From: Stutzerimonas xanthomarina DSM 18231
GTDB taxonomy: Bacteria > Pseudomonadota > Gammaproteobacteria > Pseudomonadales > Pseudomonadaceae
Length of the DNA stretch: 64,000 bases
NCBI RefSeq assembly: GCF_900129835.1
Contig: NZ_FQXA01000002.1
Location: 372,001-436,000, forward strand
Reading direction: 5' to 3'
Part shown: positions 1-64,000 of the stretch, piece by piece
Numbering within the stretch: position 1 is the first letter of the stretch
Layout: the number at the start of each line of letters is the position of its first letter
Program-made: the position numbers and the translations under genes
The notes under the pieces: model-generated
What the model saw: only the letters and a program-made list of their open reading frames with translations
Told to the model about the DNA's origin: nothing
Database searches by the model: none

Positions 1-2
1 GC

Positions 3-659
3 AAGGGCGCCGTACCGGATGTCTCGCTGATCGATCCGGAAACCACGCTCAGCATGGATCCGTTCCTATCGGCCTGTACGGGTATTGATGCGCTGGTCCA
101 TGCCATCGAAGCCTTCGTTTCGACTGGCCATGGACCGCTGACCGATCCACACGCGCTGGAAGCGATGCGGCTGATCAACGGCCATCTGGTTGAGATGATC
201 GCCAATCCGGCAGATATCCAACTGCGCGAGAAAATCATGCTCGGTAGCATGCAAGCCGGCTTGGCCTTCTCAAACGCGATCCTTGGCGCAGTACACGCGA
301 TGTCTCACAGCTTGGGCGGTTACCTGGATCTGCCGCATGGTCTGTGCAATGCAGTTTTGGTCGAGCACGTGGTGGCGTTCAACTACGATTCGGCGCCGGA
401 TCGCTTCAAAGTGGTGGCGGAAACCCTGGGTATCGACAGTCGCGGGCTCAACCATCGGCAGACTCGTGAAAGGCTTATGCAACATCTGATCAGCCTCAAG
501 CAGGCCATTGGCTTCAATGAAACGCTGAGCTTGCATGGCGTGGACCTCTCCGACATCCCGTTTCTTTCACAGCACGCGATGCAAGACCCCTGCATTCTGA
601 CCAACCCCCGCTCGTCGACCCAACGAGACGTCGAAGTGGTCTATGCCGAAGCACTCTGA
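3..659 (+). CDS. ercA: Iron-containing alcohol dehydrogenase ErcA, C-terminal part
   Basis: The reading frame is already open at the left edge, so the N-terminus is missing. What remains is the helical metal-binding half of a group III (iron-dependent) alcohol dehydrogenase. The metal-ligand region reads GIDALVHAIEAF, then AVHAMSHSLGG and LPHG with their conserved histidines. In Pseudomonas the gene next to the sensor kinase ErcS, near the PQQ/ethanol oxidation genes, is ercA, and the same pairing is seen here. Its product is linked to the regulatory cascade for ethanol oxidation rather than being the main ethanol dehydrogenase (family knowledge). It ends inside the start of ercS with a 17-base overlap, so the two are probably translated together. 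Confidence 0.88.
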   Translation, partial: KGAVPDVSLIDPETTLSMDPFLSACTGIDALVHAIEAFVSTGHGPLTDPHALEAMRLINGHLVEMIANPADIQLREKIMLGSMQAGLAFSNAILGAVHAMSHSLGGYLDLPHGLCNAVLVEHVVAFNYDSAPDRFKVVAETLGIDSRGLNHRQTRERLMQHLISLKQAIGFNETLSLHGVDLSDIPFLSQHAMQDPCILTNPRSSTQRDVEVVYAEAL

Positions 660-2319
660 ACAGGATGAGGCTCTTGCCGGGCTGCTCGGGCTGGGTACGC
701 ATTCGGCCCGCAAAAGCCACTATCCCGAGCTCGTGGCCCGTCTCGAAGAGCTCGAAGCCGAACGCAACCGCTACAAATGGCTGTTCGAGCATGCTGTACA
801 CGGTATTTTCCAGGCAAGCCTGCAGGAAGGCATCCGTGCAGCCAATCCGGCCCTGGCACGGATGCTCGGGTACGAAAGCCCGGCCGAGGCGCTCTGGCAC
901 CTGACCGACCTGTCGCATCACTTGTTCATCGGTGGTGAGGCCGAACTCGAGCAAATTCGCCACACTCTGAAGACCCAGCAAGGCCTGTTCGGTTACGACA
1001 CCCGCCTGCGGCGCAAAGACGGCACCGCAATCTATGTGATCATGAACCTCTTGCTTAAGCCGGACGAGGACGGCCTGGTCGAGGGCTTCGTCGCCGACAT
1101 CACCGAACGCAAACTGGTTCAGATGCGCCTGTTGCAACTCAACGAGCAGCTTGAACAGCGGGTCACCGAACGCACCCTTGAGCTACGAAAGGCGCGGGAT
1201 GCTGCTGAGGCGGCCAACCACAGCAAAGACAAATACCTGGCCGCCGCCAGCCACGATCTATTGCAGCCACTCAATGCCGCACGTTTGTTGATCTCGACGC
1301 TGCGGGAACGCCGTTTGCCGGATGCTGAGACCAATCTGGTCGAACGGGCGCACCAGGCGCTTGAGGGGGCCGAAGATCTACTTACGGACTTGCTGGATAT
1401 TTCCAAATTGGACCAGCAGGCGATAAAGCCCGATATCGACATCTACCGGCTCGATGAAGTCCTGTTGCCCCTGGTCTCTGAATTTCAGTCAGTGGCAGAT
1501 GCAGCCGGCCTCGGTTTTGATCACTACATTCCGGCCTATGCACTGCGCAGCGATTTCCGCCTGCTGACGCGCATTCTGCGTAACTTTCTCAGCAATGCCT
1601 GCCGCTACACCGATCAAGGCCGCGTCCTTTTGGGCGCGCGCAAACGCGGCGAATACCTGCGCATCGAGGTCTGGGATACCGGCCGAGGCATCGAGCCGGA
1701 CCAGATGCAATCGATCTTCCTTGAGTTCAATCAGTTGAGCGTACAGCGCGCCACCGAGCGCGCCGGTGTCGGGCTCGGTCTGGCGATCGTTGATCGCATT
1801 GCCTCGATGCTGGCCTATCCGATACAGGTGCGTTCTCAGTTGGGGCGAGGCTCTGTGTTCAGCATTGATGTGCCGCTGGCCGATCCGTCGGAGCACCTGC
1901 CGGCCGAAGCGCCGGGGTTGCTGCCAGTGCTTGGCAATCCGTTACCGGGGCGGCGTCTGCTGGTCCTCGATAACGAGCTGAGCATCCTGCACAGCATGGC
2001 TGCGCTATTAGGACAGTGGGGCTGTGACGTGTTGACGGCCACCGATCAGGCAGCTGCATTGGCGGTACTCGACGGATCGCCGCCGGAGGTGATTCTTGCT
2101 GATTACCATCTTGATCAGGGCGTGACCGGTTGGGATGTGGTCGCTGCGCTGCGGGCGCACTTTGCGCTGGAGATTCCGGCGGTCATGGTGACAGCTGATC
2201 GCAGCGACCAATGTCGCCGCCAACTACAAGGCTTTGGCGTGCCGGTGTTGAACAAACCCGTCAAGGCGGGGAAATTACGTTCGGTGCTGAGCCACATGCT
2301 CAGCGATAGCCACCGCTAA
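643..2319 (+). CDS. ercS: Hybrid sensor histidine kinase ErcS (PAS-HisKA-HATPase-receiver)
   Basis: A 558-residue soluble hybrid kinase with no membrane segment. A PAS domain covers about residues 45-165 and is followed by a coiled coil. The phosphoacceptor His204 lies in ASHDLLQPLNAA. The ATP-binding domain has the N box (NFLSNACRYT), G1 (DTGRGIEP) and G2 (GVGLGLAI). The C-terminal receiver has Asp487 in ILADYHLD and Lys538 in LNKPVK. Phosphate is therefore expected to pass from His204 to Asp487 and then to an unseen partner. In P. aeruginosa, ErcS belongs to the ethanol-oxidation (PQQ) regulatory network. The start lies within the end of ercA. The neighbour match, rather than sequence alone, supports the gene name. 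Confidence 0.85.
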   Translation: MPKHSEQDEALAGLLGLGTHSARKSHYPELVARLEELEAERNRYKWLFEHAVHGIFQASLQEGIRAANPALARMLGYESPAEALWHLTDLSHHLFIGGEAELEQIRHTLKTQQGLFGYDTRLRRKDGTAIYVIMNLLLKPDEDGLVEGFVADITERKLVQMRLLQLNEQLEQRVTERTLELRKARDAAEAANHSKDKYLAAASHDLLQPLNAARLLISTLRERRLPDAETNLVERAHQALEGAEDLLTDLLDISKLDQQAIKPDIDIYRLDEVLLPLVSEFQSVADAAGLGFDHYIPAYALRSDFRLLTRILRNFLSNACRYTDQGRVLLGARKRGEYLRIEVWDTGRGIEPDQMQSIFLEFNQLSVQRATERAGVGLGLAIVDRIASMLAYPIQVRSQLGRGSVFSIDVPLADPSEHLPAEAPGLLPVLGNPLPGRRLLVLDNELSILHSMAALLGQWGCDVLTATDQAAALAVLDGSPPEVILADYHLDQGVTGWDVVAALRAHFALEIPAVMVTADRSDQCRRQLQGFGVPVLNKPVKAGKLRSVLSHMLSDSHR

Positions 2320-2339
2320 TAAACCTAGAACGCAAACAG

Positions 2340-2361
2340 CCGATGTGCCGGCGCACATCGG
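2340..2361. terminator. Perfect inverted repeat between convergent genes
   Basis: CCGATGTGC, a CGGC loop and GCACATCGG form a 9-bp perfect stem between the convergent ends of ercS and arsJ. There is no T run on either side, so it may be a transcript-end stabilising hairpin rather than a classical intrinsic terminator. Confidence 0.5.
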
Positions 2362-2383
2362 AACATCTCGCTAGGCGTCACGC

Positions 2384-3616
2384 TCAACCGGTTGGTTTGA
2401 TTGCATGATCACGGTGCGGCAGGGCTATCGATATCAATGCGGCCAGCAGCACAAAGGCGCTCGATATCCACAGACAGGCCTCGAGTCCGTAACCTTGGTA
2501 GACCCAACCGGACAGCAAGGTGCCAACCAACCGGCCCAAGGCGTTGGACATGTAATAAAAGCCGACGTCCAGCGATACACCGTCGGCCTTGGCATAAGAG
2601 ACGATCAGGTAGCTGTGCAGCGATGAGTTCACCGCGAAGAGCGCGCCGAACAACAACAGCCCGCCGAGCAGGACCGCCTGAGGCGGCCATTCAGTGCCCA
2701 GCCCCAACGCAATGCCCGCCGGCAAGCCGGCCAGAAGCAGCGCCCAACCAAACGCCGAGTGCCCATCCGGGACCTGACCACGTCGCTTGCCCGTAATGGC
2801 CGGGGCGAGCGACTGGACGATGCCGTAGCCGATCACCCAGAATGCGAGAAAGCCGCCGACCTGCCAGAAATCCCAGCCAAACACCGCAGATAGATAAACC
2901 GGCAGCGCCACCACGAACCAGACATCGCGGGCACCGAACAGGAACAGCCGCGCGGCTGACAGAACGTTAATAGCCTGGCTCTTGGAGAGCAGTTCGCGAA
3001 ACTTCGGTTTCGCCTTGGCCTTGCCCAGGTCTTTTCTCAGCAGTACCAGACTGGAAACCCAGATTAGTGACAGCGCCGCGGCCATGATCAGCAGCGATCC
3101 GCGAAAACCGATAGCAGCAAGCAGGGCACCACCGAGGAAAAAACCGACACCCTTGAGCGCATTCTTCGAGCCGGTCAACACAGCCACCCACCGGTACAGC
3201 GTGCTTTGCTGACCGTTCGGCACCAGGAGCTTGATCGAGCTCTTGGCGCTCATCTTGTTCAAATCCTTGGCAATGCCCGACAGCGCTTGGGCGCCCATTA
3301 CCCACGGAATCGTCAGCCATGCGGCGGGCACTGTGAGCATCATCAAGGCCACGACCTGCATGGCCAGGCCAATGTTCATCGTGCGATTGAGTCCAATCCG
3401 GGCCCCCAGGTAGCCGCCAACCAGATTGGTGATGACCCCGAAAATTTCATAGAACAGAAACAGGGCCGCGATTTGCAACGGCGTGTAGCCCAGCGCATGG
3501 AAGTGCAGCACTACCAGCATCCGCAGTGCGCCATCGGTCAGGGTGAAGGCCCAGTAATTACCGGTCACCAGTAAATACTGGCGAACCTCCGGTGCGAGGC
3601 GGGAGAGGGCGTGCAT
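2384..3616 (-). CDS. arsJ: ArsJ, organoarsenical (1-arseno-3-phosphoglycerate) efflux MFS transporter
   Basis: A 410-residue major facilitator with about 12 hydrophobic segments. The stretch QALSGIAKDLNKMSAKSSIK and the following conserved loop are characteristic of ArsJ. Biochemically, ArsJ exports 1-arseno-3-phosphoglycerate made by the neighbouring GAPDH from arsenate, so the pair gives arsenate resistance without reduction to arsenite (established for the family in Pseudomonas). It is the last gene of the leftward ars operon, 61 bp after the GAPDH gene. An AGGA ribosome site lies ahead of the ATG. The inner-membrane location is inferred from the helices. Confidence 0.9.
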   Translation of the reverse strand: MHALSRLAPEVRQYLLVTGNYWAFTLTDGALRMLVVLHFHALGYTPLQIAALFLFYEIFGVITNLVGGYLGARIGLNRTMNIGLAMQVVALMMLTVPAAWLTIPWVMGAQALSGIAKDLNKMSAKSSIKLLVPNGQQSTLYRWVAVLTGSKNALKGVGFFLGGALLAAIGFRGSLLIMAAALSLIWVSSLVLLRKDLGKAKAKPKFRELLSKSQAINVLSAARLFLFGARDVWFVVALPVYLSAVFGWDFWQVGGFLAFWVIGYGIVQSLAPAITGKRRGQVPDGHSAFGWALLLAGLPAGIALGLGTEWPPQAVLLGGLLLFGALFAVNSSLHSYLIVSYAKADGVSLDVGFYYMSNALGRLVGTLLSGWVYQGYGLEACLWISSAFVLLAALISIALPHRDHAIKPTG

Positions 3617-3677
3617 GACGAGTCCTGTTGCGGTGCGAAGGGTACGGATGGCGTCAAGAGCGCGCCATCCGCCGGGA

Positions 3678-4685
3678 TCAATCGGCTAAACCAACGATGC
3701 GTGCCAATTCCACGGTGCGGTTGGCGTAGCCCCACTCGTTGTCGTACCAGGCATACAGCTTCACCTGCGTGCCGTTCACGACCATGGTCGAAAGGGCATC
3801 GATGATCGAGGAGCGCGGGTCGGTGCGGTAGTCGATGGAAACGAGCGGCCGCGCTTCATAGCCGAGGATGCCCTTGAGTGGGCCTTCGCTTGCCGCGGCA
3901 TGCAGTAGCGCGTTGACCTCATCGACAGAGGTGGCTCGCTCGACTTCGAAAACGCAGTCGGTCAGCGATGCATTGGCCAGCGGGACGCGTACCGCGTGAC
4001 CGTTGAGCTTGCCGCGCAACTCGGGAAAGATCTCGGCGATTGCGGTGGCTGAACCGGTGGTGGTCGGGATCAGGCTCATGCCCGAGGCACGAGCGCGGCG
4101 CAGATCCTGGTGTGGTTGATCGAGGATGCTCTGGGTATTGGTCAGGTCGTGGATCGTGGTAATCGAACCATGGCGGATGCCCAGGTGTTCATGGATCACC
4201 TTGACCACCGGGGCGAGGCAATTGGTGGTGCAGGAGGCTGCGGTAACGATCCGATGCAGCGCGGGATCGAACAGCGCGTCATTGACGCCCATGACGACAT
4301 TGAGCGCCCCGGCTTCCTTGACCGGCGCGCTGACGACGACACGCTTGACGCCTTGTTCGAGATAGCCTTGAAGCACGGCCACCGTCTTCATCTTGCCGCT
4401 GGCTTCGATGACCAGATCGCAGCCGGACCAATCGGTCTCTGCGATGGCCTTATTTGCAGTGACTCGGACGCGCTTGCCATCGATGACAACGCAGTCGCCG
4501 TCACTGCTCGCTTCGTGCTGCCAGCGGCCGTGCACCGAGTCGAAGTTCAGCAGGTGAGCATGGGTGGCTGCGTCGCCGGCGGGATCGTTGATCTGGACGA
4601 ACTCCAGCTCTGGCCAATCCCAGGCTGCGCGCAGTGCCAGACGGCCGATCCGGCCGAAACCGTTGATACCAACTTTGAGCGTCAT
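3678..4685 (-). CDS. gap: Arsenic-locus glyceraldehyde-3-phosphate dehydrogenase
   Basis: A 335-residue GAPDH. The Rossmann NAD site is [10 protein letters not shown] at the N-terminus, the catalytic cysteine is Cys152 in SCTTNC, and the general base is His179. This cytosolic enzyme oxidises glyceraldehyde-3-phosphate. With arsenate in place of phosphate it yields unstable 1-arseno-3-phosphoglycerate, the ArsJ substrate. Its position directly before arsJ and after arsH says it is the dedicated arsenic copy rather than the main glycolytic gene. A strong AGGAGGA ribosome site precedes the ATG, suggesting high expression within the operon. Confidence 0.9.
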
Positions 4686-4702
4686 GGTTGATTCCTCCTA
4701 AG

Positions 4703-5029
4703 TCAGGCGCCGCGAGGCGCGAACATGATGATGGCCATGCCTAACAGCGCGACGGCTGACCCCAGCAGATCCCAGCCGGTAGGCCTGATGCCGTCGACGA
4801 TCCACAGCCAGACGATTGCAGCGCCGATGTAAACGCCGCCATAGGCGGCATACACGCGTCCGGCGGCTGTCGGGTGCAGCGATAACAACCAGGCAAACAG
4901 CACCAGTGATGCCGCGGCAGGTACCAGCAGCCAGGCGCTTTTGCCCTGACGAAGCCATAGGTATGGCAGGTAGCACCCAACGATTTCGGCCAGTGCGGTG
5001 ATGGCGAACAAGCCAAAGGTCTTCAACAT
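4703..5029 (-). CDS. ynfA: YnfA-family small membrane protein
   Basis: 108 residues forming four hydrophobic segments, with the family pattern [15 protein letters not shown] near the N-terminus and [13 protein letters not shown] in the middle. This is the UPF0060/YnfA family, whose fold resembles small multidrug resistance exporters. The E. coli member has been proposed as an efflux pump for cationic compounds. Here it is a cotranscribed member of the arsenic operon between arsH and gap. A role in arsenic or antimony export is possible but not shown by the sequence. Confidence 0.82.
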
Positions 5030-5109
5030 CCTGGTGAGAACAGCATCCGGCCAGCGTGGCCGGGGATTTCGAGAATGTCATAGGGGTGCGACATGATTGC
5101 GTTCCTTGC

Positions 5110-5823
5110 TCATATCGAGCGCTGATTGACGCGTGCCGACAAGGCTTCGGCCGATTCCTTGCGTTCAGAGTAGCGATCGACAAGGTAGCCACCGCGTCCA
5201 CGAACCAGCAGCGTGAACTTGACCAACTCCTCCATCACGTCCACGACCCGGTCGTAATAAGCCGAAGGTTTCATTCGCCCGGCGTCGTCGAACTCCAGAA
5301 ATACTTTGGCGACCGAGGACTGGTTGGGGATCGTAACCATCCGCATCCAACGGCCCAGCACGCGCATCTGATTCACTGCATTGAAGGACTGCGAGCCCCC
5401 ACAGACCTGCATCAGCGCCAGCGTCTTGCCCTGCGTCGGGCGGACGGCACCCATGCTCAGCGGCACCCAGTCGATCTGAGCCTTGAATACCGCGCTCATC
5501 GCGCCATGCCGTTCCGGCGAGCACCACACCTGTCCTTCGGACCAGATCACCAGTTCGCGCAGCTCCTTCACCTTGGGGTGAGACTCAGGCGCGTCGTCTG
5601 GCAAAGGCAGGCCGGCGGGGTCGAAGATTCGCGTTTCGCAACCCATTGCCTCCAACAGACGTGCCGCCTCCTGGCTCAGCAAACGACTGAACGAGCGTTC
5701 GCGGTTCGAGCCATAGAGCAACAGAATGCGGGGTTTGTGTGATGGATCGCTGGGCAGGTCGAGCTTGTCCAGACTCGGCAGGTCGAGATATTCGGGGTCG
5801 ATATTGGGCAGAGCTTCGTTCAT
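5110..5823 (-). CDS. arsH: ArsH, NADPH-dependent FMN oxidoreductase (organoarsenical oxidase)
   Basis: A 237-residue flavodoxin-like protein. The FMN phosphate loop reads [13 protein letters not shown], and [20 protein letters not shown] is the family signature. ArsH proteins reduce FMN with NADPH and oxidise trivalent methyl- and aryl-arsenicals to less toxic pentavalent forms (established for the family). The C-terminal extension after residue 200 is typical. It is the second gene after arsR in the leftward operon, following an unusual 200-bp gap, and is presumably under ArsR control. Confidence 0.92.
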
Positions 5824-5853
5824 TGATTTTCTCGCATCAGGGCGTCAGCTCAT

Positions 5854-5878
5854 CGTTCGCGGCGTTCGCGGCGTTCGC
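5854..5878. repeat. Short 9-bp tandem repeat in the arsR-arsH gap
   Basis: CGTTCGCGG occurs twice and is followed by a partial third copy (CGTTCGC). A separate hairpin, CGTTCGA with an 8-base loop and TCGAACG, lies at 5929-5950. Together they occupy much of the roughly 200 bp between arsR and arsH. I see no gene there, although many Pseudomonas ars operons carry arsC or an arsenite pump at this place. Confidence 0.6.
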
Positions 5879-6023
5879 ATCGAGCCGGTTGCGGGGGAGG
5901 GCAGAGAGAGCCGCCATGCATACCTGGACGTTCGAGTTTGTGGTCGAACGCGCACGGGCCGATTCTTGGGAGCCGCGTTAGCTGTGCACAGCCATTGCGC
6001 TCGCACGGATCGCTCGCTCCGAC

Positions 6024-6380
6024 TTAACCGCATATTGCTGCGCGACCAGGTCGGTCACGCATGCATTCAAGGCGGGCAGCATCGCTACTCAACCATTCGT
6101 TATTGGCGTTGAGCACGACCTGCAGCATCTCGCGAACCCAATCGGGCAGATGCGGGTGCAGGCGGTAATACACCCACTGACCCTGGCGCCTGTCCTCAAG
6201 GATTGCGCAACTTCTCAACTGGGACAGATGCCTCGAAATCTTGGGCTGGCTCTGCTCAAGCGCCGTCGTTAACTCACAAACGCACAATTCGCCCTCGCGC
6301 GTGATCAGCAAGGTCATGCGCGCTCGGGTTTCGTCGGACAGGCATTTGAAAACCAGGTCAGGCGTTAGAGGTTCGATCAT
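6024..6380 (-). CDS. arsR: ArsR-family arsenic-responsive repressor
   Basis: 118 residues from the chosen ATG (MIEPLTP); an ATG three codons upstream (6389) is also possible, and the frame stays open further. The winged-helix core is complete: FKCLSDETRAR, the metal-binding ELCVCEL with its cysteine pair, the recognition helix QSQPKISRHLSQLR, and the wing DRRQGQWVYYRL. The family binds as a dimer over its own promoter and leaves when As(III) or Sb(III) binds. It heads the leftward operon arsR-arsH-ynfA-gap-arsJ and is divergent from acr3, so it probably controls both. Neither start has a strong ribosome site. Confidence 0.92.
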   Translation of the reverse strand: MIEPLTPDLVFKCLSDETRARMTLLITREGELCVCELTTALEQSQPKISRHLSQLRSCAILEDRRQGQWVYYRLHPHLPDWVREMLQVVLNANNEWLSSDAARLECMRDRPGRAAICG

Positions 6381-6439
6381 GAAATTCATGGCATGGACGA
6401 TGTGATTGACATAGAGCAAGCTCCACCCGGAAAACCGAG

Positions 6440-6468
6440 AATATATTGATGGCCGCATATGCTGTAAA
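6440..6468 (-). promoter_or_regulatory. arsR promoter with candidate ArsR operator
   Basis: On the minus strand, TTTACA (6468-6463), a 17-base spacer and TATATT (6445-6440) form a good sigma-70 promoter reading into arsR. The spacer contains the palindrome GCATATGC (6455-6462), and the heptamer ATATGCT recurs at 6457 and 6473. An ArsR dimer on this palindrome would block RNA polymerase. The assignment as operator is inference from position and symmetry. Confidence 0.65.
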
Positions 6469-6660
6469 GCGAATATGCTCAAACGGTTTCTTGGCAAGCT
6501 CGCCTATACAAGCGCAGCAGGATGACCGGGACGTGACCTTTGATGGAGGTGAACTGCCGTGCGCGGCGCATGGCCCATCAGATAAATCCGATGCTGACAG
6601 AGCCACCGCCGGCTGCTAGCGCTTCAAAACCGCTACCTAGATGAAATAACGAGAAGCTCC

Positions 6661-7740
6661 ATGTCTACCCAATGCGAAACCATAGGAAAAAAAGCCGCCG
6701 GTGCACCGATCGGTTTCTTTGAGCGTTACCTGACCCTTTGGGTCTTTCTGTGCATCGTTGCAGGGACACTCATTGGGCTGTTCGCCCCAAAGGCGGCACA
6801 GACGGTCGGTGCGATGGAGCTGGCAAACGTGAACATCCCCGTAGGGGTGCTGATCTGGGTGATGATCATCCCGATGCTGATGAAAATCGACTTCAGCGCT
6901 CTCCATGAAGTCTTTGAGCACCGCGCCGGTATGGGCGTAACTCTCCTCGTGAACTGGGCAATCAAACCTTTCACCATGGCGTTTCTTGCCTGGCTGTTTC
7001 TCCGACATGTATTCGCGGGCTGGCTTCCGGCTGAGCAGATCGATAGCTACGTCGCCGGATTGATCCTGCTCGGCGCAGCGCCTTGCACCGCCATGGTGTT
7101 CGTCTGGAGCAACCTGTGTAACGGCAACGCCAACTTCACGCTGACTCAAGTGGCGGTGAACGACCTGATTATGGTGTTTGCCTTTGCGCCCATCGTGGCC
7201 TTGCTGTTGGGCGTCTCGTCGATCCCTGTGCCCTGGGATACGCTGATCCTTTCCGTCGTGATGTATATCGTCATCCCACTGACGATTGCTCAGCTCATTC
7301 GCTTTGGCGTTCGCAGGCGTGGTGAAGATAAGTTTCAGGCAGCACTGGCACATATTCAGCCGTTCGCTATCGTGGCGCTGCTGGCGACCCTCGTTTTGCT
7401 GTTCTCCTTTCAAGGTGAAGCGATTGTCGAACAGCCTCTGGTGATCGCCATGTTGGCGGTTCCGATCCTGCTGCAAACGCTCGTGATTGCCGCGTTGGGC
7501 TACTGGCTCAACCGACAGCTGAAAGTACGCCATGACATCGCCGGGCCGTCTGCCATGATCGGCGCGTCGAATTTCTTCGAGCTCGCTGTAGCCGTCGCGA
7601 TCGTGCTGTACGGCTTCAACTCGGGTGCGGCGCTGGCGACGGTCGTAGGGGTGCTCATCGAGGTGCCGGTAATGCTTTGGCTGGTTCGTACCGTCAATAA
7701 AAGTCGAGACTGGTACGAGCGGGCGCTTCCGCGAGATTAG
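6661..7740 (+). CDS. acr3: Acr3-type arsenite efflux permease
   Basis: 359 residues with about ten transmembrane helices. The Acr3 signature GAAPCTAMVFVWS carries the essential cysteine (Cys142), and GASNFFELAVAVAI holds the conserved glutamate of the substrate path. The family pumps arsenite out through the inner membrane using the proton gradient. It is divergent from arsR across about 270 bp that hold the arsR promoter. No clear separate promoter for acr3 stands out there. It is followed after 11 bp by the ArsP-like gene, so the two were probably cotranscribed. Confidence 0.93.
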   Translation: MSTQCETIGKKAAGAPIGFFERYLTLWVFLCIVAGTLIGLFAPKAAQTVGAMELANVNIPVGVLIWVMIIPMLMKIDFSALHEVFEHRAGMGVTLLVNWAIKPFTMAFLAWLFLRHVFAGWLPAEQIDSYVAGLILLGAAPCTAMVFVWSNLCNGNANFTLTQVAVNDLIMVFAFAPIVALLLGVSSIPVPWDTLILSVVMYIVIPLTIAQLIRFGVRRRGEDKFQAALAHIQPFAIVALLATLVLLFSFQGEAIVEQPLVIAMLAVPILLQTLVIAALGYWLNRQLKVRHDIAGPSAMIGASNFFELAVAVAIVLYGFNSGAALATVVGVLIEVPVMLWLVRTVNKSRDWYERALPRD

Positions 7741-7751
7741 ACGAGAAGCAG

Positions 7752-8756
7752 GTGGACGCTTTCACGTGGCTCAATGACCAGCTATTGCGAATGGATTGGC
7801 TGTCCTCTCTGGTGCGCTTACTGCTCGAAGAGGTATTCGGCCTGGACCTGGCCAGCCGCCTGGGTGGCAGTCTGCATTTCTTCATATATGACGTAATCAA
7901 GATCTTCATTCTGCTTTCGGCTTTGATCTTCCTGATTTCGTGGGTACAAAGTTACTTTCCACCGGAGCGCACCCGGCGGATTCTCGGCGGCATGCATGGT
8001 TTCAAGGCAAACTTGACTGGGGCATTGCTCGGCACAGTCACGCCTTTTTGCTCTTGCTCATCGATCCCGTTGTTCATCGGCTTTACCAGCTCCGGGCTGC
8101 CGCTAGCCGTGACGTTCTCCTTTCTCATTTCTTCGCCGCTGGTGGACCTGGCCTCGATGATCCTATTGGCCAGCGTGTTCAATTGGTCCATCGCGCTGGC
8201 CTACGTCGTGGTCGGCATCATCCTGGCGGTAGTTGGCGGGACGCTCATTGGCAAAGCACAGATGGAGCGCTACGTTGAAGCCTTCGTAACCCAGCACAAG
8301 GCTCTCGAGCTCCCTGAAGAGCAACTGGCACTGCGCGACCGGTTAGGTTATGCACGGGATCAGGTCATCGAAATCGCCCGAAGGGTCTGGCTTTACGTGC
8401 TGCTCGGGGTTGGCATTGGCGCGGCGATACACAACTGAATTCCGGAAGAGATGATCACTGACGCCATTGGGCAGGACCACTGGTGGTCGGTGCCGCTGGC
8501 TGCGCTCGTCGGTGTGCCGATGTACGCCGACATCTTCGGCACCCTGCCAATTGCAGAGGCGCTGGTCGGAAAAGGTGTCGGCATTGGCACTGTGCTGGCC
8601 TTCATGATGGCGGTCACTGCGCTGTCCCTGCCGTCGCTCATCATGCTGAAAAAGGTTGTTCAGGCGCCGCTGCTGGCACTCTTTTTTGGCATTGTGGTGG
8701 TCGGCATCATGCTGATCGGTTACCTCTTCAACAGCATCAGTCACCTGCTTCTATGA
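7752..8756 (+). pseudogene. ArsP/SO_0444-type permease interrupted by one in-frame TGA
   Basis: The frame starts at GTG 7752 and runs 228 codons to TGA at 8436-8438, then continues in the same frame to 8756. Both parts read as one permease of about 334 residues (Pfam ArsP_1/DUF318 type). The conserved GTVTPFCSCSSIPLF cysteine motif is in the first part, and further helices (SVPLAALVGVPMYADIF) are in the second. The sequence around the stop is AAIHN, stop, IPEE; relatives usually have Trp here, so TGG to TGA is the likely single change. The family exports trivalent organoarsenicals or other metals. The product may be truncated, made by readthrough, or restarted at ATG 8451. A sequencing error is also possible. 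Confidence 0.8.
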
Positions 8757-8775
8757 CGTCTAACGGAATCACTTC

Positions 8776-9012
8776 ATGATCATTAAAATCCTTGGTACAG
8801 GCTGCAAAAAGTGCGTTGCGCTCACTGAGAATGCTCAGCAAGCGGTCAGCGATCTCGGTATCGAAGCACAGATCGTCAAGGTCACCGACATGGCGGAGAT
8901 TGCCGCTCACGGAGTCATGTCGACACCGGCTCTGGCGGTTGACGACAAAGTCGTGTCTATGGGAAAAGTACTGACGCCAAACGAAATCGAGAGGTTGCTG
9001 CAGGCTCGCTGA
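8776..9012 (+). CDS. Small thioredoxin-like protein (redox-active disulfide protein)
   Basis: A 78-residue thioredoxin fold of the TM0996/MTH895 type. The redox motif GCKKC (Cys10, Cys13) follows the first strand, and the cis-proline region STPALAVDDKVV is present. Genes of this type often sit directly after ArsP-like permeases, as here (20 bp after the split permease), and are thought to supply dithiol chemistry for metalloid or copper handling. No signal peptide is seen, so it should act in the cytoplasm. Confidence 0.85.
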   Translation: MIIKILGTGCKKCVALTENAQQAVSDLGIEAQIVKVTDMAEIAAHGVMSTPALAVDDKVVSMGKVLTPNEIERLLQAR

Positions 9013-9110
9013 GCCGAGAGTCCTCCCATGGCTGGTGTCATATTTACCCGCCTTCATGGCGCGGTGACGGTACCGGCCGCGGGCCAAGCCGGAGGTCGCG
9101 CGCGCCCCGG

Positions 9111-9851
9111 CTAGCTGCCCTGAAAGCTGAGCAGCAACACCGAATAGCCGACCGAACCGAGCAGGAAGGCACTGAAGCGGCTATCGCGCTCTTCGGGTAA
9201 TTCCTCTTTCAATACGTTCAGAATGATCGAGCCGCCTACAAACGCGGTCAGTGCCGAAACGGCGAGCTCCGAAACCTCCGTAGCGAGACCGAGCGTCCAA
9301 CCTGCAAGCGGCATCGCGGCGAGGAGCCAGCGACCGCGGCGCCTGAACAACCTCTTGTGGTCGTGTTGAAGGGCGAAGTCATTAACCAGAAAATGCAGGC
9401 CCATCGCGACGCAATAGAGTACCAGCGTAGTCAGGCTGCTGTTTTCACCCTGAATCAGCAGATAACCAATGAGGCCGTTGTAAACCGCGAATGCGCCGAT
9501 ATGCAGCCAGAACACACCCGCATGGGATTCGGCATTTTCCGGCAAGCGACGACGGTGTTCCTTGATCAGCCGTTCCAAGCCATAGAATGAGGCGAGGCCA
9601 AGCAGGGCCAGCAAGTAGACATGATGCTCCAGGTAACTGAGCACCCGGATATCACTGCCATCCATCACTGCCTGACTGCGCGCCAGTTCGGGCAGCAGAT
9701 GGACGAACACGTAAGCCACCGAAACGCCCCCAGCCATGGAAAGCCACCGGCTACGGGGCAGACTATTAAGCCTGCGCAAACGGCCTGCAAAAATATGAAC
9801 GGTAGCCAGAACAAGGGCGGCGACGAAGCTGGCAAACAAGAGTGACTCCAT
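9111..9851 (-). CDS. ZIP-like integral membrane protein
   Basis: 246 residues with about eight hydrophobic segments. Features resembling ZIP metal transporters are GGVSVAYVFVHLLPEL with a His and Glu in one helix, HFLVNDFALQHDH, and GGSIILNVLKEELPEE. These fit metal-binding positions in ZIP helices, but the match is by motif pattern only. It is transcribed away from gacA and converges on the thioredoxin-like gene. Substrate and direction are unknown. It may belong functionally to neither neighbour. Confidence 0.6.
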   Translation of the reverse strand: MESLLFASFVAALVLATVHIFAGRLRRLNSLPRSRWLSMAGGVSVAYVFVHLLPELARSQAVMDGSDIRVLSYLEHHVYLLALLGLASFYGLERLIKEHRRRLPENAESHAGVFWLHIGAFAVYNGLIGYLLIQGENSSLTTLVLYCVAMGLHFLVNDFALQHDHKRLFRRRGRWLLAAMPLAGWTLGLATEVSELAVSALTAFVGGSIILNVLKEELPEERDSRFSAFLLGSVGYSVLLLSFQGS

Positions 9852-10057
9852 GCATGGGTAACGATTTGATCATTACCAACGACTTCAGTCTGCGTTTTCG
9901 CGTTCACTCGGAAAGCTGCGTAAGTCGATTCGGTGATGTTAAAACGCCATGCTGCGATGTATGGTCTGGGTAATGCAGTATTTTTTTTGTTAAAGTTCGC
10001 CGCTTATGAAGCGAGCAGCCAGCCCAGCTTTGAATTTGCCTAGAAAGAGGTGTCTGC

Positions 10058-10702
10058 TTGATTAGGGGGCTTGTGGTCGATGACCACGATCTAGTGCGCA
10101 CAGGCATTTCCCGCATGCTTGCTGATATCGATGGCCTACAAGTGGTCGGTCAGGCGGAATCCGGCGAAGTAGCGATCAAGAAGTCTCGTGAGCTCAAGCC
10201 CGACGTCGTGCTGATGGACGTGAAGATGCCCGGTATCGGCGGCCTCGAGGCGACTCGCAAGCTGGTGCGCAGCTACCCCGACATCAAGGTTATCGCGGTC
10301 ACCATATGCGAGGAAGATCCCTTTCCAACGCGACTGCTTCAGGCCGGTGCAGCCGGCTACCTGACCAAAGGTGCCGCGCTGGAAGAAATGATTCAGGCGA
10401 TTCGTATGGTGTTCGCAGGCCAGCGTTACATCAGCCCTCAGATCGCCCAGCAACTCGCGTTGAAGTCATTTCAACCCAAGGTCAACGGCTCTCCTTTCGA
10501 TCTGCTCTCCGAACGGGAAATCCAGATAGCGCTGATGATCGCCAATTGTCAGAAGGTCCAGGCTATTTCCGACAAGCTCTGTTTGTCGCCCAAGACCGTC
10601 AACACCTATCGCTACCGCATCTACGAAAAGCTGTCGATCACCAGTGACGTCGAGCTTGCGTTACTCGCCGTTCGACACGGCATGGTCGACACCATCAATT
10701 GA
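10058..10702 (+). CDS. gacA: GacA, LuxR-type response regulator of the Gac/Rsm pathway
   Basis: 214 residues, starting at TTG with AGAGG upstream; a TTG start is known for gacA in pseudomonads. The receiver domain has the acidic pair Asp8/Asp9, phosphoacceptor Asp54 in VLMDVKMPG and Lys in YLTKGA. The C-terminal helix-turn-helix is [22 protein letters not shown]. GacA, phosphorylated by GacS, activates small RNAs (RsmX/Y/Z) that sequester CsrA/RsmA proteins. The adjacent uvrC, overlapping by one base, is the classic gacA-uvrC arrangement. The roughly 200-bp region upstream (9852-10057) holds no gene. Confidence 0.96.
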
Positions 10703-12522
10703 TGAGCGGCTTCGATTCCTCAGCATTCCTGGCTTCTTGCAGTGGACGCCCCGGGGTCTACCGGATGTTCGATGCCGAAGCCAAACTGCTTTATGTAGGA
10801 AAAGCGAAGAATCTAAAAAAGCGCCTGGCCAGTTACTTCCGCAAGGTCGGGCAAGCGCCGAAAACCGCCGCACTCGTGGCCAGAATCGCGCAGGTCGAAA
10901 CGACGATCACGGCAAACGAAACCGAAGCGCTACTGCTTGAACAAACACTGATCAAGCAATGGCGACCGCCGTACAACATTCTGCTACGCGACGATAAGTC
11001 GTACCCCTATGTGTTTCTTTCGAGTGGTGATTTTCCTCGACTCAGCATTCACCGAGGCGCTAAAAAGGAAGTGGGTCGCTATTTCGGTCCCTATCCCAGC
11101 GCCGGCGCCATCCGCGAGAGCCTGAGCCTGTTGCAAAAGGCGTTTTTCGTGCGCCAGTGTGAGGACAGCTACTACCGCAATCGCACCCGCCCGTGCCTGC
11201 AGTATCAGATCAAGCGCTGCAAGGCTCCATGTGTGAATCTGGTGAATCCGGAGGAATATGCCGAAGACGTTCGTCATTCGGTCATGTTCCTGGAAGGGCG
11301 CAGCAATGCCCTCGCCGAGGAGCTTTCAAAGAACATGGAGAAGGCTGCGATGGCGCTTGATTTCGAGCGCGCCGCGGAGATTCGCGATCAGATCGGCATC
11401 CTGCGCCGCGTCCAGGATCAGCAGAGCATGGAAGGCGGCAGCGGCAATGTCGATATCGTTTCCTCCGTGGTTAGCCCGGGTGGCGCCTGTGTGCATCTGA
11501 TCAGCGTTCGCAGCGGCCGTGTATTAGGGAGCAAGAATTTTTTTCCTCAGGTTGCCATTGAGGAAAGCGTCAGCGATGTACTACAAGCATTCTTGGAGCA
11601 GTATTACCTCAGCTCCATGGAGCGTGATCTTCCATCCGAGCTGATCGTCAACGCCGTACATGAAGACTTCGAAACGCTGATCAGCGCGGTGGCCGAGCTT
11701 CGTGATGTGGAACTGACCATTACCCATCGTGTTCGCGGTACCCGGGCGCGCTGGCAGCAGCTGGCGCTGACCAACGCCGAACAGGCGCTCGGTGCAAGGC
11801 TGGCAAGCCGTCAGCACCTGGCCGCACGGTTCCAGGCACTGGCTGAGGCGTTGGATATGGATGAGCAGCCGAGTCGGCTGGAATGTTTCGACATCAGCCA
11901 CTCCAGTGGCGAAGCAACAGTCGCATCCTGTGTGGTGTTCGGCCCGGAAGGGCCACTGAAGTCCGACTACCGTCGCTACAACATCGAAGGCGTTATCGCC
12001 GGCGATGACTACGCCGCGATGCACCAGGCGCTCTCGCGCCGCTTTAAGAAAGCAGCCGAGGGGGAGGGCAAGCTGCCTGACATCCTGCTGGTGGACGGCG
12101 GTAAGGGCCAGATGAACATGGCTCGCGAAGTGTTACAGGAGCTGGCGGTGCCTGACCTGATCCTGCTGGGGGTCGCCAAGGGTGTCACCCGCAAGCCGGG
12201 CCTGGAGACCTTGTATCTGAACGATGCAGCACATGAATTTACATTGCCGGGCGATTCACCTGCGCTCCATCTGATCCAACAGGTGCGCGACGAAGCCCAC
12301 CGCTTTGCAATCACCGGTCACAGAGCGCGAAGGAGTAAAGCGCGTACTACCTCGACGCTAGAGGGTGTGCCCGGCATCGGACCGAAACGCCGCCGAGAAC
12401 TGCTCAAGCACTTCGGTGGTCTTCAAGAACTCAGCCGTGCGAGTCTTGACGAAATCGCCAAGGCACCGGGTATCAGTAAAAAGCTTGCCGAGTCGATTTA
12501 TGCCGCTCTGCACAGTGAGTAG
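10702..12522 (+). CDS. uvrC: UvrC, excinuclease ABC subunit C
   Basis: 606 residues from the ATG that overlaps the gacA stop (TGATG); a TTG one codon earlier is also in frame. The order is GIY-YIG nuclease (GRPGVYRMF...[10 protein letters not shown], 3' incision), the UVR segment for UvrB contact around the residue-215 region, the RNase H-like 5' nuclease ([11 protein letters not shown] and a later DGGKGQ), and a C-terminal double helix-hairpin-helix ([19 protein letters not shown]). It makes both cuts in nucleotide excision repair with UvrB. Length and all catalytic parts look normal. Confidence 0.97.
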
Positions 12523-12556
12523 AATCACCCTCTAAATCCGCGGACCAGTGGTATCG

Positions 12557-13114
12557 ATGAACATCCCAAACATTCTCACCGTGCTGCGCGTACTGCTGAT
12601 ACCGATCATCATCCTATTGTTCTATCTGCCTTTCCAATGGAGCTACCTGGCGGCGAGTGCGGTATTCGCAATCGCGGCCATCACCGATTGGCTGGATGGG
12701 TATCTGGCCCGCAAACTTCAGCAGAGCACGCCATTCGGCGCCTTCCTTGATCCAGTAGCCGACAAACTGATGGTGGCGGTGGCCCTGGTGCTGCTGGTTG
12801 AGGAACATTCGAACCTCTGGTTGACCTTGCCGGCAGCGATCATCATCGGCAGGGAGATCGTGGTGTCGGCTTTGCGCGAATGGATGGCAGAGCTGGGCGC
12901 CCGGGCACAGGTGGCGGTGTCCAATCTCGGCAAGTGGAAAACCGCAGCACAAATGGTGGCACTTATTATTCTGCTGGCCAATCCTCCGCTGACAACCGTC
13001 TGGGTTGGACTGGGTTATGCCTTGCTGATCGTCGCTGCAGGACTGACGCTGTGGTCGATGGTCAATTACCTGATGGCCGCGTGGCCCCATCTCAGCCCTA
13101 CGGAAAAGAAATAA
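12557..13114 (+). CDS. pgsA: PgsA, phosphatidylglycerophosphate synthase
   Basis: 185 residues from ATG 12557; a GTG three codons upstream is possible. The CDP-alcohol phosphotransferase motif is complete: [11 protein letters not shown], then [10 protein letters not shown], giving D-G-A-R-G-D-D. It joins CDP-diacylglycerol and glycerol-3-phosphate in the inner membrane, the committed step to phosphatidylglycerol and cardiolipin. Four to six hydrophobic helices are visible. It lies downstream of uvrC and just before the tRNA genes, the usual order in pseudomonads. Confidence 0.95.
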
Positions 13115-13135
13115 AAAACTTTTTTAATCAAGGGC

Positions 13136-13163
13136 TTGACGGGGCGTGCTGAAACTATAAAAT
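13136..13163 (+). promoter_or_regulatory. tRNA operon promoter
   Basis: TTGACG, a 16-base spacer and TAAAAT, followed by a GC-rich discriminator (GGCGCCC) 22 bp before tRNA-Gly. This is the usual form of a stringently controlled stable-RNA promoter. Confidence 0.75.
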
Positions 13164-13184
13164 GGCGCCCGTCACCAAGACGAT

Positions 13185-13260
<76 letters not shown>

Positions 13261-13270
13261 GTTTGTTGAC

Positions 13271-13297
13271 GATGACGCCGCTGTATGCGGCGTCATC
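13271..13297 (+). other. Hairpin between tRNA-Gly and tRNA-Cys
   Basis: GATGACGCCGC, a TGTAT loop and GCGGCGTCATC form a perfect 11-bp stem in the 44-bp spacer, without a T run. It probably separates the two tRNAs for RNase processing rather than ending transcription. Confidence 0.7.
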
Positions 13298-13304
13298 GGT
13301 TTGA

Positions 13305-13378
13305 GGCCGGTTGGCAGAGTGGTTATGCAGCGGATTGCAAATCCGTGTACGCCGGTTCGATTCCGACATCGGCCTCCA
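13305..13378 (+). tRNA. tRNA-Cys (GCA), probable phage attachment gene
   Basis: A 74-base cloverleaf with encoded CCA. The anticodon loop TTGCAAA gives anticodon GCA, and the acceptor stem GGCCGGT pairs with ATCGGCC (one G-T). The integrase gene lies 99 bp beyond its 3' end, and everything to the right is phage. The 3' part of this tRNA or the bases just after it are therefore the likely attachment site (inference; the other junction is outside the window). Confidence 0.95.
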
Positions 13379-13384
13379 TTATCA

Positions 13385-13418
13385 AAGCCCCGCAGGCTCT
13401 AGCCTTCGGGGCTTTTTT
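13385..13418 (+). terminator. Intrinsic terminator of the tRNA operon
   Basis: AAGCCCCG...CGGGGCTT stem with an inner AGGCT/AGCCT pairing, followed by six T. It lies 6 bp after tRNA-Cys. It may belong to the phage side of the junction. Confidence 0.85.
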
Positions 13419-13436
13419 ATGTGCGCCGAAAATACC

Positions 13437-13471
13437 CGCGTTCCAAAACTTTTGGGTACGCGTCCCAAAAC
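13437..13471. repeat. Paired repeats near the int end, candidate integrase arm or core sites
   Basis: CGCGTTCCAAAAC (13437-13449) and CGCGTCCCAAAAC (13459-13471) match at 12 of 13 bases with a 22-bp period, one helical turn doubled. CCAAAACTTTTGG (13443-13455) between them is a palindrome. They lie in the 98 bp between tRNA-Cys and the int stop codon, where attP usually sits. Confidence 0.45.
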
Positions 13472-13476
13472 TCTCG

Positions 13477-14526
13477 CTATTTCGAAGGTTTCACGATGGC
13501 GCCGACTCGGCGATAAACCCTCTCGGTGATTTGCTCTTTTGTGTGGCCCAGCAGCATGCTGGCGTCGGTCAGATCTAAGATCTCGCTGGCCGCCTTGGGG
13601 CGTATGTCGCGAAACTGGAACTGGCGAATACGAACCGCTAAATCAGGATCGCCCTGTTCGTCCGCCGTTAGGGCTGCTGCGTTTCGAGCATCATCCCAAC
13701 GGTTGCGCAGCATGGCTCTCGATACGTGCAGGCCCCGCCTGTTGAGGATCAGAAAAGAAGAGGGGTGCCCCGCGTTACCTGCCGCGATGCGCTCGAGCAG
13801 GATCCCGAGTGAGTTCAGCTTGCCCTCAGATTGGGTCTGGATGCGTAGACGCTTGCTGGTCTTGCCCTGGCTTACAAGCAGGTGGCCGTCCACGACATCA
13901 TCGCGGCGCATGCTAAGTACGTCGGCCGGACGCTGCCCGGTGAGGTACGCCAGATCCATGGCGTCGCGCAATTCATGGCAGGCCGCTTTGTAAACGGCAC
14001 CCCACACGGCGTCGTTCGCGTAGTAATCGCGGACCTTCTCTTTGTTTTTGCGTACGCCCTGGCAGGGGTTCGCCTGCTGACACAGGCCCCATTCACGCGC
14101 GATGTTGAATACATGCGAGAGCAGCGCGATCTCCCGGTTAGCCCGGGTCTTCGCCGAGCGGGCGTCCCTGTATTGAGCGATCATCGCCGGCGTGATTGCT
14201 TCGATGGGCGCTTCATCGAAGACGGGCCGCAGCTTCCTGAGCTCTGCGGCGTTGTCCTGCTGGGTGCGGGGCGATTTGCCCGGGATGATGTCGCGCTCAT
14301 ATCGGTCGAATATGGCCTTCATCAGCTTCAGGTCGCCTGGCGCTTCGCGAGCTTCCAATTCCGCCCAGCGCAGGCGGGCCTTGTTCAGGTCGCCGCCCAG
14401 CGAAATGTCCTTTCCGTCAGGTCCGCGATAGAAAAAGCTGACCCAGACTTTGCCGTTTTTGCGTAGCCGAGAACGGCGATACATGTTGACGGGAAGGTTT
14501 CTGTTCTCGGGTTTACGCGGGCGCAT
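13477..14526 (-). CDS. int: Phage integrase (tyrosine recombinase)
   Basis: 349 residues with an N-terminal arm-binding domain (KNGKVWVSFFYRGPDGK), a core-binding SAM-like domain, and a catalytic domain. Catalytic residues visible are Arg in TGQRPADVLSMR, Lys in SQGKTSKR, RDIRPKAAS (the box II position with Arg where most family members have His), Gly-His in LLGHTKEQ, and Tyr338 in RVYRR. It performs integration and excision at the tRNA site. The stop codon faces the tRNA, so attP probably lies just beyond it. Confidence 0.93.
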   Translation of the reverse strand: MRPRKPENRNLPVNMYRRSRLRKNGKVWVSFFYRGPDGKDISLGGDLNKARLRWAELEAREAPGDLKLMKAIFDRYERDIIPGKSPRTQQDNAAELRKLRPVFDEAPIEAITPAMIAQYRDARSAKTRANREIALLSHVFNIAREWGLCQQANPCQGVRKNKEKVRDYYANDAVWGAVYKAACHELRDAMDLAYLTGQRPADVLSMRRDDVVDGHLLVSQGKTSKRLRIQTQSEGKLNSLGILLERIAAGNAGHPSSFLILNRRGLHVSRAMLRNRWDDARNAAALTADEQGDPDLAVRIRQFQFRDIRPKAASEILDLTDASMLLGHTKEQITERVYRRVGAIVKPSK

Positions 14527-14527
14527 A

Positions 14528-14764
14528 TCAACTCACTTTGGAAAAGTCGGGGGTCCATGCCTGCTTGGCCGGCGCGGACGGTGATGGTTCTGCTGAAGGC
14601 GCACCAAGCTGTTGGCGGGCGTACTGCCGACCTACTAGCGGGCGCCTGCCGCGGCTTTCGATGTAGTGCCAGCCGTGGCTAATGAGCCAACGGCGTTGCC
14701 ATGCTCGTGCCTGGTAGCCGGTGATCATCACCAACTCTTCATCGGAAAGAATTTCGCTTTCCAT
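14528..14764 (-). CDS. DUF4224 protein, probable excisionase-like int partner
   Basis: 78 residues from ATG 14764, chosen because GGAGGAG lies at the right distance upstream; the frame is open for 12 more codons. The core reads LSDEELVMITGYQARAWQRRWLISHGW and then GRRPLVGRQ, the DUF4224 pattern common next to phage integrases. It ends 1 bp before the int start, so the two are coupled. A directionality role is inferred from position and size. The C-terminal third is Ala/Pro/Ser-rich and probably unstructured. Confidence 0.7.
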   Translation of the reverse strand: MESEILSDEELVMITGYQARAWQRRWLISHGWHYIESRGRRPLVGRQYARQQLGAPSAEPSPSAPAKQAWTPDFSKVS

Positions 14765-14974
14765 TGGCAAATCTCCTCCCTCCCGCATTTCGGGTGGCAA
14801 GTTGTAGGTAGGGTTTGTATGGGGGTTGATTGGAGCCAGAAACCGACGATTGCTTACTCGAATAGGTCTAGCTGCACTTCAAATTCGGCCGCAGAGCGGC
14901 CGAGGTCTTGTTTCATCGGACGCCTTGCGCGCTATGCTCTCGCCTCGAATACAGAGTTCGTGAGGACATAAATA

Positions 14975-15604
14975 TTGGACAAGGTTGTGACGGCTGGCTG
15001 CGGGCTGCTACTGGCGCAAGGAATACTGATCGGCCTAGGGCTCGGTGTTGATGAGGGCGTCGCGCGAGCCGTAAAGTCGGGGCTGGAGATGACAGGATAT
15101 CTCGGCGGAGCGGTTACGGCAGTTATCGCCTGGCGGGCATTGACCGGCTGGCGAGAGCAAGTACGGCACACCGCCAGATACCAGGCCATGGTCCAACTGC
15201 GGGGCGCATTAGAAGGGCTTCGAGTTTTTCCAGAACACCTGAGCATCGCTAGGAGATGCCTACTGGCGAAGCTTCGTTCTGGAGGAGATAAGAATCAGAT
15301 ATTAGAGGATATGAAGGTAGAGAGTGACGCAACCTGGCGGCGTGCCATGGAGCGATACAGCGTCGCATGGCATGGCAGCAAACACTTCATTGCGAAGGCT
15401 GAAGACTTCCCAGGGGCAGCGGGTACCCTATACGATCAGTTTATCAGCATGGATTTCGAGCACGTCGCGATGTACTCCAACAGCCTCAGTGAGCTGGATC
15501 ACCTCCCTTTCGCGATAGAGAGCCGGCAAAAAATCAAAGAAACGCGGGCGTACTTGGAAGATCTTGGCAAGCAGATCGACGAGCTCTTGGCCGAAGTTGT
15601 TTGA
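14975..15604 (+). CDS. Membrane-anchored helical protein, unknown function
   Basis: 209 residues beginning with TTG; GAGG lies 11 bases upstream. Two hydrophobic segments at about residues 5-25 and 36-55 form a hairpin, followed by about 150 mostly helical, charged residues in the cytoplasm. I do not recognise the family. It is the first rightward gene after int and has its own intergenic region (14765-14974), so it may be expressed from the prophage independently. Two further genes at 16.3-17.4 kb share this anchor-plus-helical-domain plan. Confidence 0.65.
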   Translation: MDKVVTAGCGLLLAQGILIGLGLGVDEGVARAVKSGLEMTGYLGGAVTAVIAWRALTGWREQVRHTARYQAMVQLRGALEGLRVFPEHLSIARRCLLAKLRSGGDKNQILEDMKVESDATWRRAMERYSVAWHGSKHFIAKAEDFPGAAGTLYDQFISMDFEHVAMYSNSLSELDHLPFAIESRQKIKETRAYLEDLGKQIDELLAEVV

Positions 15605-15688
15605 CCGAGCAACGTCCCGCCTTTTCTCGGAACTGCTGCTTGGGTTGTCTGCTAGTTCGGGCAGACAGCTTATGACTAGGCTTTCTTG

Positions 15689-16045
15689 CTAGATCAGCTC
15701 ATCCAGCGTTGACCGGGGGCACAGCGTCCAAGGAACCTGGATCTTGTGCTCTGGTTCCTTGCAGTGCCAGGCTTGCTGGTAGAAGCAGCCATCTACCAGC
15801 TCGACCCCTTCAATGACGAAGGCCAGTGTGGCCATTCCGTCCAGGTTCACTTCATAGAGCCGTGGCAGCTCATCACGAAAGTGCGGCATCGCCTTGAAAA
15901 GGTATGCGGTTAGCGTCGGGCGACCGAGCGGCGTTAACTGGTCGACACGGATCTGCACGTCGCCATAGACACGCGGATACGCGTCCCGATCTCGTTGCGA
16001 CCGTTTCACCCCGAGCTCATACAGTGGCAGGATTTGGAAGAACAT
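15689..16045 (-). CDS. SOS-controlled small phage protein, candidate antirepressor
   Basis: 118 residues, soluble, family not recognised; residues 25-110 look like a compact alpha/beta domain (RVYGDVQIRVDQLTPLG, TLAFVIEGVELVDGCFYQQ). A LexA-type box lies 11 bp before the ATG. The prophage repressor lacks a self-cleavage domain, and a LexA-controlled antirepressor near int is how coliphage 186 (Tum) solves this. That role is therefore the leading hypothesis, but it rests on context only. The ribosome site is weak. Confidence 0.6.
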   Translation of the reverse strand: MFFQILPLYELGVKRSQRDRDAYPRVYGDVQIRVDQLTPLGRPTLTAYLFKAMPHFRDELPRLYEVNLDGMATLAFVIEGVELVDGCFYQQAWHCKEPEHKIQVPWTLCPRSTLDELI

Positions 16046-16056
16046 GGCTTAAAGAG

Positions 16057-16076
16057 TACTGGCTGGATGTACAGTA
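16057..16076 (-). promoter_or_regulatory. Candidate LexA (SOS) box
   Basis: On the minus strand TACTGTACATCCAGCCAGTA: TACTG and CAGTA form perfect arms around ten bases, matching CTG-N10-CAG with the extended TA flanks of the gamma-proteobacterial consensus. It sits between the start of the 118-residue gene and its upstream region, where LexA would block transcription. CAGAAT just upstream could be the -10. Confidence 0.65.
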
Positions 16077-16280
16077 TTCTGCCAATCAGGTCACCCCGCG
16101 TCGAGCGCCAGGTGTCGGTGGCCACAAACCGCCGACTTGCTACGCCGCTACCGCCTGCTGCGTTAGCGATGGATCGTTAGCATTCGCAATCGCAGCCCAG
16201 GGGTAGCGTTCTCATATTACTAATATCACCAGATCTTCTGTGTAAAATTATGGGAAGTGGAAAAGGGAGCAGGAAGCCAG

Positions 16281-16874
16281 ATGGCCATAGAAAACTCGAT
16301 CGTGACGATTCATCGAATACCAGAGATAACAATCAGCTCTGGAATGGATTGGATTAGTGTTGCCAGCTTCCTAATTACGGCCGTGATTGTCGTCGTCAGT
16401 GCTCGGGCAACGATCAAGGGGCATGAGAAGACCGTCTCCAGTCAGCAGGAGACGGCATTCAAACATTTTTTGAAGAGTAGCAGGCAAGGCTGGATAAACG
16501 AGTTAAGAGACACATGCTCTTGCTTCATTGCGGCTGCCCTAAATGTACAGAGATTGAATAATGTCCGCGAAGGGCAGTCGACTCACTTGACGAAACTATT
16601 TTCCATAGACCCAGCAGAACATGCAAAAGCTATATCGAGCTGGACGGGCGATCACGTTGCAGCGATTGCAGAACTCAACCGGTTAAAGGCAAAAATACAG
16701 TTGCTGTTAAACCCTCAAGAATTGGATGCAGAAAATCTCATGGTAGCCGTCAATTATGTGTCCGACGTATGCGACCAGGTTGGCGCCTCGGCTAGGATAC
16801 CTTGTGATGATGTAATTCGACTTTGCCAGGTCATTCTCAAGATTGAATGGGATAGAGCTAAGTCTGGTGAGTAG
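16281..16874 (+). CDS. Membrane-anchored helical protein, unknown function
   Basis: 197 residues from ATG 16281, preferred because AGGA precedes it; a GTG eight codons earlier is in frame. One strong transmembrane segment (residues 22-42) is followed by a long helical cytoplasmic part containing RQGWINELRDTCSCF. The DNA is clearly AT-richer than its surroundings, suggesting recent acquisition. It is the first of two similar genes in a row. No function is assigned. Defence or superinfection exclusion is possible for such prophage accessory genes. Confidence 0.65.
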   Translation: MAIENSIVTIHRIPEITISSGMDWISVASFLITAVIVVVSARATIKGHEKTVSSQQETAFKHFLKSSRQGWINELRDTCSCFIAAALNVQRLNNVREGQSTHLTKLFSIDPAEHAKAISSWTGDHVAAIAELNRLKAKIQLLLNPQELDAENLMVAVNYVSDVCDQVGASARIPCDDVIRLCQVILKIEWDRAKSGE

Positions 16875-16947
16875 GCGTTTTTATTGGCACGGTATTGAGC
16901 ATAGTAAGTTGGGATGCTAAATCGACGCTTTTAATGGGAGCCTATAA

Positions 16948-17418
16948 ATGGAAAGTTGGGTGCCGCTAATTGTTGCGTTCGTTGGTGTGGTTTTTGGATC
17001 ATATTTCGCTTTCAGCCGAACGAAGCATGAGAAGCTCTGGATTGATCGGTATAACCGAATTTGTTCAGCGCTGGAAAAAGCAAATCTGTTGCATCGTTAT
17101 TTCACAGCTCGCTCGAATGGGGAAGCCCAAATGACTGGACTTACAGCATACGAGTATGAGCAGCTAGATAGCAGCTGGCCGGCTGCTCGACACAACCTTG
17201 GCCATGAAATAACAATGATAAGAATGCTTTTTTCCGCGCGCCAAGTCAGCTCCGCGGTAGCCGCGTGGGATAACCTTGAAAAAGAAATGTTTATGCTATT
17301 GGAACTTACCCCTGGGTACGATTTCGACGTTCAGTTTCGAACCCTCTCCGATGCCGCTATGCAATTAGAAGAGGCACTCATATTGCTCGCGCGGAAAGGT
17401 TGCTTGAAACCGTGGTAA
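16948..17418 (+). CDS. Membrane-anchored helical protein, unknown function
   Basis: 156 residues: an N-terminal transmembrane segment at residues 4-22 with the short tail outside, then a helical cytoplasmic domain (KLWIDRYNRICSALEKANLLHRYF...). GGGAG precedes the ATG. It shares layout and AT-rich composition with the gene before it, 73 bp away, so the pair may act together. I do not recognise the family. Confidence 0.65.
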   Translation: MESWVPLIVAFVGVVFGSYFAFSRTKHEKLWIDRYNRICSALEKANLLHRYFTARSNGEAQMTGLTAYEYEQLDSSWPAARHNLGHEITMIRMLFSARQVSSAVAAWDNLEKEMFMLLELTPGYDFDVQFRTLSDAAMQLEEALILLARKGCLKPW

Positions 17419-17459
17419 TCCACCTGTAGATGGGCGCTTCACGCACTCGGATTATGTAT

Positions 17460-17994
17460 TTATGCCGCCCCTGCCTGCTGCCCGGCCTCGAGCAGATCAA
17501 ATAGCCCAAGCATGCTCATTTTTTCACCCGCCTTTGAGGTAGATGACCGTGGGATCGTCCACCTCTTCGAAAAGACGAATGAAACGGACACTAATGCTGA
17601 GCATCGCCGCGTCGCGGTAGAACTCTTGGCGCACGCCCAGCGGGATGTGATCAGGGCCATCCCACCGACCAGCTCACGCGCGCTGCTGATCCTTCAGGAG
17701 AGGGTGGAAGACGCTTGGCTAGACGTTTAAACCTTGTGACTCGGCCAAGCGAACCTTGGCGCGCAGAATGGCCACGGGCTGTTCCGGGTGCAGGCCGGCC
17801 TCCATAGCTGGATGCAGCGAGTTATCAGTGAGGAAATCAGGTGATGGCCTGGTGGCTTCAGGTTCGCTGCCCGATGGAATCGTGAGACCAACCGCAATGC
17901 GTACCCAGCCGCGGATACCGCAAGTACAAGCTGGCGAAGCTGTGGACGATGGGCTACTACTTGGTGACCGGTAAGCGCCGGACAAGGAGGTTCT
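17460..17994. pseudogene. Mosaic zone with remnants of small genes
   Basis: Three fragments with protein-like codon use but no convincing starts. (1) Minus strand 17673-17524 reads ...LGVRQEFYRDAAMLSISVRF... to a stop, with only a GTG at 17634 as possible start. (2) Minus strand, ending at 17719, has a C-terminus PDFLTDNSLHPAMEAGLHP... whose upstream part loses coding character. (3) Plus strand, ending at 17996, has a C-terminus YRKYKLAKLWTMGYYLVTG... with no start. A 19-codon ORF (17519-17460, minus) follows (1) immediately. These look like tails of genes cut by recombination. Confidence 0.4.
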
Positions 17995-17995
17995 G

Positions 17996-18712
17996 ATGAA
18001 AAGATACGTTATTGCTGTGTTGCTGACATCTCTGTCAGCTGGCTGCTCGTTTTTCCCTAATCACCAAACGCCCTTAAGTGTTCGCAACCCCCTGATCGAC
18101 GGAGTGTTAACTGGCGAAGATGGAAAGAGTACAACTTTCAAAGATGAGAAAGCGCGAGATTGGGTTAATGCTTACAAAAATGTAAAAGGAAAAGCTAATC
18201 CGAGCCAAACGGACTTAGAAACATATGTTGGTTCGGGATTCGTTTATAGCCGGCTTATCTGTCGTGATTATTTCGAAAGGCTTTCGTATACCAAAGCTCA
18301 TCGTGATTACATGCAGAAGGAGGCAAACCTAACAGGAGGCTTAGTCGCCTCTCTTATGGGCCTGGCGGAAGCTAGTTCTGGAGTCATTGCGGGCACCAGT
18401 GCTGCGTTCAGCTTTGGCTCTGCTTCTTTCGATGCCTATAACGAGTCCTACCTAGTGTCAATTAATATTCACGAACTAGAAAGTCTCGTTCGAAAACAGC
18501 AAAAGCAACATGAGGCGGTGGTGTACAGACAGCTCTACGAGCCTGATGGAGTATGGCCGGCGAAAATACAAACATTAGCTCAGGCGGACATGGCGCTTGA
18601 CGATTACATTTTGATTTGTACCCCGAATGGCATTCGCAGCTCTTTAAACGCTGCAATAGAGGAAAAGGCCAAAACTACTGAGGCCGCAACAAAGAAGATC
18701 CAGCAACCTTAA
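17996..18712 (+). CDS. Phage-borne lipoprotein
   Basis: 238 residues with a classical lipoprotein signal: Lys-Arg start, hydrophobic core VIAVLLTSL, and lipobox LSAGC (Cys17). Residues after Cys17 (SFFP) lack Asp at +2, so outer-membrane sorting is likely. A Gly/Ala/Ser-rich hydrophobic stretch lies at about residues 117-145. AAGGAGG precedes the ATG. The composition is AT-rich. Lipoproteins encoded by prophages outside the lysis and structural blocks are often lysogenic-conversion factors that alter the cell surface. This is inference here. Confidence 0.75.
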   Translation: MKRYVIAVLLTSLSAGCSFFPNHQTPLSVRNPLIDGVLTGEDGKSTTFKDEKARDWVNAYKNVKGKANPSQTDLETYVGSGFVYSRLICRDYFERLSYTKAHRDYMQKEANLTGGLVASLMGLAEASSGVIAGTSAAFSFGSASFDAYNESYLVSINIHELESLVRKQQKQHEAVVYRQLYEPDGVWPAKIQTLAQADMALDDYILICTPNGIRSSLNAAIEEKAKTTEAATKKIQQP

Positions 18713-18743
18713 GCCAGCGGTGTGACCGGTCTTTGGGGGTCGT

Positions 18744-19004
18744 TCAGGGAGTCCGTACCAGATCCGTATACACCGCCGGAGCCTGCTGGCTGAGCCGGTG
18801 GGCGCCATGTATCACGCGTGTGATGAAGTCTTGCGGCTCGTCGATGCCGGCCTGCTTCATCAATTCCACCAGCTTGGCGTCGGTGCCCTTGAAGAGGTCC
18901 AGCTTGATCGAGCGGGAGAGAAGGCGAGCCAGGCGCTGCTCTTCTGCAAGGCGGTCGCGCTCGCGCTTGTCGCGCTGGCGGTCTGCGGCGGACTTGGCTG
19001 TCAT
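18744..19004 (-). CDS. Small phage protein, last gene of the leftward early operon
   Basis: 86 residues from ATG 19004, which overlaps the stop of the previous gene (ATGA). The N-terminal half is a highly charged helix rich in Arg/Glu (RQRDKRERDRLAEEQRLARL). The rest is LFKGTDAKLVELMKQAGIDEPQDF. No family recognised. It is probably translationally coupled to its neighbour. It converges on the lipoprotein gene. Confidence 0.6.
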   Translation of the reverse strand: MTAKSAADRQRDKRERDRLAEEQRLARLLSRSIKLDLFKGTDAKLVELMKQAGIDEPQDFITRVIHGAHRLSQQAPAVYTDLVRTP

Positions 19005-19399
19005 GCGCGGCACCGGCCGTCGTCGCGCAGCTCGATGCCGAACTTTGCGGCGATCTGCTCGACCATGATGGAGTTGAGCTTGCTGCCTTGGCCTTTCAGG
19101 GCTTTGTAAATCTCGTACGAAGTTCGGCGGATGGGGCCAAGCTCCGTCTGGAGGATGGCCAGGTCGGCGATGGTCTTGGCTAGCTCAGCCTGGCGGTGCT
19201 CGTATTCGCGCCGCGCCTTGTTTTGGCGGGTGATACTGGTGTTCCAGCAGGACACCTTCTGCGGGGCGCATTCGGTATGCCCGAGGCGAGTGATCTTTCC
19301 GCCGCTAGCGAGGAAAGCGCCGACCTGAATGACCAGGGCGCGCCGGTCTGTCTCCCGACCAGGCGGAGTCGGAAGGTTGAGTGTGGTGAGGTGATGCAT
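19001..19399 (-). CDS. Hypothetical phage protein
   Basis: 132 residues with a GGAG ribosome site. A middle coiled coil is visible (ARREYEHRQAELAKTIADL), and the C-terminus contains LKGQGSKLNSIMVEQIAAKFGIEL. It may assist the recombination genes just upstream, from which it is separated by about 50 bp. Function unknown. Confidence 0.6.
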   Translation of the reverse strand: MHHLTTLNLPTPPGRETDRRALVIQVGAFLASGGKITRLGHTECAPQKVSCWNTSITRQNKARREYEHRQAELAKTIADLAILQTELGPIRRTSYEIYKALKGQGSKLNSIMVEQIAAKFGIELRDDGRCRA

Positions 19400-19450
19400 G
19401 ATGAGTCTCCGTCAGGGCGCCCTGCGTGGGCGCCGAATCGGGTGGCGGGG

Positions 19451-21181
19451 TTAGGCGGCAATGCGCTGTTCGAGGCTGCCGATGTGGGCAATCAAGGTGG
19501 TGCAAATGCGGGCAAAGTCCGAGGCGCGGTAGAGCACCGCAGCGCGATCGCGGCCGACCGACTCGATGCCGATGCTGCGCAGGAAGTCAGCCGTCAGCGA
19601 GAAGCCGAGGCGAGCGTTGATGTCGCCCAGCTTGATGCGCTGGCCATCGTCGGCCAGCTGAGCCGGGGCAGCCGAAGCTGTTGGCCGAAGGCTGATTGCC
19701 TCCGACACTGGCGCAACGGACGCGACGTCGCTGATCGGCTCGGCTGCTGCCGGTTGTGCCTGAGGTGGCTCGACGATTTTTGCGGCCTGTTCCGCAGCGG
19801 CCCGATCGGCTTGCTCCTTTTGCTCCTGCTCCAGCCGCTGGCGTTCTTCCTCGCGGATTCGCTCGCGCTCAGCTTCGGCGCGCGCCTCGGCCTTGGTCTG
19901 CTCGGCGGCTTCGTGCTCTGCAATGCGCCCCTTCACGATGGCGGTCAGCGCTTCGTTGTCCTTCAAGACTAGTTGCTGCGCATCGGTGAAGAGGAATGCA
20001 TGGTCTTTCGCGAGCTCGCGCAGGCTGACTAGGTTGGTTTCAATGCCCTCCGCGATCGCGTTGGCTTCGATCTTCACACGGGCCAGCTCGGTATCGGTGG
20101 CGTCCTGCAGGGTGGAGATCGTGCGCTTGCCTTTCATCACGCCGGCGAAATCCGCACGAATCTGCGGTAGCTGCACCTTGCCGAGGCGCTTGTTGATCGC
20201 GGCGATGTGCGCAGCGAACGCGGTCTCGGCGCTGATCTTGATCTCCTGCCGGCGCGTTTCCTTCATGGCCTTTACCAGCTTGTCCAGCTCGAGACGTGTG
20301 CGGCGAGCCTCCGCGGTGATGTCGTCGAGCGTGCTGAACAGCCTGTCGATGCTCTCGGTCTGGCTGAGGGCGTGCTGCTTGGCGGCCTTCAGTTTGTCCT
20401 CGACCTCGCCGCACCACTTCACGGCTTGCTCCGCGTCAGCGAAGTCCTGATCAGTGACCAGATCACGGTTGATTGCACCAATGACGTCCAGCGCGTGGGC
20501 CTTGAAGGCGTCCAGGTTGCTGTTGGTGACCATGCCAGTGACTTCGATGCGCAGCGCTGGCAGGGTTTCCGGCGTGCGGCCAACGGCCTTGGGAACGGCT
20601 GGCGCTTCCGGCACGAAGGCAGCCAGGTCTTCCTCGAACTGTTTCCAGCCAGCCAGGATCTGCTCGATACGGCCCGGTACCGGCCGATACTCGAGGTGAT
20701 GGAAATTCTCTTCAGTACCATCCGAGCAAACGAAGATCACGCGCTGGGCGCCGCTGACATACAGCTGCTGCTCCAGCTGGACCCAATAGTGGGCTTCCAG
20801 CTCGCCGGCGGCGATCTGCTGGATCAGGGACTGGTTGAGTGCCTTGTGCTCGAACAGGGTGTCGCCCAGCATGGTCATACCGTCCATGCTTGCCAGCAGG
20901 TTACCGAGCGTGCCGACCACCGGATACAGGTCTTCGCCGATCATCCGCTCCACGATTGGGCGGGCCATGGCTTCAGTAGCGTGGCCGTTGTCGAACAGGC
21001 GCTGAGTGGCGGCATCGACCTCGGGCGCCAAGCCCGTCTTCTTCTGCTGAAGCAGATCAGAGCGGGTCTGGTACTTGGAGACGCCAAGCATGGCCGGCGC
21101 CTCCGAGGCGGTGAAGTGCTCCAGGCGCAGGGCATGCCATTCAGTGCTTCCCTGCTGTACGTCGTGAATGATCATGCTCAT
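19451..21181 (-). CDS. YqaJ-type (lambda-exonuclease fold) nuclease with long C-terminal extension
   Basis: 576 residues. The first 190 or so are a YqaJ-like recombinase nuclease: GSTEWHALRLEHFTASEAPAMLG, then GHATEAMARPIVE, and the acidic and Lys positions around LEAHYWVQLEQQLYVSG. It degrades one strand from double-strand ends, and the neighbouring RecT then anneals single strands. Residues 230-480 form a long coiled coil, including an Arg/Glu/Gln-rich stretch, and a compact C-terminal domain ends the protein. Most phage exonucleases are 200-300 residues, so the extension is unusual. The start overlaps the recT stop (ATGA); Met3 is an alternative. Confidence 0.8.
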   Translation of the reverse strand: MSMIIHDVQQGSTEWHALRLEHFTASEAPAMLGVSKYQTRSDLLQQKKTGLAPEVDAATQRLFDNGHATEAMARPIVERMIGEDLYPVVGTLGNLLASMDGMTMLGDTLFEHKALNQSLIQQIAAGELEAHYWVQLEQQLYVSGAQRVIFVCSDGTEENFHHLEYRPVPGRIEQILAGWKQFEEDLAAFVPEAPAVPKAVGRTPETLPALRIEVTGMVTNSNLDAFKAHALDVIGAINRDLVTDQDFADAEQAVKWCGEVEDKLKAAKQHALSQTESIDRLFSTLDDITAEARRTRLELDKLVKAMKETRRQEIKISAETAFAAHIAAINKRLGKVQLPQIRADFAGVMKGKRTISTLQDATDTELARVKIEANAIAEGIETNLVSLRELAKDHAFLFTDAQQLVLKDNEALTAIVKGRIAEHEAAEQTKAEARAEAERERIREEERQRLEQEQKEQADRAAAEQAAKIVEPPQAQPAAAEPISDVASVAPVSEAISLRPTASAAPAQLADDGQRIKLGDINARLGFSLTADFLRSIGIESVGRDRAAVLYRASDFARICTTLIAHIGSLEQRIAA

Positions 21182-21945
21182 GCGTCAGATACCTCGAGGT
21201 CGCGGATGGCTTGTTTTTGCTCTTCAGTCAGCCCGACCTTGGAAGCGGACATTTTGATGATGCGGTCGGCGGTGGTTTTGCCGCCCTCGATCAGGTCTTT
21301 CCAGTCGACCAGCTTCGTGGCGAACTCGGTGTCGTCGTAGCTCGGGAGAGCTTCAGGCTGCTTCTCGAGCGACTTGCGCTCTGCCGGCTGGCCCGTTCGA
21401 ACCGTGCCCATGTCGCGCTCCGGCGCCATGTCTTGCACTTCTTCGGCAACCGGCATGCCACGCAGCACATCGGGGAAAACGTCACGTAGGGCGAAGGCGC
21501 GGGCCCGCATCTGGCGCATGCGCTTGGGGTGCTGGGTCCAAGGGCCAGACTTGCCCATCAGGCCGGCGGTCTTGGCGTCCTCCATGCTGAACGTGCGGAC
21601 CTGCTCGTCTTCGCCGCGACGCTTCACACGGCAGGTGGCGGTGGTCCCATCGTCCGTCTCGTAGATGAATTCGCACAGTGGTGAGCCGCGGACCAGGGCG
21701 ATCACCGCGTCGCCCCAAAGTGCCGGGCGACCGTTGATAACGGCGATGTTCTGCATGGCCTGCATCGGCTGCAGGCCCAGCTCCAGACCCCACTGGATAG
21801 CCACCAGGATGTTGCCCGGGTTGCCGTTGAAGTCCTTCGGAACGATGCTGGATTTGGACAGGATGTCGGCGAAGCGCATGGCCTCGTCGAGCGATTGCGG
21901 GGTCAGGCTGAACCCCTTGCTTGGGGATACGGCGATATCAGTCAT
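21178..21945 (-). CDS. recT: RecT-family single-strand annealing protein
   Basis: 255 residues from ATG 21945 (MTDIAVSP); an upstream in-frame ATG at 21963 gives six extra residues. Family features include ILVAIQWGLELGLQPMQAMQ, INGRPALWGDAVIALV and MRQMRARAFALRDVFPDVL. It binds and pairs complementary DNA during phage recombination. It is followed with a 4-base overlap by the YqaJ nuclease, the standard two-gene recombination module. Confidence 0.9.
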   Translation of the reverse strand: MTDIAVSPSKGFSLTPQSLDEAMRFADILSKSSIVPKDFNGNPGNILVAIQWGLELGLQPMQAMQNIAVINGRPALWGDAVIALVRGSPLCEFIYETDDGTTATCRVKRRGEDEQVRTFSMEDAKTAGLMGKSGPWTQHPKRMRQMRARAFALRDVFPDVLRGMPVAEEVQDMAPERDMGTVRTGQPAERKSLEKQPEALPSYDDTEFATKLVDWKDLIEGGKTTADRIIKMSASKVGLTEEQKQAIRDLEVSDA

Positions 21946-22000
21946 GCAGAGCTCCAGGCGCACAGCCTCACGGGCTGGCGCTTCGGTCAGTTGGGTACGG

Positions 22001-22102
22001 TCAGGAAAAGGTGTGTTCGATCATCAGCCGTCCGGCGATCGCCAGGCTGAAGAGGCTCATCGCGGCGAAGCCGCAGCAAAGCAGAAGGGCTCGTTCGGTC
22101 AT
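22001..22102 (-). CDS. 33-residue membrane micro-protein
   Basis: MTERALLLCCGFAAMSLF... forms one transmembrane helix with a short polar tail. Its ATG overlaps the stop of the ORF before it (ATGA). It is the third of three stacked mini-ORFs in the early operon. Function unknown. Confidence 0.55.
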   Translation of the reverse strand: MTERALLLCCGFAAMSLFSLAIAGRLMIEHTFS

Positions 22103-22215
22103 CCGGTGATCTCCCCAGCAAGCGCGCTCAGGTAGATCCAGCCGGTGAACACGGCCAGGGCGAGCGCAAAACCGCGCCAGAAGGCGTAGCGCTTGGCGCG
22201 CTGATAGCGGGTCAT
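22099..22215 (-). CDS. 38-residue membrane micro-protein
   Basis: A basic N-terminus (MTRYQRAKRYAFWRG) is followed by a single hydrophobic helix FALALAVFTGWIYLSAL. The start and stop both overlap neighbours by 4 bases, strong evidence for coupled translation. Probably an inner-membrane protein with the N-terminus in the cytoplasm. Confidence 0.6.
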   Translation of the reverse strand: MTRYQRAKRYAFWRGFALALAVFTGWIYLSALAGEITG

Positions 22216-22313
22216 ACACCCCCCAGCAGGCCGACATGGACCAGATAGGCGAGGAACGGGACCACGACGAAAAACAAGCCAGCGCCACCCGCAACTTCCT
22301 TCAGAACGTGCAT
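22212..22313 (-). CDS. 33-residue membrane micro-protein
   Basis: MHVLKEVAGGAGLFFVVVPF... is one hydrophobic helix. It begins 13 bases inside the preceding 140-residue gene and ends with ATGA overlapping the next mini-ORF. Confidence 0.55.
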   Translation of the reverse strand: MHVLKEVAGGAGLFFVVVPFLAYLVHVGLLGGV

Positions 22314-22723
22314 GGCTGCAGCTCCCGGTTGCGATGCGTGAAAGCGTTATGGCGAAGGCCGGTCAGGCGGTCGTACGCGGGGTACCGGATAACGCCAAAC
22401 ACCAGCGCCGCAGTGATCATCCCGTCCGCAAAGCGGTCCCGGTACAGCAGAGCGTCGAAGTTCTCGGCCTCACGGATGGCATGGAGCTGAAACGCTATCC
22501 GGGCAAGCCCGCATTCGGTCGGGTTGCCGCTGGTCCTGACTCGCATGTCTTGCGCGAGCCGGTTTGCGACGCGCAAAGCCTTAGCCTTGCGGAGCGACTC
22601 CTGAAGCCGCTTTTCAATGGTGCGCTCTGTCGTTGGGCTCAGATACTTGGCCGCAGCCCCGTAGTTGCCCGCATTCGCACGGTCGCGGTTGCGCGCCGTA
22701 TATACCTGTTCTGGATTGCTCAT
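22301..22723 (-). CDS. Hypothetical early phage protein
   Basis: 140 residues, soluble, basic, Arg-rich. GAGGGAAATGCG before the ATG provides a ribosome site. The middle part reads IEKRLQESLRKAKALRVANRLAQDM, probably a helix. It is the first confidently coding gene downstream of the leftward early promoter. Family not recognised. Confidence 0.6.
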   Translation of the reverse strand: MSNPEQVYTARNRDRANAGNYGAAAKYLSPTTERTIEKRLQESLRKAKALRVANRLAQDMRVRTSGNPTECGLARIAFQLHAIREAENFDALLYRDRFADGMITAALVFGVIRYPAYDRLTGLRHNAFTHRNRELQPCTF

Positions 22724-22749
22724 CGCATTTCCCTCGCTGTTGGCGCCAA

Positions 22750-23046
22750 TCAGGCAGCCGCCTCCTTCATTGCAGGACCAATGCTATGGGTGGGGGGGAA
22801 GCGGCTGTCTCGATGGGCGCTTGGATAGGTGATTGCCGCGCTCACCTGCTGGGGTCTTGCGCGGCTTATCGTTCTGGCTGTCGGTTCACGGTTACTTGCC
22901 ACCCTGAGAGGCGTTGTTTCGCCGCTTCGCACTGTGCCGGTCTTGCGCCTTATCTTGGCTCCGGCAGGGAGTACTCGCTGCGCGTCTCGGTGGCTGCTGA
23001 TTCCAGATGCATCAACAGGTCGAGCCGGCATGGTCACCAGAGCCAT
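22750..23046 (-). CDS. Possible small early protein in the pL leader
   Basis: 98 codons between the leftward promoter and the 140-residue gene, rich in Arg, Ser, Thr and Pro. Codon use is less host-like than in neighbours and no clear ribosome site is seen, but the frame fills the leader and ends 26 bp before the next start. Without it, 22724-23201 is an untranslated leader of about 480 bp in which I see nothing else definite. Confidence 0.3.
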   Translation of the reverse strand: MALVTMPARPVDASGISSHRDAQRVLPAGAKIRRKTGTVRSGETTPLRVASNREPTARTISRARPQQVSAAITYPSAHRDSRFPPTHSIGPAMKEAAA

Positions 23047-23201
23047 GCGTGGGCCAGCTTCACTGGCGTATCAGTCGGTTTATCCACCATCGCTCAGGCT
23101 GTCGGCTGACGCCGGACCTGTCGGGACTGAACGGTGCAATCGGTTATTAAAGAGCGGTGGGCTTGTAGGCCCTGCCATGGATGTGCCGTGGCTGGTAACA
23201 A

Positions 23202-23230
23202 ATATCAACCATTAGTTGATGTCTTGTCAA
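23202..23230 (-). promoter_or_regulatory. Leftward early promoter (pL-like)
   Basis: On the minus strand TTGACA (23230-23225), exactly 17 bases, and TGATAT (23207-23202). The -35 is perfect and the spacing ideal. Two repressor operators cover both elements. It would drive the recombination operon to 18.7 kb. Confidence 0.85.
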
Positions 23231-23245
23231 CAACCGATAGTTGAT
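23204..23245. promoter_or_regulatory. Left operators (two CI/Cro sites)
   Basis: Site 1, 23204-23220, is a perfect dyad ATCAAC-CATTA-GTTGAT over the -10. Site 2, 23229-23245, AACAAC-CGATA-GTTGAT, matches five of six bases in its left half and touches the -35. Centre spacing is 25 bp. The same sequence recurs three times between cI and cro. Confidence 0.85.
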
Positions 23246-23367
23246 AACTGGTGCGGTGTATCGATCGATGATCAGGGCGCCGTGGCGAGAAGGGAGCAAC
23301 CGGCACTTCACTAGCGCTGTGCATCGTCTAGGCTGATCTAAAGGTCAAACGAGTGGTGGTATGTGGT

Positions 23368-23793
23368 ATGTGCGGAGGCGTAGAGGCTCGCGATGCCGAG
23401 CGGTCATTCAAGGTCTATTTCCCCAGCCCCAAAGCCGCGTTCCCTGTGATGCTGGAAGGCGGTGAAGCGCTTGGCTGGGTAAAATGGGGCAGGAGAAGGG
23501 AGGAGGCCGGCAGAGGCCCGCAAGGTGGCTGGGCGCGCCTGGAGACGGTCGAGTGGGGCGGCTGGGACAAGTACAGGCCGCAGCGCGCGTTAGGGCTGAT
23601 CGACCGCTACATGGAGAAGGACGCCAGCCGGAAGTCGCACTGGTTCGATATGCAGCCCGGCTATGGGCTGGACTGCCTGGTGCTGGGCGAGGGTGAAGCT
23701 CGGCGCGTGTATGTGGTTACCAGCACGCCGCCGGAGGCGTATGCGTGGATCCATGATCGCTGGCCGATGGTGCGCAATTTGGAGACGGGGTAG
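23368..23793 (+). CDS. SRAP-like (HMCES/YedK-related) protein
   Basis: 141 residues from ATG 23368, chosen so that Cys is residue 2, as required in SRAP enzymes, where it forms a covalent link to abasic sites in single-stranded DNA. Other matching points are WGRR, ARLETV (compare the family N-A-R-x-E-T; Asn replaced by Trp), the Glu in DRYMEKD, and the His in WIHDRWPMV. It is shorter than typical SRAP proteins (about 200-230), so it may be a reduced phage version. It stands alone on the plus strand between pL and the immunity operon terminator. It probably protects phage DNA or modulates repair, which is inference. Confidence 0.6.
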   Translation: MCGGVEARDAERSFKVYFPSPKAAFPVMLEGGEALGWVKWGRRREEAGRGPQGGWARLETVEWGGWDKYRPQRALGLIDRYMEKDASRKSHWFDMQPGYGLDCLVLGEGEARRVYVVTSTPPEAYAWIHDRWPMVRNLETG

Positions 23794-23796
23794 TTG

Positions 23797-23823
23797 CAAA
23801 AAGCCCCGCTAAATGCGGGGCTT
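23797..23823 (-). terminator. Intrinsic terminator of the immunity operon
   Basis: AAGCCCCGC, a 5-base loop and GCGGGGCTT form a perfect 9-bp stem. The T run follows on the minus strand, so it stops leftward transcription coming from cI through the HIRAN gene. Rightward, it lies 8 bp after the SRAP-like gene but lacks a T run. Confidence 0.85.
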
Positions 23824-23850
23824 CGTCGTTATTACCACTCTTAGAAACCG

Positions 23851-24549
23851 TCACGAGTATTTCACTAAAACTATAATTCCCAGTTTCGATCTAGAAACAA
23901 AGGTCTTTAAGATTGTTCCGCGCACGGTTCCCTCTCGTAATAATCTCCTAAAGCTCGGCGCCAGCGCTTTGTTTACGTAACCGATTTTAGAGCCGCGTAA
24001 CTCAACTCTAATAGCTTGGCCATCGTGCTTGTTATCATCGTCCGTTATAAAATCGACTTCATCTCCCTCTGCTAGCGCCCGGCTTGGGTCATGATAATGA
24101 TGTGCTCCTGAAAGTTCGATCACGAAATCGAGCGGCGCTTTCGCATCACTCAGGTCCGGGCAGAGCTCAAACGTATCGCTAGCTAGGCGCGCTCCGGTAT
24201 ATCCGAGAAGAGAGAATGGTGAGCCGGAAAAATCTGGCGGTAAATTGTACTGGCCAAGATACTCTTTGAAATCCTCTCGCTTGCGAGGCGGAATCCTGCG
24301 TAAAAAGACATCGAGCGCACCTGCCTGTGAGGCGTTATCTTTTTTATCTGCAAATGCAGGAAACTCAAAAAAGCCCTCGTTCAATGCGGCTTCGAAATCA
24401 TCGGTTCCTTTTAGGTACCGAAAGACAGCGTCATCTCCCTGCCTAACAAGCTCGCCTACGACTCGCCGATGGCGTGGTTGGCTTTCATCCGTGGGATGCC
24501 AGACCAAAAGCAGTCGTGATGGCTCATAGATGTGTTCGATCGCACTCAT
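23851..24549 (-). CDS. HIRAN-domain protein paired with a HipA-like kinase
   Basis: 232 residues. The C-terminal 110 residues fit a HIRAN domain: VIELSGAHHYHD, then a loop DFITDDDNKHDGQAIRVEL and GSKIGYVNKALA. HIRAN domains bind DNA ends or damaged DNA in larger enzymes such as HLTF (3'-OH recognition), and stand-alone copies occur in bacteria and prophages. The N-terminal half (residues 1-120) has the look of a HipA N-terminal-type domain (VGELVRQGDDAVFRYL, then SPFSLLG), but I am unsure. The ATG overlaps the kinase stop by 4 bases, so the two proteins are made together. It is the last gene of the lysogeny operon. Confidence 0.72.
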   Translation of the reverse strand: MSAIEHIYEPSRLLLVWHPTDESQPRHRRVVGELVRQGDDAVFRYLKGTDDFEAALNEGFFEFPAFADKKDNASQAGALDVFLRRIPPRKREDFKEYLGQYNLPPDFSGSPFSLLGYTGARLASDTFELCPDLSDAKAPLDFVIELSGAHHYHDPSRALAEGDEVDFITDDDNKHDGQAIRVELRGSKIGYVNKALAPSFRRLLREGTVRGTILKTFVSRSKLGIIVLVKYS

Positions 24550-25517
24550 GCTAGTTTTTCCGTCAGAAGCTCGGCGCGTCTACGCGTTAGCCGAAGAATG
24601 AATTCGGCGCGTTCAGACGTCAGATTAGCACCATCAGGTGCAGGCAAAGCAACCAGCTGGTCAAGGATCGTTGCCAGCCGGCCGATATCGAAGCCTTTGA
24701 GCTTTTTCGAGAGCAATAATTTCACGTCAGATTTTTTTTCGACCAGGGCAAAGCAATTTATGTGCCCGATGCGCTCGCCCGAATCTCGGGTGTAACGCAG
24801 GTGGTGTTTACCTCGGAGTATGTACCGATCAAGTGCCCCGTCATCCCATTTAGTAAACTTTGCCGGAAGCAATTCATGCCCTAGGCTTGTACCGTTATCA
24901 AACCACGGCGCAAACCTCCACTTAACATCAAACTTTTCTTGCCGTCGCCTAGCTACACTTTTAGATAACGGAACAGCCTTTAACAGATGGCCCCAGTTAT
25001 CCTGATGTCGGTCTGTATTACCGATCAAAGAGTCAAAAAGCATCATGCTCCAAAACTCATATATCTGATTTCTGCCTAGGACGCGATTATTGAACGTGTC
25101 TGCGTCAATGATATTGTGCTGGGTTCCTTTGTCCCGGTCGAAATCGGGAACCCATTTATGGAAGAAGTTTCCGGCTGAATAAAATGACTCGTCACCTTCT
25201 TCATAAAACCAAGGACTTAACGCGCCGCATTGGCTCCGGCTTGAGTCAATCGCAGCGAAACATGGGGGAGCGTTTACGCTAAGTAGCATCGCTACCTGAT
25301 ATGCAATTATTTCCGCCCAGTACTGCTCTGGATATTTCTTGTCGGAGCGCTTAAACATATGGCGCCAATCGCTAAGAATGAAAAGCTCATCGGGATCGCC
25401 AGGAGAAAAGACTGTTCGTTTTGGCCGCGCGCCTTCAGGATATGCAGCTGAGAACTCGGCATCTTCCGGCCAGTGCGCGATCTCTATAATAGATTTCTGA
25501 ACAAACTGCTGCTTCAT
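24546..25517 (-). CDS. HipA-like protein kinase, HIRAN-associated
   Basis: 323 residues resembling the catalytic half of HipA kinases without the usual N-terminal domain. Candidate ATP-binding residues lie in WRHMFKRSDKK and EIIAYQVAMLL. The catalytic loop is GNTDRHQDNWG (Asp169, His171, Asn174), and the metal-binding site is WFDNGTSLG (Asp207). HipA proteins phosphorylate translation factors or tRNA synthetases and cause dormancy. No HipB-type antitoxin lies next to it; the partner is the HIRAN protein. The ribosome site is weak. It probably senses something through the HIRAN protein, which is inference. Confidence 0.72.
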   Translation of the reverse strand: MKQQFVQKSIIEIAHWPEDAEFSAAYPEGARPKRTVFSPGDPDELFILSDWRHMFKRSDKKYPEQYWAEIIAYQVAMLLSVNAPPCFAAIDSSRSQCGALSPWFYEEGDESFYSAGNFFHKWVPDFDRDKGTQHNIIDADTFNNRVLGRNQIYEFWSMMLFDSLIGNTDRHQDNWGHLLKAVPLSKSVARRRQEKFDVKWRFAPWFDNGTSLGHELLPAKFTKWDDGALDRYILRGKHHLRYTRDSGERIGHINCFALVEKKSDVKLLLSKKLKGFDIGRLATILDQLVALPAPDGANLTSERAEFILRLTRRRAELLTEKLA

Positions 25518-25563
25518 ATGGCAACCCTGGATTTGGTAAGCGCAACGAAACTACTCTCTGCGC

Positions 25564-25770
25564 TCATGCCTCTTCTAACTCGCTCCGCAATATCTGCAGG
25601 TCCAGCGGCGCCTCGATCGCGATCTGTGTGCGACTGCCCTTGATGCCTTTGACCGTCACGGTGATGCCGTCGAGAAGGAGCTGCGCTAGCAGGTCGTCAG
25701 CGTTTGTACCCGGCTGAACGCGCAGCGTGATCTTTTCGCCTTCGCGGCGGGTGAGTACTAGATAGCTCAT
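25564..25770 (-). CDS. csrA: Prophage CsrA/RsmA-like RNA-binding protein
   Basis: 68 residues. The ends are CsrA-like: YLVLTRREGEKI at the N-terminus (strand 1 with Leu and Arg-Arg), then ITVTVKGIKGSRTQIAIEAPLDLQILRSELEE, which keeps the Arg equivalent to CsrA Arg44 nine residues on from the Ala-Pro. An insertion of about ten residues (RVQPGTNADDLLAQLLL) replaces the short turn between the first strands. CsrA proteins bind GGA-containing leaders and repress translation. AAGGAAG precedes the ATG. It is carried between the two kinase modules in the lysogeny operon. It may compete with host RsmA or its small RNAs. Confidence 0.8.
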   Translation of the reverse strand: MSYLVLTRREGEKITLRVQPGTNADDLLAQLLLDGITVTVKGIKGSRTQIAIEAPLDLQILRSELEEA

Positions 25771-25812
25771 GGTTTCGCTTCCTTGCGTTGTTAGATTGTA
25801 TGGAGGGCTGGC

Positions 25813-26025
25813 CTAGCCGCGCCGGGGGTACGCGTTGCAGTGCTTAGATAGGACTGAGAGCGCGGCTTGGGAGTGCGCCTTCTCTAAGTTTGCGACCATG
25901 CACTCTTCCCAAGTGCTCGGCTTGCTGTGGTTAACACTCAGGACGCCTGCGGCGTAAGCCAGCACTGCCGTTCCGGCAAACATCCCAGTAAGTAGCGCAC
26001 GAGGGATCGGGCGGCTCTTGTCCAT
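25813..26025 (-). CDS. Small single-pass membrane protein
   Basis: 70 residues from ATG 26025, chosen for its AAGGA site; the frame is open 18 codons upstream. Basic N-terminus, one helix (LLTGMFAGTAVLAYAAGVL), then a periplasmic tail with two cysteines (ECMVANLEK and SKHCNAY) that could form a disulfide. It lies between the DUF3037-like and csrA genes, in the same operon. A superinfection-exclusion role is possible but unsupported by homology. Confidence 0.6.
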   Translation of the reverse strand: MDKSRPIPRALLTGMFAGTAVLAYAAGVLSVNHSKPSTWEECMVANLEKAHSQAALSVLSKHCNAYPRRG

Positions 26026-26057
26026 GTGCAGTTCCTTCTGATGGGGGCTCGCTTGAT

Positions 26058-26945
26058 TCAGGCGCAGCGCTCGCGCCACCAGCCAACGGTGAGGTCGGCC
26101 AGTTCGCCGGTGTTGTTGGCTTCGATAACTTGAATTCCGGTCGCACGGATACGGTCTATCTGCCGGCGGGTGGCGGCGTCGTGCTTGCGAAACTCTTGGT
26201 CGGTCAGGCCGCTGCTGGCGTTGGGCACTAAAACAGATATGGCGGCTGCTTGCCGGTCCGAATTGCTTCGGATGAGGTTTAGGTCGGCTGAGGCCTGCAA
26301 TAGGTTGATCTCTACCACCAACGGGCTTTTGTACCAGGCCGATACAATGGTCCCTGATGCGGTTGAGCTGAGCAGGGGAACGTCCATTTCGATGCGATGG
26401 CCGCTGTTGCGTAGTGGTAGCTGGAACCGTTCAGTCTGGATGATGCGAGACGCCTGCATATGCATGCGCTGCTTCATCAGATCAAATACCGAAGAACGAA
26501 GCTTGGGCGTCGACTGGTATCGAAATGCATATTCCTGCGCACCCGCGCGAGGCCGACCTAGCGTGACTACGTCTTCATAGAACTCGTCGACGACTGACTC
26601 AGCACTCTCGCCGGAAGCGAAAAGCGGAGCACCGAGCCGTATGGTGTCGCTCAAAATCTCTGGCAGATCGGCGCCGGTCTCTATGATCGAGGCTTCGATG
26701 TCATACATAAGGTGAGCCAGATCATTCTGATCGATGCGGTTGTCGTAAAGACACTTAATGCGATCGAAGCTATCAAGCATGCGCACTTCAACCTTGCCGC
26801 CGTGAGTAAACATGACGCCAACGTTGAGATATTCGCCAGTGTCTTGGTCCAGGCAAACGCTAATCGGCCGCCAGTGCCCTTTGACAATCGGGGCATCGGA
26901 TTGCTGTTCAGTAAATCGGGAGCGTAGTCGGGCGACTGCGTTCAT
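26058..26945 (-). CDS. DUF3037-like partner protein of HipA-like kinase
   Basis: 295 residues, soluble. Residues 23-50 (RPISVCLDQDTGEYLNVGVMF) match the DUF3037 pattern in which an R-x-x-P...G-E-x-x-N-V-G-V motif opens the domain. Genes of this type are regularly found beside HipA-family kinases. Its ATG overlaps the kinase stop by 4 bases. The C-terminal 80 residues (DQEFRKHDAATRRQIDRIRATGIQVIEANN) form a separate small domain. Whether it is an antitoxin, substrate or sensor is unknown. Confidence 0.6.
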   Translation of the reverse strand: MNAVARLRSRFTEQQSDAPIVKGHWRPISVCLDQDTGEYLNVGVMFTHGGKVEVRMLDSFDRIKCLYDNRIDQNDLAHLMYDIEASIIETGADLPEILSDTIRLGAPLFASGESAESVVDEFYEDVVTLGRPRAGAQEYAFRYQSTPKLRSSVFDLMKQRMHMQASRIIQTERFQLPLRNSGHRIEMDVPLLSSTASGTIVSAWYKSPLVVEINLLQASADLNLIRSNSDRQAAAISVLVPNASSGLTDQEFRKHDAATRRQIDRIRATGIQVIEANNTGELADLTVGWWRERCA

Positions 26946-27820
26946 ATAACGTGGCCTGCTGCCTTTGCGTAGGATGCGGGATCGAACAGATCTTGCAGCA
27001 ACTGGATGATGGCGTCGATGTCGATCTGGTCGAAGAATTCGGACAGCACTTGCCTCGCTGCGTTCTCGCCATCCTGCCGGAAGCTGACTGCAAAGCCATT
27101 ATAGGCCATTACCCGAGCGCTGGAGTTGGGCAGCTTCTCACTCCAGTGCGGGTTGTGAAGGTCGATCAGCCATTGAAGCTTGTTCATGCAGGGTTCGGGA
27201 AAGGTTCCAGTGCCTCCCGGCGCCCAGTTGGGAAAGTTGAGAATGCGGCCGTGGTCGATCAAGGTGAGCCCGCTGGGTCCGGATGCAAGCAAATTTCCAG
27301 CGTTGCGATCCGAGTTCAACAACCAGCCATCGAAAGCAATGACCTTCGGAGAGTCCGGGTTCTTCGCCAACTCCAGAGAAAGGCGCTTCAGGCGACGATC
27401 ATGCAGCGAAGTCAGCTGCTGCCCATTCAGGTGCCGCTGCTTTAGGCTCGGAAAATCCATGTCCTGGCTGAACCAGCAGAAATAGTTTTCTTGTTCGTGG
27501 CGGCCCGCAGCCCTATCCAGCTCGGCCCAGAGCGAAGATGGAATCTGCTCCCTGTCGAGCATCACAATGCCCGCCGCTGATGGAACCGTCAGGCCGCATG
27601 ATTTAGCGAGCACGTATCCTAGGGCTTCATTGATCAGCTCTTGGTTGGCAACAAACCTTCCCGTGGTCGGGCACTGGATCTGGTCGGTGAGCGGCTTGAC
27701 ATAGCAGCGAGCTGAGCCGGTTGCTGTGCGAATCTTGGCCCGAAAAATGGGGCTGATTCCCTTACTGCCAGGCTCGCGAAGCGTGCCCCCAAAAGCCTCA
27801 CGGCTCAGAATTTCAATCAT
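26942..27820 (-). CDS. HipA-family kinase, DUF3037-associated
   Basis: 292 residues with a HipA/PI-kinase-like fold: nucleotide-binding Lys42 in RCYVKPL, helix NEALGYVLAKSCGLTVP, Asp164 in AFDGWLLNSDRNAGNLL with the catalytic loop Asp171/Asn176, and metal-binding Asp189 in LIDHG. It differs clearly from the kinase at 25 kb, so the operon holds two unrelated copies rather than a duplication. It starts 8 bases inside cI, giving coupled translation and expression whenever repressor is made. Confidence 0.75.
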   Translation of the reverse strand: MIEILSREAFGGTLREPGSKGISPIFRAKIRTATGSARCYVKPLTDQIQCPTTGRFVANQELINEALGYVLAKSCGLTVPSAAGIVMLDREQIPSSLWAELDRAAGRHEQENYFCWFSQDMDFPSLKQRHLNGQQLTSLHDRRLKRLSLELAKNPDSPKVIAFDGWLLNSDRNAGNLLASGPSGLTLIDHGRILNFPNWAPGGTGTFPEPCMNKLQWLIDLHNPHWSEKLPNSSARVMAYNGFAVSFRQDGENAARQVLSEFFDQIDIDAIIQLLQDLFDPASYAKAAGHVI

Positions 27821-28355
27821 TGGACTTAAATTTTTCCCTAAGCTTTTGGTAGCTTCCAGCTCGGCTTTTTGCGTTACCTACGGGGGCGCTTTCAAAGCGA
27901 GCAGCAATCCGATCCAACAACTCAACATCATCATCGGTTAGCCGCCCTTGAGCGGCCGCCATTGCGATTCTTTCGAGAATCTGCCGCGACCGAGGCGTGG
28001 CGATCATAGCGAGCATATTTACCTGTCCGGCAGCTATGTCGCGCGCCGGCCTGTTCTCTGCCACTCCTGCCGCCAATGAATCAGCGGAAGCTAGCATCGG
28101 GCCAACGCCGTACTCGAGCCATTCAGCACGCACGTTTAGCCAACCGGCTAGCGCCCGCAGATTGTCCTTCTCTGGGATTGACTCAGCGCGCAGCCATTTA
28201 TTGGTTGCCTGAAGAGATGCTTCAACGCCGATTTTCTTTAACGCGGCTTGCAGATCGGTGTTGCGGCCGCGCCCCTTCCTGACGCCCGGCGCATCGTCCA
28301 ATGAAGTGTTGAGGCGGGCAGCGAAAGCCGCACGGATTTCCTGAGAGTCAACCAT
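27813..28355 (-). CDS. CI-type prophage repressor without peptidase domain
   Basis: 180 residues from ATG 28355. The frame is open to 28574 but would run through the operators and cro. The N-terminal helix-turn-helix region lies at about residues 25-90 (LQAALKKIGVEASLQATNKWL, then IPEKDNLRALAGWLNVRAEWLEYG), typical of lambdoid repressors that end this domain with A-x-W-L-x-x-G. The remaining 90 residues are helical (oligomerisation), with no LexA/S24 Ser-Lys peptidase motif. So RecA-triggered self-cleavage is not expected. One operator spans its start codon, suggesting autoregulation. Its operon continues into the kinase genes. Confidence 0.85.
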   Translation of the reverse strand: MVDSQEIRAAFAARLNTSLDDAPGVRKGRGRNTDLQAALKKIGVEASLQATNKWLRAESIPEKDNLRALAGWLNVRAEWLEYGVGPMLASADSLAAGVAENRPARDIAAGQVNMLAMIATPRSRQILERIAMAAAQGRLTDDDVELLDRIAARFESAPVGNAKSRAGSYQKLREKFKSND

Positions 28356-28420
28356 GGGTTGATCTTGCCACGCCAGTTGCGCAACAGTCAGTTGATCTTT
28401 AATATCAACCGATAGTTGAT
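28347..28420. promoter_or_regulatory. Right operator region: three repressor sites and divergent promoters
   Basis: Sites: 28347-28363 GTCAAC-CATGG-GTTGAT (covers the cI start codon), 28380-28396 CGCAAC-AGTCA-GTTGAT, and 28404-28420 ATCAAC-CGATA-GTTGAT (perfect). Centre spacings are 33 and 24 bp. The rightward promoter is probably TTGCGC (28377-28382), 17 bases, TAATAT (28400-28405), so the middle and right sites would shut off cro. The leftward cI promoter must start within this region, but I cannot fix it. Confidence 0.8.
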
Positions 28421-28434
28421 CAATAGGACGAACC

Positions 28435-28833
28435 ATGAACGCAATCTCCATAGCGGTCGAGAAGGTTGGGGGCCCGATTTCTGCGGCCGAGATATGTGGC
28501 ATCCGCCGCCAGGCAATTGATAAGTGGCTTGCTCGCGGTTCTTTACCTCGCACCGAATACACCGGTGAAACCAATTACGCCTCTCGCTTGGCTGACGCCT
28601 CGAACGGTGATTTCACAGCCGAGTGGCTGCTTGCAGCAGCGGCGCCTACCAAGAGTGCGGCTGCCCTATCAGGCAGCCGTAAACCGGCTCTCGCTGGAGA
28701 GCGCCGCTCGCCCCGCAAGCCAGCCGACCGCCGGGGCCGGCGCGACACCGATCTATCCACTCAAGAAGCCAAAGAACTGCTGGAGAGCGCCGAGAAGATC
28801 GCCGGCACGCTGCAGCGGATCGCCAAGGATTGA
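28435..28833 (+). CDS. Cro/YdaS-like regulator
   Basis: 132 residues. The N-terminal helix-turn-helix is SIAVEKVGGPISAAEICGIR followed by RQAIDKWLARGSLP, the YdaS/Cro pattern. A Pro/Arg/Ala-rich linker and a C-terminal helix (TQEAKELLESAEKIAGTLQRI) extend it beyond the 70 or so residues of a minimal Cro. It is divergent from cI, 14 bp after the last operator. It should repress cI expression and favour lytic growth. Confidence 0.8.
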   Translation: MNAISIAVEKVGGPISAAEICGIRRQAIDKWLARGSLPRTEYTGETNYASRLADASNGDFTAEWLLAAAAPTKSAAALSGSRKPALAGERRSPRKPADRRGRRDTDLSTQEAKELLESAEKIAGTLQRIAKD

Positions 28834-28906
28834 GCCAGGACCGACAAGGGGCCAAGCGCCCCAGCTGTACCGCGTCACCCATATCCACCACCAGGAGCAA
28901 AGAGCC

Positions 28907-29266
28907 ATGACCCAAACGAAGCTTTGTGAAGATCGCCGCCGCCGGGCACCCGGCACGCACCTGATCAGAGAGATCAAGGTCCGCGTCTGTACCGAAGACC
29001 ATGAGGAGCTGATCCAGGCGTCACGCCTGGCCCACGCGGAGAACCTGACGGGTTACGCGCGCGATTGCATGTTCATCGGACATCGCTTGCAGCAGGGCGG
29101 CCAGCAGGAACAGATCCTGGCTGGGCTGTTGCTGCAGCAGCAGGCACACCTGCTGGCAGCCTTATTCCGCGGCGAGCCGATCAGCCAGGAAGAGCTGAGC
29201 GGGCTGCTTTTCGATCTGGCCAAGCAGTCGCTGCACAGCAGTGTGGGCGATGCGAAATCAGCCTAA
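28907..29266 (+). CDS. Hypothetical early phage protein
   Basis: 119 residues from ATG 28907 with AGGAG upstream. A segment IKVRVCTEDHEELIQASRLAHAEN is followed by a Gln-rich helical stretch (QQGGQQEQILAGLLLQQQ). In the lambda layout this is the cII position, but no CII-type DNA-binding motif is evident. Function unknown. Confidence 0.6.
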   Translation: MTQTKLCEDRRRRAPGTHLIREIKVRVCTEDHEELIQASRLAHAENLTGYARDCMFIGHRLQQGGQQEQILAGLLLQQQAHLLAALFRGEPISQEELSGLLFDLAKQSLHSSVGDAKSA

Positions 29267-29295
29267 AAGGCCCTGAAAGGGGCAAGGGGAGGGGA

Positions 29296-29496
29296 ATGCC
29301 AATGTTTAGCAATGAGGTATGCACGGCCGCCATCGGCCGGCTGAACCAGGCGGAGCAAGGCGCACTAGCGCAGGAGGCGGTACGCCGTGCCTGTTCGATC
29401 AACGAGGCGATGTTGCAGGTGGCGTTAGAGAACCTGCAGCAGCAGCTCTATGCACTGCCTATCGCAGGGCGGCGTCTGCGGCTGGTTAAAGGATAA
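29296..29496 (+). CDS. Small hypothetical early protein
   Basis: 66 residues, mostly helical (RLNQAEQGALAQEAVRRACSI), preceded by a purine-rich ribosome site (AAGGGGAGGGGA). It sits immediately before the terminator-like hairpins and the replication genes. No family recognised. Confidence 0.55.
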   Translation: MPMFSNEVCTAAIGRLNQAEQGALAQEAVRRACSINEAMLQVALENLQQQLYALPIAGRRLRLVKG

Positions 29497-29500
29497 CAGC

Positions 29501-29542
29501 GCGTCCCTTCGGGGGCGCCTTTTCAGGCCCTAGAAGGGCCTG
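29501..29542 (+). terminator. Tandem hairpins before the replication genes
   Basis: GCGTCCC-TTCG-GGGGCGC (one G-T pair) is followed by TTTT, then CAGGCCC-TAGAA-GGGCCTG. Transcription from the cro promoter must cross both to reach the replication genes, which suggests an early control point needing antitermination, as in lambda tR1. Confidence 0.55.
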
Positions 29543-29557
29543 TTGTGAGGTTTTAAC

Positions 29558-30322
29558 ATGGCTGGTGACTGGATCAAGTTCGAACTGATCACCCTCGACA
29601 AGCCGGAGGTCTGCCAGATCGCCGACGCTGCAGACATCGACTGCGATGCAGTGGTGGGCAAGCTGTTGCGCGTATGGGGTTGGTTCGACCAACAGACAGC
29701 AGATGGTAACGCTCCGAGCGTTAGCAAGCGGTTACTCGATCGCATGGTGGGCGTTACCGGATTCTGCGAACACATGAAATTGGTCGGTTGGATGGTGGAG
29801 GCCGATGGCGTGATAAGCCTGCCCAATTTCGACCGTCACAACGGCAAGACCGCGAAGAACCGGCTTCTCACGGCAAAGCGGGTCGCAGCACACAAGGCCG
29901 CTAACGGTAAAGGTAACGGCAATGGTAACGCTGCGAACGTTAGCGATGCGTTACCTAAAGAAGATGTAGAGAAGAGTAAAGAGCAACACAACACACAACG
30001 CGCGGAAGGTGATTTCGCGGTCGACCCAAACGCTCCGATCGAGATGACGCTGAACTGGGTACCAGACCCCGACCTGCTCAAAAACTACGCCCTGCGCATG
30101 GCGATGCCTGTCGACCTGTTCACCCATGACGCCATCGGCGCGTTCGTGTGCCACTACGCGGCCAGCGGCCGAGTCGAGACGCAAGCCGCCTGGGTGAGCC
30201 TGCTGACGAAGTGGATCAAGCGGGACGCGGCGCAAGCGACTGGCAAGGTCACGCCGTTGCGTCGTGCCTCTGGGCCCGAAGCCAACTTCGATGACACCGG
30301 CTGGCTGGAGGGCAAGCAATGA
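29558..30322 (+). CDS. Replication initiation protein (lambda O-like position, DnaT-like end)
   Basis: 254 residues. N-terminal domain 1-110 (WIKFELITLDKPEVCQIADA, then KLLRVWGWFDQQT) is typical of phage replication proteins with a winged-helix DNA-binding role. A low-complexity linker at about residues 110-140 is encoded by the repeat cluster. The C-terminal part (FTHDAIGAFVCHYAASGRVETQ... to ANFDDTGW) resembles DnaT-like domains that load host primosome components. The stop overlaps the next gene by 4 bases. The origin is probably inside this gene. Confidence 0.7.
   Translation: MAGDWIKFELITLDKPEVCQIADAADIDCDAVVGKLLRVWGWFDQQTADGNAPSVSKRLLDRMVGVTGFCEHMKLVGWMVEADGVISLPNFDRHNGKTAKNRLLTAKRVAAHKAANGKGNGNGNAANVSDALPKEDVEKSKEQHNTQRAEGDFAVDPNAPIEMTLNWVPDPDLLKNYALRMAMPVDLFTHDAIGAFVCHYAASGRVETQAAWVSLLTKWIKRDAAQATGKVTPLRRASGPEANFDDTGWLEGKQ
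29703..29955. other. Candidate phage origin: iteron-like repeats inside the replication gene
   Basis: GGTAACG or GCTAACG, in either orientation, occurs at 29705, 29719, 29752, 29900, 29912, 29924, 29938 and 29949. Three copies at 29900-29930 repeat every 12 bp. A longer unit of about 33 bp starting ATGGTAACGCT is present twice (29703 and 29922). This mirrors lambda, where iterons bound by O lie within the O gene. Confidence 0.6.
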
Positions 30323-31116
30323 ATTCCGTCCAGAACGTCTCGGCCCGTATCGTTCGTGCTGGCCCAGCCGCCATCCCGTCTCTGGCTGTGCCTGCTGCCG
30401 CCGACATCGTCGCTGCCCTGAGCGCCACCGAGAAAGCGGCGGTCGAGGAGCTGATCAACCGGCTGTTCCGAGAGATCCGCAATGCCCGGCCGGCGTGGCG
30501 CCAGGCGTGGCCGAACAAGGAGGCGCTGGACTCCGCCAAGGTCACCTGGGTGAAAACCATGATCGAGGGTGGTGTTCGCGACTGGGATGCGCAGGTTGAG
30601 GTTGGCCTACGTCGTCTCCGGGCCGAGCCGAGTGACTTCGTGCCAGCGCCGGGCAAGTTCGTCGAGTGGTGCAGCCCAACGCCCGAGTCGCTGGGCCTGC
30701 AGACGGCCGAGCGGGCTTATGACGAGGCCTGTCGCAACGCGCATCCCTCCTGCCGGATCTCGGCGACCTGGTCGCACCCGGTGACCTACCACGCGGCGAT
30801 CGATGTTGGCCTGGATGTGCTGATGCAGCTGCCGGGAGCCGAGAGCTGGAAGTTGTTCGCCCGCAGCTATGCGGTGATGACGCGCCGTGCCATGGCAGGG
30901 CAGGCGCTGGGGATGGCGACACCGCTCGGCATCGGCCACGACAGCCAGAAACCCGAAGCAATGCTGGCGGAAGAGCAGAGCCTGCAGTTCGCCCTACGTG
31001 TGCGCGAGGCACAGGGAATCCCGCAAAGCGGCGAGGAAGCTCGTCAGGCGCTGCTGGCGAAGTTCGCCCCCCATCGGGCGCGGTTGAACAAGACGGCAGG
31101 AGGTCCCCATGGCTGA
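30319..31116 (+). CDS. Replication protein P-like helicase loader
   Basis: 265 residues. The central region resembles lambda P: LINRLFREIRNARPAWRQAW, KVTWVKTMIEGGVRDWDAQV and PSDFVPAPGKFVEWC. Such proteins recruit the host DnaB helicase to the origin complex. It overlaps the O-like gene by 4 bases and the next gene by 8. The last 60 residues are variable. Confidence 0.78.
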   Translation: MNSVQNVSARIVRAGPAAIPSLAVPAAADIVAALSATEKAAVEELINRLFREIRNARPAWRQAWPNKEALDSAKVTWVKTMIEGGVRDWDAQVEVGLRRLRAEPSDFVPAPGKFVEWCSPTPESLGLQTAERAYDEACRNAHPSCRISATWSHPVTYHAAIDVGLDVLMQLPGAESWKLFARSYAVMTRRAMAGQALGMATPLGIGHDSQKPEAMLAEEQSLQFALRVREAQGIPQSGEEARQALLAKFAPHRARLNKTAGGPHG

Positions 31117-31720
31117 CCAACTCGCACCGCGCCGCAAGCGCAAGGAGCGTCGGCACATCCTGTTCCGCGTGGAGCGGGCTGTGATCGAGAGCACCGGTGA
31201 AGTGGTCGGTGCGCTGGTACCGCGCTTCGCCACGGATCGCCGATTGATGCGGGACCGTGGTTACCGGACGGGTGATGACCTGCGCGCCGAGCTAAGCAAG
31301 CCGCGCCACCTTGGTCAGCACCGCAAAGCGCACCTACTTGGGGGCCTGGTAGTGGCTCAGCTGGAAGGCTTCGAGGGCCTCGACCAGCACGCCGCAATCA
31401 AGCGCCTGCAGCGCGAGTCGGGCGTTTGCTGTGAGATAGAGCAGATCGATGCTGCTCCGGTGGTCACCGCGATACTGGCTGCAGCGGAGACGATGCTGGG
31501 CGAGGTTGCGACGCGGATGCTCAAGGCCGTGCTGCCTGAAATCAAGCAGATCGACGTGCTGGTACCGCAGAGCCTGGCGTTCGATCGGATGGAGCAGGGC
31601 GAGTTTGAGTTGTTCTACGCGGGTATCTGCCAGCACCTGGCTGAGCGCTACTGGCCCGATTGTGACCAGGATCAGATCGAGCAGATGGCCGGGCTGATGG
31701 ATCGGGAGCGTGTGGCATGA
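31109..31720 (+). CDS. Nin-region-type hypothetical protein (DUF1367-like)
   Basis: 203 residues, soluble. The C-terminal part VLVPQSLAFDRMEQGEFELF is close to the pattern of DUF1367 phage proteins, which are found in the region between replication and late-control genes. An N-terminal basic stretch (RRKRKERR) may bind nucleic acid. Function unknown. Confidence 0.55.
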   Translation: MADQLAPRRKRKERRHILFRVERAVIESTGEVVGALVPRFATDRRLMRDRGYRTGDDLRAELSKPRHLGQHRKAHLLGGLVVAQLEGFEGLDQHAAIKRLQRESGVCCEIEQIDAAPVVTAILAAAETMLGEVATRMLKAVLPEIKQIDVLVPQSLAFDRMEQGEFELFYAGICQHLAERYWPDCDQDQIEQMAGLMDRERVA

Positions 31721-32022
31721 AGATCGCCAGCAAGAAGGTTCGCGACAGCGCGCGCGGCAAGGACTGCACCGTCCGGATGCCAGGCATCTGCAACTTCGAT
31801 CCCGCCACGACCGTGCTTGCGCATATCCCGTGCGGGCAGAAGGGCGTCGGCATGAAGGGCTTCGACACCGTAGCGGTATACGCCTGCAGTCGCTGCCATG
31901 ACGTGATCGACGGCCGAGCTAAGGGGGAGGTGGACTGGCAGGACATTCCGCGGGCTATCGCAGAAACACATGAGTCCCTAGTAGGGGACGGGCTTTTGGT
32001 GGTGAAAGGAGCAGCGGCATGA
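31717..32022 (+). CDS. YbcO/DUF1364-like nuclease
   Basis: 101 residues matching the YbcO family from its start (KKVRDSARGKDCTVRMPGIC) through AHIPCGQKGVGMKG and CSRCHDVIDGR. Cysteines in C-x-x-C-H and earlier positions suggest a metal-bound, HNH-like nuclease. Members occur in the nin regions of lambdoid phages. Both ends overlap neighbours by 4 bases. Confidence 0.8.
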   Translation: MKIASKKVRDSARGKDCTVRMPGICNFDPATTVLAHIPCGQKGVGMKGFDTVAVYACSRCHDVIDGRAKGEVDWQDIPRAIAETHESLVGDGLLVVKGAAA

Positions 32023-32225
32023 AGTGGGCGCAAAAGAAAAACCGGGACGGTCACCCGATCAAGGACTGCTGGGTTACGGATACCGGTTACACCGTGGCGA
32101 TCTGCCGATTGCCGGAGCAGCGATTCGCCGTAACTCGTCCGGCTGGGGATGTGCCGTTTGCCTACGTCGGTACGCGTGACGAGGTGGTGCGGGCGATATC
32201 GAGCGATCAGGGGGCAGCGCAGTGA
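32019..32225 (+). CDS. Small hypothetical protein
   Basis: 68 residues forming a small beta-rich domain (DTGYTVAICRLPEQRFAVTRP, then YVGTRDEV). Coupled on both sides by ATGA/GTGA overlaps. No family recognised. Confidence 0.6.
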   Translation: MKWAQKKNRDGHPIKDCWVTDTGYTVAICRLPEQRFAVTRPAGDVPFAYVGTRDEVVRAISSDQGAAQ

Positions 32226-32689
32226 TTCTAGGAATCGATCCAGGCTGTACCGGCGCCATTGTCGCGATGACCGACGGGGGCAACTACGTCGCTCACCTCA
32301 ACATGCCGACCGTCAAGGTTGGGGCGAAAAGCCGAGTGAACGGCGCTGCGGTGGCTGCCTTCATCCGCGAGACCATCGGCGAGTTCAACACTCACGCATA
32401 CCTCGAGCAGGTAGGCGCGATGCCAGGCCAGGGCGTTTCGTCGATGTTCACCTTTGGCCACGCGGCTGGAGTGGTAGAGGGGATTCTGCAGGGCATGGCT
32501 ATTCCGTACACGCTGGTGACCCCACAGGCCTGGAAAAAGCGCGCGGGCCTAGTGGGCACCGACAAGGACGCAGCCCGTAGCCGAGCCATCCAGCTCTACC
32601 CAGACCTTCGCATCCTCGATCTGAAGGGAAAAGGGCAGGCGGTAGCCGACGCGATCCTGATTGCACGGCACGGAGCCAACTGCGCATGA
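32222..32689 (+). CDS. RuvC-like Holliday junction resolvase
   Basis: 155 residues with a GTG start overlapping the previous stop. RNase H-like fold: GIDPGCTGAI (Asp6), LEQVGAMPGQG (Glu), and QAVADAILIARH (Asp), the three acidic positions of RuvC-type resolvases. It cuts branched DNA before packaging, the role of Rap or RusA in other lambdoid phages. Normal length for phage versions. Confidence 0.85.
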   Translation: MILGIDPGCTGAIVAMTDGGNYVAHLNMPTVKVGAKSRVNGAAVAAFIRETIGEFNTHAYLEQVGAMPGQGVSSMFTFGHAAGVVEGILQGMAIPYTLVTPQAWKKRAGLVGTDKDAARSRAIQLYPDLRILDLKGKGQAVADAILIARHGANCA

Positions 32690-32799
32690 ACTACGCACTT
32701 GCGAACGCTGCGCAAAGCCAGGCGGCAAGCGCCGTTGAGAAGAAAAACACCGATTCACTGCGTACGCAAAGTGCGCAATTTGTACGCACTGCGCAATAG
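32686..32799 (+). CDS. 37-residue micro-protein
   Basis: The ATG overlaps the resolvase stop (ATGA) and the frame closes with TAG 10 bp before the next gene. The peptide is Ala/Gln-rich (MNYALANAAQSQAASAVEK...). The DNA contains three TACGCA...TGCGCAA units. It may be a real peptide, or the frame may just carry the repeats. Confidence 0.45.
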   Translation: MNYALANAAQSQAASAVEKKNTDSLRTQSAQFVRTAQ

Positions 32800-32809
32800 G
32801 GGAAGGGAT

Positions 32810-33487
32810 ATGCGACTGATCACAGCACGCCAGGCTTGGCACGATTCGCAGTATGAGTCCCGCGGCTCGATTACGGCCGCAACCATGGACCATGCGAAGA
32901 TCGAAACAAAGCGCGCCGCTGCGAAGCGCAAGACGATCGAAGCAGTGTTCGCGGCCGTGGGTGACGAGGAGGAAAGCCGGGTCAAGGTCGTGGCGCAGCG
33001 GATGGAAGTGCAGGAGACGCGCCGCTCTGCCCGGGACAACAGTTCGTCGCGGTGTGCTCACATGATGACGATGGGGCGTATCCAGCACGCGATCGCCTCG
33101 CTGAACAAACCGCTGCAACACTTCGGACATTACCTCTACTCGCCGTTGGCCAATGCACGCGATCAGGATGTTGCGCGCACGCTGGTTTGGTTCGGCTGGG
33201 AGAAGCCGGCCGGTCTGACGAAGGTGAAGGAGTCGCGAGCGTACTGCCTGGTATTGCCTGCTTTGATTTCGTATCAAGGCTTCGTGACAGGAGGGCGTGA
33301 CGAATGGACTCCGGGCCGCATCGCTGAGTTCGTGGCTGACTGGTATGGCGAGAAGATCAGCGTCAGCCAGTGGGCAAGAGATTGGGCGCCGATCTGGGAA
33401 AGTCTGCAGCGGACCATTGGCGAGATGGATCGCAAGGCGCTGGAGCCAGTGGAGCGGATCATGGATGAAGAGCACTGGGCTGCTTAA
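32810..33487 (+). CDS. Possible late-gene regulator (Q position)
   Basis: 225 residues from ATG 32810 with AGGGGAAGGG before it. Soluble and basic in the first third. Segments such as GHYLYSPLANARDQDVARTLVW and DWYGEKISVSQWARDWAPIWESL suggest a helical DNA- or polymerase-binding protein. It lies last in the early rightward operon, just before terminators and the lysis genes, the place of antiterminator Q. No Q family motif is certain. Confidence 0.5.
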   Translation: MRLITARQAWHDSQYESRGSITAATMDHAKIETKRAAAKRKTIEAVFAAVGDEEESRVKVVAQRMEVQETRRSARDNSSSRCAHMMTMGRIQHAIASLNKPLQHFGHYLYSPLANARDQDVARTLVWFGWEKPAGLTKVKESRAYCLVLPALISYQGFVTGGRDEWTPGRIAEFVADWYGEKISVSQWARDWAPIWESLQRTIGEMDRKALEPVERIMDEEHWAA

Positions 33488-33546
33488 ATGCTAGGTGGCC
33501 GTGTGCTACTGTTCAGCTTTGCGTTCATTGAGAAACGGAGTGGGTG

Positions 33547-34092
33547 GTGGGAGAAATCTTCGGTGAGTTGCTTCCAGCGATCCAACTGCTTCTACCCGGA
33601 TTTATCTCGACTGTAATTTTTTATTGGCTATCTGATGCTCCAAAGCCTGGCCAGTTTGAGCGAGTGATACAGGCTCTTATCTGTACGGGGCTCATTAGTC
33701 TGATGGTAGAGGCCATTAAGAAGGCCGCCCACGCCATCGGTGAATGCTGTTTCGTCTGGGCGGTATGGACGGACGACAGGGCGATGGCTTTGTCGGTCGC
33801 CCTGGCCGTATTGCTTGGGCTGGCACTGGCTTTCGCGGCTTGCACAGATTCGTTTTACAAGCTGGCCAGGCGGTGTCGGCTTACGACGCGTGCATCACAC
33901 ACTGACTGGGTGTACGGTTTTGTTCTGTACCGAGAGCGCTTGGTTGTGCTGCAGCTCCGAGACGGACGCCGCATTTGCGGATACCCCCTTGTCTGGCCGA
34001 CACAACCTGGAACCGGGCACTTTTTGCTACAGGGGGCCTGCTGGATAGTGGACGATGGGTTTGTTTCAGCCCAAGCATTGCCGCACACCTGA
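33547..34092 (+). CDS. DUF6338-like membrane protein
   Basis: 181 residues from GTG 33547 (GGAG six bases upstream); a GTG one codon earlier is closer to the site. Three hydrophobic segments (PGFISTVIFYWL, a middle weak one, and ALSVALAVLLGLALAFAA), then a C-terminal cytoplasmic domain with strands (WVYGFVLYRERLVVLQLRDGRRICGYP). The pattern matches DUF6338, found in phages and bacteria with unknown function. It has lower GC at the start and an own gap of 59 bp, so it may be an accessory gene. Confidence 0.6.
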   Translation: MGEIFGELLPAIQLLLPGFISTVIFYWLSDAPKPGQFERVIQALICTGLISLMVEAIKKAAHAIGECCFVWAVWTDDRAMALSVALAVLLGLALAFAACTDSFYKLARRCRLTTRASHTDWVYGFVLYRERLVVLQLRDGRRICGYPLVWPTQPGTGHFLLQGACWIVDDGFVSAQALPHT

Positions 34093-34155
34093 TAGGCGGA
34101 TCAGAAGTATCGTGGGTAGAATTTTTGCAACCAGTTGAAGAGGAGCAGGGAACCA

Positions 34156-34299
34156 ATGACAGACAAGATGAAGCAGGGGCAGACGGAGCAAAGGGGCATC
34201 AACGAGGGGTTGAACGTGAATCCGGGCAGGACGACAAACGTGATGCCCAAGAGCCCACCACCATCGCCGCCGCCTGCGAAAAAGTCGAATGACTCCTAA
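34156..34299 (+). CDS. Small Pro-rich phage protein
   Basis: 47 residues, ATG with AGGAGCAGGG upstream. The polar first half (MTDKMKQGQTEQRGINEGL) is followed by a Pro/Ser tail (PKSPPPSPPPAKK). It is followed by a terminator. Function unknown. Confidence 0.45.
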   Translation: MTDKMKQGQTEQRGINEGLNVNPGRTTNVMPKSPPPSPPPAKKSNDS

Positions 34300-34362
34300 C
34301 GCTTGACGCCATGTCGAGCATTCGAGTAAATTTTCCCCATTGTGTGAAGCAGCACCCCAAAT

Positions 34363-34390
34363 AAGCCCGGCCTAAGCGCTGGGCTTTTTT
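34363..34390 (+). terminator. Intrinsic terminator
   Basis: AAGCCC...GGGCTT stem with an inner GC pairing, followed by six T, 64 bp after the Pro-rich ORF. Confidence 0.75.
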
Positions 34391-34426
34391 ATGCGTACGT
34401 AGCGCTGGGAAAACAAGGAGCTTCAC

Positions 34427-34642
34427 GTGGCGGTCAGATACGAAAAGATACAGGGCGAAGACATTCCGGTCGGGCTTCGTGGGCCCATGGTGAGGGAACT
34501 GTGGGCGGTTTATATCAACGACGGCATTCTGAAATATTGTGCGTCAGAAGCGGAAGCTGTGTCGGAGGTCGCTGCGGCTGAACGCGCCGAAGAGGCCAGG
34601 AGACCAAAGTTCGATACCAGTTATGATTCTGGTCCCAGTTGA
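34427..34642 (+). CDS. Small hypothetical phage protein
   Basis: 71 residues, GTG start with AAGGAG at the right distance. An acidic C-terminal half contains EAEAVSEVAAAERAEEARR. It is flanked by terminators on both sides, so it forms a single-gene cassette. No promoter is obvious. Confidence 0.5.
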   Translation: MAVRYEKIQGEDIPVGLRGPMVRELWAVYINDGILKYCASEAEAVSEVAAAERAEEARRPKFDTSYDSGPS

Positions 34643-34649
34643 TTGAATG

Positions 34650-34675
34650 AAGCCCGGCCTAGCGCCGGGCTTTTT
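34650..34675 (+). terminator. Intrinsic terminator
   Basis: AAGCCCGGC, a CTAGC loop and GCCGGGCTT form a perfect 9-bp stem followed by TTT. Confidence 0.8.
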
Positions 34676-35107
34676 GTTGGCGGCATTTGTGTCCGTAGCC
34701 AGGGCGGCCTTCGGGAGAGCCTGGACATCCCCAGCCGGCGGTGGGGCTCGTTCATTGAAAAACACCGGCAGCCCGTGCGAACCAGCTCCTACCTACGGTG
34801 GTTCGGCGCGAGGGTGATCCGCTGAGACTGGTGCAATAGGGTGCCAGCAGCAGATCGCCCTTTGGCAGACAGCGCGGAAAGACGCGCACAACTATTTTGA
34901 GGCCTCGCTAAGTGCGGGGCCTTGTCGTATCTGGTCCCGCCGTGAGGCGCTGCCAGGGCCACGTCGGGAGACGTTGCCACAAACCGCCCGGCTTCGGCTG
35001 GGCACCTCTTTCCGGCGCTCGGCCTGGGTCTTTGCTCCCTGGCGGATTTCAGCGCATGAGCGCCGGCTCTACATGACACCACCAGGCCCTGTGCCGGGAG
35101 TGCCCGC
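34676..35107. other. Gene-free stretch before the lysis genes
   Basis: About 430 bp without a convincing gene. It holds one more terminator-like hairpin at 34900-34926 (AGGCCTCGC-TAAGT-GCGGGGCCT, one G-T pair, then weak T). The late promoter and a Q-responsive region would be expected here. I cannot identify them. Confidence 0.5.
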
Positions 35108-35512
35108 GTGAAGCACACAGGTATCTACATGTCCGAACCAGGCCCACTGACCGCTGCTGGTGGCATCGCGCTGTACAAGCTGGGCGCCTTTGGCTTCGTC
35201 GCCATTCTTGCGGCTGTTGTCGTGATGGCGATGACATTGCCCAAGACGGTGCGCGAGTTTGTGGTGGCGATGATCAGCACCACCGTGGCCAGCCTGTGCG
35301 GCGGCGCATTCGTGGTGCGCTGGCTGGGGATCGGCCACTGGGCAAACGATGACATTGGCATGGTTGCCATCGGCGGTCTGATCTTCGTGTGCGGCCTGCC
35401 GGCTTGGGTGGTGGTGCGCGCTTGGTTCGCCTGGAGCGAGGCGAAGAAGGACCGCCAAATTGATGAGATCGTCGACGCCGTGCTGGATGCCAAGCGCAAG
35501 GTCGGGCTGTGA
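35108..35512 (+). CDS. Holin
   Basis: 134 residues from GTG 35108, which has GGGAG seven bases upstream; ATG 35129 (MSEPGPL) is a possible second start. Three hydrophobic helices at about residues 25-45, 52-72 and 85-105 are followed by a charged tail (WSEAKKDRQIDEIVDAVLDAKRK), as in phage holins of Pseudomonas. It makes inner-membrane lesions that start lysis. Two starts 7 codons apart could give holin and antiholin forms. The Rz gene follows with a 4-base overlap. Confidence 0.75.
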   Translation: MKHTGIYMSEPGPLTAAGGIALYKLGAFGFVAILAAVVVMAMTLPKTVREFVVAMISTTVASLCGGAFVVRWLGIGHWANDDIGMVAIGGLIFVCGLPAWVVVRAWFAWSEAKKDRQIDEIVDAVLDAKRKVGL

Positions 35513-35982
35513 GGCTGTACCTGTTTGCAGGCGCGGCGCTGCTGGCCATCGTCGCGGCCGGCTGGCTGCGACTGGATTATCTGGGCGGCGAGCGTGACCG
35601 GCTGGCCGAAGCGCTGGACCTGTCACAGCAGGGTGTCACGCAACTGCAAGAGACAATCCGGCTGACCGAAGCGGCGTTCGCCGAGCGCGACCGTCACGAC
35701 CAACAGGAAACCTTGGAGCTGAAGAATGCACGCGATGAGAACCAGCGCCTTGCTGCCGGTGTTGCTGCTGGCCGTCGCCGGCTGCTCGTCAGCGCCTCCT
35801 GCCCCGCAGTGCCCGCCGATACCGGCGCCAGCCGCGTGGATGATGGAAGCGCCGAACTCGCTGCAGACGCTCGACAACCTTATTTCGCCCACCGAGAGCA
35901 AGTGACGCTCGACGAGGCAAAGCTGCGCGGCTTGCAGGCGTATGTGCGCCTGTTCTGTCATCGGCCCGCGGCCATCGAATAG
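35509..35982 (+). CDS. Rz-like inner-membrane spanin
   Basis: 157 residues, starting GTG. N-terminal transmembrane helix (LYLFAGAALLAIVAAGWL) acting as an uncleaved anchor, then a periplasmic coiled coil (DRLAEALDLSQQGVTQLQETI). It spans the periplasm together with Rz1 and fuses the membranes at lysis. The Rz1 gene is nested in the +1 frame. Confidence 0.82.
   Translation: MRLYLFAGAALLAIVAAGWLRLDYLGGERDRLAEALDLSQQGVTQLQETIRLTEAAFAERDRHDQQETLELKNARDENQRLAAGVAAGRRRLLVSASCPAVPADTGASRVDDGSAELAADARQPYFAHREQVTLDEAKLRGLQAYVRLFCHRPAAIE
35726..35905 (+). CDS. Rz1-like outer-membrane spanin lipoprotein, nested in Rz
   Basis: 59 residues fully inside the Rz gene in another frame. Signal with lipobox VAGC (LLPVLLLAVAGC), then a Pro-rich mature part (SSAPPAPQCPPIPAPAAW), the hallmark of Rz1. 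A second ATG lies three codons in (35735). Confidence 0.9.
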   Translation: MHAMRTSALLPVLLLAVAGCSSAPPAPQCPPIPAPAAWMMEAPNSLQTLDNLISPTESK

Positions 35983-36024
35983 CGGCACGCCGGGAGGCGC
36001 CCGCGCTTTATCTGGAGAAGCACC

Positions 36025-36600
36025 ATGACCGCAAAGAAAGGGGCCCGCTACGACTGGGCTGCGGTCGAGCGCGACTATCGAACCGGCCAGTACAGCAACC
36101 GTGAGCTGAGCCGCCTGCATGGCCCGTCCGAAGGCGCCATCCGCAAGCGCGCCACCGATCACGGCTGGCAGCGCGACCTGTCCGAGCAGATCCGCCAGCG
36201 TGTGCGGGAGAAAACCACCCTCGCCGTGACCAAGGAAGTCGCTCGGGCTGATTCTGACGAACTGATCATCGAGCAGGCGGCCGAGGCTGGCGCGGAAGTG
36301 ATTCGTGGCCACCAGCGCTTGCTGAGGAAGGCCAAGGGGCTCGCCGAGACGCTGATGCAGCGCCTGGAAGAGCAGCTGGAGAAAGGCACCATGACCGTCC
36401 AGCTCAAGAGCGGCGAGGCGGCCGAGATCGACGTGCCTCTGGACTACGCCGGCAAGACGCTGGGCAACGCCACGATGGCGCTGGAGCGCGTGGTGAAGAT
36501 GGAGCGCCAGAGCTACGGCCTCGACGCCGAGGACAAGGACAGCATCGGCAAGACGCTAAAGGAGCTGCTGGCCGAGGTCGCGCCAGGTGTCGAAGAGTAG
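36025..36600 (+). CDS. Terminase small subunit
   Basis: 191 residues. N-terminal helix-turn-helix (DYRTGQYSNRELSRLHGPSEGAIRKR) for DNA recognition, then a long helical oligomerisation region. It recognises the packaging start site and regulates the large subunit. GGAGAAG precedes the ATG. It overlaps the large subunit by 14 bases. Confidence 0.82.
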   Translation: MTAKKGARYDWAAVERDYRTGQYSNRELSRLHGPSEGAIRKRATDHGWQRDLSEQIRQRVREKTTLAVTKEVARADSDELIIEQAAEAGAEVIRGHQRLLRKAKGLAETLMQRLEEQLEKGTMTVQLKSGEAAEIDVPLDYAGKTLGNATMALERVVKMERQSYGLDAEDKDSIGKTLKELLAEVAPGVEE

Positions 36601-38233
36601 GGCGCCGGCCGCCGTCGTCTTTGAGGGTGAGCGGTGGCTGCGGCTGCATCGCGAAGGCAAGTTGACCGATCCCGCCGACCTGCTGCGCGCGCTGGATAAC
36701 AAGTGGTACAGGCTGAACACGCTCTACAAGATCAAGGACAAGAACGGCAAGACGCGCACGTTCCGGCCGAACAAGCAGCAGCGCGAGCGGTTCATCCGTA
36801 GCCACTGCCGCAATGTGATTCTGAAGGCGCGTCAGCTCGGATTCACCACCTTCGAAATGATCGATGCGCTGGATGACTGTCTGTTCACCGAGAATTTCTC
36901 AGCTGGCTGCATCGCGCACGCGCTGGAAGATGCGAAGGACATCTTCCGGAACAAGATCAAGTTCGCCTATGACCAGCTCCGTCAGGGCGCGTGGATGGCG
37001 ATCTTCAACACCATCGGCTTGAAGCTGCCGGTGCCGACCAGCGATCGCGGCGAAGGCTACGTGTTCGACAATGGCTCGAGCATCCGAGTATCGACCAGTT
37101 ACAGGGGCGGCACGCTGCAGCGCCTGCACGTCAGTGAGTTCGGCAAGATCTGCCGCAAGTATCCGGACAAGGCGCAGGAGATCGTTACCGGCGCGTTCGA
37201 AGCAGTTGGCCTGGGCAACCAGGTGACCCTGGAGAGCACCGCCGAAGGGCGTGAAGGCTACTTCCACGACTACTGCGCCACGGCACAGAAGCTGTCCGAG
37301 GCCGGCAAGCTGCCGACCCTGATGGATTTCCAGTTTCACTTCTTCCCGTGGTGGGATGAGCCGGGCTATCGCCTGGACCCTGCCGGCGTAGTGGTGCCGA
37401 GCTGGCTGCATGACTACTTCGCTGAACTGGACGCAAAGCACCGCATCAAGACCGATGCGGCCCAGCAGGCGTGGTACGTGAAGAAAGCCGAAGTGCTGAA
37501 GGACGACATGAAGCGCGAGTACCCGTCCACGCCGGACGAGGCCTTCGCGCAGAGTATCGACGGCGCTTACTACATGCAGCAGATGCGCTGGCTGCGCAAG
37601 AACGGCCGCATCACGAGGAAGGCCGCCTACAACCCGTCGCTGCCGGTCATCACGGCGTGGGACTTGGGCATGTCGGACGCCATGTCCATCGTGTTCTGCC
37701 AGGTGATCGGGCGCGAGGTGCGGATCATCGACTACCTGGAGCACAGCGGCGAAGGGCTGGAGTTCTATGCACGCAAGCTGCGTGAGAAGGGCTACACCTA
37801 CGGCCAGCATTACGGGCCGCATGACCTGGCGGTGCGTGAACTCGGTACCGGCAAGAGCCGCGTCGACACGGCAGCTCAGTTCGGCATCCGCTTCCAGATC
37901 GTGCCGCGAATTAGCAACCACGCCGAGGGCATCGAGGCGGTACGCCAGTTCCTGCCGATGTGCTGGTTCGCCGAGCAGGTCGACGCTGGCGGCGATGACA
38001 AGGTGGTTGGCGTTGATCGTCTGATCGACTGCCTCGACAACTACCGCAAGGAATGGGATGACCGGTTGGGCGTATACCGGCCGACCCCGCGTCACGACTG
38101 GGCGTCACACGGCGCCAAAGCATTCGAAACACTCGCCCGCAGTGGACTGTTTGAACTGTCCACCGGCATGAACAGCACGCCAACGGCTCCGAATACGGAG
38201 CGCGGACGCCGCAACTGGAACGCACACACATGA
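36587..38233 (+). CDS. Terminase large subunit
   Basis: 548 residues from GTG 36587. ATPase: Walker A-like NVILKARQLGFTTFEM (about residues 67-82). C-terminal nuclease with first Asp in ITAWDLGMSDAMSIVF. It packages DNA into proheads and cuts it. Overlaps both neighbours by a few bases. Length and motif order are normal. Confidence 0.92.
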   Translation: MSKSRAPAAVVFEGERWLRLHREGKLTDPADLLRALDNKWYRLNTLYKIKDKNGKTRTFRPNKQQRERFIRSHCRNVILKARQLGFTTFEMIDALDDCLFTENFSAGCIAHALEDAKDIFRNKIKFAYDQLRQGAWMAIFNTIGLKLPVPTSDRGEGYVFDNGSSIRVSTSYRGGTLQRLHVSEFGKICRKYPDKAQEIVTGAFEAVGLGNQVTLESTAEGREGYFHDYCATAQKLSEAGKLPTLMDFQFHFFPWWDEPGYRLDPAGVVVPSWLHDYFAELDAKHRIKTDAAQQAWYVKKAEVLKDDMKREYPSTPDEAFAQSIDGAYYMQQMRWLRKNGRITRKAAYNPSLPVITAWDLGMSDAMSIVFCQVIGREVRIIDYLEHSGEGLEFYARKLREKGYTYGQHYGPHDLAVRELGTGKSRVDTAAQFGIRFQIVPRISNHAEGIEAVRQFLPMCWFAEQVDAGGDDKVVGVDRLIDCLDNYRKEWDDRLGVYRPTPRHDWASHGAKAFETLARSGLFELSTGMNSTPTAPNTERGRRNWNAHT

Positions 38234-38595
38234 GCAGCAATCTTTTCATCACCGTGGAGCATCGACAGGTAGCGAGCTTCATCGCGTCCAAGTTGGCGCC
38301 GCTGGCTGTGCCGTCCAACCAGGTGCGCAACGACCTGTCCAACATTCAGGTGGATCCGGTGCTGGTGGTTGAGCATTACGACGAGCACCCGGCCGTGCAG
38401 TTCAAGCTCGACGTGGCGGATGGCATGGGGTTAGAGGTGCGCGTCAAGCTGGCCGAGTTTGCCGCCAACCCGGCTGGCTACATGCGTGACCTGTTGGAAA
38501 ACGTCCAGGGCATCCGCTTTGCCGCCCTGCAACGCCGTAACGACCGCAGGGCTGAAGTCGCTCAGGTCTATCGGCAGATGGAGGCCGTGCGATGA
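38230..38595 (+). CDS. Hypothetical protein between terminase and portal
   Basis: 121 residues, 4-base overlaps on both sides. N-terminal beta/alpha segment (FITVEHRQVASFIASKLAPL), helical end (LEVRVKLAEFAANPAGYMRDLLENV). Probably a small head-assembly factor. No family recognised. Confidence 0.6.
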   Translation: MSSNLFITVEHRQVASFIASKLAPLAVPSNQVRNDLSNIQVDPVLVVEHYDEHPAVQFKLDVADGMGLEVRVKLAEFAANPAGYMRDLLENVQGIRFAALQRRNDRRAEVAQVYRQMEAVR

Positions 38596-40742
38596 GCCTG
38601 GGCCTGCTGCATTTCAAACCCGCCTCCGAGCTGAAGGCCGAGGAAGAGGCCGAACAGCAGCGCCAGGACGAAGCGCGGCGCATGCAGGCGGTGGAGAGTT
38701 CGCTGTCCGGGCATATCCGCGGCGCCTTCGAGGCGGCGAAGACGGCCAAGCAGCCGATTGAGCGGCGCCTTTTGGATTGCGCACGTCGGCAGAAGGGTGA
38801 GTACGATGCGGACAAGCTGCGGGCAATTCAGGAAGAGGGCGGCAGCGAGCTCTACCCGAAGCTGACCACCACCAAGTGCCGCGCCGCCGCCGCCTGGATC
38901 CGCGACATCCTTATGCCGGCGAACGGCAGGCCGTGGGGGCTGGACCCGACGCCGGTTGCCGAGATTCCGCCCGACTATTTGAACGCCTTTGCGCAGCGCC
39001 TGGGTGAGCGCGCGCAGGGCATGGACCAGCAGCAGCTGGAAGACCTGTTGCGCCGCGAGGTGCAGGCCAAGGCCCGCCAGATCGCCGATCGCCATGAAGA
39101 GGTGATCAACGACCAACTGGAAGAAGGCGGCTGGAGCGAGGCGCTGGAGTCGTTCATTGATGACTTCGTGACCTATCCCGCCGCGTTCCTGCGGGGCCCG
39201 CTGCTACAGCGTGTGCCTGAGTTTGCCTGGAAGGAAGGCTGGCAGATGATCGAGGTGGAGGCGATCAAGCCCCAGTTCGCGCGCGTATCGCCCTATGACC
39301 TGTACCCGTCGCCGGATTCCTCGGACATCGACGATGGCGCCTACCTGATCGAGCGCGAGCGCTACACCCGTGCACACCTGAACCGGCTGCGCGGCGTGCC
39401 GGGCTACAAGGACGACGCAATCGAGCAGGTGCTGGTGGAGCATGGCCGGGGCGGTCTGCGTGAGTGGCTGGCCACCGATTCGGAGCGCGCCCGCCTGGAG
39501 GATCGCAGCCACGACTGGATGACCAATCAGGGTGAGACGATCGAGGGGCTGCATTACTGGGGCAGCGCCCAGGGCCTGATCCTGTTGCAGTGGGGCATGA
39601 CGCCCGAGCAAGTCGAGGATCCGCTGGGCGAATACGAGATCGACGCTATCCTGATCGGCAGGCATGTGATCCGCTGTGTGATCAACCGTAACCCCATGGG
39701 CGCGCGTCCGTACCACAAGGCGTCGTTCCAGTTGGTACCGGGCTCCTTCTGGGGCATCGGCATTCCTGAATTGATGTCAGACGTGCAGGACATGTGCTGC
39801 GCTGTCGCCCGGGCGCAAGCGAACAACATGGCCTTCGCCAGCGGCCCGCAAATAGAAATCGCCATGGACCGTCTGGCGCCGGAAGAAAATCCCAACGAGA
39901 TCTTCCCGATGAAGCGCTGGCGGACCAAGACCGACCGCACCGGTACCGGCTCCCCACAGCCAGCCATCCGCTTCTACCAGCCGGACAGTCGTGCAGGCGA
40001 GCTGATGCAGGTCTATTCCCAGTGGGAACAGCGCGCGGACGACGCGACGAATATTCCGCGCTATTCCTACGGCAACGAGAAGGTCGGCGGGGCAGGCAAC
40101 ACTGCCAGTGGCTTGTCCATGCTGCTGGAGAGTGCGAACAAGGGCATCAAGGACGCCATTCGCCACATTGACCGGGGCGTCACCAGTCGCGTGATTGCCG
40201 CGCTCTGGCTGTTCAACATGCGCTACAGCCCGGACATGTCGATCAAGGGAGACTGCCGTGTGGTGCCGCGCGGTGCCAGCGCGATGCTACTGCGCGAGCA
40301 GACTCAGCAGGCCCGCCAGCAGTTCTTGGCTGCTACCGGCAACGAGGCGGACATGCAGATCATCGGCGTGGAGGGTCGCGCGCGGCTTCTTCGCAGCATC
40401 GCCGACCAGCTCGACATGCCGGGGCTGGTTCCGGAAGACGACGAGATCAAGGGTCGCGTCGAGCAGCAGAACAAGCAGCAGGGCGAGCAGCAAGCGCAGC
40501 AAATGCAGCTGGAGGCCGGCAAGGCTCAGGCGGATGCGGCGAAGAAGCAGGCCGATGCCGGCAAGAGCCAGGCCGAAACCCAGCGGATCCTGCTAGAAAT
40601 CCAGGCCTTGATGGGCCAACTGCAAGCACTTGGAGGGTTGGGTGGAGCTATCCCAGGAACAATACAAGGCGCTGGCCCGGCTGGAGGCGAACAACAGCCC
40701 GGACTGGCAATGCCTCAAGCAGGCGCTGCGCCAGGCTATTGA
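38592..40742 (+). CDS. Portal protein
   Basis: 716 residues, the size of podovirus portals. Characteristic pieces are TKCRAAAAWIRDILMP, FIDDFVTYPAAFLRGP and IRHIDRGVTSRVIAALW. The last 100 residues are a Gln/Ala-rich helix (EQQNKQQGEQQAQQMQLEAG), as in portal barrel extensions. The 12-subunit ring forms the DNA entry and exit channel. GAGG site upstream; 4-base overlap with the previous gene. Confidence 0.88.
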   Translation: MSLGLLHFKPASELKAEEEAEQQRQDEARRMQAVESSLSGHIRGAFEAAKTAKQPIERRLLDCARRQKGEYDADKLRAIQEEGGSELYPKLTTTKCRAAAAWIRDILMPANGRPWGLDPTPVAEIPPDYLNAFAQRLGERAQGMDQQQLEDLLRREVQAKARQIADRHEEVINDQLEEGGWSEALESFIDDFVTYPAAFLRGPLLQRVPEFAWKEGWQMIEVEAIKPQFARVSPYDLYPSPDSSDIDDGAYLIERERYTRAHLNRLRGVPGYKDDAIEQVLVEHGRGGLREWLATDSERARLEDRSHDWMTNQGETIEGLHYWGSAQGLILLQWGMTPEQVEDPLGEYEIDAILIGRHVIRCVINRNPMGARPYHKASFQLVPGSFWGIGIPELMSDVQDMCCAVARAQANNMAFASGPQIEIAMDRLAPEENPNEIFPMKRWRTKTDRTGTGSPQPAIRFYQPDSRAGELMQVYSQWEQRADDATNIPRYSYGNEKVGGAGNTASGLSMLLESANKGIKDAIRHIDRGVTSRVIAALWLFNMRYSPDMSIKGDCRVVPRGASAMLLREQTQQARQQFLAATGNEADMQIIGVEGRARLLRSIADQLDMPGLVPEDDEIKGRVEQQNKQQGEQQAQQMQLEAGKAQADAAKKQADAGKSQAETQRILLEIQALMGQLQALGGLGGAIPGTIQGAGPAGGEQQPGLAMPQAGAAPGY

Positions 40743-40875
40743 GACCGAGCGCGATGCGTTGGAGCAATCCAGCTCAACCGAAACCCTGTACCGGCTGCAA
40801 GGACGCGCCGGAGCCGTACGCGAACTACTGCTAGCCATTGAGGACAGCAGCGAGATTGCCAGACAGCACTCATAA
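40642..40875 (+). CDS. Small protein overlapping the portal end
   Basis: 77 residues from GTG 40642, chosen because GGAGG lies five bases upstream; it overlaps the portal gene by 101 bases in another frame. Helical: LSQEQYKALARLEANNSPDW, then two more helices. Similar small ORFs are common after podovirus portals. Followed by a terminator. Confidence 0.65.
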   Translation: MELSQEQYKALARLEANNSPDWQCLKQALRQAIETERDALEQSSSTETLYRLQGRAGAVRELLLAIEDSSEIARQHS

Positions 40876-40879
40876 CAAA

Positions 40880-40903
40880 GCCGCCTACCGAGGCGGTTTT
40901 TTT
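40880..40903 (+). terminator. Intrinsic terminator after the portal block
   Basis: GCCGCCT-ACCG-AGGCGGT stem followed by seven T, between the portal block and the scaffold. It may lower expression upstream relative to the coat genes, or need antitermination. Confidence 0.8.
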
Positions 40904-41007
40904 ATGGGCGACTGCTCGCCGTGCCTCGGCCAGGCATGGGCGAATCCTGAACCCGCACCGTGAACCCCAGCAAGTCGCTGGTTCACCCCGTTTGGAGAAG
41001 ACCGCAA

Positions 41008-41913
41008 ATGCTACCCCGCTCAGTGCAAGACCAGGCGAACGCCGCGAAGGCCCTGCAGGACCAGCTGAATCAGCCGGCCGCCGAGGAACCCGAGAATCCC
41101 GCTCCCGCAGCGGCTCCCGAGCCTGAACCGCAGCCAACGCCCGCCGAGCCTGCCGCGCAACCCGCACCCGAACCCCAGCCCGAAACCCGGGACGCTGCTT
41201 ACTGGCGCCACCGCTTCGATGTGCTGCAAGGCAAATACAACGCCGAGGTTCCCGCGCTGCGTAAGGAAATCGCCACGCTGAAAGATCAGCTGGCCGCCGC
41301 CGACAAGCAACAACCGGCGTCTGCGGTCCAGCGAGCCCAGGAGGCGATGTCCGACCTGACCGAAGCGGAGATCGAAGAGTACGGCCCGGATCTGGTGAAC
41401 CTGATCAAGCGTGTCGCCGGCAGCGCCGCCGCCCCAAGCAATAACGGCGACCTGCAGGAGATCAAGAGCGAACTGGGCCAGATGCGTGAAGAGAAGCGAC
41501 AGGACGCCGAAGCGCGTTTCTGGACTGACCTCGAAGCGCAGGTACCGAACTTCCGCGCCGTCAACGCCGATCCGGCTTTCCATCAGTGGCTTGCCGAGAT
41601 CGACCAACTGAGCGGCCAGCCTCGCCAGCAACTGCTGGTCGGGGCTCAGCAAGCACTTGATCCCTATCGAGTGGCTGCGGTCTTCAAGTCCTTCGCCGCG
41701 GTAGCGCCGAAGGCATCGCAAGAAACCATCCCGGACGAGCTTGTTCAGCCGCGTCAGACACGCTCCGCTGCGCCCGAACCGCAGCAGGGCAAGGTCTGGA
41801 CGCGCGCTGAAATCAGCGAGTTCTACCGGAACAAGGCGAGCTATCCGAAGGATCAGGCCGCCGCAATCGAAGCCGATATTTTTGCCGCTCAGGCTCAGGG
41901 CCGCATCCGCTGA
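41008..41913 (+). CDS. Scaffolding protein
   Basis: 301 residues from ATG 41008 (GGAGAAG upstream); the frame is open 16 codons earlier. N-terminus is Pro/Glu/Ala-rich, the middle is a coiled coil (YNAEVPALRKEIATLKDQLAAADK), and the C-terminus has charged helices (AEISEFYRNKASYPKDQAAAIEADI). It shapes the prohead and leaves before DNA entry. Directly followed by the coat gene, as usual. Confidence 0.8.
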   Translation: MLPRSVQDQANAAKALQDQLNQPAAEEPENPAPAAAPEPEPQPTPAEPAAQPAPEPQPETRDAAYWRHRFDVLQGKYNAEVPALRKEIATLKDQLAAADKQQPASAVQRAQEAMSDLTEAEIEEYGPDLVNLIKRVAGSAAAPSNNGDLQEIKSELGQMREEKRQDAEARFWTDLEAQVPNFRAVNADPAFHQWLAEIDQLSGQPRQQLLVGAQQALDPYRVAAVFKSFAAVAPKASQETIPDELVQPRQTRSAAPEPQQGKVWTRAEISEFYRNKASYPKDQAAAIEADIFAAQAQGRIR

Positions 41914-41960
41914 TAGCGCCCTGTAACGCCGTGAGGCGTCACGTTCAGGAGTAACACAAC

Positions 41961-42902
41961 ATGGCAGGTCCAACCCGCGCCGCTGGCGCACCCAACTACA
42001 GCTCGTCCGGCACCGCCGGTTTCATTCCGGAAATTTGGTCCGGGAAACTGGTTGAGAAACTGTACGCAAGCACTTGTTTTGGCGAGATTGCTAACACCGA
42101 TTACGAAGGCGAGATCAAGAACAAGGGCGATACCGTCCAGATCCGCACCGTGCCGTCGATCACCATCAAGGACTACGAGATCGGTGGCGGCCTCACCTAC
42201 GAGAAGCCGACCAGCGATAAGGTCGAGCTGCAGATCGACAAGGCGAAGTACTTTGCCTTCGAGGTCAACGACATCGACCGCTACCAGGCCGATATCAAGC
42301 TGATGGACGAGTTCTCGGACGACGGCGGCGAGCAGATGAAGATCGCCATCGACACCGACATTCTGTCCCGTCACTACGTCGATGCAGCTGCCGAGAACGC
42401 CGGCGCTACTGCTGGCGCCAAGTCGGCCAGCTACAACCTGGGCGCTGCCGGTGCGCCGATCGCGATCACCAAGGAAAACGTCCTCGACGTGCTGGTGGAC
42501 TGCGGCTCGGTACTCGACGAGCAGAACGTGCCGGAGACCGGCCGCTGGGTCATCCTGCCGGCCTGGATGAGCGGGATGCTGAAGAAGTCCGACCTCAAGG
42601 ACGCCTCGATCATGGGCGACGCGCAGTCGGTCTTCCGTAACGGCAAGCTCGGCACCCTGGATCGCTTCACGGTGTACATCAGCAACAACATGAGCATCGT
42701 CGACGACGCCACCGCGGCGAAGAAGGCGACCAACATCATGTTCGGCCACAAGAAGGCGCTGACCTTCGCCAGCCAGATGACCCAGATGGAGACCCTGCCC
42801 AACCCGCAGGACTTCGGCAAGCTGGTGCGCGGCCTCAACGTCTACGGCTCCAAGGTCATCGACCCGAAAGCCATGGGCCACCTGTACGCCGCTCGCGGCT
42901 AA
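41961..42902 (+). CDS. Major capsid (coat) protein
   Basis: 313 residues, AGGAG upstream. Begins AGAPNYSSSGTAGFIPEIWS, a common coat-protein opening. Contains EGEIKNKGDTVQIRTVP, FAFEVNDIDRYQADI and WVILPAWMSGMLKKSD, typical of HK97-fold phage coats in podoviruses. Highest expression would be expected. Codon use is strongly host-like. Confidence 0.9.
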   Translation: MAGPTRAAGAPNYSSSGTAGFIPEIWSGKLVEKLYASTCFGEIANTDYEGEIKNKGDTVQIRTVPSITIKDYEIGGGLTYEKPTSDKVELQIDKAKYFAFEVNDIDRYQADIKLMDEFSDDGGEQMKIAIDTDILSRHYVDAAAENAGATAGAKSASYNLGAAGAPIAITKENVLDVLVDCGSVLDEQNVPETGRWVILPAWMSGMLKKSDLKDASIMGDAQSVFRNGKLGTLDRFTVYISNNMSIVDDATAAKKATNIMFGHKKALTFASQMTQMETLPNPQDFGKLVRGLNVYGSKVIDPKAMGHLYAARG

Positions 42903-42914
42903 CCCCTGCAGCAG

Positions 42915-42936
42915 AGCCGTCTTTCGGGGCGGCTTT
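42915..42936 (+). terminator. Hairpin after the coat gene
   Basis: AGCCGTC-TTTCGG-GGCGGCT (one G-T pair) followed by TTT. Short T run, so probably a partial terminator or mRNA-end stabiliser of the coat transcript. Confidence 0.5.
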
Positions 42937-42958
42937 GCCGTTTCTGGAGTAACGATTC

Positions 42959-43459
42959 ATGGATCTAGCTGATCTGATTGCAGCGGTGAAGGCCGCAGCA
43001 ACTAAGGATGCGCTCGAAACGCTGGTGAAGGACGAGCTCTCCCTCGATCTGGACAAGCGTAAAACGCTCAAGGCATTGCGTGCCGAGGTGCTGAAGGGGC
43101 TTGGCGAGACTGTGGAAGAGAGTGGCGACGATGATGCTGATGGCAGCGAAACCGGCACTGGCAGTCCTGGCGAAAGTCCGGAGAACGGCACCGCTGCCGC
43201 GCAAGCGCCTGAGCCAGCTGCTGCGCCCGCTCCAACGCCTGACCCAGAATCCACTGCTGCTGCGCCTCAGCCGGTCGCAGCGACAACGTCAATCGTCACA
43301 CCAACGCCAGCATCGGTAACCCCGCCTGCTCTGGACGAAGCGCCCGAACCGGCGATCAAACCCGCCGTAGGCAATCGCCTGCTGCGCCACAAGGTCACCG
43401 GCCGCACCGTCCTGTGGACGCCGGCCCTGTCCAAGCTGGCCGACCTGGAAGAGGTATAA
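42959..43459 (+). CDS. Hypothetical virion-associated protein with disordered linker
   Basis: 166 residues in three parts: an N-terminal helical domain (1-50, SLDLDKRKTLKALRAEVL), a linker of about 85 residues almost only Pro, Ala, Glu, Thr and Gly, and a C-terminal conserved tail (NRLLRHKVTGRTVLWTPALSK). The plan suggests a head decoration or head-fibre component. Function not known. Confidence 0.6.
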   Translation: MDLADLIAAVKAAATKDALETLVKDELSLDLDKRKTLKALRAEVLKGLGETVEESGDDDADGSETGTGSPGESPENGTAAAQAPEPAAAPAPTPDPESTAAAPQPVAATTSIVTPTPASVTPPALDEAPEPAIKPAVGNRLLRHKVTGRTVLWTPALSKLADLEEV

Positions 43460-43462
43460 GCC

Positions 43463-44152
43463 ATGGCGATCACCACCGTGGGCGAGGTCATCCGGCGCGT
43501 GAAGCTGATCTTGCAAGAGGTTACGCAGAACGGCACGCGCTGGACGAACGAAGAGCTGCTGGGCTGGCTGAACGAAAGCTATCAGGCCATTGTGGCGATC
43601 AAGCCTGATGCCAGCTCAGTGAACAAGGTGGTCGATTGTGTAGTGGGCTCTCGCCAGGAGCTGCCGGCCGATGGCCACCGCTTGCTCGACGTCGTACGGA
43701 ACACGGCGGCAGGGTCGAACGGCTACAGCGTGATGAAGACGAGCCGCAACGCTCTGGACGCCACGCGCCGCGGCTGGCACGGCGAAACCCCGAGCGTCAC
43801 GATCGAGCAGTTCGTGTTCGACGATCATGACCCCAGGCACTTCTACGTCTACCCGCCGGCCGCTGCGACGGCCAAGCTGGAAATCATCTACTCGGCGGTG
43901 CCACAGCCGCATGCGAATGCCCAGGCTACGGCCAGTTCTACGGAAGTGATCCGGCTCGGCGATTCGTTCGCGCCTGCCATCGTCGACTACATTTTGGCCC
44001 GCGCGTACAGCAAGGACGCTGAGCATGCGGCAAACCTGCAGCGGGCCCAGATGCACAGCAGTTCGTTCGTGAACATGCTGGGCGCCGAGGCTCAGGCAGG
44101 GATTGTCTTCAGCCCTAACCGTGAACGGGCCGGTAAGGGTGCGCCCGCATGA
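43463..44152 (+). CDS. Head-tail adaptor protein (DUF6682-like)
   Basis: 229 residues. Opening VGEVIRRVKLILQEVT followed by RWTNEELLGWLNESYQAIVAI matches phage adaptors that sit below the portal. A central strand region (FYVYPPAAATAKLEIIYSAV) follows. Overlaps the next gene by 4 bases. Confidence 0.75.
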   Translation: MAITTVGEVIRRVKLILQEVTQNGTRWTNEELLGWLNESYQAIVAIKPDASSVNKVVDCVVGSRQELPADGHRLLDVVRNTAAGSNGYSVMKTSRNALDATRRGWHGETPSVTIEQFVFDDHDPRHFYVYPPAAATAKLEIIYSAVPQPHANAQATASSTEVIRLGDSFAPAIVDYILARAYSKDAEHAANLQRAQMHSSSFVNMLGAEAQAGIVFSPNRERAGKGAPA

Positions 44153-44712
44153 GCCTCAATGACTTGGTCGAAAGCCTGATCATCGAGGTGCCGGGCTGCC
44201 CCCTGCCGACTATCCGCGACATGCTCCGCTGGGCGCAGCGCGAATTGTGCAGCGAAGGTAACGCTTGGATCGTTAGCGACGGTCCGGCGGTTGTCGGCGC
44301 CAATACTCCGTTCGCGGAAGTGGAAGTGCCGTCGGATGCCGAAACGCTGCGAATCGTGCGCCTGCTGCAGGACGGTCGTGAGCTCAAGCCCGGGTTGGAC
44401 TACCGCCAGACCGGAAGCAATGGCGTGGAGTTTCTGCGTACCACCCCGCAGAGCGTCACGCTGCTTGGCGCGATCGCTTGCCGCCCGGCCTATGGCAAGG
44501 ACATGCCCGCCGAGCTGATTAGCCGTTGGGCTGAAGCGCTGCTCGATGGGGCCCGCTCGCGCCTGCTGATGCTGCCGCAACCCTGGCGCGATGTGCAGCT
44601 GGCCGAGCACAGCCGGCGCAAGTTCTTGGATTACCAGGCCGAAGCGCGTTCCCTGGCCGTCGATGGTTACCAGTCCGGCAGCGTCAGGATGCAAACCCGG
44701 CGCTTCATCTGA
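44149..44712 (+). CDS. Second adaptor or tail-stub protein
   Basis: 187 residues. Helical start (LIIEVPGCPLPTIRDMLRWAQ), a beta middle (FAEVEVPSDAETLRIVRLL), helical end (ISRWAEALLDGARSRLLML). The layout parallels the gene before it, as in paired adaptors of podoviruses. Specific family not recognised. Confidence 0.65.
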   Translation: MSLNDLVESLIIEVPGCPLPTIRDMLRWAQRELCSEGNAWIVSDGPAVVGANTPFAEVEVPSDAETLRIVRLLQDGRELKPGLDYRQTGSNGVEFLRTTPQSVTLLGAIACRPAYGKDMPAELISRWAEALLDGARSRLLMLPQPWRDVQLAEHSRRKFLDYQAEARSLAVDGYQSGSVRMQTRRFI

Positions 44713-44761
44713 TACCCGAAACACCCCTTGAATCCTGCAAGTCAGCCCGGGAGGGCCACCT

Positions 44762-45166
44762 ATGTCTGCGTTTTCCGATTACCTCGAAAGCACCTTGATC
44801 AACGCCACCCTGCGCGGCGGCACCTATACCGGAGGTGGCGTGTACGTTGCGCTGTTTACGGGTGATCCCACTGATGCCGGTACCGGCGCCGAGCTGGTCG
44901 ACAGCGGTTATGTTCGTCAGCGTGCCCACGCGTCGGTCGCATCCGACGGCTTCACCGTGCCGGCGAACGGATCGACCAGCAACGCCCGCAACCTGATCTT
45001 CCCGGCCATCGTCGATGCGCAGAAGACGATCACCCATTGGGGCATCTTCGATGCGCAGAACAGCGGCAACCTGCTGTACCACGCTGCCATGCTCAACCCG
45101 AAGACCCTGGATCCGACCGACGTGCTGTCGTTTCCGATTGGCTCCCTGATCATCACGCTGAGCTAA
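44762..45166 (+). CDS. Phage virion protein (tail or head fibre-like)
   Basis: 134 residues. Pattern FSDYLESTLINATLRGGTYT followed by VYVALFTGDPTDAGTG and ITHWGIFDAQNSGNLLY occurs in phage proteins annotated as tail fibre or decoration. A small beta-sandwich is likely. GGGAGG upstream. Confidence 0.7.
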   Translation: MSAFSDYLESTLINATLRGGTYTGGGVYVALFTGDPTDAGTGAELVDSGYVRQRAHASVASDGFTVPANGSTSNARNLIFPAIVDAQKTITHWGIFDAQNSGNLLYHAAMLNPKTLDPTDVLSFPIGSLIITLS

Positions 45167-45170
45167 GCCC

Positions 45171-46550
45171 ATGCGTATCGGTCATTCACTATTCGGCGGA
45201 GCCGTCGCGGGGCTCGTCATCGCGTCGGGCGTTGCCGCGTGCACGGCCGGCGCATACGCGCAGAACGAGGTCACTCGCCATTTTGAAGGGCAGGCGACTG
45301 CTGTTGCGGTTGCAAGTGGCGATTGTCGACGGGTTGCAGGAAATTACCCTGCCACACTGTCATGCAAGGCCGAGGCGTCTGGCGCGGCATCTGTCGACTT
45401 CCGCCCCCTGCCTGTAGCAATCGCAGGCTCCGCGCAAGCGGCCGGCGCCGCATCGGTCGAATACTTCGCCTACAGCTTCGGCAATGCCAATGCGCGCATG
45501 GATGGCGCTCCGGTTCGGCGGGTCAAGCTGTTCCCGCGTCAGGCGCAAGCGCTTGCGGTTGGGGAGGCGGACGTTCAGACCTGGCAGCTCGGTTATGCGA
45601 AACCGGCCATAGGGCGTGCGTTCGGCTTCGGTACGACTTACCACGTTGGGCACGGTTTGGGGCAGGGGCTCGCATCCGGAAGCGGGGCGCCTGCGCTTGA
45701 ATTGGGCGCAGCCGGTTCTGGGCTAGCACCGGCCAGTGGTTCTGCGCTTGCCGCATTCACCATTGGCGTTGCGGGCATCGGTGACGCACCCGCGGCAGCC
45801 ATGGGGGACGCGGCTGTTACCCGAGGCGGAGTTCGTGAGTTCGATGCCAATGGCATTGGAGCTGCGACAGTAACGGCCGTGGCGGGTACGGTCGGCATCC
45901 ACCAGGCTCAAACCGGTCGCGCGGTTGCCCAGATCGTTGCCTATCCCAAATGTCAGATCGGTGGGAAAGGGCGGGCCATGGCGTCGGCTCACGGCGATGG
46001 CGATGGGCTGGGAACGGCTACGGGAGCGACCGCTGCGCCAGGTGATACCAGAGCCACGGCAATCGGGGCGGGTCGGTACCTGGCCAATGGGGCGGCAATT
46101 GCATCGGCGAAAGCCAGCGGCACCGGTAGTGGTGAGACTCATCAAACACGCGTCGTCGGCAAGCCTGGCAATAGCTCAGCTGTCTGCATCGGCGACGGGG
46201 TGCGCGTTGTCGTCGGCGGTGGCAAGGCCGGCAGCGCCGCCAGCATCACCATGATCGTTGGGCGCCGTACCGTCACGGCTGTTCCAGATCGTGTTGCAGC
46301 GAAAGCGAACGCGCGATCAGGTGCGACGGGCTTAGCCGTTCAGGGGAAATCAGCAATCGCCAACGCCTTGGTTCAAGGCCAGGGCCGGCGACGCTTGATT
46401 GGGGCGGGCGTCGCGTCGGCAGAAGCACATGCGCAGGGCGCAAACCAAATCAACGATCTACTACCGGCACCCGGGGAGCGCACGCATGTGGCTGGCTCTG
46501 CTGCCCGGTTGATCGTTATCGGCGAAGAACTGCGGCTGCTGGCCGCGTGA
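45171..46550 (+). CDS. Ala/Gly-rich repetitive protein with export-like N-terminus
   Basis: 459 residues. The first 31 look like a signal peptide (LFGGAVAGLVIASGVAAC...AYAQ), with either a lipobox-like VAAC or an AYA-Q cleavage point. The rest is very rich in Ala and Gly, with an irregular alternation of small and other residues (for example GQATAVAVASGD, GAASVEYFAYSFGNANARMD, GKGRAMASAHGDGDGLGTAT), suggesting a repetitive beta structure. Context is tail/fibre. I recognise no family. If truly exported, it would be unusual for a virion gene. Confidence 0.6.
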   Translation: MRIGHSLFGGAVAGLVIASGVAACTAGAYAQNEVTRHFEGQATAVAVASGDCRRVAGNYPATLSCKAEASGAASVDFRPLPVAIAGSAQAAGAASVEYFAYSFGNANARMDGAPVRRVKLFPRQAQALAVGEADVQTWQLGYAKPAIGRAFGFGTTYHVGHGLGQGLASGSGAPALELGAAGSGLAPASGSALAAFTIGVAGIGDAPAAAMGDAAVTRGGVREFDANGIGAATVTAVAGTVGIHQAQTGRAVAQIVAYPKCQIGGKGRAMASAHGDGDGLGTATGATAAPGDTRATAIGAGRYLANGAAIASAKASGTGSGETHQTRVVGKPGNSSAVCIGDGVRVVVGGGKAGSAASITMIVGRRTVTAVPDRVAAKANARSGATGLAVQGKSAIANALVQGQGRRRLIGAGVASAEAHAQGANQINDLLPAPGERTHVAGSAARLIVIGEELRLLAA

Positions 46551-46559
46551 GGATTGTCC

Positions 46560-46877
46560 GTGACGACATTTACCAAGCAGCCGCGCGACATCCTCGACTA
46601 CGACGTGGACATGAGCGAGTGGTTCGCATCGATTCCCGGCGATGACATCGAGGGCGTCGCGGTGCTGGTGGCCAGTGCCGCCGAGCCAGTGCCGACGCTC
46701 GAAGCCGGGCCTTCGCCGCACCCAGCCATTGTGCTGATAGGCGCGAACCCTGTGCGCTTCAAGCTCTGGCTAGGTGGCGGCACGCAGTACGTGGATTACA
46801 CGGTGACCTGCATCGTCACGACTGAGCAGGACCGCACGAAAGAAATCGAATTTAAGATCAAGGTGCGCGACAAATGA
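46560..46877 (+). CDS. Virion protein, probable fibre-region component
   Basis: 105 residues from GTG 46560 (TGAGGA six bases before); TTG 46554 is an alternative. Content: FTKQPRDILDYDVDMSEWF then FKLWLGGGTQYVDYTVTCIV, an Ig-like beta domain. Proteins of this type occur before tail fibres in phages. Overlaps the fibre gene by 4 bases. Confidence 0.6.
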   Translation: MTTFTKQPRDILDYDVDMSEWFASIPGDDIEGVAVLVASAAEPVPTLEAGPSPHPAIVLIGANPVRFKLWLGGGTQYVDYTVTCIVTTEQDRTKEIEFKIKVRDK

Positions 46878-48439
46878 GCAGCTTTGAAAACTTCGTTCAA
46901 TGTCGAATTGTCACGCCGCTGGCCGCCTCGGCAACAGATGTCGCACTTTATGCTGCGGTAGCGCCGTACAGACTGCCACCCGAGGCTGGCGGCGTGCTAG
47001 TGCTTACGGATAGCCCCGGCAACCCGAGCGTTGTCGAGGTCATCCGCTACAGCCATCGGACCGGTCTGGCGCTGTATGGGCTGCAGCGTGGCCAAGAAGG
47101 CACGACCGCTCGTGACTGGACTGGCCCCGTTTTCTGCTACCAGGCACTGATGGCAGGCGACTTCCAGTCGATTCTCGATGAGCTAAATGCGGGTATCGAT
47201 GGCAAGGTCGACAAGGCTACTGGCCAGTCGCTGATGACGGATGCCGAGCGGACCAAGCTGTCAGGCATCGCTGCGGGCGCGCAGGTCAATACCATTACCT
47301 CTGTGGCTGGCAAAACTGGTGTCGTCGCCCTGGCGAAAGGTGATGTTGGGCTGGCTAACGTCGACAACACCAGCGACGTGAACAAGCCGGTATCGACTGC
47401 CCAGCAGACAGCGCTGGATGGCAAGGTCGGCACAGGTGATGCCCGCCTGACCGATACCCGCGAGTGGACAGCCACCACGGTAGCTCAAGCGGAAGCTGAA
47501 GCAGGCACAGCGACAACACGGCGTGCGTGGACAGCCCAGCGTGTACGTCAAGCCGTCGCCGCCTGGTGGGCTGCCAGCGCCATGAAGACCAAGCTCGATG
47601 GCATAGCGTCCGGCGCTACCGCTAACGCTACCGATGCCCAGCTGCGGGACCGTGAGACCCATACCGGTACGCAGGGTGTGGGGACGATTACAGGACTAGG
47701 TACTGCTGCTACTGCGAATGTTCAGACCGGCCCGGCCGACACAACTGCCGGGGCGCTGATGGCGGTGGGGGCGTTTGGATTGGGCGCCGCAGGAATAAGC
47801 ATACCGACCACGGAAGTGTTTCAAGCGCCGGGCGAATACAGCGGCGAGCTGACCGTAACTGGCGTGCCGGCAGGGGTGGGCGGGCGTAGCCAACAGAAGT
47901 TTATAGGCACCCCGACCTATGGAATGCAGCTGCTTTTCAACGTAAACGATTCTGACACTTCCAATCCTAACGCTATCTGGTTCAGGCACTGGCGTGGGGG
48001 GTCGCCGGTAGGCAACTTCAAGCGGCTTGTGCATTCGGGCAACATCCTCGGCACCGTCTCCCAATCCGCTGGCATCCCCACGGGCGCGATCATCGAGCGC
48101 GGCAGTAATGCGAATGGGGAGTACGTCAAGTGGGCTGACGGCACTATGGAGTGCCGATATACCGAGAGCACGGTGAGAACCGCATCCAAGCAGATTAGCG
48201 GGACCACCACATACAACACAGGTGCGGTTGCCTTCGTTTTTCCCGCTGCATTCGCAGCAGCGCCTACTGTCTCCCCTCACTTTTATAGAGAGGTGGGCGC
48301 AATTTGCCACGGCGCAACAACCAGAGGTGATGCAGGGCTTACCACATCGGGCGTAGAGCTGATTGGATTCGTCAGTTCAACATCCGGCACGTCGACAGGT
48401 CGCCTCGGGTACGTCGCCCGCGGGCGTTGGTTCGTATAA
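46874..48439 (+). CDS. Tail fibre protein
   Basis: 521 residues. N-terminal attachment region, then fibre repeats (DAERTKLSGIAAGAQVNTI, MKTKLDGIASGATANATDAQ, with the K-L-x-G-I-A-x-G-A motif twice), and a C-terminal receptor-binding part with GAIIERGSNANGEYVKWADG, a known fibre-tip pattern, ending in a beta domain. It decides host attachment. Two chaperone-type genes follow. Confidence 0.88.
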   Translation: MSSFENFVQCRIVTPLAASATDVALYAAVAPYRLPPEAGGVLVLTDSPGNPSVVEVIRYSHRTGLALYGLQRGQEGTTARDWTGPVFCYQALMAGDFQSILDELNAGIDGKVDKATGQSLMTDAERTKLSGIAAGAQVNTITSVAGKTGVVALAKGDVGLANVDNTSDVNKPVSTAQQTALDGKVGTGDARLTDTREWTATTVAQAEAEAGTATTRRAWTAQRVRQAVAAWWAASAMKTKLDGIASGATANATDAQLRDRETHTGTQGVGTITGLGTAATANVQTGPADTTAGALMAVGAFGLGAAGISIPTTEVFQAPGEYSGELTVTGVPAGVGGRSQQKFIGTPTYGMQLLFNVNDSDTSNPNAIWFRHWRGGSPVGNFKRLVHSGNILGTVSQSAGIPTGAIIERGSNANGEYVKWADGTMECRYTESTVRTASKQISGTTTYNTGAVAFVFPAAFAAAPTVSPHFYREVGAICHGATTRGDAGLTTSGVELIGFVSSTSGTSTGRLGYVARGRWFV

Positions 48440-48449
48440 GGAGCACTCA

Positions 48450-48797
48450 ATGCACATCACCCTATCCCCCGTCCGCCTAGACGAAACCCTGACCGCCTCC
48501 CTCACCGGCGACGTGCTGACCCTCAACGGCCAGCCCTTCGATTTCACTCAGCTTCCCGAAGGCGGCACGCTGCCTGCTGACGCCATTGCATCAGAATGGA
48601 TCGTCGGTCCCGTATCGCGCATCAACGGCGAGCTGCGCCTGACCCTGCGGCTTCCTTATATCTCAGACGGAAGTCACTTTGCGCCTGAGCCGATCCACGT
48701 AACCGAAGACGGCCCTATCCCGCTGCCGCTCGACCCTGAGCCGGAGCCAGAAGTAATCGAAGAACCCGTTGTGGAAGAAGGGGTAATCGAAGCATGA
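48450..48797 (+). CDS. Fibre-associated small protein
   Basis: 115 residues from ATG 48450 (AAGGAG site), 10 bp after the fibre gene. A beta-rich front (TASLTGDVLTLNGQPFDFT, RINGELRLTLRLPYI) and an acidic Pro/Glu tail. Same pattern as many tail-fibre assembly helper genes that precede DUF4376. The frame is open far upstream, but overlaps the fibre there. Confidence 0.7.
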   Translation: MHITLSPVRLDETLTASLTGDVLTLNGQPFDFTQLPEGGTLPADAIASEWIVGPVSRINGELRLTLRLPYISDGSHFAPEPIHVTEDGPIPLPLDPEPEPEVIEEPVVEEGVIEA

Positions 48798-49189
48798 GCA
48801 TCGACTGGAGCCAACTGATCACCGCCGAAGACAAGACGGCACAGGCTCGACAAGCTCTTGTCGCAGATATCGCGGCGCGCCGGTGGCAAGCTGAGACGGC
48901 AGGCATCACCGTCAATGGCATTGCGATCGACACAGGGCGCGACAGTCAGGCACTGATCACCGGCGCCGCGGTATCCGCCATGCTGGATTCTGCGTATGCC
49001 CTTCGCTGGAAAACCCCGGCCGGCTTTGTTGATCTGGAAGGCCAGCAGATCATTGCGATGGCCACTACCGTTCGCGCCCATGTGCAGGCCGCGTTCGATC
49101 GAGAGGCAGATTTGCTGCAGGCACTGGCAGACGGCACCTTCCTCGACAAAATGCTGGAGGAGGGCTGGCCCGGTGCAGGGCGTGGCTGA
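48794..49189 (+). CDS. DUF4376 tail fibre assembly protein
   Basis: 131 residues with the DUF4376 core: AARRWQAETAGITVNGIAID, then TDRDSQ-like GRDSQALITGA, and a C-terminal helix. Family members lie after tail fibre genes and are thought to help fibre trimer folding. 4-base overlap with the previous gene. Confidence 0.78.
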   Translation: MSIDWSQLITAEDKTAQARQALVADIAARRWQAETAGITVNGIAIDTGRDSQALITGAAVSAMLDSAYALRWKTPAGFVDLEGQQIIAMATTVRAHVQAAFDREADLLQALADGTFLDKMLEEGWPGAGRG

Positions 49190-49307
49190 TGTTGGTCGCC
49201 ATCAGTATTGGCTAAATCGCGGTACAACAAGGGGAGAAATGAGCTGGCGCGGCACCTACGGCTCGAAACGGTGAGGGAGCGAAACATCTGCGTCCAGGGA
49301 CGTCCCC

Positions 49308-49763
49308 TCAACCCTGGGGCTTGTGTTGGTCTACAGCTAAAGCTGCCAGCAGCACGTTACATAGCACCAGATAGCCCTCTGCATGGCCGATGTCTTCATC
49401 AAAAAGCGGCTCCCCGTCTTCGTTGAGGAAGACGCCTTGGCGGTCCACCAGGAAGCTGCCAATGCCCGCAAGCTTTGCGCTTAGCTCGTCGAGCTTACGC
49501 ACCAAAAGCCGTCCGACTACCTGCCCTTCATGCATCGCCTGGGTTAGCTGCACTTCAACGACTATCCCATAGGGTTGGGTGCCCAGCTTGATCAGCGCTT
49601 GCGTCTCATCGTAGGTGGCCGGCACCTTCAAGTACATCAAGCCAGTACGGTTCCAGCTGTCGGCCATATCCGCGAAACGGTTCGTGATCATTGCCCAGCA
49701 GCTTCGGTGTTTATTGAGCAGCCGGGTGGCTTGATCAGTGTCGTTTATCAGTGATGTGAACAT
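49308..49763 (-). CDS. Antisense accessory gene (moron) in the late region
   Basis: 151 residues on the opposite strand to all other late genes, so it must have its own promoter, probably in the AT-richer 49764-49820 stretch (TAGAAT could be its -10). Soluble: TRLLNKHRSCWAMITNRFADM, QPYGIVVEVQLTQAMHEGQVV, LFDEDIGHAEGYLVLCNVLL. No family recognised. Such isolated genes are usually expressed in the lysogen and alter the host. Confidence 0.65.
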   Translation of the reverse strand: MFTSLINDTDQATRLLNKHRSCWAMITNRFADMADSWNRTGLMYLKVPATYDETQALIKLGTQPYGIVVEVQLTQAMHEGQVVGRLLVRKLDELSAKLAGIGSFLVDRQGVFLNEDGEPLFDEDIGHAEGYLVLCNVLLAALAVDQHKPQG

Positions 49764-49827
49764 CGGAAGATCCCTCGTTAGTTACAAATTGAGAATTCTA
49801 CGCACAGCGCATACGCAATTCACTGAC

Positions 49828-49848
49828 AGCCCGCACGGGCTTTTTTTT
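49828..49848 (+). terminator. Intrinsic terminator before the endolysin gene
   Basis: AGCCCG-CA-CGGGCT stem followed by eight T, 15 bp before the lysin ATG. It faces late transcription, so late polymerase must be antiterminated or the lysin is kept low. Confidence 0.85.
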
Positions 49849-49862
49849 GCTTGGAGAAAACC

Positions 49863-50198
49863 ATGAGCCTTGGCCAGAAACAGCGACAGTTCACCCGCCT
49901 GATCGGCTTACTAATTGAGTACGCCTACCAGCAGGGCTACGAGCTGACCTTCGGCGATGCTTACCGTGACCCGCGCGTGCACGGCCAGGTTGGCGAAAAG
50001 AAGTCGTATAGCTCTGCCGTCAGCCTGCATAAGGAGCGCTTGGCCGTGGATTTCAACCTGTTCAAGGATGGGCAGTACCTAACCCGGAGCGAGGATTACG
50101 CCCCGCTCGGGGAATACTGGGAGTCGCTTGGCGGCACCTGGGGCGGTCGGTTCAACGACGGCAACCACTTCAGCCTCGAGCATGGTGGCCGGAAATGA
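49863..50198 (+). CDS. Endolysin, M15-type peptidase
   Basis: 111 residues from ATG 49863 (GGAGAAAACC site). Zinc peptidase motif SLHKERLAVD (His56, Asp63) and NHFSLEH (His102), with the fold of L-alanyl-D-glutamate or D-Ala-D-Ala endopeptidases such as T5 lysin. It cuts peptidoglycan cross-bridges or stem peptides. It lies 14 kb from holin and spanins. No signal peptide, so holin dependence is expected. Confidence 0.82.
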   Translation: MSLGQKQRQFTRLIGLLIEYAYQQGYELTFGDAYRDPRVHGQVGEKKSYSSAVSLHKERLAVDFNLFKDGQYLTRSEDYAPLGEYWESLGGTWGGRFNDGNHFSLEHGGRK

Positions 50199-51820
50199 AG
50201 ATTGCGTTGGCCGGTTTCCGCGGTGAAATGCCCATCGTGGATGAACGCCTGCTGCCGGAGCAGAACGCACAGGTCGCCCGCAACGTCTATCTTCGCCGGG
50301 GCACCCTCAAACCGGAGCGCGCACCGGGCCCGATAACCGGGCTGCCCAATGTCGTGGCTCCGTCGTCGCTATACCGCTACCCGAACGGGAACAATGGTGC
50401 CGGCTTCTGGATGATCTGGGGCAACGGCAAGCCGGTGCATGCCGTGAAGTCGCCGTTGGCTGATGACGCCTGGCAGCGCGTCTATTGGACTGGCGACGGA
50501 ACGCCGAAGATGGGCGGCATCGCTGAAATCACCGGCGGCGCGCAGCCTTTCCCTGCGCGGAGTTTCCGCCTTGGCATTCCGGCGCCGGCCGCAGCACCCG
50601 TGGTCGCCGCGCCGACCGACCGTGTATCCGACGATGAGCAACCGCTGACCGCGGTGCAGACGTCCTATGTGGTGACGCTGATCAGCCGCTTCGGTGAGGA
50701 AGGGCCGCCGAGCTTCGCCAGTACACCGATTATCCGCTGGGATATGGTCGACGATGCTCCTGCGGGCGGTTCGGTGAACCTGAGCCTGCCGGCCATTCCG
50801 AGCGGCGCGCACGACATCATCACCAAGCGCATCTACCGCGCCGAGTCGTCTGGCGTGTTCCAGCATGTCGGCGATGTGCCGGCGGCGCAGGGCTCGTTCA
50901 CCGACGCGGTGCCGAGCGAAAATATCGGTGTCTCGCTGCCCTCGCTGGAATGGGATATGCCGGATGACCGCCTGGTGGGGCTGACCGCGCTGCCGGGCGG
51001 CTTCTTGGCCGGCTACTTCGGCAACACGCTGTGCTTCAGCGAAGCCTTCTACCCGCACGCCTGGCCCGTCGCGTATCAGCTCGCCTTCAGCGAGGACATT
51101 GTGGGCGTCGCTGCCGTGGCGGGCGGCCTGGTGGTCGCCACCAATGGGCGCCCGCACATGATTACCGGCTCGTCGCCGGCGGCCATGGCCGATATGCACC
51201 TGGACGAGGATCAGCCGTGCGTGTCCGGTCGCTCGCTCGTGGACATGGGCGAATATGCCGTTTATGCCTCACCCAATGGCTTGGTAGCGGTCGGCGGAGG
51301 ATCCGCGCAGCTGCTGACCAAGACCATGATTTCCAAGGAGCAATGGAAAGCGCTCAAGCCCGAGACGATCCACGCCTATCGCCATGATGGCCGATACCTC
51401 GCGTTCTATCAGAGCGGATGCTTCGCGTTCACCCCAGGCGAGGGCTTCGAATTCTTCGACGTCAGCGCCACGGCCGGCTGGTACGACTTAGACAAGGATC
51501 AGCTGTGCCTGATTCAGGGGAACAGCATCACGGCCTGGGGAAGCGGCGCGGCAATGACGCTGCGCTGGCGCTCGAAAGTACATGAGATAGCGCCCGGAAG
51601 TGGCGGATTTTCATGCGCAAAGGTGATTGCTCGGCAGTACCCGGTTACGCTACGCCTGATTGCTGATGGGGTGACGATGCTGGAGCTACCCGTGGCCAGC
51701 CGCGACCTGTTCCGCCTGCCGGCTGGCTACGCGCTATGCCGGGACTGGGAGGTCGAGGTGGTCGCCGCGTATGAGGTACAGTCCGTCCAGATCGCTTCCT
51801 CGCCCAGCGAGATCGTCTGA
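50195..51820 (+). CDS. Tail or head-completion structural protein
   Basis: 541 residues, mostly beta. It begins LAGFRGEMPIVDERLLPEQNAQ, an opening found in podovirus tail proteins. Contains VVTLISRFGEEGPPS (Fn3-like) and repeats resembling a beta propeller (ALPGGFLAGYFGNTLCFSEAF, GVAAVAGGLVVATNGRPHMI, YAVYASPNGLVAVGG, HDGRYLAFYQSGCFAF). Probably a tail nozzle or hub part; exact role unknown. Overlaps the lysin gene by 4 bases. Confidence 0.7.
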   Translation: MKIALAGFRGEMPIVDERLLPEQNAQVARNVYLRRGTLKPERAPGPITGLPNVVAPSSLYRYPNGNNGAGFWMIWGNGKPVHAVKSPLADDAWQRVYWTGDGTPKMGGIAEITGGAQPFPARSFRLGIPAPAAAPVVAAPTDRVSDDEQPLTAVQTSYVVTLISRFGEEGPPSFASTPIIRWDMVDDAPAGGSVNLSLPAIPSGAHDIITKRIYRAESSGVFQHVGDVPAAQGSFTDAVPSENIGVSLPSLEWDMPDDRLVGLTALPGGFLAGYFGNTLCFSEAFYPHAWPVAYQLAFSEDIVGVAAVAGGLVVATNGRPHMITGSSPAAMADMHLDEDQPCVSGRSLVDMGEYAVYASPNGLVAVGGGSAQLLTKTMISKEQWKALKPETIHAYRHDGRYLAFYQSGCFAFTPGEGFEFFDVSATAGWYDLDKDQLCLIQGNSITAWGSGAAMTLRWRSKVHEIAPGSGGFSCAKVIARQYPVTLRLIADGVTMLELPVASRDLFRLPAGYALCRDWEVEVVAAYEVQSVQIASSPSEIV

Positions 51821-51848
51821 CCAATCTATCGCCTGCCGGGAGGCACCG

Positions 51849-53276
51849 ATGACCACAAGACGCAAGACGCTACCGGCGCTGTCGCCGAAGGCGCCGGCTG
51901 AACTCCGCCCGTTGTTCGCGGCCATGGCCGAGATACTAGAAACGGGTGAGGGGGTGCGCGGTGACAAGCTCGACCGCAAGCTCACGCTGCGTGACCTGCT
52001 CGACGGCGGCTTGGCCAAGCTGCGCGTGCCAGGCAATCCGGATGCCGGCCTAACCCAGCCCGCCGGCCCGCAGGACATGAGCGTGCCGCCGCGGCCGATT
52101 GGTTTCGCGGCGGATGGCAGTTTCTTCGGGATGATTCACCTGACATGGGAGCGCCCGCAGGAGCAGTACAACAACCACGCCTTCACCAATATCTACCGCA
52201 GCGAAGAGGACAACTTCGCCACGGCGCAGATCATCGGGCGCGAGGCCGGGATGTTCTACAGCGATGTGGTGCGCAACGACACGATTGCGGTCGATGACCC
52301 GCTGAGCCTGCCGGGTTACTACTACTGGATCACCTTCAGTTCGACCTCCAACATCGAGGGGCCGCCGAACTCACCGAACGGCACCTTTGCCCAGCCGCTG
52401 CCCGATGCGGCGTATCTGCTGGGGCAGCTGTCCGGTCAGTTGGGCGAGTCGCAGCTCGAGCAAGGGCTGCGCACCCGAATCGACCTGATCGATGCGCCGG
52501 CGTCCGTCTCCGGATCGGTGGCCGCTCGTGTGCAAGGTGAGCGCACCGAGCGAATCCAGGCGGACGAGGCCCAGGCTCAAGAAATCAAGACACTCTACAG
52601 CCGGTACGAGGATGCAGCCGCCGCGATACAGCGAGAGCAGACAGCTCGGTCGACTGCTGACGAAGCCTTGGCGCAAAGCGTCGAGACGGTGCAAACGACC
52701 GTTGGTAAGAACACCGCGAGCATCCAGCAGCATTCGAAGAGCATCGACGGGCTCTCGGCCCAGTACAACCTGAAGCTGGATGTGAACGGTTACGTATCCG
52801 GCTTCGGTGCGGTTAACGATGGCGCGACCGCAGACTTCGCGGTGCTGGCCGACCGCTTCTGGATCGCACGGCCTGGCGCCGCAGCGTCAGCGGTGAAGCC
52901 GTTCATGGTCATTGATGGAAAGGTCTACATCGACAGCGCTTTCATCCGCGACGCATCGATCCAAGAGGGCAAGCTCGGGCCCATCACCTTCGGCAAGATC
53001 TTCGATGCCGCCGGCAAACCGATCACCACGCTGGCGGGCAAGCTGCGGGCCGACATGCTCGATGTCGACAGTCTGCGCGTCGGGGATGCGAACATCAGCG
53101 GAGTGCTCAAGTCGAGCGCCACCGATGGGCACGGGCGCCCGCGCTGGCAATTGGACAAGGCCGGCGGATTTCAGATGAATGGGGGCGGCACTGGCGGTCG
53201 CATGGAGCTGCAGGAAAACCTCATTCGCATGTGGTACCCGAACGGCAGGCTGCTGCTGCGCATGGGGAACTGGTGA
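51849..53276 (+). CDS. gpJ-like tail tip protein (DUF1983 type C-terminus)
   Basis: 475 residues from ATG 51849. A fibronectin-like domain (FFGMIHLTWERP, then HAFTNIYRSEEDNF) is followed by a coiled coil (ERTERIQADEAQAQEIKTL) and the gpJ-type end: RFWIARPGAAASAVKPFMVI, KVYIDSAFIRDASIQEGKLG, ADMLDVDSLRVGDANISG. In lambda-like phages gpJ is the receptor-binding tip. Here it stands without the long-tail genes, so it was probably acquired as a module for a short tail. Confidence 0.72.
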   Translation: MTTRRKTLPALSPKAPAELRPLFAAMAEILETGEGVRGDKLDRKLTLRDLLDGGLAKLRVPGNPDAGLTQPAGPQDMSVPPRPIGFAADGSFFGMIHLTWERPQEQYNNHAFTNIYRSEEDNFATAQIIGREAGMFYSDVVRNDTIAVDDPLSLPGYYYWITFSSTSNIEGPPNSPNGTFAQPLPDAAYLLGQLSGQLGESQLEQGLRTRIDLIDAPASVSGSVAARVQGERTERIQADEAQAQEIKTLYSRYEDAAAAIQREQTARSTADEALAQSVETVQTTVGKNTASIQQHSKSIDGLSAQYNLKLDVNGYVSGFGAVNDGATADFAVLADRFWIARPGAAASAVKPFMVIDGKVYIDSAFIRDASIQEGKLGPITFGKIFDAAGKPITTLAGKLRADMLDVDSLRVGDANISGVLKSSATDGHGRPRWQLDKAGGFQMNGGGTGGRMELQENLIRMWYPNGRLLLRMGNW

Positions 53277-53277
53277 T

Positions 53278-53559
53278 ATGCCTAGTGGCCTCGAAGTGTA
53301 CGACCCAGCCGGCAATCTGATCATGGATGGCACGGGCCGCTACGGTCGGATCATTGACATCTTTCAGCCGAACTTAGGTGCGGGCAGCAAAGCCTATCCG
53401 GACATCGATCCAGACTCACTGGATTTCGTATACTTCCAGGGCGACGAATGTGCGTTGTCCGTTTGGAAAGACGGCCAGAGCATCAAATGGAACCGCAAGA
53501 GTAGCTACTACTCGGGCGGCTTCCGTGGCGCCAGGCAGCTGATTGTGGTCGCGTTCTGA
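53278..53559 (+). CDS. Small tail-tip accessory protein
   Basis: 93 residues from ATG 53278, one base after the gpJ-like stop codon. It starts GLEVYDPAGNLIMDG, a pattern common in proteins following gpJ in pseudomonad phages. It shares this beginning with the next protein. Small beta domain. Confidence 0.62.
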   Translation: MPSGLEVYDPAGNLIMDGTGRYGRIIDIFQPNLGAGSKAYPDIDPDSLDFVYFQGDECALSVWKDGQSIKWNRKSSYYSGGFRGARQLIVVAF

Positions 53560-54275
53560 TGCCTGGCTTCGAGATATTCAACGACGCCGGCTACAAGATC
53601 GCTGGCAACGATTATCCGAACCTGGTGCTGTACGGAAAAGGGCAGCTCACCACCACTGATTTCAACATCAATGGGCCTGGCTTCGACGGGCGTTCATATA
53701 TCGGCAGTGCCGTTGTTCCTGATGATGGCGGAACAGTGCGGTTCTACCGCTCGATATCCGGGCATCACATGGTCGAGCAAGGAGGCCGGATATTTTCGGA
53801 GTCACGCGGGGCGCTGTTCGAGTACTACTCCTTCGGGCCGGTGGTAGCTGACGAGTCCAGTGGCGGCTTCGAGTTGTACAGGGAGGACGGCCAGTTGATG
53901 TTCTGCACCGCACGTCCGTTCCTGCGCCTGGCAGGGGTGTACGTCGACACGAGAAAGCCGGACAACCCTGAGGTTATGAATGCATCCGGGTACGCTTTCA
54001 CAGCGAAGACAGCTTTCGCTCAGGGTACAAGGAAGTTCGCTTTCCAGTTCTCTAATGCACACCTGCAATATCGCCTCTACCGCTTTGCCGATCGTCCTTA
54101 CAGCGTTAGCTATGAGTACGTCCGCGCGGCTGCGCTCATGGCGGACGGCACTTTCAAGTGTCGCTATCTCAACCGCTACAACTGGACGCATTCGATCGAG
54201 CGTCGGCGAGTCTGGGAAGTAGCCAATGGTGATGCTCCCCAGCGAATGTTGATCGCTGATGTAACCGGTCTCTGA
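53559..54275 (+). CDS. Tail-tip accessory protein, possibly host-specificity factor
   Basis: 238 residues, starting with GFEIFNDAGYKIAG, alike in plan to the protein before it but with another domain (YGKGQLTTTDFNINGPG, VRFYRSISGHHMVEQGG). Mostly beta, many Tyr and Phe. One-base overlap with the previous gene. Its end-of-operon place next to the tip suggests variable host contact, an inference. Confidence 0.58.
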   Translation: MPGFEIFNDAGYKIAGNDYPNLVLYGKGQLTTTDFNINGPGFDGRSYIGSAVVPDDGGTVRFYRSISGHHMVEQGGRIFSESRGALFEYYSFGPVVADESSGGFELYREDGQLMFCTARPFLRLAGVYVDTRKPDNPEVMNASGYAFTAKTAFAQGTRKFAFQFSNAHLQYRLYRFADRPYSVSYEYVRAAALMADGTFKCRYLNRYNWTHSIERRRVWEVANGDAPQRMLIADVTGL

Positions 54276-54336
54276 TGCTCTGCATAGTGGCGCTGCGCTG
54301 CTATCATCCACTTCATGTCATTGTCGGGAGACAACG

Positions 54337-54807
54337 ATGCCACAGCCCAATGAGCGGGCGTTTCTTCAGCATGTGCTGAAAGATAACGCCGCGGCGATTC
54401 TTTTCTGCGAGGCGCTATTCCGCGTGTCGCAAGTTCTTGATGACCTGATTGACGGCGACAAGCCCGTCACTGGTGATGCGATCTACCGCGCCTTCTGGGA
54501 AGCGATGATCGATATTCCTTCGAACACCTTTTACCGCGCCCATGAACCGACGCTGCGCCCGCTCATGGCTGCCGCCCTGCAGGACTGGCGCGACAGCGTG
54601 ACGCTGGAGCGTGACGGCGACAGGCACGGTCGCTCGTTGGCCTTTGTCCTACGCGACCAGCTGACGAGCCTGGTCGTTCAGTGTGCCGGCCTGATTGGCG
54701 GCTTCGCCTGGATGCAGCAGGTGTCGGTTGAAATTCGCCGGCATTTCCATGAGGAGAAGCTGGACGACTACCTGAACGAATTCAAGACAGGGAGGGCCGA
54801 TCCATGA
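54337..54807 (+). CDS. Hypothetical virion-region protein
   Basis: 156 residues, helical, soluble. Phrases: ILFCEALFRVSQVLDDLIDG, IPSNTFYRAHEPTLRPLMAA. Not recognised as a family by name. It starts the block of internal virion proteins. GGGAG upstream; overlaps the next gene by 4 bases. Confidence 0.6.
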   Translation: MPQPNERAFLQHVLKDNAAAILFCEALFRVSQVLDDLIDGDKPVTGDAIYRAFWEAMIDIPSNTFYRAHEPTLRPLMAAALQDWRDSVTLERDGDRHGRSLAFVLRDQLTSLVVQCAGLIGGFAWMQQVSVEIRRHFHEEKLDDYLNEFKTGRADP

Positions 54808-55481
54808 GCGGCGGCGGTGACAGCGACAACACGGTCAAGGACACCCCAGAACAGCGCTATGCGGCGCAGGTGGCTGCGGAGAAATGGAACTTCGCCCAGA
54901 GCAACCTCGCCCCGCTGGAAGACCAGTACATGGCCAACGTCGAAGATATGGATTCGGCGGGGCGCATGAGCTACATCCGCGGCCGGACCAATCAGGCGTC
55001 CATGGATAACTTGAGCCAGGGGCTGCAGCAGGTCGATGCGCAACTGGGGCAGGCCGGTATCAACCCGAACAGCGGGCGCTGGCTGGGCACCCAGACGGAC
55101 TTCGCCGAGCAGAACGCACAACAGGGCGGCGAAACTATGGGGCGGGCTCAGTTTCAGCAGCAGGCGGAACAGGTCAAAGGCCTGCAGAACATCGTCGCCA
55201 TGGGCTCCGGCGAATCGACCCAGGCGCAGGCCGGCTTGAGCGATATTGCCGCGACTTCGGCAGCCGATGCGCGCAGTGACGCCGCCAACAACTTCAATCG
55301 GCGCAGCGCCAATCTGCAGCTACTCGGTACTGCGGTAGGTGCTGCAGCCAACTACGGGATGAACAAATTCAGCGCAGCGCCTGCTGCGGCTGGCGCCGGC
55401 TCCAGCGCCGGGCTTTCCGGTTTCGACAACGGCTACGGGCTCAGTAGCGGTTCCGTCAACGGCCTGAGCTACGGAGGCTGA
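54804..55481 (+). CDS. Internal virion (DNA ejection) protein
   Basis: 225 residues. Gln/Ala/Ser/Gly-rich helix region (LQQVDAQLGQAGINPNSGRW, AQFQQQAEQVKGLQNIVAMG) and a Gly/Ala/Ser tail that may insert into membranes. The composition and position match ejection proteins of podoviruses. Exact counterpart not identified. Confidence 0.65.
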   Translation: MSGGGDSDNTVKDTPEQRYAAQVAAEKWNFAQSNLAPLEDQYMANVEDMDSAGRMSYIRGRTNQASMDNLSQGLQQVDAQLGQAGINPNSGRWLGTQTDFAEQNAQQGGETMGRAQFQQQAEQVKGLQNIVAMGSGESTQAQAGLSDIAATSAADARSDAANNFNRRSANLQLLGTAVGAAANYGMNKFSAAPAAAGAGSSAGLSGFDNGYGLSSGSVNGLSYGG

Positions 55482-55482
55482 T

Positions 55483-55911
55483 ATGGCACTTTACATCGAC
55501 GCGAACGCCGCGCTGCAGGGTGACCAAGGCGCCTCGAAAGTGCTCGGCCAGTTATACCGGGCCCAATGGGACGACTGGAAAACCCGTTTCAGTCCCTACA
55601 TCGAACAGTTGGCCGATATCGCCAAGGACGAAACCTACGCCGCCAGGCAGGGCGCGGGTGCTGCTGCCGCGGTGAATACAAGCTATGCCAACACAGCGCA
55701 GGGCTTGCAAACGCAGCGTACCGGTATGGGCATCAATCTGACCGATGCACAAAAGACCGCCGAACAGCGGCAGCTGTCTCTTGGCCAAGCCGCGGACGGC
55801 GCCTCGGCCTATAACGAGGCGAAGATCTCCGCGCGCGATATGCAGGACCAAATTCTCGCCGGCGGTTTCGGTTTATCGAATCTCCCAACAACCGGCCAGC
55901 AGCAGGGGTAG
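55483..55911 (+). CDS. Internal virion protein
   Basis: 142 residues. Alpha-helical (YRAQWDDWKTRFSPYIEQLA), Ala/Gln-rich middle, Gly end with GGFGLSNLPTTG. It follows one base after the previous stop. Shares Gln/Ala-rich style with it, so the two probably assemble together in the capsid. Confidence 0.65.
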   Translation: MALYIDANAALQGDQGASKVLGQLYRAQWDDWKTRFSPYIEQLADIAKDETYAARQGAGAAAAVNTSYANTAQGLQTQRTGMGINLTDAQKTAEQRQLSLGQAADGASAYNEAKISARDMQDQILAGGFGLSNLPTTGQQQG

Positions 55912-55915
55912 AGCT

Positions 55916-56167
55916 ATGTCATACGGATTGCTCGGTTTGAAAAACCAGATGCAAGGCGAGGCGCTTCGGGGCTTGCAGGATCTGGACAAGCAACAGCAGC
56001 AGAACAAGATGTTCGAGGAACAGGCCGATCAACAGCAAAAGGCTCAGCGCAAGCAGTCGCAGGTCGGCATGGCCACCAGCGGCGCGATGATGGGCGCCCA
56101 GGTCGGCGGGCCCGTTGGCGCCGTTGTCGGCGGTGTCGTTGGGCTTGTCGCCGGCTCGTTCATGTAA
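55916..56167 (+). CDS. Small internal protein with glycine-zipper membrane segment
   Basis: 83 residues from ATG 55916. A Gln-rich helix (RGLQDLDKQQQQNKMFEEQA) is followed by a glycine-zipper hydrophobic end (GAMMGAQVGGPVGAVVGGVVG). Such zippers build membrane channels. It could form part of the conduit used during DNA ejection. Confidence 0.65.
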   Translation: MSYGLLGLKNQMQGEALRGLQDLDKQQQQNKMFEEQADQQQKAQRKQSQVGMATSGAMMGAQVGGPVGAVVGGVVGLVAGSFM

Positions 56168-56203
56168 CAGCGCCTTCGGGCTCACATATTGCCGGGAGGC
56201 AAC

Positions 56204-57445
56204 ATGGCAGGACTTGATACGCGCGGGGCCTTCGATGGCTTAGTGCAAGGCTTCAACATGATGGACGCCTATAACCACCGGAAGGCGTCCAGCGCACGCG
56301 CTGATCAGCAGGTACAGATGCAGCAGCGCGGGCTTGATATGCGCGAGCAGGAGTTTGCTGCGCAGCAGGATGATCGCCAAAAGCAGCAGGACCAGCAGCA
56401 GATCGCGCAGTTCTATACCGGCTGGGCCAGCGGCATCGATGCGCCCATCACCCCAGAGCTCGAGCAGGCGTTCGAGCGCAACAAGCTGGCTGACCCGCGT
56501 CACCTGTTCCGCCCTGAGACCGAAGCGGCTGTGCAGTACGCCGACAAACTGGCCAAGGGTGAGGGTTCGCTGTTCAGCAAGCAGACCGTAGACGCCATGA
56601 ACGACTTCTATGCGCCGCGCGTCAATCGCGGAAACGGTGGCAAGAAGCGCCTGGCTGGCATGTATCCCGGGCAGAAGGATGGCTCGTTTGTTTTCGAGTT
56701 GGAGGTCGAGGACGAGCAGGGCAATAAGCGTCTGGCACCAATGACGGTGAACCGCGGCCTGGAAGGCGAAGACGACGAGGTCGCGCAGTACGAGATCGAT
56801 CAGGCGATCGGCCCGGTGATGGGCGCGAAATCGATCTATCAGGCGCTCGGCCAGAACCGCGACAAGATGCTGGGCTACTTGCGTAGCTCCGGTTATCTGC
56901 CCAAGGAAGCCGAGAAGTGGGAACGGGTCGAAGGCCCAGACGGCGCAATCCTACAGCGCAATACCGCGACCGGCGAAATGAAGAGCGTCGTGGGGCGGAA
57001 GTCAGCCGGTGCCGGCGGAGCTTATGCGCCGAGCAGCGACGTGAAGACCCTCGAATATCTCAAAGCCAACGGTATGAGCGACCAGCAGGCCCGTGACGAA
57101 CTGGTGCGTCTCAAGCGTGGCGGCAGCGACAGCAGCATCAGTGCTGGCGACCGGTACCGGGTGACCTTCCTCACCAACCAGATCAAGGAAATCGACTCCC
57201 AGCTCGAGGCCTTTCCAGATCCAGAAGCGGAAGCAGCGTTGCGTCAACAACGCGAGCAGCTTGTTCAGGCGCGGCAAGGGCTCGCCAGCGATCTGGGCCT
57301 TGCCGGCGTTCCTGGTCAGCAGCAAGCCAGGCAAGAGCCCAAGCCTTCACAGCCGCAGCAGGGGCCGAAGGTCGGCCATGTCGAAGACGGCTACGAGTTC
57401 CTCGGTGGCGACCCTGCGGACCCTGAAAACTGGAGTAAGAAGTGA
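56204..57445 (+). CDS. Large internal virion protein
   Basis: 413 residues from ATG 56204 (GGGAGG site). A long Gln/Arg coiled coil at residues 20-75 (QQDDRQKQQDQQQIAQFY), a folded middle (AGMYPGQKDGSFVFELEVED), helical end and Pro/Gln tail. Placed between small ejection proteins and the polyvalent protein; likely packaged and injected. The stop shares one base with the next start codon. Confidence 0.62.
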   Translation: MAGLDTRGAFDGLVQGFNMMDAYNHRKASSARADQQVQMQQRGLDMREQEFAAQQDDRQKQQDQQQIAQFYTGWASGIDAPITPELEQAFERNKLADPRHLFRPETEAAVQYADKLAKGEGSLFSKQTVDAMNDFYAPRVNRGNGGKKRLAGMYPGQKDGSFVFELEVEDEQGNKRLAPMTVNRGLEGEDDEVAQYEIDQAIGPVMGAKSIYQALGQNRDKMLGYLRSSGYLPKEAEKWERVEGPDGAILQRNTATGEMKSVVGRKSAGAGGAYAPSSDVKTLEYLKANGMSDQQARDELVRLKRGGSDSSISAGDRYRVTFLTNQIKEIDSQLEAFPDPEAEAALRQQREQLVQARQGLASDLGLAGVPGQQQARQEPKPSQPQQGPKVGHVEDGYEFLGGDPADPENWSKK

Positions 57446-60400
57446 TGGCGGGTCCTTGGGAGAAATACCAGCAGCAACCCGCTATTGACCAGCCGCAGCC
57501 AGAGCAGGCCGGGCCATGGGCCAAGTACCAGACAGCGGAGCCAGTCGAGTCGGCCAACGATGCGGCAGCCGAGCAGAGCGGCATCGAAGCCATGGACTAT
57601 GGCAAGGAGATCGCGGGTGGCGCGTTGGTAGGCACCGGCTCGGTCGTCAGCGGTTTCGGCGATCTACTGACTACGGCGGGAAATGCGGTTGAGCGAGGCG
57701 CCCGTGCGGTATTGCCCGCCGGGGCAGTGGATGCGCTGAAGAGCATTCCGGCACCGAGCGACTTGCTGTTTCGTCCGGCAGGTCGCCAGATCGACGCAGC
57801 GGGTAAGCAAATTCAGGCCACCAAGACCGAGGCGGCCAAGCAAGCTCTGGAAGCCAGCACGCCACAAGGTGACGTGCTCGATCCGTCCAGCTGGAGCATG
57901 GGCGATGATCCGTCCCTCGCCGGCTACGGGCTGCATGGTGCGAACCTAGTGGGCCAGTTCGTTCCTCAGGCCGCTGCGCTGGCAATCCCCGGCGGTCAGG
58001 CGCGCATGGCAGGAATGGCGAGCGTTGGTGGACTACAGGCGGGCGGGGCCGCTGGCGATGAAGTGGAACAACGCCTTGCGGCCATGCCGGACGCCGAGCT
58101 TCAGCAGGCGTCAGAACTCTACCGCGAGCTTCGCGCGGGCGGCGTGGAAGAGGCGGATGCTCGCGCCCATGTTTCTGCTACCGCACGCGCTGCCGCGTTC
58201 CAGGGCGCGGCTCCGGTTGGCGCGCTGGGCGGCGCAATGACGAACTATGCGCTTGGCCCGCTACAACGCCAGATCGGCGGCGGCGTCGGTCGACGGCTGG
58301 CTGGCGGCCTGGCACTGGATGCTCCCGCTGAGGGCGCGCAAGAGGTGGGCGAATCCGTCGCGGCCCGCGCTGCGACGAACCAGGTAATCGGCGAGCAGCG
58401 CTCCCTAACCGAAGATACCTTCGGCGACGCCGTGCTGGGCGCCATGGGTGGCGCAGGCCATGCGACCCTTGGCGCAGCGCTGGGCCGTCCGCAGCCGGTG
58501 GCGCGCCCTGCCGATCCTGCTGCAGAAGCCGACGCTACCTTCGACGACACCCCCCAAACTGCTGCGCTGCCGGCGCCGGGACTGCAGGGCCTGCCATCGC
58601 CCGAACCGACCTTTTACGCCGACAGCCAGGGCAACGTCCAGAACGTGGGCCCGGTGCGCAACGTCGACGGTGAGATGCAGCCCGACCAGCAGGGGCGCCA
58701 ATGGATCAATCCGCGCAACCGCGCTGATCGCCCGGTGGGTGGCGAAGGCATGGAGCGCCAGGTGCCACACGGCGAGCCAGCACCGCTTGAAGGCCAGTTT
58801 CAGCACGGGAGCCGTCAGCGGATAGCTGAAACCGCCCCCCCGAAAGGCCAGACCCTGGAAGGCAAAACCCAGCAGACAGCCTTGCCGGCGCCCGAGGCCA
58901 TCGTGGTCGACGGTCAGGGCATTGCGCAGCGTGGCGCGACGGCGCCGCAGGTCTTTGAGCGCCCGCTCGCAGGCGGCCGGGGCATGGACCAGCAGGCGCC
59001 GACCGCCATCCGCCGCGATGACGACTTCGAGTTCATCAACCGCACCAATGGCGAGCCGTTCCAGGCGCACGGCGCAGCGAAGGCCAGCAAGGCGTTCCGC
59101 GAAGCTAAGAGGGCAGGCCGTAACCCTACGGTCGCCAAAGTCGATGGCGGCTTTGCCGTGCGCGTGCCGGCAGATCCCAAGCGCTACCAGATGCGCCCTT
59201 TCGATCAGGCGGCGCATGAGGCGGCAACTTCTCCGAACAACGACCTGCCTGCCCCGACGCCGGCACAGATCGAGGCCGGCAACTACAAGAAAGGGCGCGT
59301 CCGCGTTCAGGGGCTGGATATCTCCATTGAGAATCCAAGGGGCTCCGAGCGCAGCGGTACCGGGCCGGACGGCACCCCGTGGCGCCGAACCATGAGCGAC
59401 CACTACGGCTACATTAAGCGCACCACTGGCGCCGACGGCGAGCAGGTCGACGTCTACGTTGGGCCGCAGCAGCACAGCGACCAGGTATTCGTTGTCGACC
59501 AGCTCAATCAGCAGGACGGAAGCTTCGACGAACATAAAGTCATGCTGGGCTATCCCGACCAAGCGACAGCGGTGCAAGCGTACAGCGCCAACTTTGACGA
59601 AGGCTGGCAGGTCGGCCCGGTTACTGCCATGCCGGTGGCCGAGTTCAAGTCGTGGCTGAAAGGCGGTGCGCTTTCCAAGCCGCTCGCTCTGCCGAGCCCA
59701 ATCGCCCAGCCAGCGGCAGCCGCTGCTGCGACGAAGGAGCCGCAGGAAAAGCCCAAACCAAAGGGCGTACGGCGCGCCGTGGATCGCGACCGCGATAGCG
59801 TGGTGCAAGCAGCCATTCGTCTCGGCGGCATCACCAACCAGTGGAAGCAGGACACAACTGGCGACACCAAGGGCAACAAGAACATTCCAGGTGTCGGGGC
59901 GCTATGGAGCGACAACACCGGTACCAGCCTGGATGACATGGCATCGCTGCTCGACCAGCACGGCTATGTGCCAGCCGGCGAAATGGACCGAGACGGCGGC
60001 GTGAGCTGGCTGCAGGACGCCTTGCGAGATGAACTGGCTGGCAGAAAAACACACTATGCGCCAGACTCTGCACGGCAGTTGGAACAGTACGAGCTGGAAA
60101 TGCTCGAGCGCATAAACGAGCAGTTGGCCGCTGAGCGTGATCAGCTCGAAACTGAATACGCCCGCATCGAGGCCGAGTACGGCGCTGAGGCTGCGGCACA
60201 CGCAAGATCGCAAGACGCTGCTTTCGACGAAGACGCATTAAGGTATGAGGAGTTCATCTCTGATGAGCCAGAAAGAACCGAAACCTTCATTGACGGAAAT
60301 CCGCTCGATGAGGACGCAGCCGTCCGGCGAGATGACGAGGTACGGGCAGCTGATGCAGCAGAAGCTGGACCTGCTGGACAAGATCGCGGCACGTCGTTCA

Positions 60401-63400
60401 GCCTCGAACAGCAAACCGAAGCAGGACTGAAAGAGCAGGCGGAGCGCAACGCTGCCGCCGAGAAGGCTCGCGCCGATCAGGAGCGCGAGACCGAGCAAAA
60501 GGTTCAGGCCGACCGCGACCGCGAAGATTTCACCCTGACCGGCTCAGACCGGATATCCGACGTTGCCGCCGCGCGCGGGCAGAACGATATGTTCGGTGCC
60601 CAGCCAGCCACTCCAGCCAGCAAAGCGAAAGAACAAGCGACCCAGCTGGCTAAGAAGCCGAGCCCTGCAAAACCCACTGCCGAGCCCAAGCCCGTCAAGG
60701 TCGAAGACTTCGGCGAGAAGCTGGGTGGCGCCCGCAAGGATGAGCTGCGCGGCGTGCGCGAGCGCTTGGACAACATGGACGACCAGAGCATTGCGAACAG
60801 CAAGCTCAGCGAGCTATGGCCAAAGGGCGAGATTGACCGCATAGAAGACAGCTTCCACGCGGCTGCTTACCAGACCGTGCGGGACTTCATCCCCACCAAA
60901 CCCCGGGCTTCGTACAGGATTGCCGGCTGGGTGAACAAAGTGAAGGCGGCGCGCGAGCTGCTTGCGGAGCTGTCGCGGATGGGCGGCGACTCGACGGTCG
61001 CCAAGATGCGAGCGTTCAGCCCTTCGCTGCGGTCGGTGGCCGACAAGATCGAGTTGCTGATGGGTATCGATCGCTCGCAGTGGGGGCGGATCGGGCGAGT
61101 AAGCATGGCCGTCGGTAGCTTCAGCAAGGATGGGCAGATGGTACCGGGCTCCTGGGCAGAGGTGGAAATCGACGGCCGAGGTAAGCACTTCTACGGCAAG
61201 GGTTCGATTGCTGAGGCGATGAATGACATTCGTTTGGCCCTGAATCTCAACTCGGCGCCCGAGAAGAAGATGCAGTTCGACGTCTATTCGGACCGCGCGA
61301 CTGGGGAGGTCTTCATTGCCAAAAGCGGTGACCGAGAAACCCGCCGGCTGGCAACATTCAAGAACGTGGCAGAGGCCAGGGACCACATCGCCAACGAACA
61401 TGACAGTTTGGTCGCAGCGTGGGACGCGGTTAAGAACCGCGACAACGTGACCAAGGCGGATATGCGCCGCAGCTTGAACGAGGTCCGCACAGGTGCCGAC
61501 CACCGCGGCGGGGCGGACATCACGCCCGAACAGTTCCTTGAGGCGTTTGGGTTCAGGGGCGTCGAGTTCGGTAACTGGGTTGCGCAGGGTGATGGCAGCA
61601 AAGGCCGCCAGGGCATGCTCAATGACGCCTACGATTCCTTCATGGATCTGGCCGAAGTGATCGGCGTGCCGCCAAAGGCGCTGAGCCTTGAAGGTCGCCT
61701 GGGCATTGGCTTCGGGTCGCGCGGGCGAGGCCGTGCCAGCGCTCACTTCGAGCCGGGCACCGTCGTCATCAACCTGACCAAGACCAAGGGTGCGGGATCG
61801 CTGGCGCACGAATGGTTTCATGCGCTCGACAACTATTTCGCCGGCAAGCGTGGCGAGAGTGATGCCGGAAAGGTGCGTGAAGCCTCCTACATCACGTACC
61901 GCCCAGAACCGATGCTGGTGAACAAGAAGTATCCGGCGCAGCGCATGACCCGCGCCAAGCTGGACATGTACCAGGCGAATCATCCGAACGCACCGCTGTA
62001 CGCTGAGGCGAACTGGACCTCCGATCCCACCCACCCCGAAGGCGTTCGACCGAAAGTCGAGAAGGCCTTCGCCGAGCTGGTTGCCACGCTCGACCAGTCG
62101 CCGATGGCGAAACGCTCGGCCGTTCTGGATAAGGGAGCCGCAGATGGGTACTGGTCGCGCATCATCGAGCGCGGCGCTCGCTCCTTTGAAACCTACGTGA
62201 TTGCGAAGCTGGCCGATCGCGGCTATCGCAATGATTACCTGGCCAACGTGCGCAGCCTCGAAGAGTTTTCGCGCAGTCAGGATCGGTACCCGTACCTGAC
62301 CGCTGACGAGCAAGGCCCCGTCAACGAAGCCTTCGACAAATTGTTCTCCACCATCGAAGCCCGCGAAACGGACGCAGGCGTCAGCCTTTACCGGCTGGGC
62401 GAAGGGTCTGGAGCGAAGGCCCAACATGTAACGGATGCGCTGTCGGGGGTTGCGGAACTTGCCGGCGTGAAGGTCGTGCAGACGTTCGATGATCTTCCTC
62501 TGTCAGCGCGGATCCGAGCCAAGCGTGACGGCATCGCGCCGGATGAGCTGCGCGGGATTTACAGCAGCGGGGCGACTTATGTTGTCGCCGGCAACCATGC
62601 CAGCATTGCCGACGCGGTCTTTACGGCCGTGCACGAAGAAGTCGGCCACCGCGGCATTCATGGCCTGCTAGGCGACCAACTGGACGCAACCATGGAGCGG
62701 TTGTATGCCAGCCAGGCAGCAACGGCCAAGGGCCGCCAGCGCATCGCGCAGATTCGCCAGGCTTATGCCAAGGTCCTGAAGAAGCTCGATGCCCGCAAGC
62801 AGCGATTGATGATCGCCGAGGAGATGGTTGCGCACCTGATCGAGGATGGTGAGCGGCCTACCGCGCTGCAACGTGTACTGTCGAAGGCCCGCGAACTGCT
62901 GCGCGCACTCTTCCCGCAAGTGCCGTGGACCTACACCGATATCCTTGCGCTGGGCGAGCAGTCCCGTCGCTGGCTGCGCGAGAGTCAGGCCGGGGTTACC
63001 AAGGACGAAAGCACCCGCTACGCCTTGGCTGGCAAACGACAGCATACCTCCGAGGCATTCACCGACCTGACCGCCAAGCAGAAGGAAGCGCTGAACAAGA
63101 TCGCGCCCCGGACTGCCAAGCAGCAGGCGATCGATTGGTTCCGCCAGCACTCAGACCGGGCGCTACTGAAGATCCGTCAAGGCCTTGTCGACCGCTACGC
63201 GGCACTGCGCGAGCTGGACGAGGCGGCACACGGCAAGGATGTGCTGAGCACCGACATTGCCAGCAGCGCTTGGGTGCTGGCGCGCATGTCGTCGGCGGCC
63301 AGCGGCGCACTGCATGCCATGCTTAACAACGGACGTATTTACCTGGACCCGCAGCAGAAGGTGATCGACATCCAGGATGGCGAGGCGCTGGGCCTTGGGT

Positions 63401-64000
63401 CGACGCTGGCGCGCCTGGGCTCCGCAGCGGAGATCGAGCGCTTCATGGGCTGGATCGCCGGCAACCGCTCCGCCAAGCTCGCGGCCGAAGGCCGGGAAAA
63501 CCTGTTCGACGCCGCCGAGATCGATGCGCTGCGCACCCTCAATAGCGGCACGACTGAGCATGGGAAGGCGCGCGGCGCGCTCTATGCTGAAGTGTTTACC
63601 GAGTTCCAGCAGTACCGGGACGACGTGCTGGTGATCGCCGAGCAGACCGGCGTGATCACGCCTGAAAGCCGCGCACTCTGGCGCGACGAGTTCTACGTGC
63701 CGTTCTACCGCGTGATGGATGAAGACGGGCCTGCCGGCCCGATGGCATCAAAGGGGCTGGCCCGCCAGGAGGCCTACAAGAAGCTCAAGGGTGGCAGCCA
63801 GAACCTGAACGACCTGCTGCAGAACACACTGCTGAACTTCAACCACCTGCTGCAGGCCAGCCTTAGAAACCAAGCCGCTGCGCAGGCCGTCGAGAATGCC
63901 GAGCAATTGGGTATCGCGCAGCCGGTGAATGAGGCCGCGCGGGACAAGAAGGCCAGCACCTTCGTCCTGAAGGCCGGCGAAAAGCAGTGGTACAACATCA
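57445..64000 (+). CDS. Giant polyvalent protein, N-terminal 2,185 residues (runs off the window)
   Basis: The frame opens at ATG 57445 and is unbroken to the edge, so the full protein exceeds 2,185 residues. In order: Gly/Ala-rich hydrophobic region (about 55-350); a domain with YIKRTTGADGEQVDVYVGP at about 650, the inorganic-pyrophosphatase-like domain of polyvalent proteins; coiled coil (about 875-920); an LPD1-type region with LAHEWFH (His1455, His1459) resembling a zinc peptidase; a second HEEVGH motif (His1730-His1735); then helical domains (1800-2185). Polyvalent proteins of phages and plasmids are known to enter the recipient cell with DNA and to act against host defences. It is the last gene seen of the virion block. 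Confidence 0.82.
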   Translation, partial: MAGPWEKYQQQPAIDQPQPEQAGPWAKYQTAEPVESANDAAAEQSGIEAMDYGKEIAGGALVGTGSVVSGFGDLLTTAGNAVERGARAVLPAGAVDALKSIPAPSDLLFRPAGRQIDAAGKQIQATKTEAAKQALEASTPQGDVLDPSSWSMGDDPSLAGYGLHGANLVGQFVPQAAALAIPGGQARMAGMASVGGLQAGGAAGDEVEQRLAAMPDAELQQASELYRELRAGGVEEADARAHVSATARAAAFQGAAPVGALGGAMTNYALGPLQRQIGGGVGRRLAGGLALDAPAEGAQEVGESVAARAATNQVIGEQRSLTEDTFGDAVLGAMGGAGHATLGAALGRPQPVARPADPAAEADATFDDTPQTAALPAPGLQGLPSPEPTFYADSQGNVQNVGPVRNVDGEMQPDQQGRQWINPRNRADRPVGGEGMERQVPHGEPAPLEGQFQHGSRQRIAETAPPKGQTLEGKTQQTALPAPEAIVVDGQGIAQRGATAPQVFERPLAGGRGMDQQAPTAIRRDDDFEFINRTNGEPFQAHGAAKASKAFREAKRAGRNPTVAKVDGGFAVRVPADPKRYQMRPFDQAAHEAATSPNNDLPAPTPAQIEAGNYKKGRVRVQGLDISIENPRGSERSGTGPDGTPWRRTMSDHYGYIKRTTGADGEQVDVYVGPQQHSDQVFVVDQLNQQDGSFDEHKVMLGYPDQATAVQAYSANFDEGWQVGPVTAMPVAEFKSWLKGGALSKPLALPSPIAQPAAAAAATKEPQEKPKPKGVRRAVDRDRDSVVQAAIRLGGITNQWKQDTTGDTKGNKNIPGVGALWSDNTGTSLDDMASLLDQHGYVPAGEMDRDGGVSWLQDALRDELAGRKTHYAPDSARQLEQYELEMLERINEQLAAERDQLETEYARIEAEYGAEAAAHARSQDAAFDEDALRYEEFISDEPERTETFIDGNPLDEDAAVRRDDEVRAADAAEAGPAGQDRGTSFSLEQQTEAGLKEQAERNAAAEKARADQERETEQKVQADRDREDFTLTGSDRISDVAAARGQNDMFGAQPATPASKAKEQATQLAKKPSPAKPTAEPKPVKVEDFGEKLGGARKDELRGVRERLDNMDDQSIANSKLSELWPKGEIDRIEDSFHAAAYQTVRDFIPTKPRASYRIAGWVNKVKAARELLAELSRMGGDSTVAKMRAFSPSLRSVADKIELLMGIDRSQWGRIGRVSMAVGSFSKDGQMVPGSWAEVEIDGRGKHFYGKGSIAEAMNDIRLALNLNSAPEKKMQFDVYSDRATGEVFIAKSGDRETRRLATFKNVAEARDHIANEHDSLVAAWDAVKNRDNVTKADMRRSLNEVRTGADHRGGADITPEQFLEAFGFRGVEFGNWVAQGDGSKGRQGMLNDAYDSFMDLAEVIGVPPKALSLEGRLGIGFGSRGRGRASAHFEPGTVVINLTKTKGAGSLAHEWFHALDNYFAGKRGESDAGKVREASYITYRPEPMLVNKKYPAQRMTRAKLDMYQANHPNAPLYAEANWTSDPTHPEGVRPKVEKAFAELVATLDQSPMAKRSAVLDKGAADGYWSRIIERGARSFETYVIAKLADRGYRNDYLANVRSLEEFSRSQDRYPYLTADEQGPVNEAFDKLFSTIEARETDAGVSLYRLGEGSGAKAQHVTDALSGVAELAGVKVVQTFDDLPLSARIRAKRDGIAPDELRGIYSSGATYVVAGNHASIADAVFTAVHEEVGHRGIHGLLGDQLDATMERLYASQAATAKGRQRIAQIRQAYAKVLKKLDARKQRLMIAEEMVAHLIEDGERPTALQRVLSKARELLRALFPQVPWTYTDILALGEQSRRWLRESQAGVTKDESTRYALAGKRQHTSEAFTDLTAKQKEALNKIAPRTAKQQAIDWFRQHSDRALLKIRQGLVDRYAALRELDEAAHGKDVLSTDIASSAWVLARMSSAASGALHAMLNNGRIYLDPQQKVIDIQDGEALGLGSTLARLGSAAEIERFMGWIAGNRSAKLAAEGRENLFDAAEIDALRTLNSGTTEHGKARGALYAEVFTEFQQYRDDVLVIAEQTGVITPESRALWRDEFYVPFYRVMDEDGPAGPMASKGLARQEAYKKLKGGSQNLNDLLQNTLLNFNHLLQASLRNQAAAQAVENAEQLGIAQPVNEAARDKKASTFVLKAGEKQWYNI

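Follow-up and report, generated by a model that had tools for sequence, protein, structure and literature searches.

The question raised by this locus is what a prophage of Stutzerimonas xanthomarina DSM 18231 expresses together with its own repressor, and to what end. In the stretch analysed (64,000 nt of contig NZ_FQXA01000002.1, hereafter the window), the first-pass annotation had described a block of seven minus-strand genes, bounded by cI operators at one end and an intrinsic terminator at 23.8 kb at the other, and had read it as a lysogen-expressed defence or dormancy operon. Re-reading the gene coordinates confirmed the place and strand of the block and its limits, namely operator-like repeats at one end and a terminator-like hairpin at 23.8 kb at the other. 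The overlaps also described are real for three junctions (8 nt between repressor and kinase 1, 4 nt between kinase 1 and the DUF3037-like gene, 4 nt between kinase 2 and the HIRAN gene) but do not extend to all of them, as the membrane-protein and csrA genes are set off from their neighbours by 35, 42, and 46 nt. The features are as follows.

23203..23246, no strand: oL-like site with two CAACNNNNNGTTGAT copies (repeat search), past the terminator-like hairpin
23801..23823, minus: terminator-like hairpin closing the operon, 9-bp stem, T-run on the minus strand
23851..24549, minus: HipN-like protein with HipS-like domain and HIRAN (HIRAN 2.1e-7; Couple_hipA 0.0098; PDC-M03B 8e-30)
24546..25517, minus: kinase 2, HipA_C kinase, HipI-like (HipA_C 1.6e-6; PDC-M03A 4.5e-31)
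25564..25770, minus: CsrA family protein of the RsmN/RsmF type, 68 aa (CsrA 3.7e-11)
25813..26022, minus: small protein, 69 aa, one membrane helix by eye (NCBIfam VF_A0006-like 0.0028, far below cut-off)
26058..26945, minus: DUF3037-like partner, putative antitoxin, 4-nt overlap with kinase 1
26942..27820, minus: kinase 1, HipA-like (HipA_2-like), class A, 8-nt overlap with the repressor
27813..28355, minus: phage repressor (cI), 180 aa, without S24 peptidase (PHROG repressor 6.8e-7; start as P0182)
27813..28013, minus: repressor C-terminal domain and tail, pattern [ST]PR[ST]..GRLTE.D..LL..IA.R (from alignment A3)
28349..28423, no strand: oR-like site with three CAACNNNNNGTTGAT copies (repeat search), between the repressor and the Cro-like gene
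28435..28833, plus: Cro/YdaS-like divergent repressor (PHROG repressor 5.9e-10; YdaS 2.1e-4, below cut-off)

The repeat CAACNNNNNGTTGAT has eight matches in the window (palindromes counted on both strands) against 0.10 expected and at most one in 100 shuffles. One of the operator-like repeats sits at the repressor start codon and a further single copy lies at 34198; the two copies beyond the terminator were absent from the first-pass annotation. Since the same repeat is found on both sides, the operon occupies a lambda-like immunity region between oL and oR, in the place of rexAB, flanked on the left by RecT, RecE, and integrase genes and on the right by Cro-like, replication, and P-like genes. 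In lambda, rexAB is cotranscribed with cI between oL and oR, and its proteins are unrelated to those of the present operon. A flanking gene (23353-23793) first read as an SRAP protein gave no Pfam or PHROG match, and this assignment was rejected. At the hairpin, which the scan lists on the plus strand, the minus strand continues into a run of five T, of which two belong to the stem, and terminator-like sites in the window (3 vs. 5.4 expected) are not above chance. The sigma-70 scan found two sites against 3.1 expected, one of them a weak minus-strand site within the operon, and none ahead of the repressor either, so that it says little on promoters.

It had also been proposed that this combination of genes was one not yet described. 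Among the loci fetched the full set is unique to this prophage, but both kinase modules are already described, and the idea of seven genes forming one conserved system had to be rejected: no other fetched locus contained the complete set. The other 34 of 35 kinase-1 loci lacked the second kinase pair and the other 49 of 50 kinase-2 loci a kinase-1 gene (flanks of up to 6 kb, some ending at contig ends); each collection includes the IMG/VR copy of the present prophage (L004 and L007, respectively). Three unrelated long ORFs in the kinase-2 loci weakly match both kinase profiles. What is conserved is a core of repressor, kinase 1, and DUF3037-like gene, and the genes downstream of the DUF gene vary between close relatives. 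That the repressor itself is part of a conserved cassette had been overlooked in the first-pass annotation.

Kinase 1 carries the catalytic motifs of the HipA superfamily and is followed by the DUF3037-like gene, with the 4-nt overlap, in 35/35 loci. The DUF3037 profile matched 19 of 20 partner family members at E ≤1 (best 7.4e-5), the window member being remote (0.22), and PDC-M66B matched 19/20 at E ≤0.01 (best 5.1e-6). This arrangement of a HipA-fold kinase followed by a DUF3037 protein expected to restrain it is that of HipAD, DS-6, and PADLOC PDC-M66. In published experiments on HipAD, deletion of the HipA kinase abolished defence and deletion of DUF3037 was toxic (PMC12548924), and a catalytic-residue mutant of DS-6A lost defence (PMC13092281). 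The present pair differs in being remote in sequence from the tested HipAD (PDC-M66A E 0.036, PDC-M66B 8.7e-4), in lying inside a phage repressor operon, and in having a repressor gene that overlaps the kinase and a repressor C-terminal domain that co-varies with it. Sequence searches of the PDB with kinase 1 and HipN led nowhere. Of the alignments used, A1 comprises 46 of 61 homologues found, A2 45 of at least 120 listed, and A6 16 loci together with the window.

The second pair resembles hipIN/HipL/PDC-M03, which PMC8262856 presents as a predicted toxin-antitoxin made of a small HipA_C kinase and a downstream HipS-like/HIRAN protein, with fused relatives; here, however, these are the last genes of a cI operon, stacked behind another kinase module. 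Kinase 2 is a kinase core without N-subdomain-1 (HipA_C at residues 29-208, 28.4 of 30.5 bits; phrog_26212 profile 4-308), with no Couple_hipA on the kinase protein, and its catalytic and metal motifs are invariant in 46 aligned proteins. Among 17 HipN alignment members, HIRAN was found at E ≤0.1 in all 17 and Couple_hipA in 10 (best 1.9e-6), and HipN follows kinase 2 or is fused to it in 46 of 50 viral loci. Between the two pairs lie the small membrane protein, a relative of which sits after the DUF gene in locus L005, and the CsrA-like protein, whose residues 1-67 align without gaps to its best PDB matches, RsmF 4k59 and RsmN 4kji. By this alignment it is a member of the RsmN/RsmF subfamily along its full length, inserted helix segment included.

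The unexpected result concerns the repressor. The domain scan (run on 27813-28430) found no Pfam family in it and hence no Peptidase_S24. Among 20 non-redundant kinase-1 loci, a repressor without S24 overlaps the kinase in 14 (0/14 with S24, all scanned), an S24 repressor lies upstream without overlap in five, and none was seen in one; with presumed kinase starts, the overlap is thus found in 14/14 S24-less vs. 0/5 S24 repressors. Repressor starts were those of the longest ORF and are partly over-extended. A repressor with a related C-terminal domain also overlaps a second kinase family (class B) in 13 of 14 loci, S24 being absent from the three class-B repressors scanned. The class-B query was chosen through matches to the repressor domain, its retrieved relatives were not, and 11 of the 13 loci were used after two duplicates were dropped. 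The kinases of both classes are related (hhalign probability 98.4, E 9e-15), and the class-B partner was rejected as a homologue of the DUF3037-like one (probability 0.8 of 100, E 0.07).

In the last 40 aa of the repressor, the nearest neighbour shares the kinase class (two families) in 24 of 25 cases; with the DNA-binding half it does so in 9 of 25, and similar DNA-binding halves are also found joined to S24. Since the C-terminal end tracks the kinase, the DNA-binding half does not, and relatives of the latter are joined to S24, the RecA-cleavable half was probably replaced by a cassette of domain, kinase, and partner. Within classes the DNA-binding half still shows some correlation: in class A a weak one with the DUF gene (0.19; 73 of 2000), in class B one of 0.49 (8 of 2000) with the C-terminal domain and a weak one with kinase and partner (0.35). 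The median similarity of the C-terminal domain is 0.51 between and 0.60 within classes, the former not much below the latter. Among the titles and abstracts searched, no HipA kinase was tied to a phage repressor and none dealt with such swapping of repressor domains.

Taken together, we favour, with a probability of about 0.6 and on sequence evidence, a lambda-like prophage repressor operon in which an S24-less repressor with a kinase-co-varying end precedes two lysogen-expressed kinase toxin-antitoxin modules that likely abort infection by other phages. The defence reading of the first-pass annotation is thus retained in so far as there is one repressor-led block in the immunity region and experiments show anti-phage activity for relatives of the first kinase pair (PMC12548924 and PMC13092281). 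Each kinase would be held inactive by its partner, either the DUF3037-like protein or the HipS-like domain of HipN; infection would relieve the inhibition, in the case of HIRAN perhaps via DNA ends or replication intermediates, and the freed kinase would phosphorylate an essential factor and stop growth. The target of known Hip kinases is an aminoacyl-tRNA synthetase. The least certain step is the predicted contact of the repressor C-terminal domain with kinase 1, which would make the repressor the module's HipB-like, DNA-binding subunit. Kinase 1 may also help control the prophage's own switch.

Several known systems resemble parts of this arrangement. The nearest published idea that we found is that of Gerdes and colleagues (PMC8262856), in which HipF/HipG kinases are paired with an HTH protein, the Stl-like HipR, related to a mobile-element repressor and proposed as an antitoxin that phage proteins could release. 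That is a two-gene module of chromosomal type, whereas in the present operon the prophage's immunity repressor is itself the HTH protein, the DUF3037-like protein would be the antitoxin, and the DNA-binding halves are exchanged. PaaR2-PaaA2-ParE2 of prophage CP-933P (PMC8630535) likewise places a toxin-antitoxin pair in the immunity region behind a CI-like repressor that lacks the peptidase motif, and has a YdaS-like Cro; the present layout is of this type, with predicted toxin-antitoxin-type genes behind an S24-less repressor between operator-like clusters, but its toxin is described as ParE and not a kinase. The KKP kinases of Pf prophages (PMC11341870) combine toxin-antitoxin defence with lysogeny control; here the kinases are of the HipA superfamily, the repressor is linked in cis, and profile scans of the seven proteins found no phosphatase family of the KKP type. 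In ImmR-ImmA of ICEBs1/TnSmu1 (PMC10233336) the repressor is also regulated by the product of a neighbouring gene instead of self-cleavage, although ImmA is a metalloprotease and here the neighbour is a kinase whose action on the repressor is predicted.

A quite plausible competing explanation, if short of even odds, is that a cargo slot lies behind the repressor, where cassettes recombine together with the adjoining repressor end, the domain serving dimerisation without contacting the kinase. The domain-kinase correlation could indeed stem from physical linkage alone. Exclusivity of the domain to kinase loci was rejected, as 20 of its 26 genome matches had neither a kinase-1 nor a kinase-B profile nearby (3.1-3.3 kb fetched; downstream genes inspected in 7 of the 20), so that its core may do no more than mediate dimerisation. 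Kinase 1 also occurs behind S24 repressors (the five loci above), as does HipIN (L008 and L041), and the cargo past the DUF gene differs among close relatives. Against a mere passenger stand the restriction of the overlap to S24-less repressors and the joining of the same domain type, class-specific in sequence, to a second kinase family. The conserved repressor tail was rejected as proof of a kinase-binding peptide, because the same stretch encodes what is likely the kinase's ribosome-binding site, with an AGG codon in 13 of 14 loci and AAG in the remaining one.

We consider it unlikely that the operon is chiefly an addiction device, with the kinases as toxins, the partners as labile antitoxins, loss of the prophage or immunity region lethal, and defence secondary. 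The closest architectural precedent, PaaR2-PaaA2-ParE2, is described as addictive (PMC8630535) and repressor and kinase overlap translationally; yet the relatives of pair 1 are anti-phage, and the fused form of pair 2 lies between replication and portal genes of an E. coli phage and occurs at ≥99% in 61 of 5426 E. coli genomes. Still less probable is a role in host physiology, in which the RsmN-type CsrA and the kinases would slow the lysogen down or switch it to another programme (dormancy, biofilm), with phage defence as a by-product. The resemblance of the CsrA-like gene to RsmN along its length, the one other CsrA gene in the host assembly, and the recurrence of CsrA genes in phages and plasmids (PMC7366521) would fit it, but CsrA-family genes were found near the kinase-1 cassette in only 3 of 20 clusters, of differing types, and constantly active kinases would, by analogy, be toxic.

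Beyond the defence operon that we favour, we suggest, tentatively and as the doubtful extension of it, that a class of temperate phages dropped RecA control, with the S24 half traded for a domain docking on a HipA-family kinase or phosphorylated by it, and that a single kinase-partner complex both kills cells under attack by other phages and times prophage exit. If true, repressor, kinase, and partner would make up a switch of three parts, HipB-like, HipA-like, and antitoxin-like, used with at least two kinase families, the DNA-binding halves being swapped freely to alter the immunity type. The overlap of a HipA-like kinase with the end of a repressor without S24 also provides a sequence marker for such prophages. 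The finding bears on how phages sense the time to exit when their repressor is not RecA-cleavable and on how prophage defence avoids firing on the prophage itself, and a repressor end that accompanies a defence kinase could link both questions to one protein complex.

The block of seven minus-strand prophage genes that the first-pass annotation had placed between 28355 and 23851 was confirmed. It starts with a repressor of 180 aa (with the start adopted from record P0182), followed by a HipA-like kinase (kinase 1), a DUF3037-like gene, a small membrane protein, csrA, a HipI-like kinase (kinase 2) and a HIRAN gene (hipN), and it does end at 23.8 kb in a terminator-like element, a 9-bp hairpin followed by T. 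The overlaps of 8 and 4 nt described for this block hold for repressor and kinase 1 (8 nt), kinase 1 and the DUF3037-like gene (4 nt), and kinase 2 and the HIRAN gene (4 nt), while gaps of 35–46 nt surround the small membrane-protein gene and csrA. An operator-like palindrome, CAACNNNNNGTTGAT, is found at three sites between the repressor and a Cro-like gene, at two at 23.2 kb past the terminator (oL-like), and at one at 34.2 kb; it has 8 matches in the window (strands counted apart) versus 0.10 expected. Because operator-like sites lie on both sides, with RecT, RecE, and integrase genes left of the 23.2-kb sites and, to the right past the Cro-like gene, genes for a replication initiator, a P-like helicase loader, terminase, and tail, the operon fills a lambda-like immunity region. 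The corresponding place in lambda is occupied by rexAB. We infer a single transcription unit in the lysogen; a promoter scan of the stretch gave no convincing site anywhere, the region before the repressor included. Two further features were observed, listed here with the 34.2-kb palindrome:

23353–23793, plus strand: ORF of 146 aa that converges on the operon and is flanked by the oL-like sites and the terminator, with no Pfam or PHROG match
34197–34215: operator-like palindrome, ~480 bp upstream of the Proteo-phage-1 RNA
34693–34773, plus strand: Proteo-phage-1 RNA (Rfam), 55.7 bits versus a gathering threshold of 42

Kinase 1 was compared in 35 loci coming from phage records, viral contigs, and species genomes (20 clusters at 95% identity), and in all 35 the DUF3037-like gene follows directly with a 4-nt overlap. 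The end of the upstream repressor overlaps kinase 1 by 8, 20, or 23 nt in 14 of the 20 clusters, and S24, the RecA-cleavable peptidase half of phage repressors, was detected in none of these 14 repressors, all of them scanned. Five clusters (L010, L016, L018, L037, and L040) have a repressor with S24 above cut-off and no overlap, given presumed kinase starts, and one (L015) showed no repressor upstream. Of 398 genomes drawn from the family, which partly repeat the 35 loci, 18 matched kinase 1 at E up to 0.001. Six were below 1e-100, five of these with the repressor C-terminal domain and one with an S24 repressor (DNA identical to L010); two intermediate matches were one with the domain (L101) and one without it (G083). 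By sequence, the repressor is itself part of the kinase 1 cassette. CsrA genes were present in 3/20 clusters, counting the window prophage; those of L001 (10641–11045) and L029 (8756–8941) are of other subtypes and lie 1–3 kb behind the kinase–DUF3037 pair.

Across the 14 class-A (kinase 1) clusters, similarity of the C-terminal domain follows that of the kinase (Spearman 0.70, reached in 0/2000 permutations), and a correlation with the DUF gene is seen as well (0.42, 6/2000). The DNA-binding half shows no correlation with the kinase (0.01) or the C-terminal domain (−0.12) and a weak one with the DUF gene (0.19, 73/2000), 78 of 91 pairs being below 0.12 of self-score. Searching by the C-terminal domain retrieved a second HipA_2 kinase family with a different partner (class B; two members tested, above the Pfam cut-off). 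Of 14 loci of this family, 13 have a repressor that bears this kind of domain and overlaps the kinase; the remaining one is a relative of 29% identity. In class B, similarity of the domain tracks that of the kinase (0.84, 0/2000), and the DNA-binding half correlates moderately with the domain (0.49, 8/2000) and weakly with kinase (0.35, 73/2000) and partner (0.35, 78/2000). When 14 class-A and 11 class-B repressors were compared, the nearest neighbour was of the same kinase class for 24/25 by the C-terminal 40 residues (shuffle mean 12.2, 0/2000 as high) and for 9/25 by the DNA-binding half (1758/2000); median domain similarity was 0.60 within versus 0.51 between classes. The repressor of L031 (class A) agrees with that of L151 (class B) at 64 of 73 N-terminal residues, counted on the alignment, but the two have class-specific C-terminal domains. 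Similarity to DNA-binding halves of S24 repressors was also seen (L040/L005, 58/93 alignment columns; L016/L020, 57/94), being less close for the S24 repressors of L018 (44/114), L037 (44/104), and L041 (35/91), and weak for L010 and L008 (scores 65 and 75, where 175 shuffled comparisons reached at most 55). Read plainly, these results suggest that a cassette comprising C-terminal domain, kinase, and partner has replaced the RecA-cleavable half, which we infer for ancestry and linkage and not yet for repressor–kinase contact. In L101 (1192–2575), the gene overlapping a repressor with this domain encodes a kinase of a third type, matching PI3_PI4_kinase and HipA_2 below cut-off.

By analogy with ImmR-ImmA, where a neighbouring gene product inactivates the repressor (PMC10233336), and with KKP, prophage kinases governing lysogeny and defence alike (PMC11341870), kinase 1 might act on the repressor as well, a stronger reading that we hold to be less likely than not. 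Some results speak against contact between repressor and kinase. The domain core occurs in 26/398 genomes, and in 6 of these with an overlapping kinase. For the remaining 20, the fetched 3.1–3.3 kb contain no match to either kinase profile, so that the core might serve just for repressor dimerisation. Downstream genes, read by eye in seven of the 20, included no kinase in six; in L102 (147–2031) the domain-bearing repressor is followed by a DUF262-like gene where the kinase would be. In 13/14 loci the conserved repressor tail also has an AGG codon whose spacing from the kinase start is constant, probably the kinase ribosome-binding site.

Close HipI–HipN relatives stand directly behind S24 phage repressors in L008 (1274–4285) and L041 (4682–7657), and therefore the slot behind the repressor takes different kinase modules; a third close relative, L009, has no adjoining repressor by eye. 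A fused kinase–HipS–HIRAN gene (HipL) is located between replication and portal genes of an E. coli phage (L002, 5992–7635), probably P2-like by its gene order, and is found at 99% or more in 61/5426 E. coli genomes.

The operon had been regarded as an undescribed combination, which stands for the stacking, unique among the fetched loci, and not for the modules, already known. Pairing of Hip kinases with Stl-like repressor antitoxins is proposed in PMC8262856, where HipN is also a proposed antitoxin whose HIRAN domain might sense phage DNA ends, and PaaR2-PaaA2-ParE2 is a precedent for a toxin–antitoxin pair behind an S24-less repressor (PMC8630535). A literature search at the level of titles and abstracts turned up no account of phage repressors in which a kinase-linked domain has repeatedly taken the place of the S24 half, as it has here with two or more kinase families. 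In a retron-adjacent HipA–DUF3037 pair defence requires the kinase and deletion of DUF3037 is toxic (PMC12548924), and defence by DS-6/HipAD, in which a HipA-like kinase is paired with a DUF3037-DUF1829 protein, is lost on mutation of a predicted catalytic residue (PMC13092281). These results and proposals concern relatives rather than the operon itself.

We favour, with a probability of about 0.6, an anti-phage defence of the lysogen. With the repressor bound at oL and oR, its own operon would stay on; a second phage entering the cell would upset one of the kinase–partner complexes, and the released kinase would phosphorylate an essential factor, so that the cell would halt before new phage is made.
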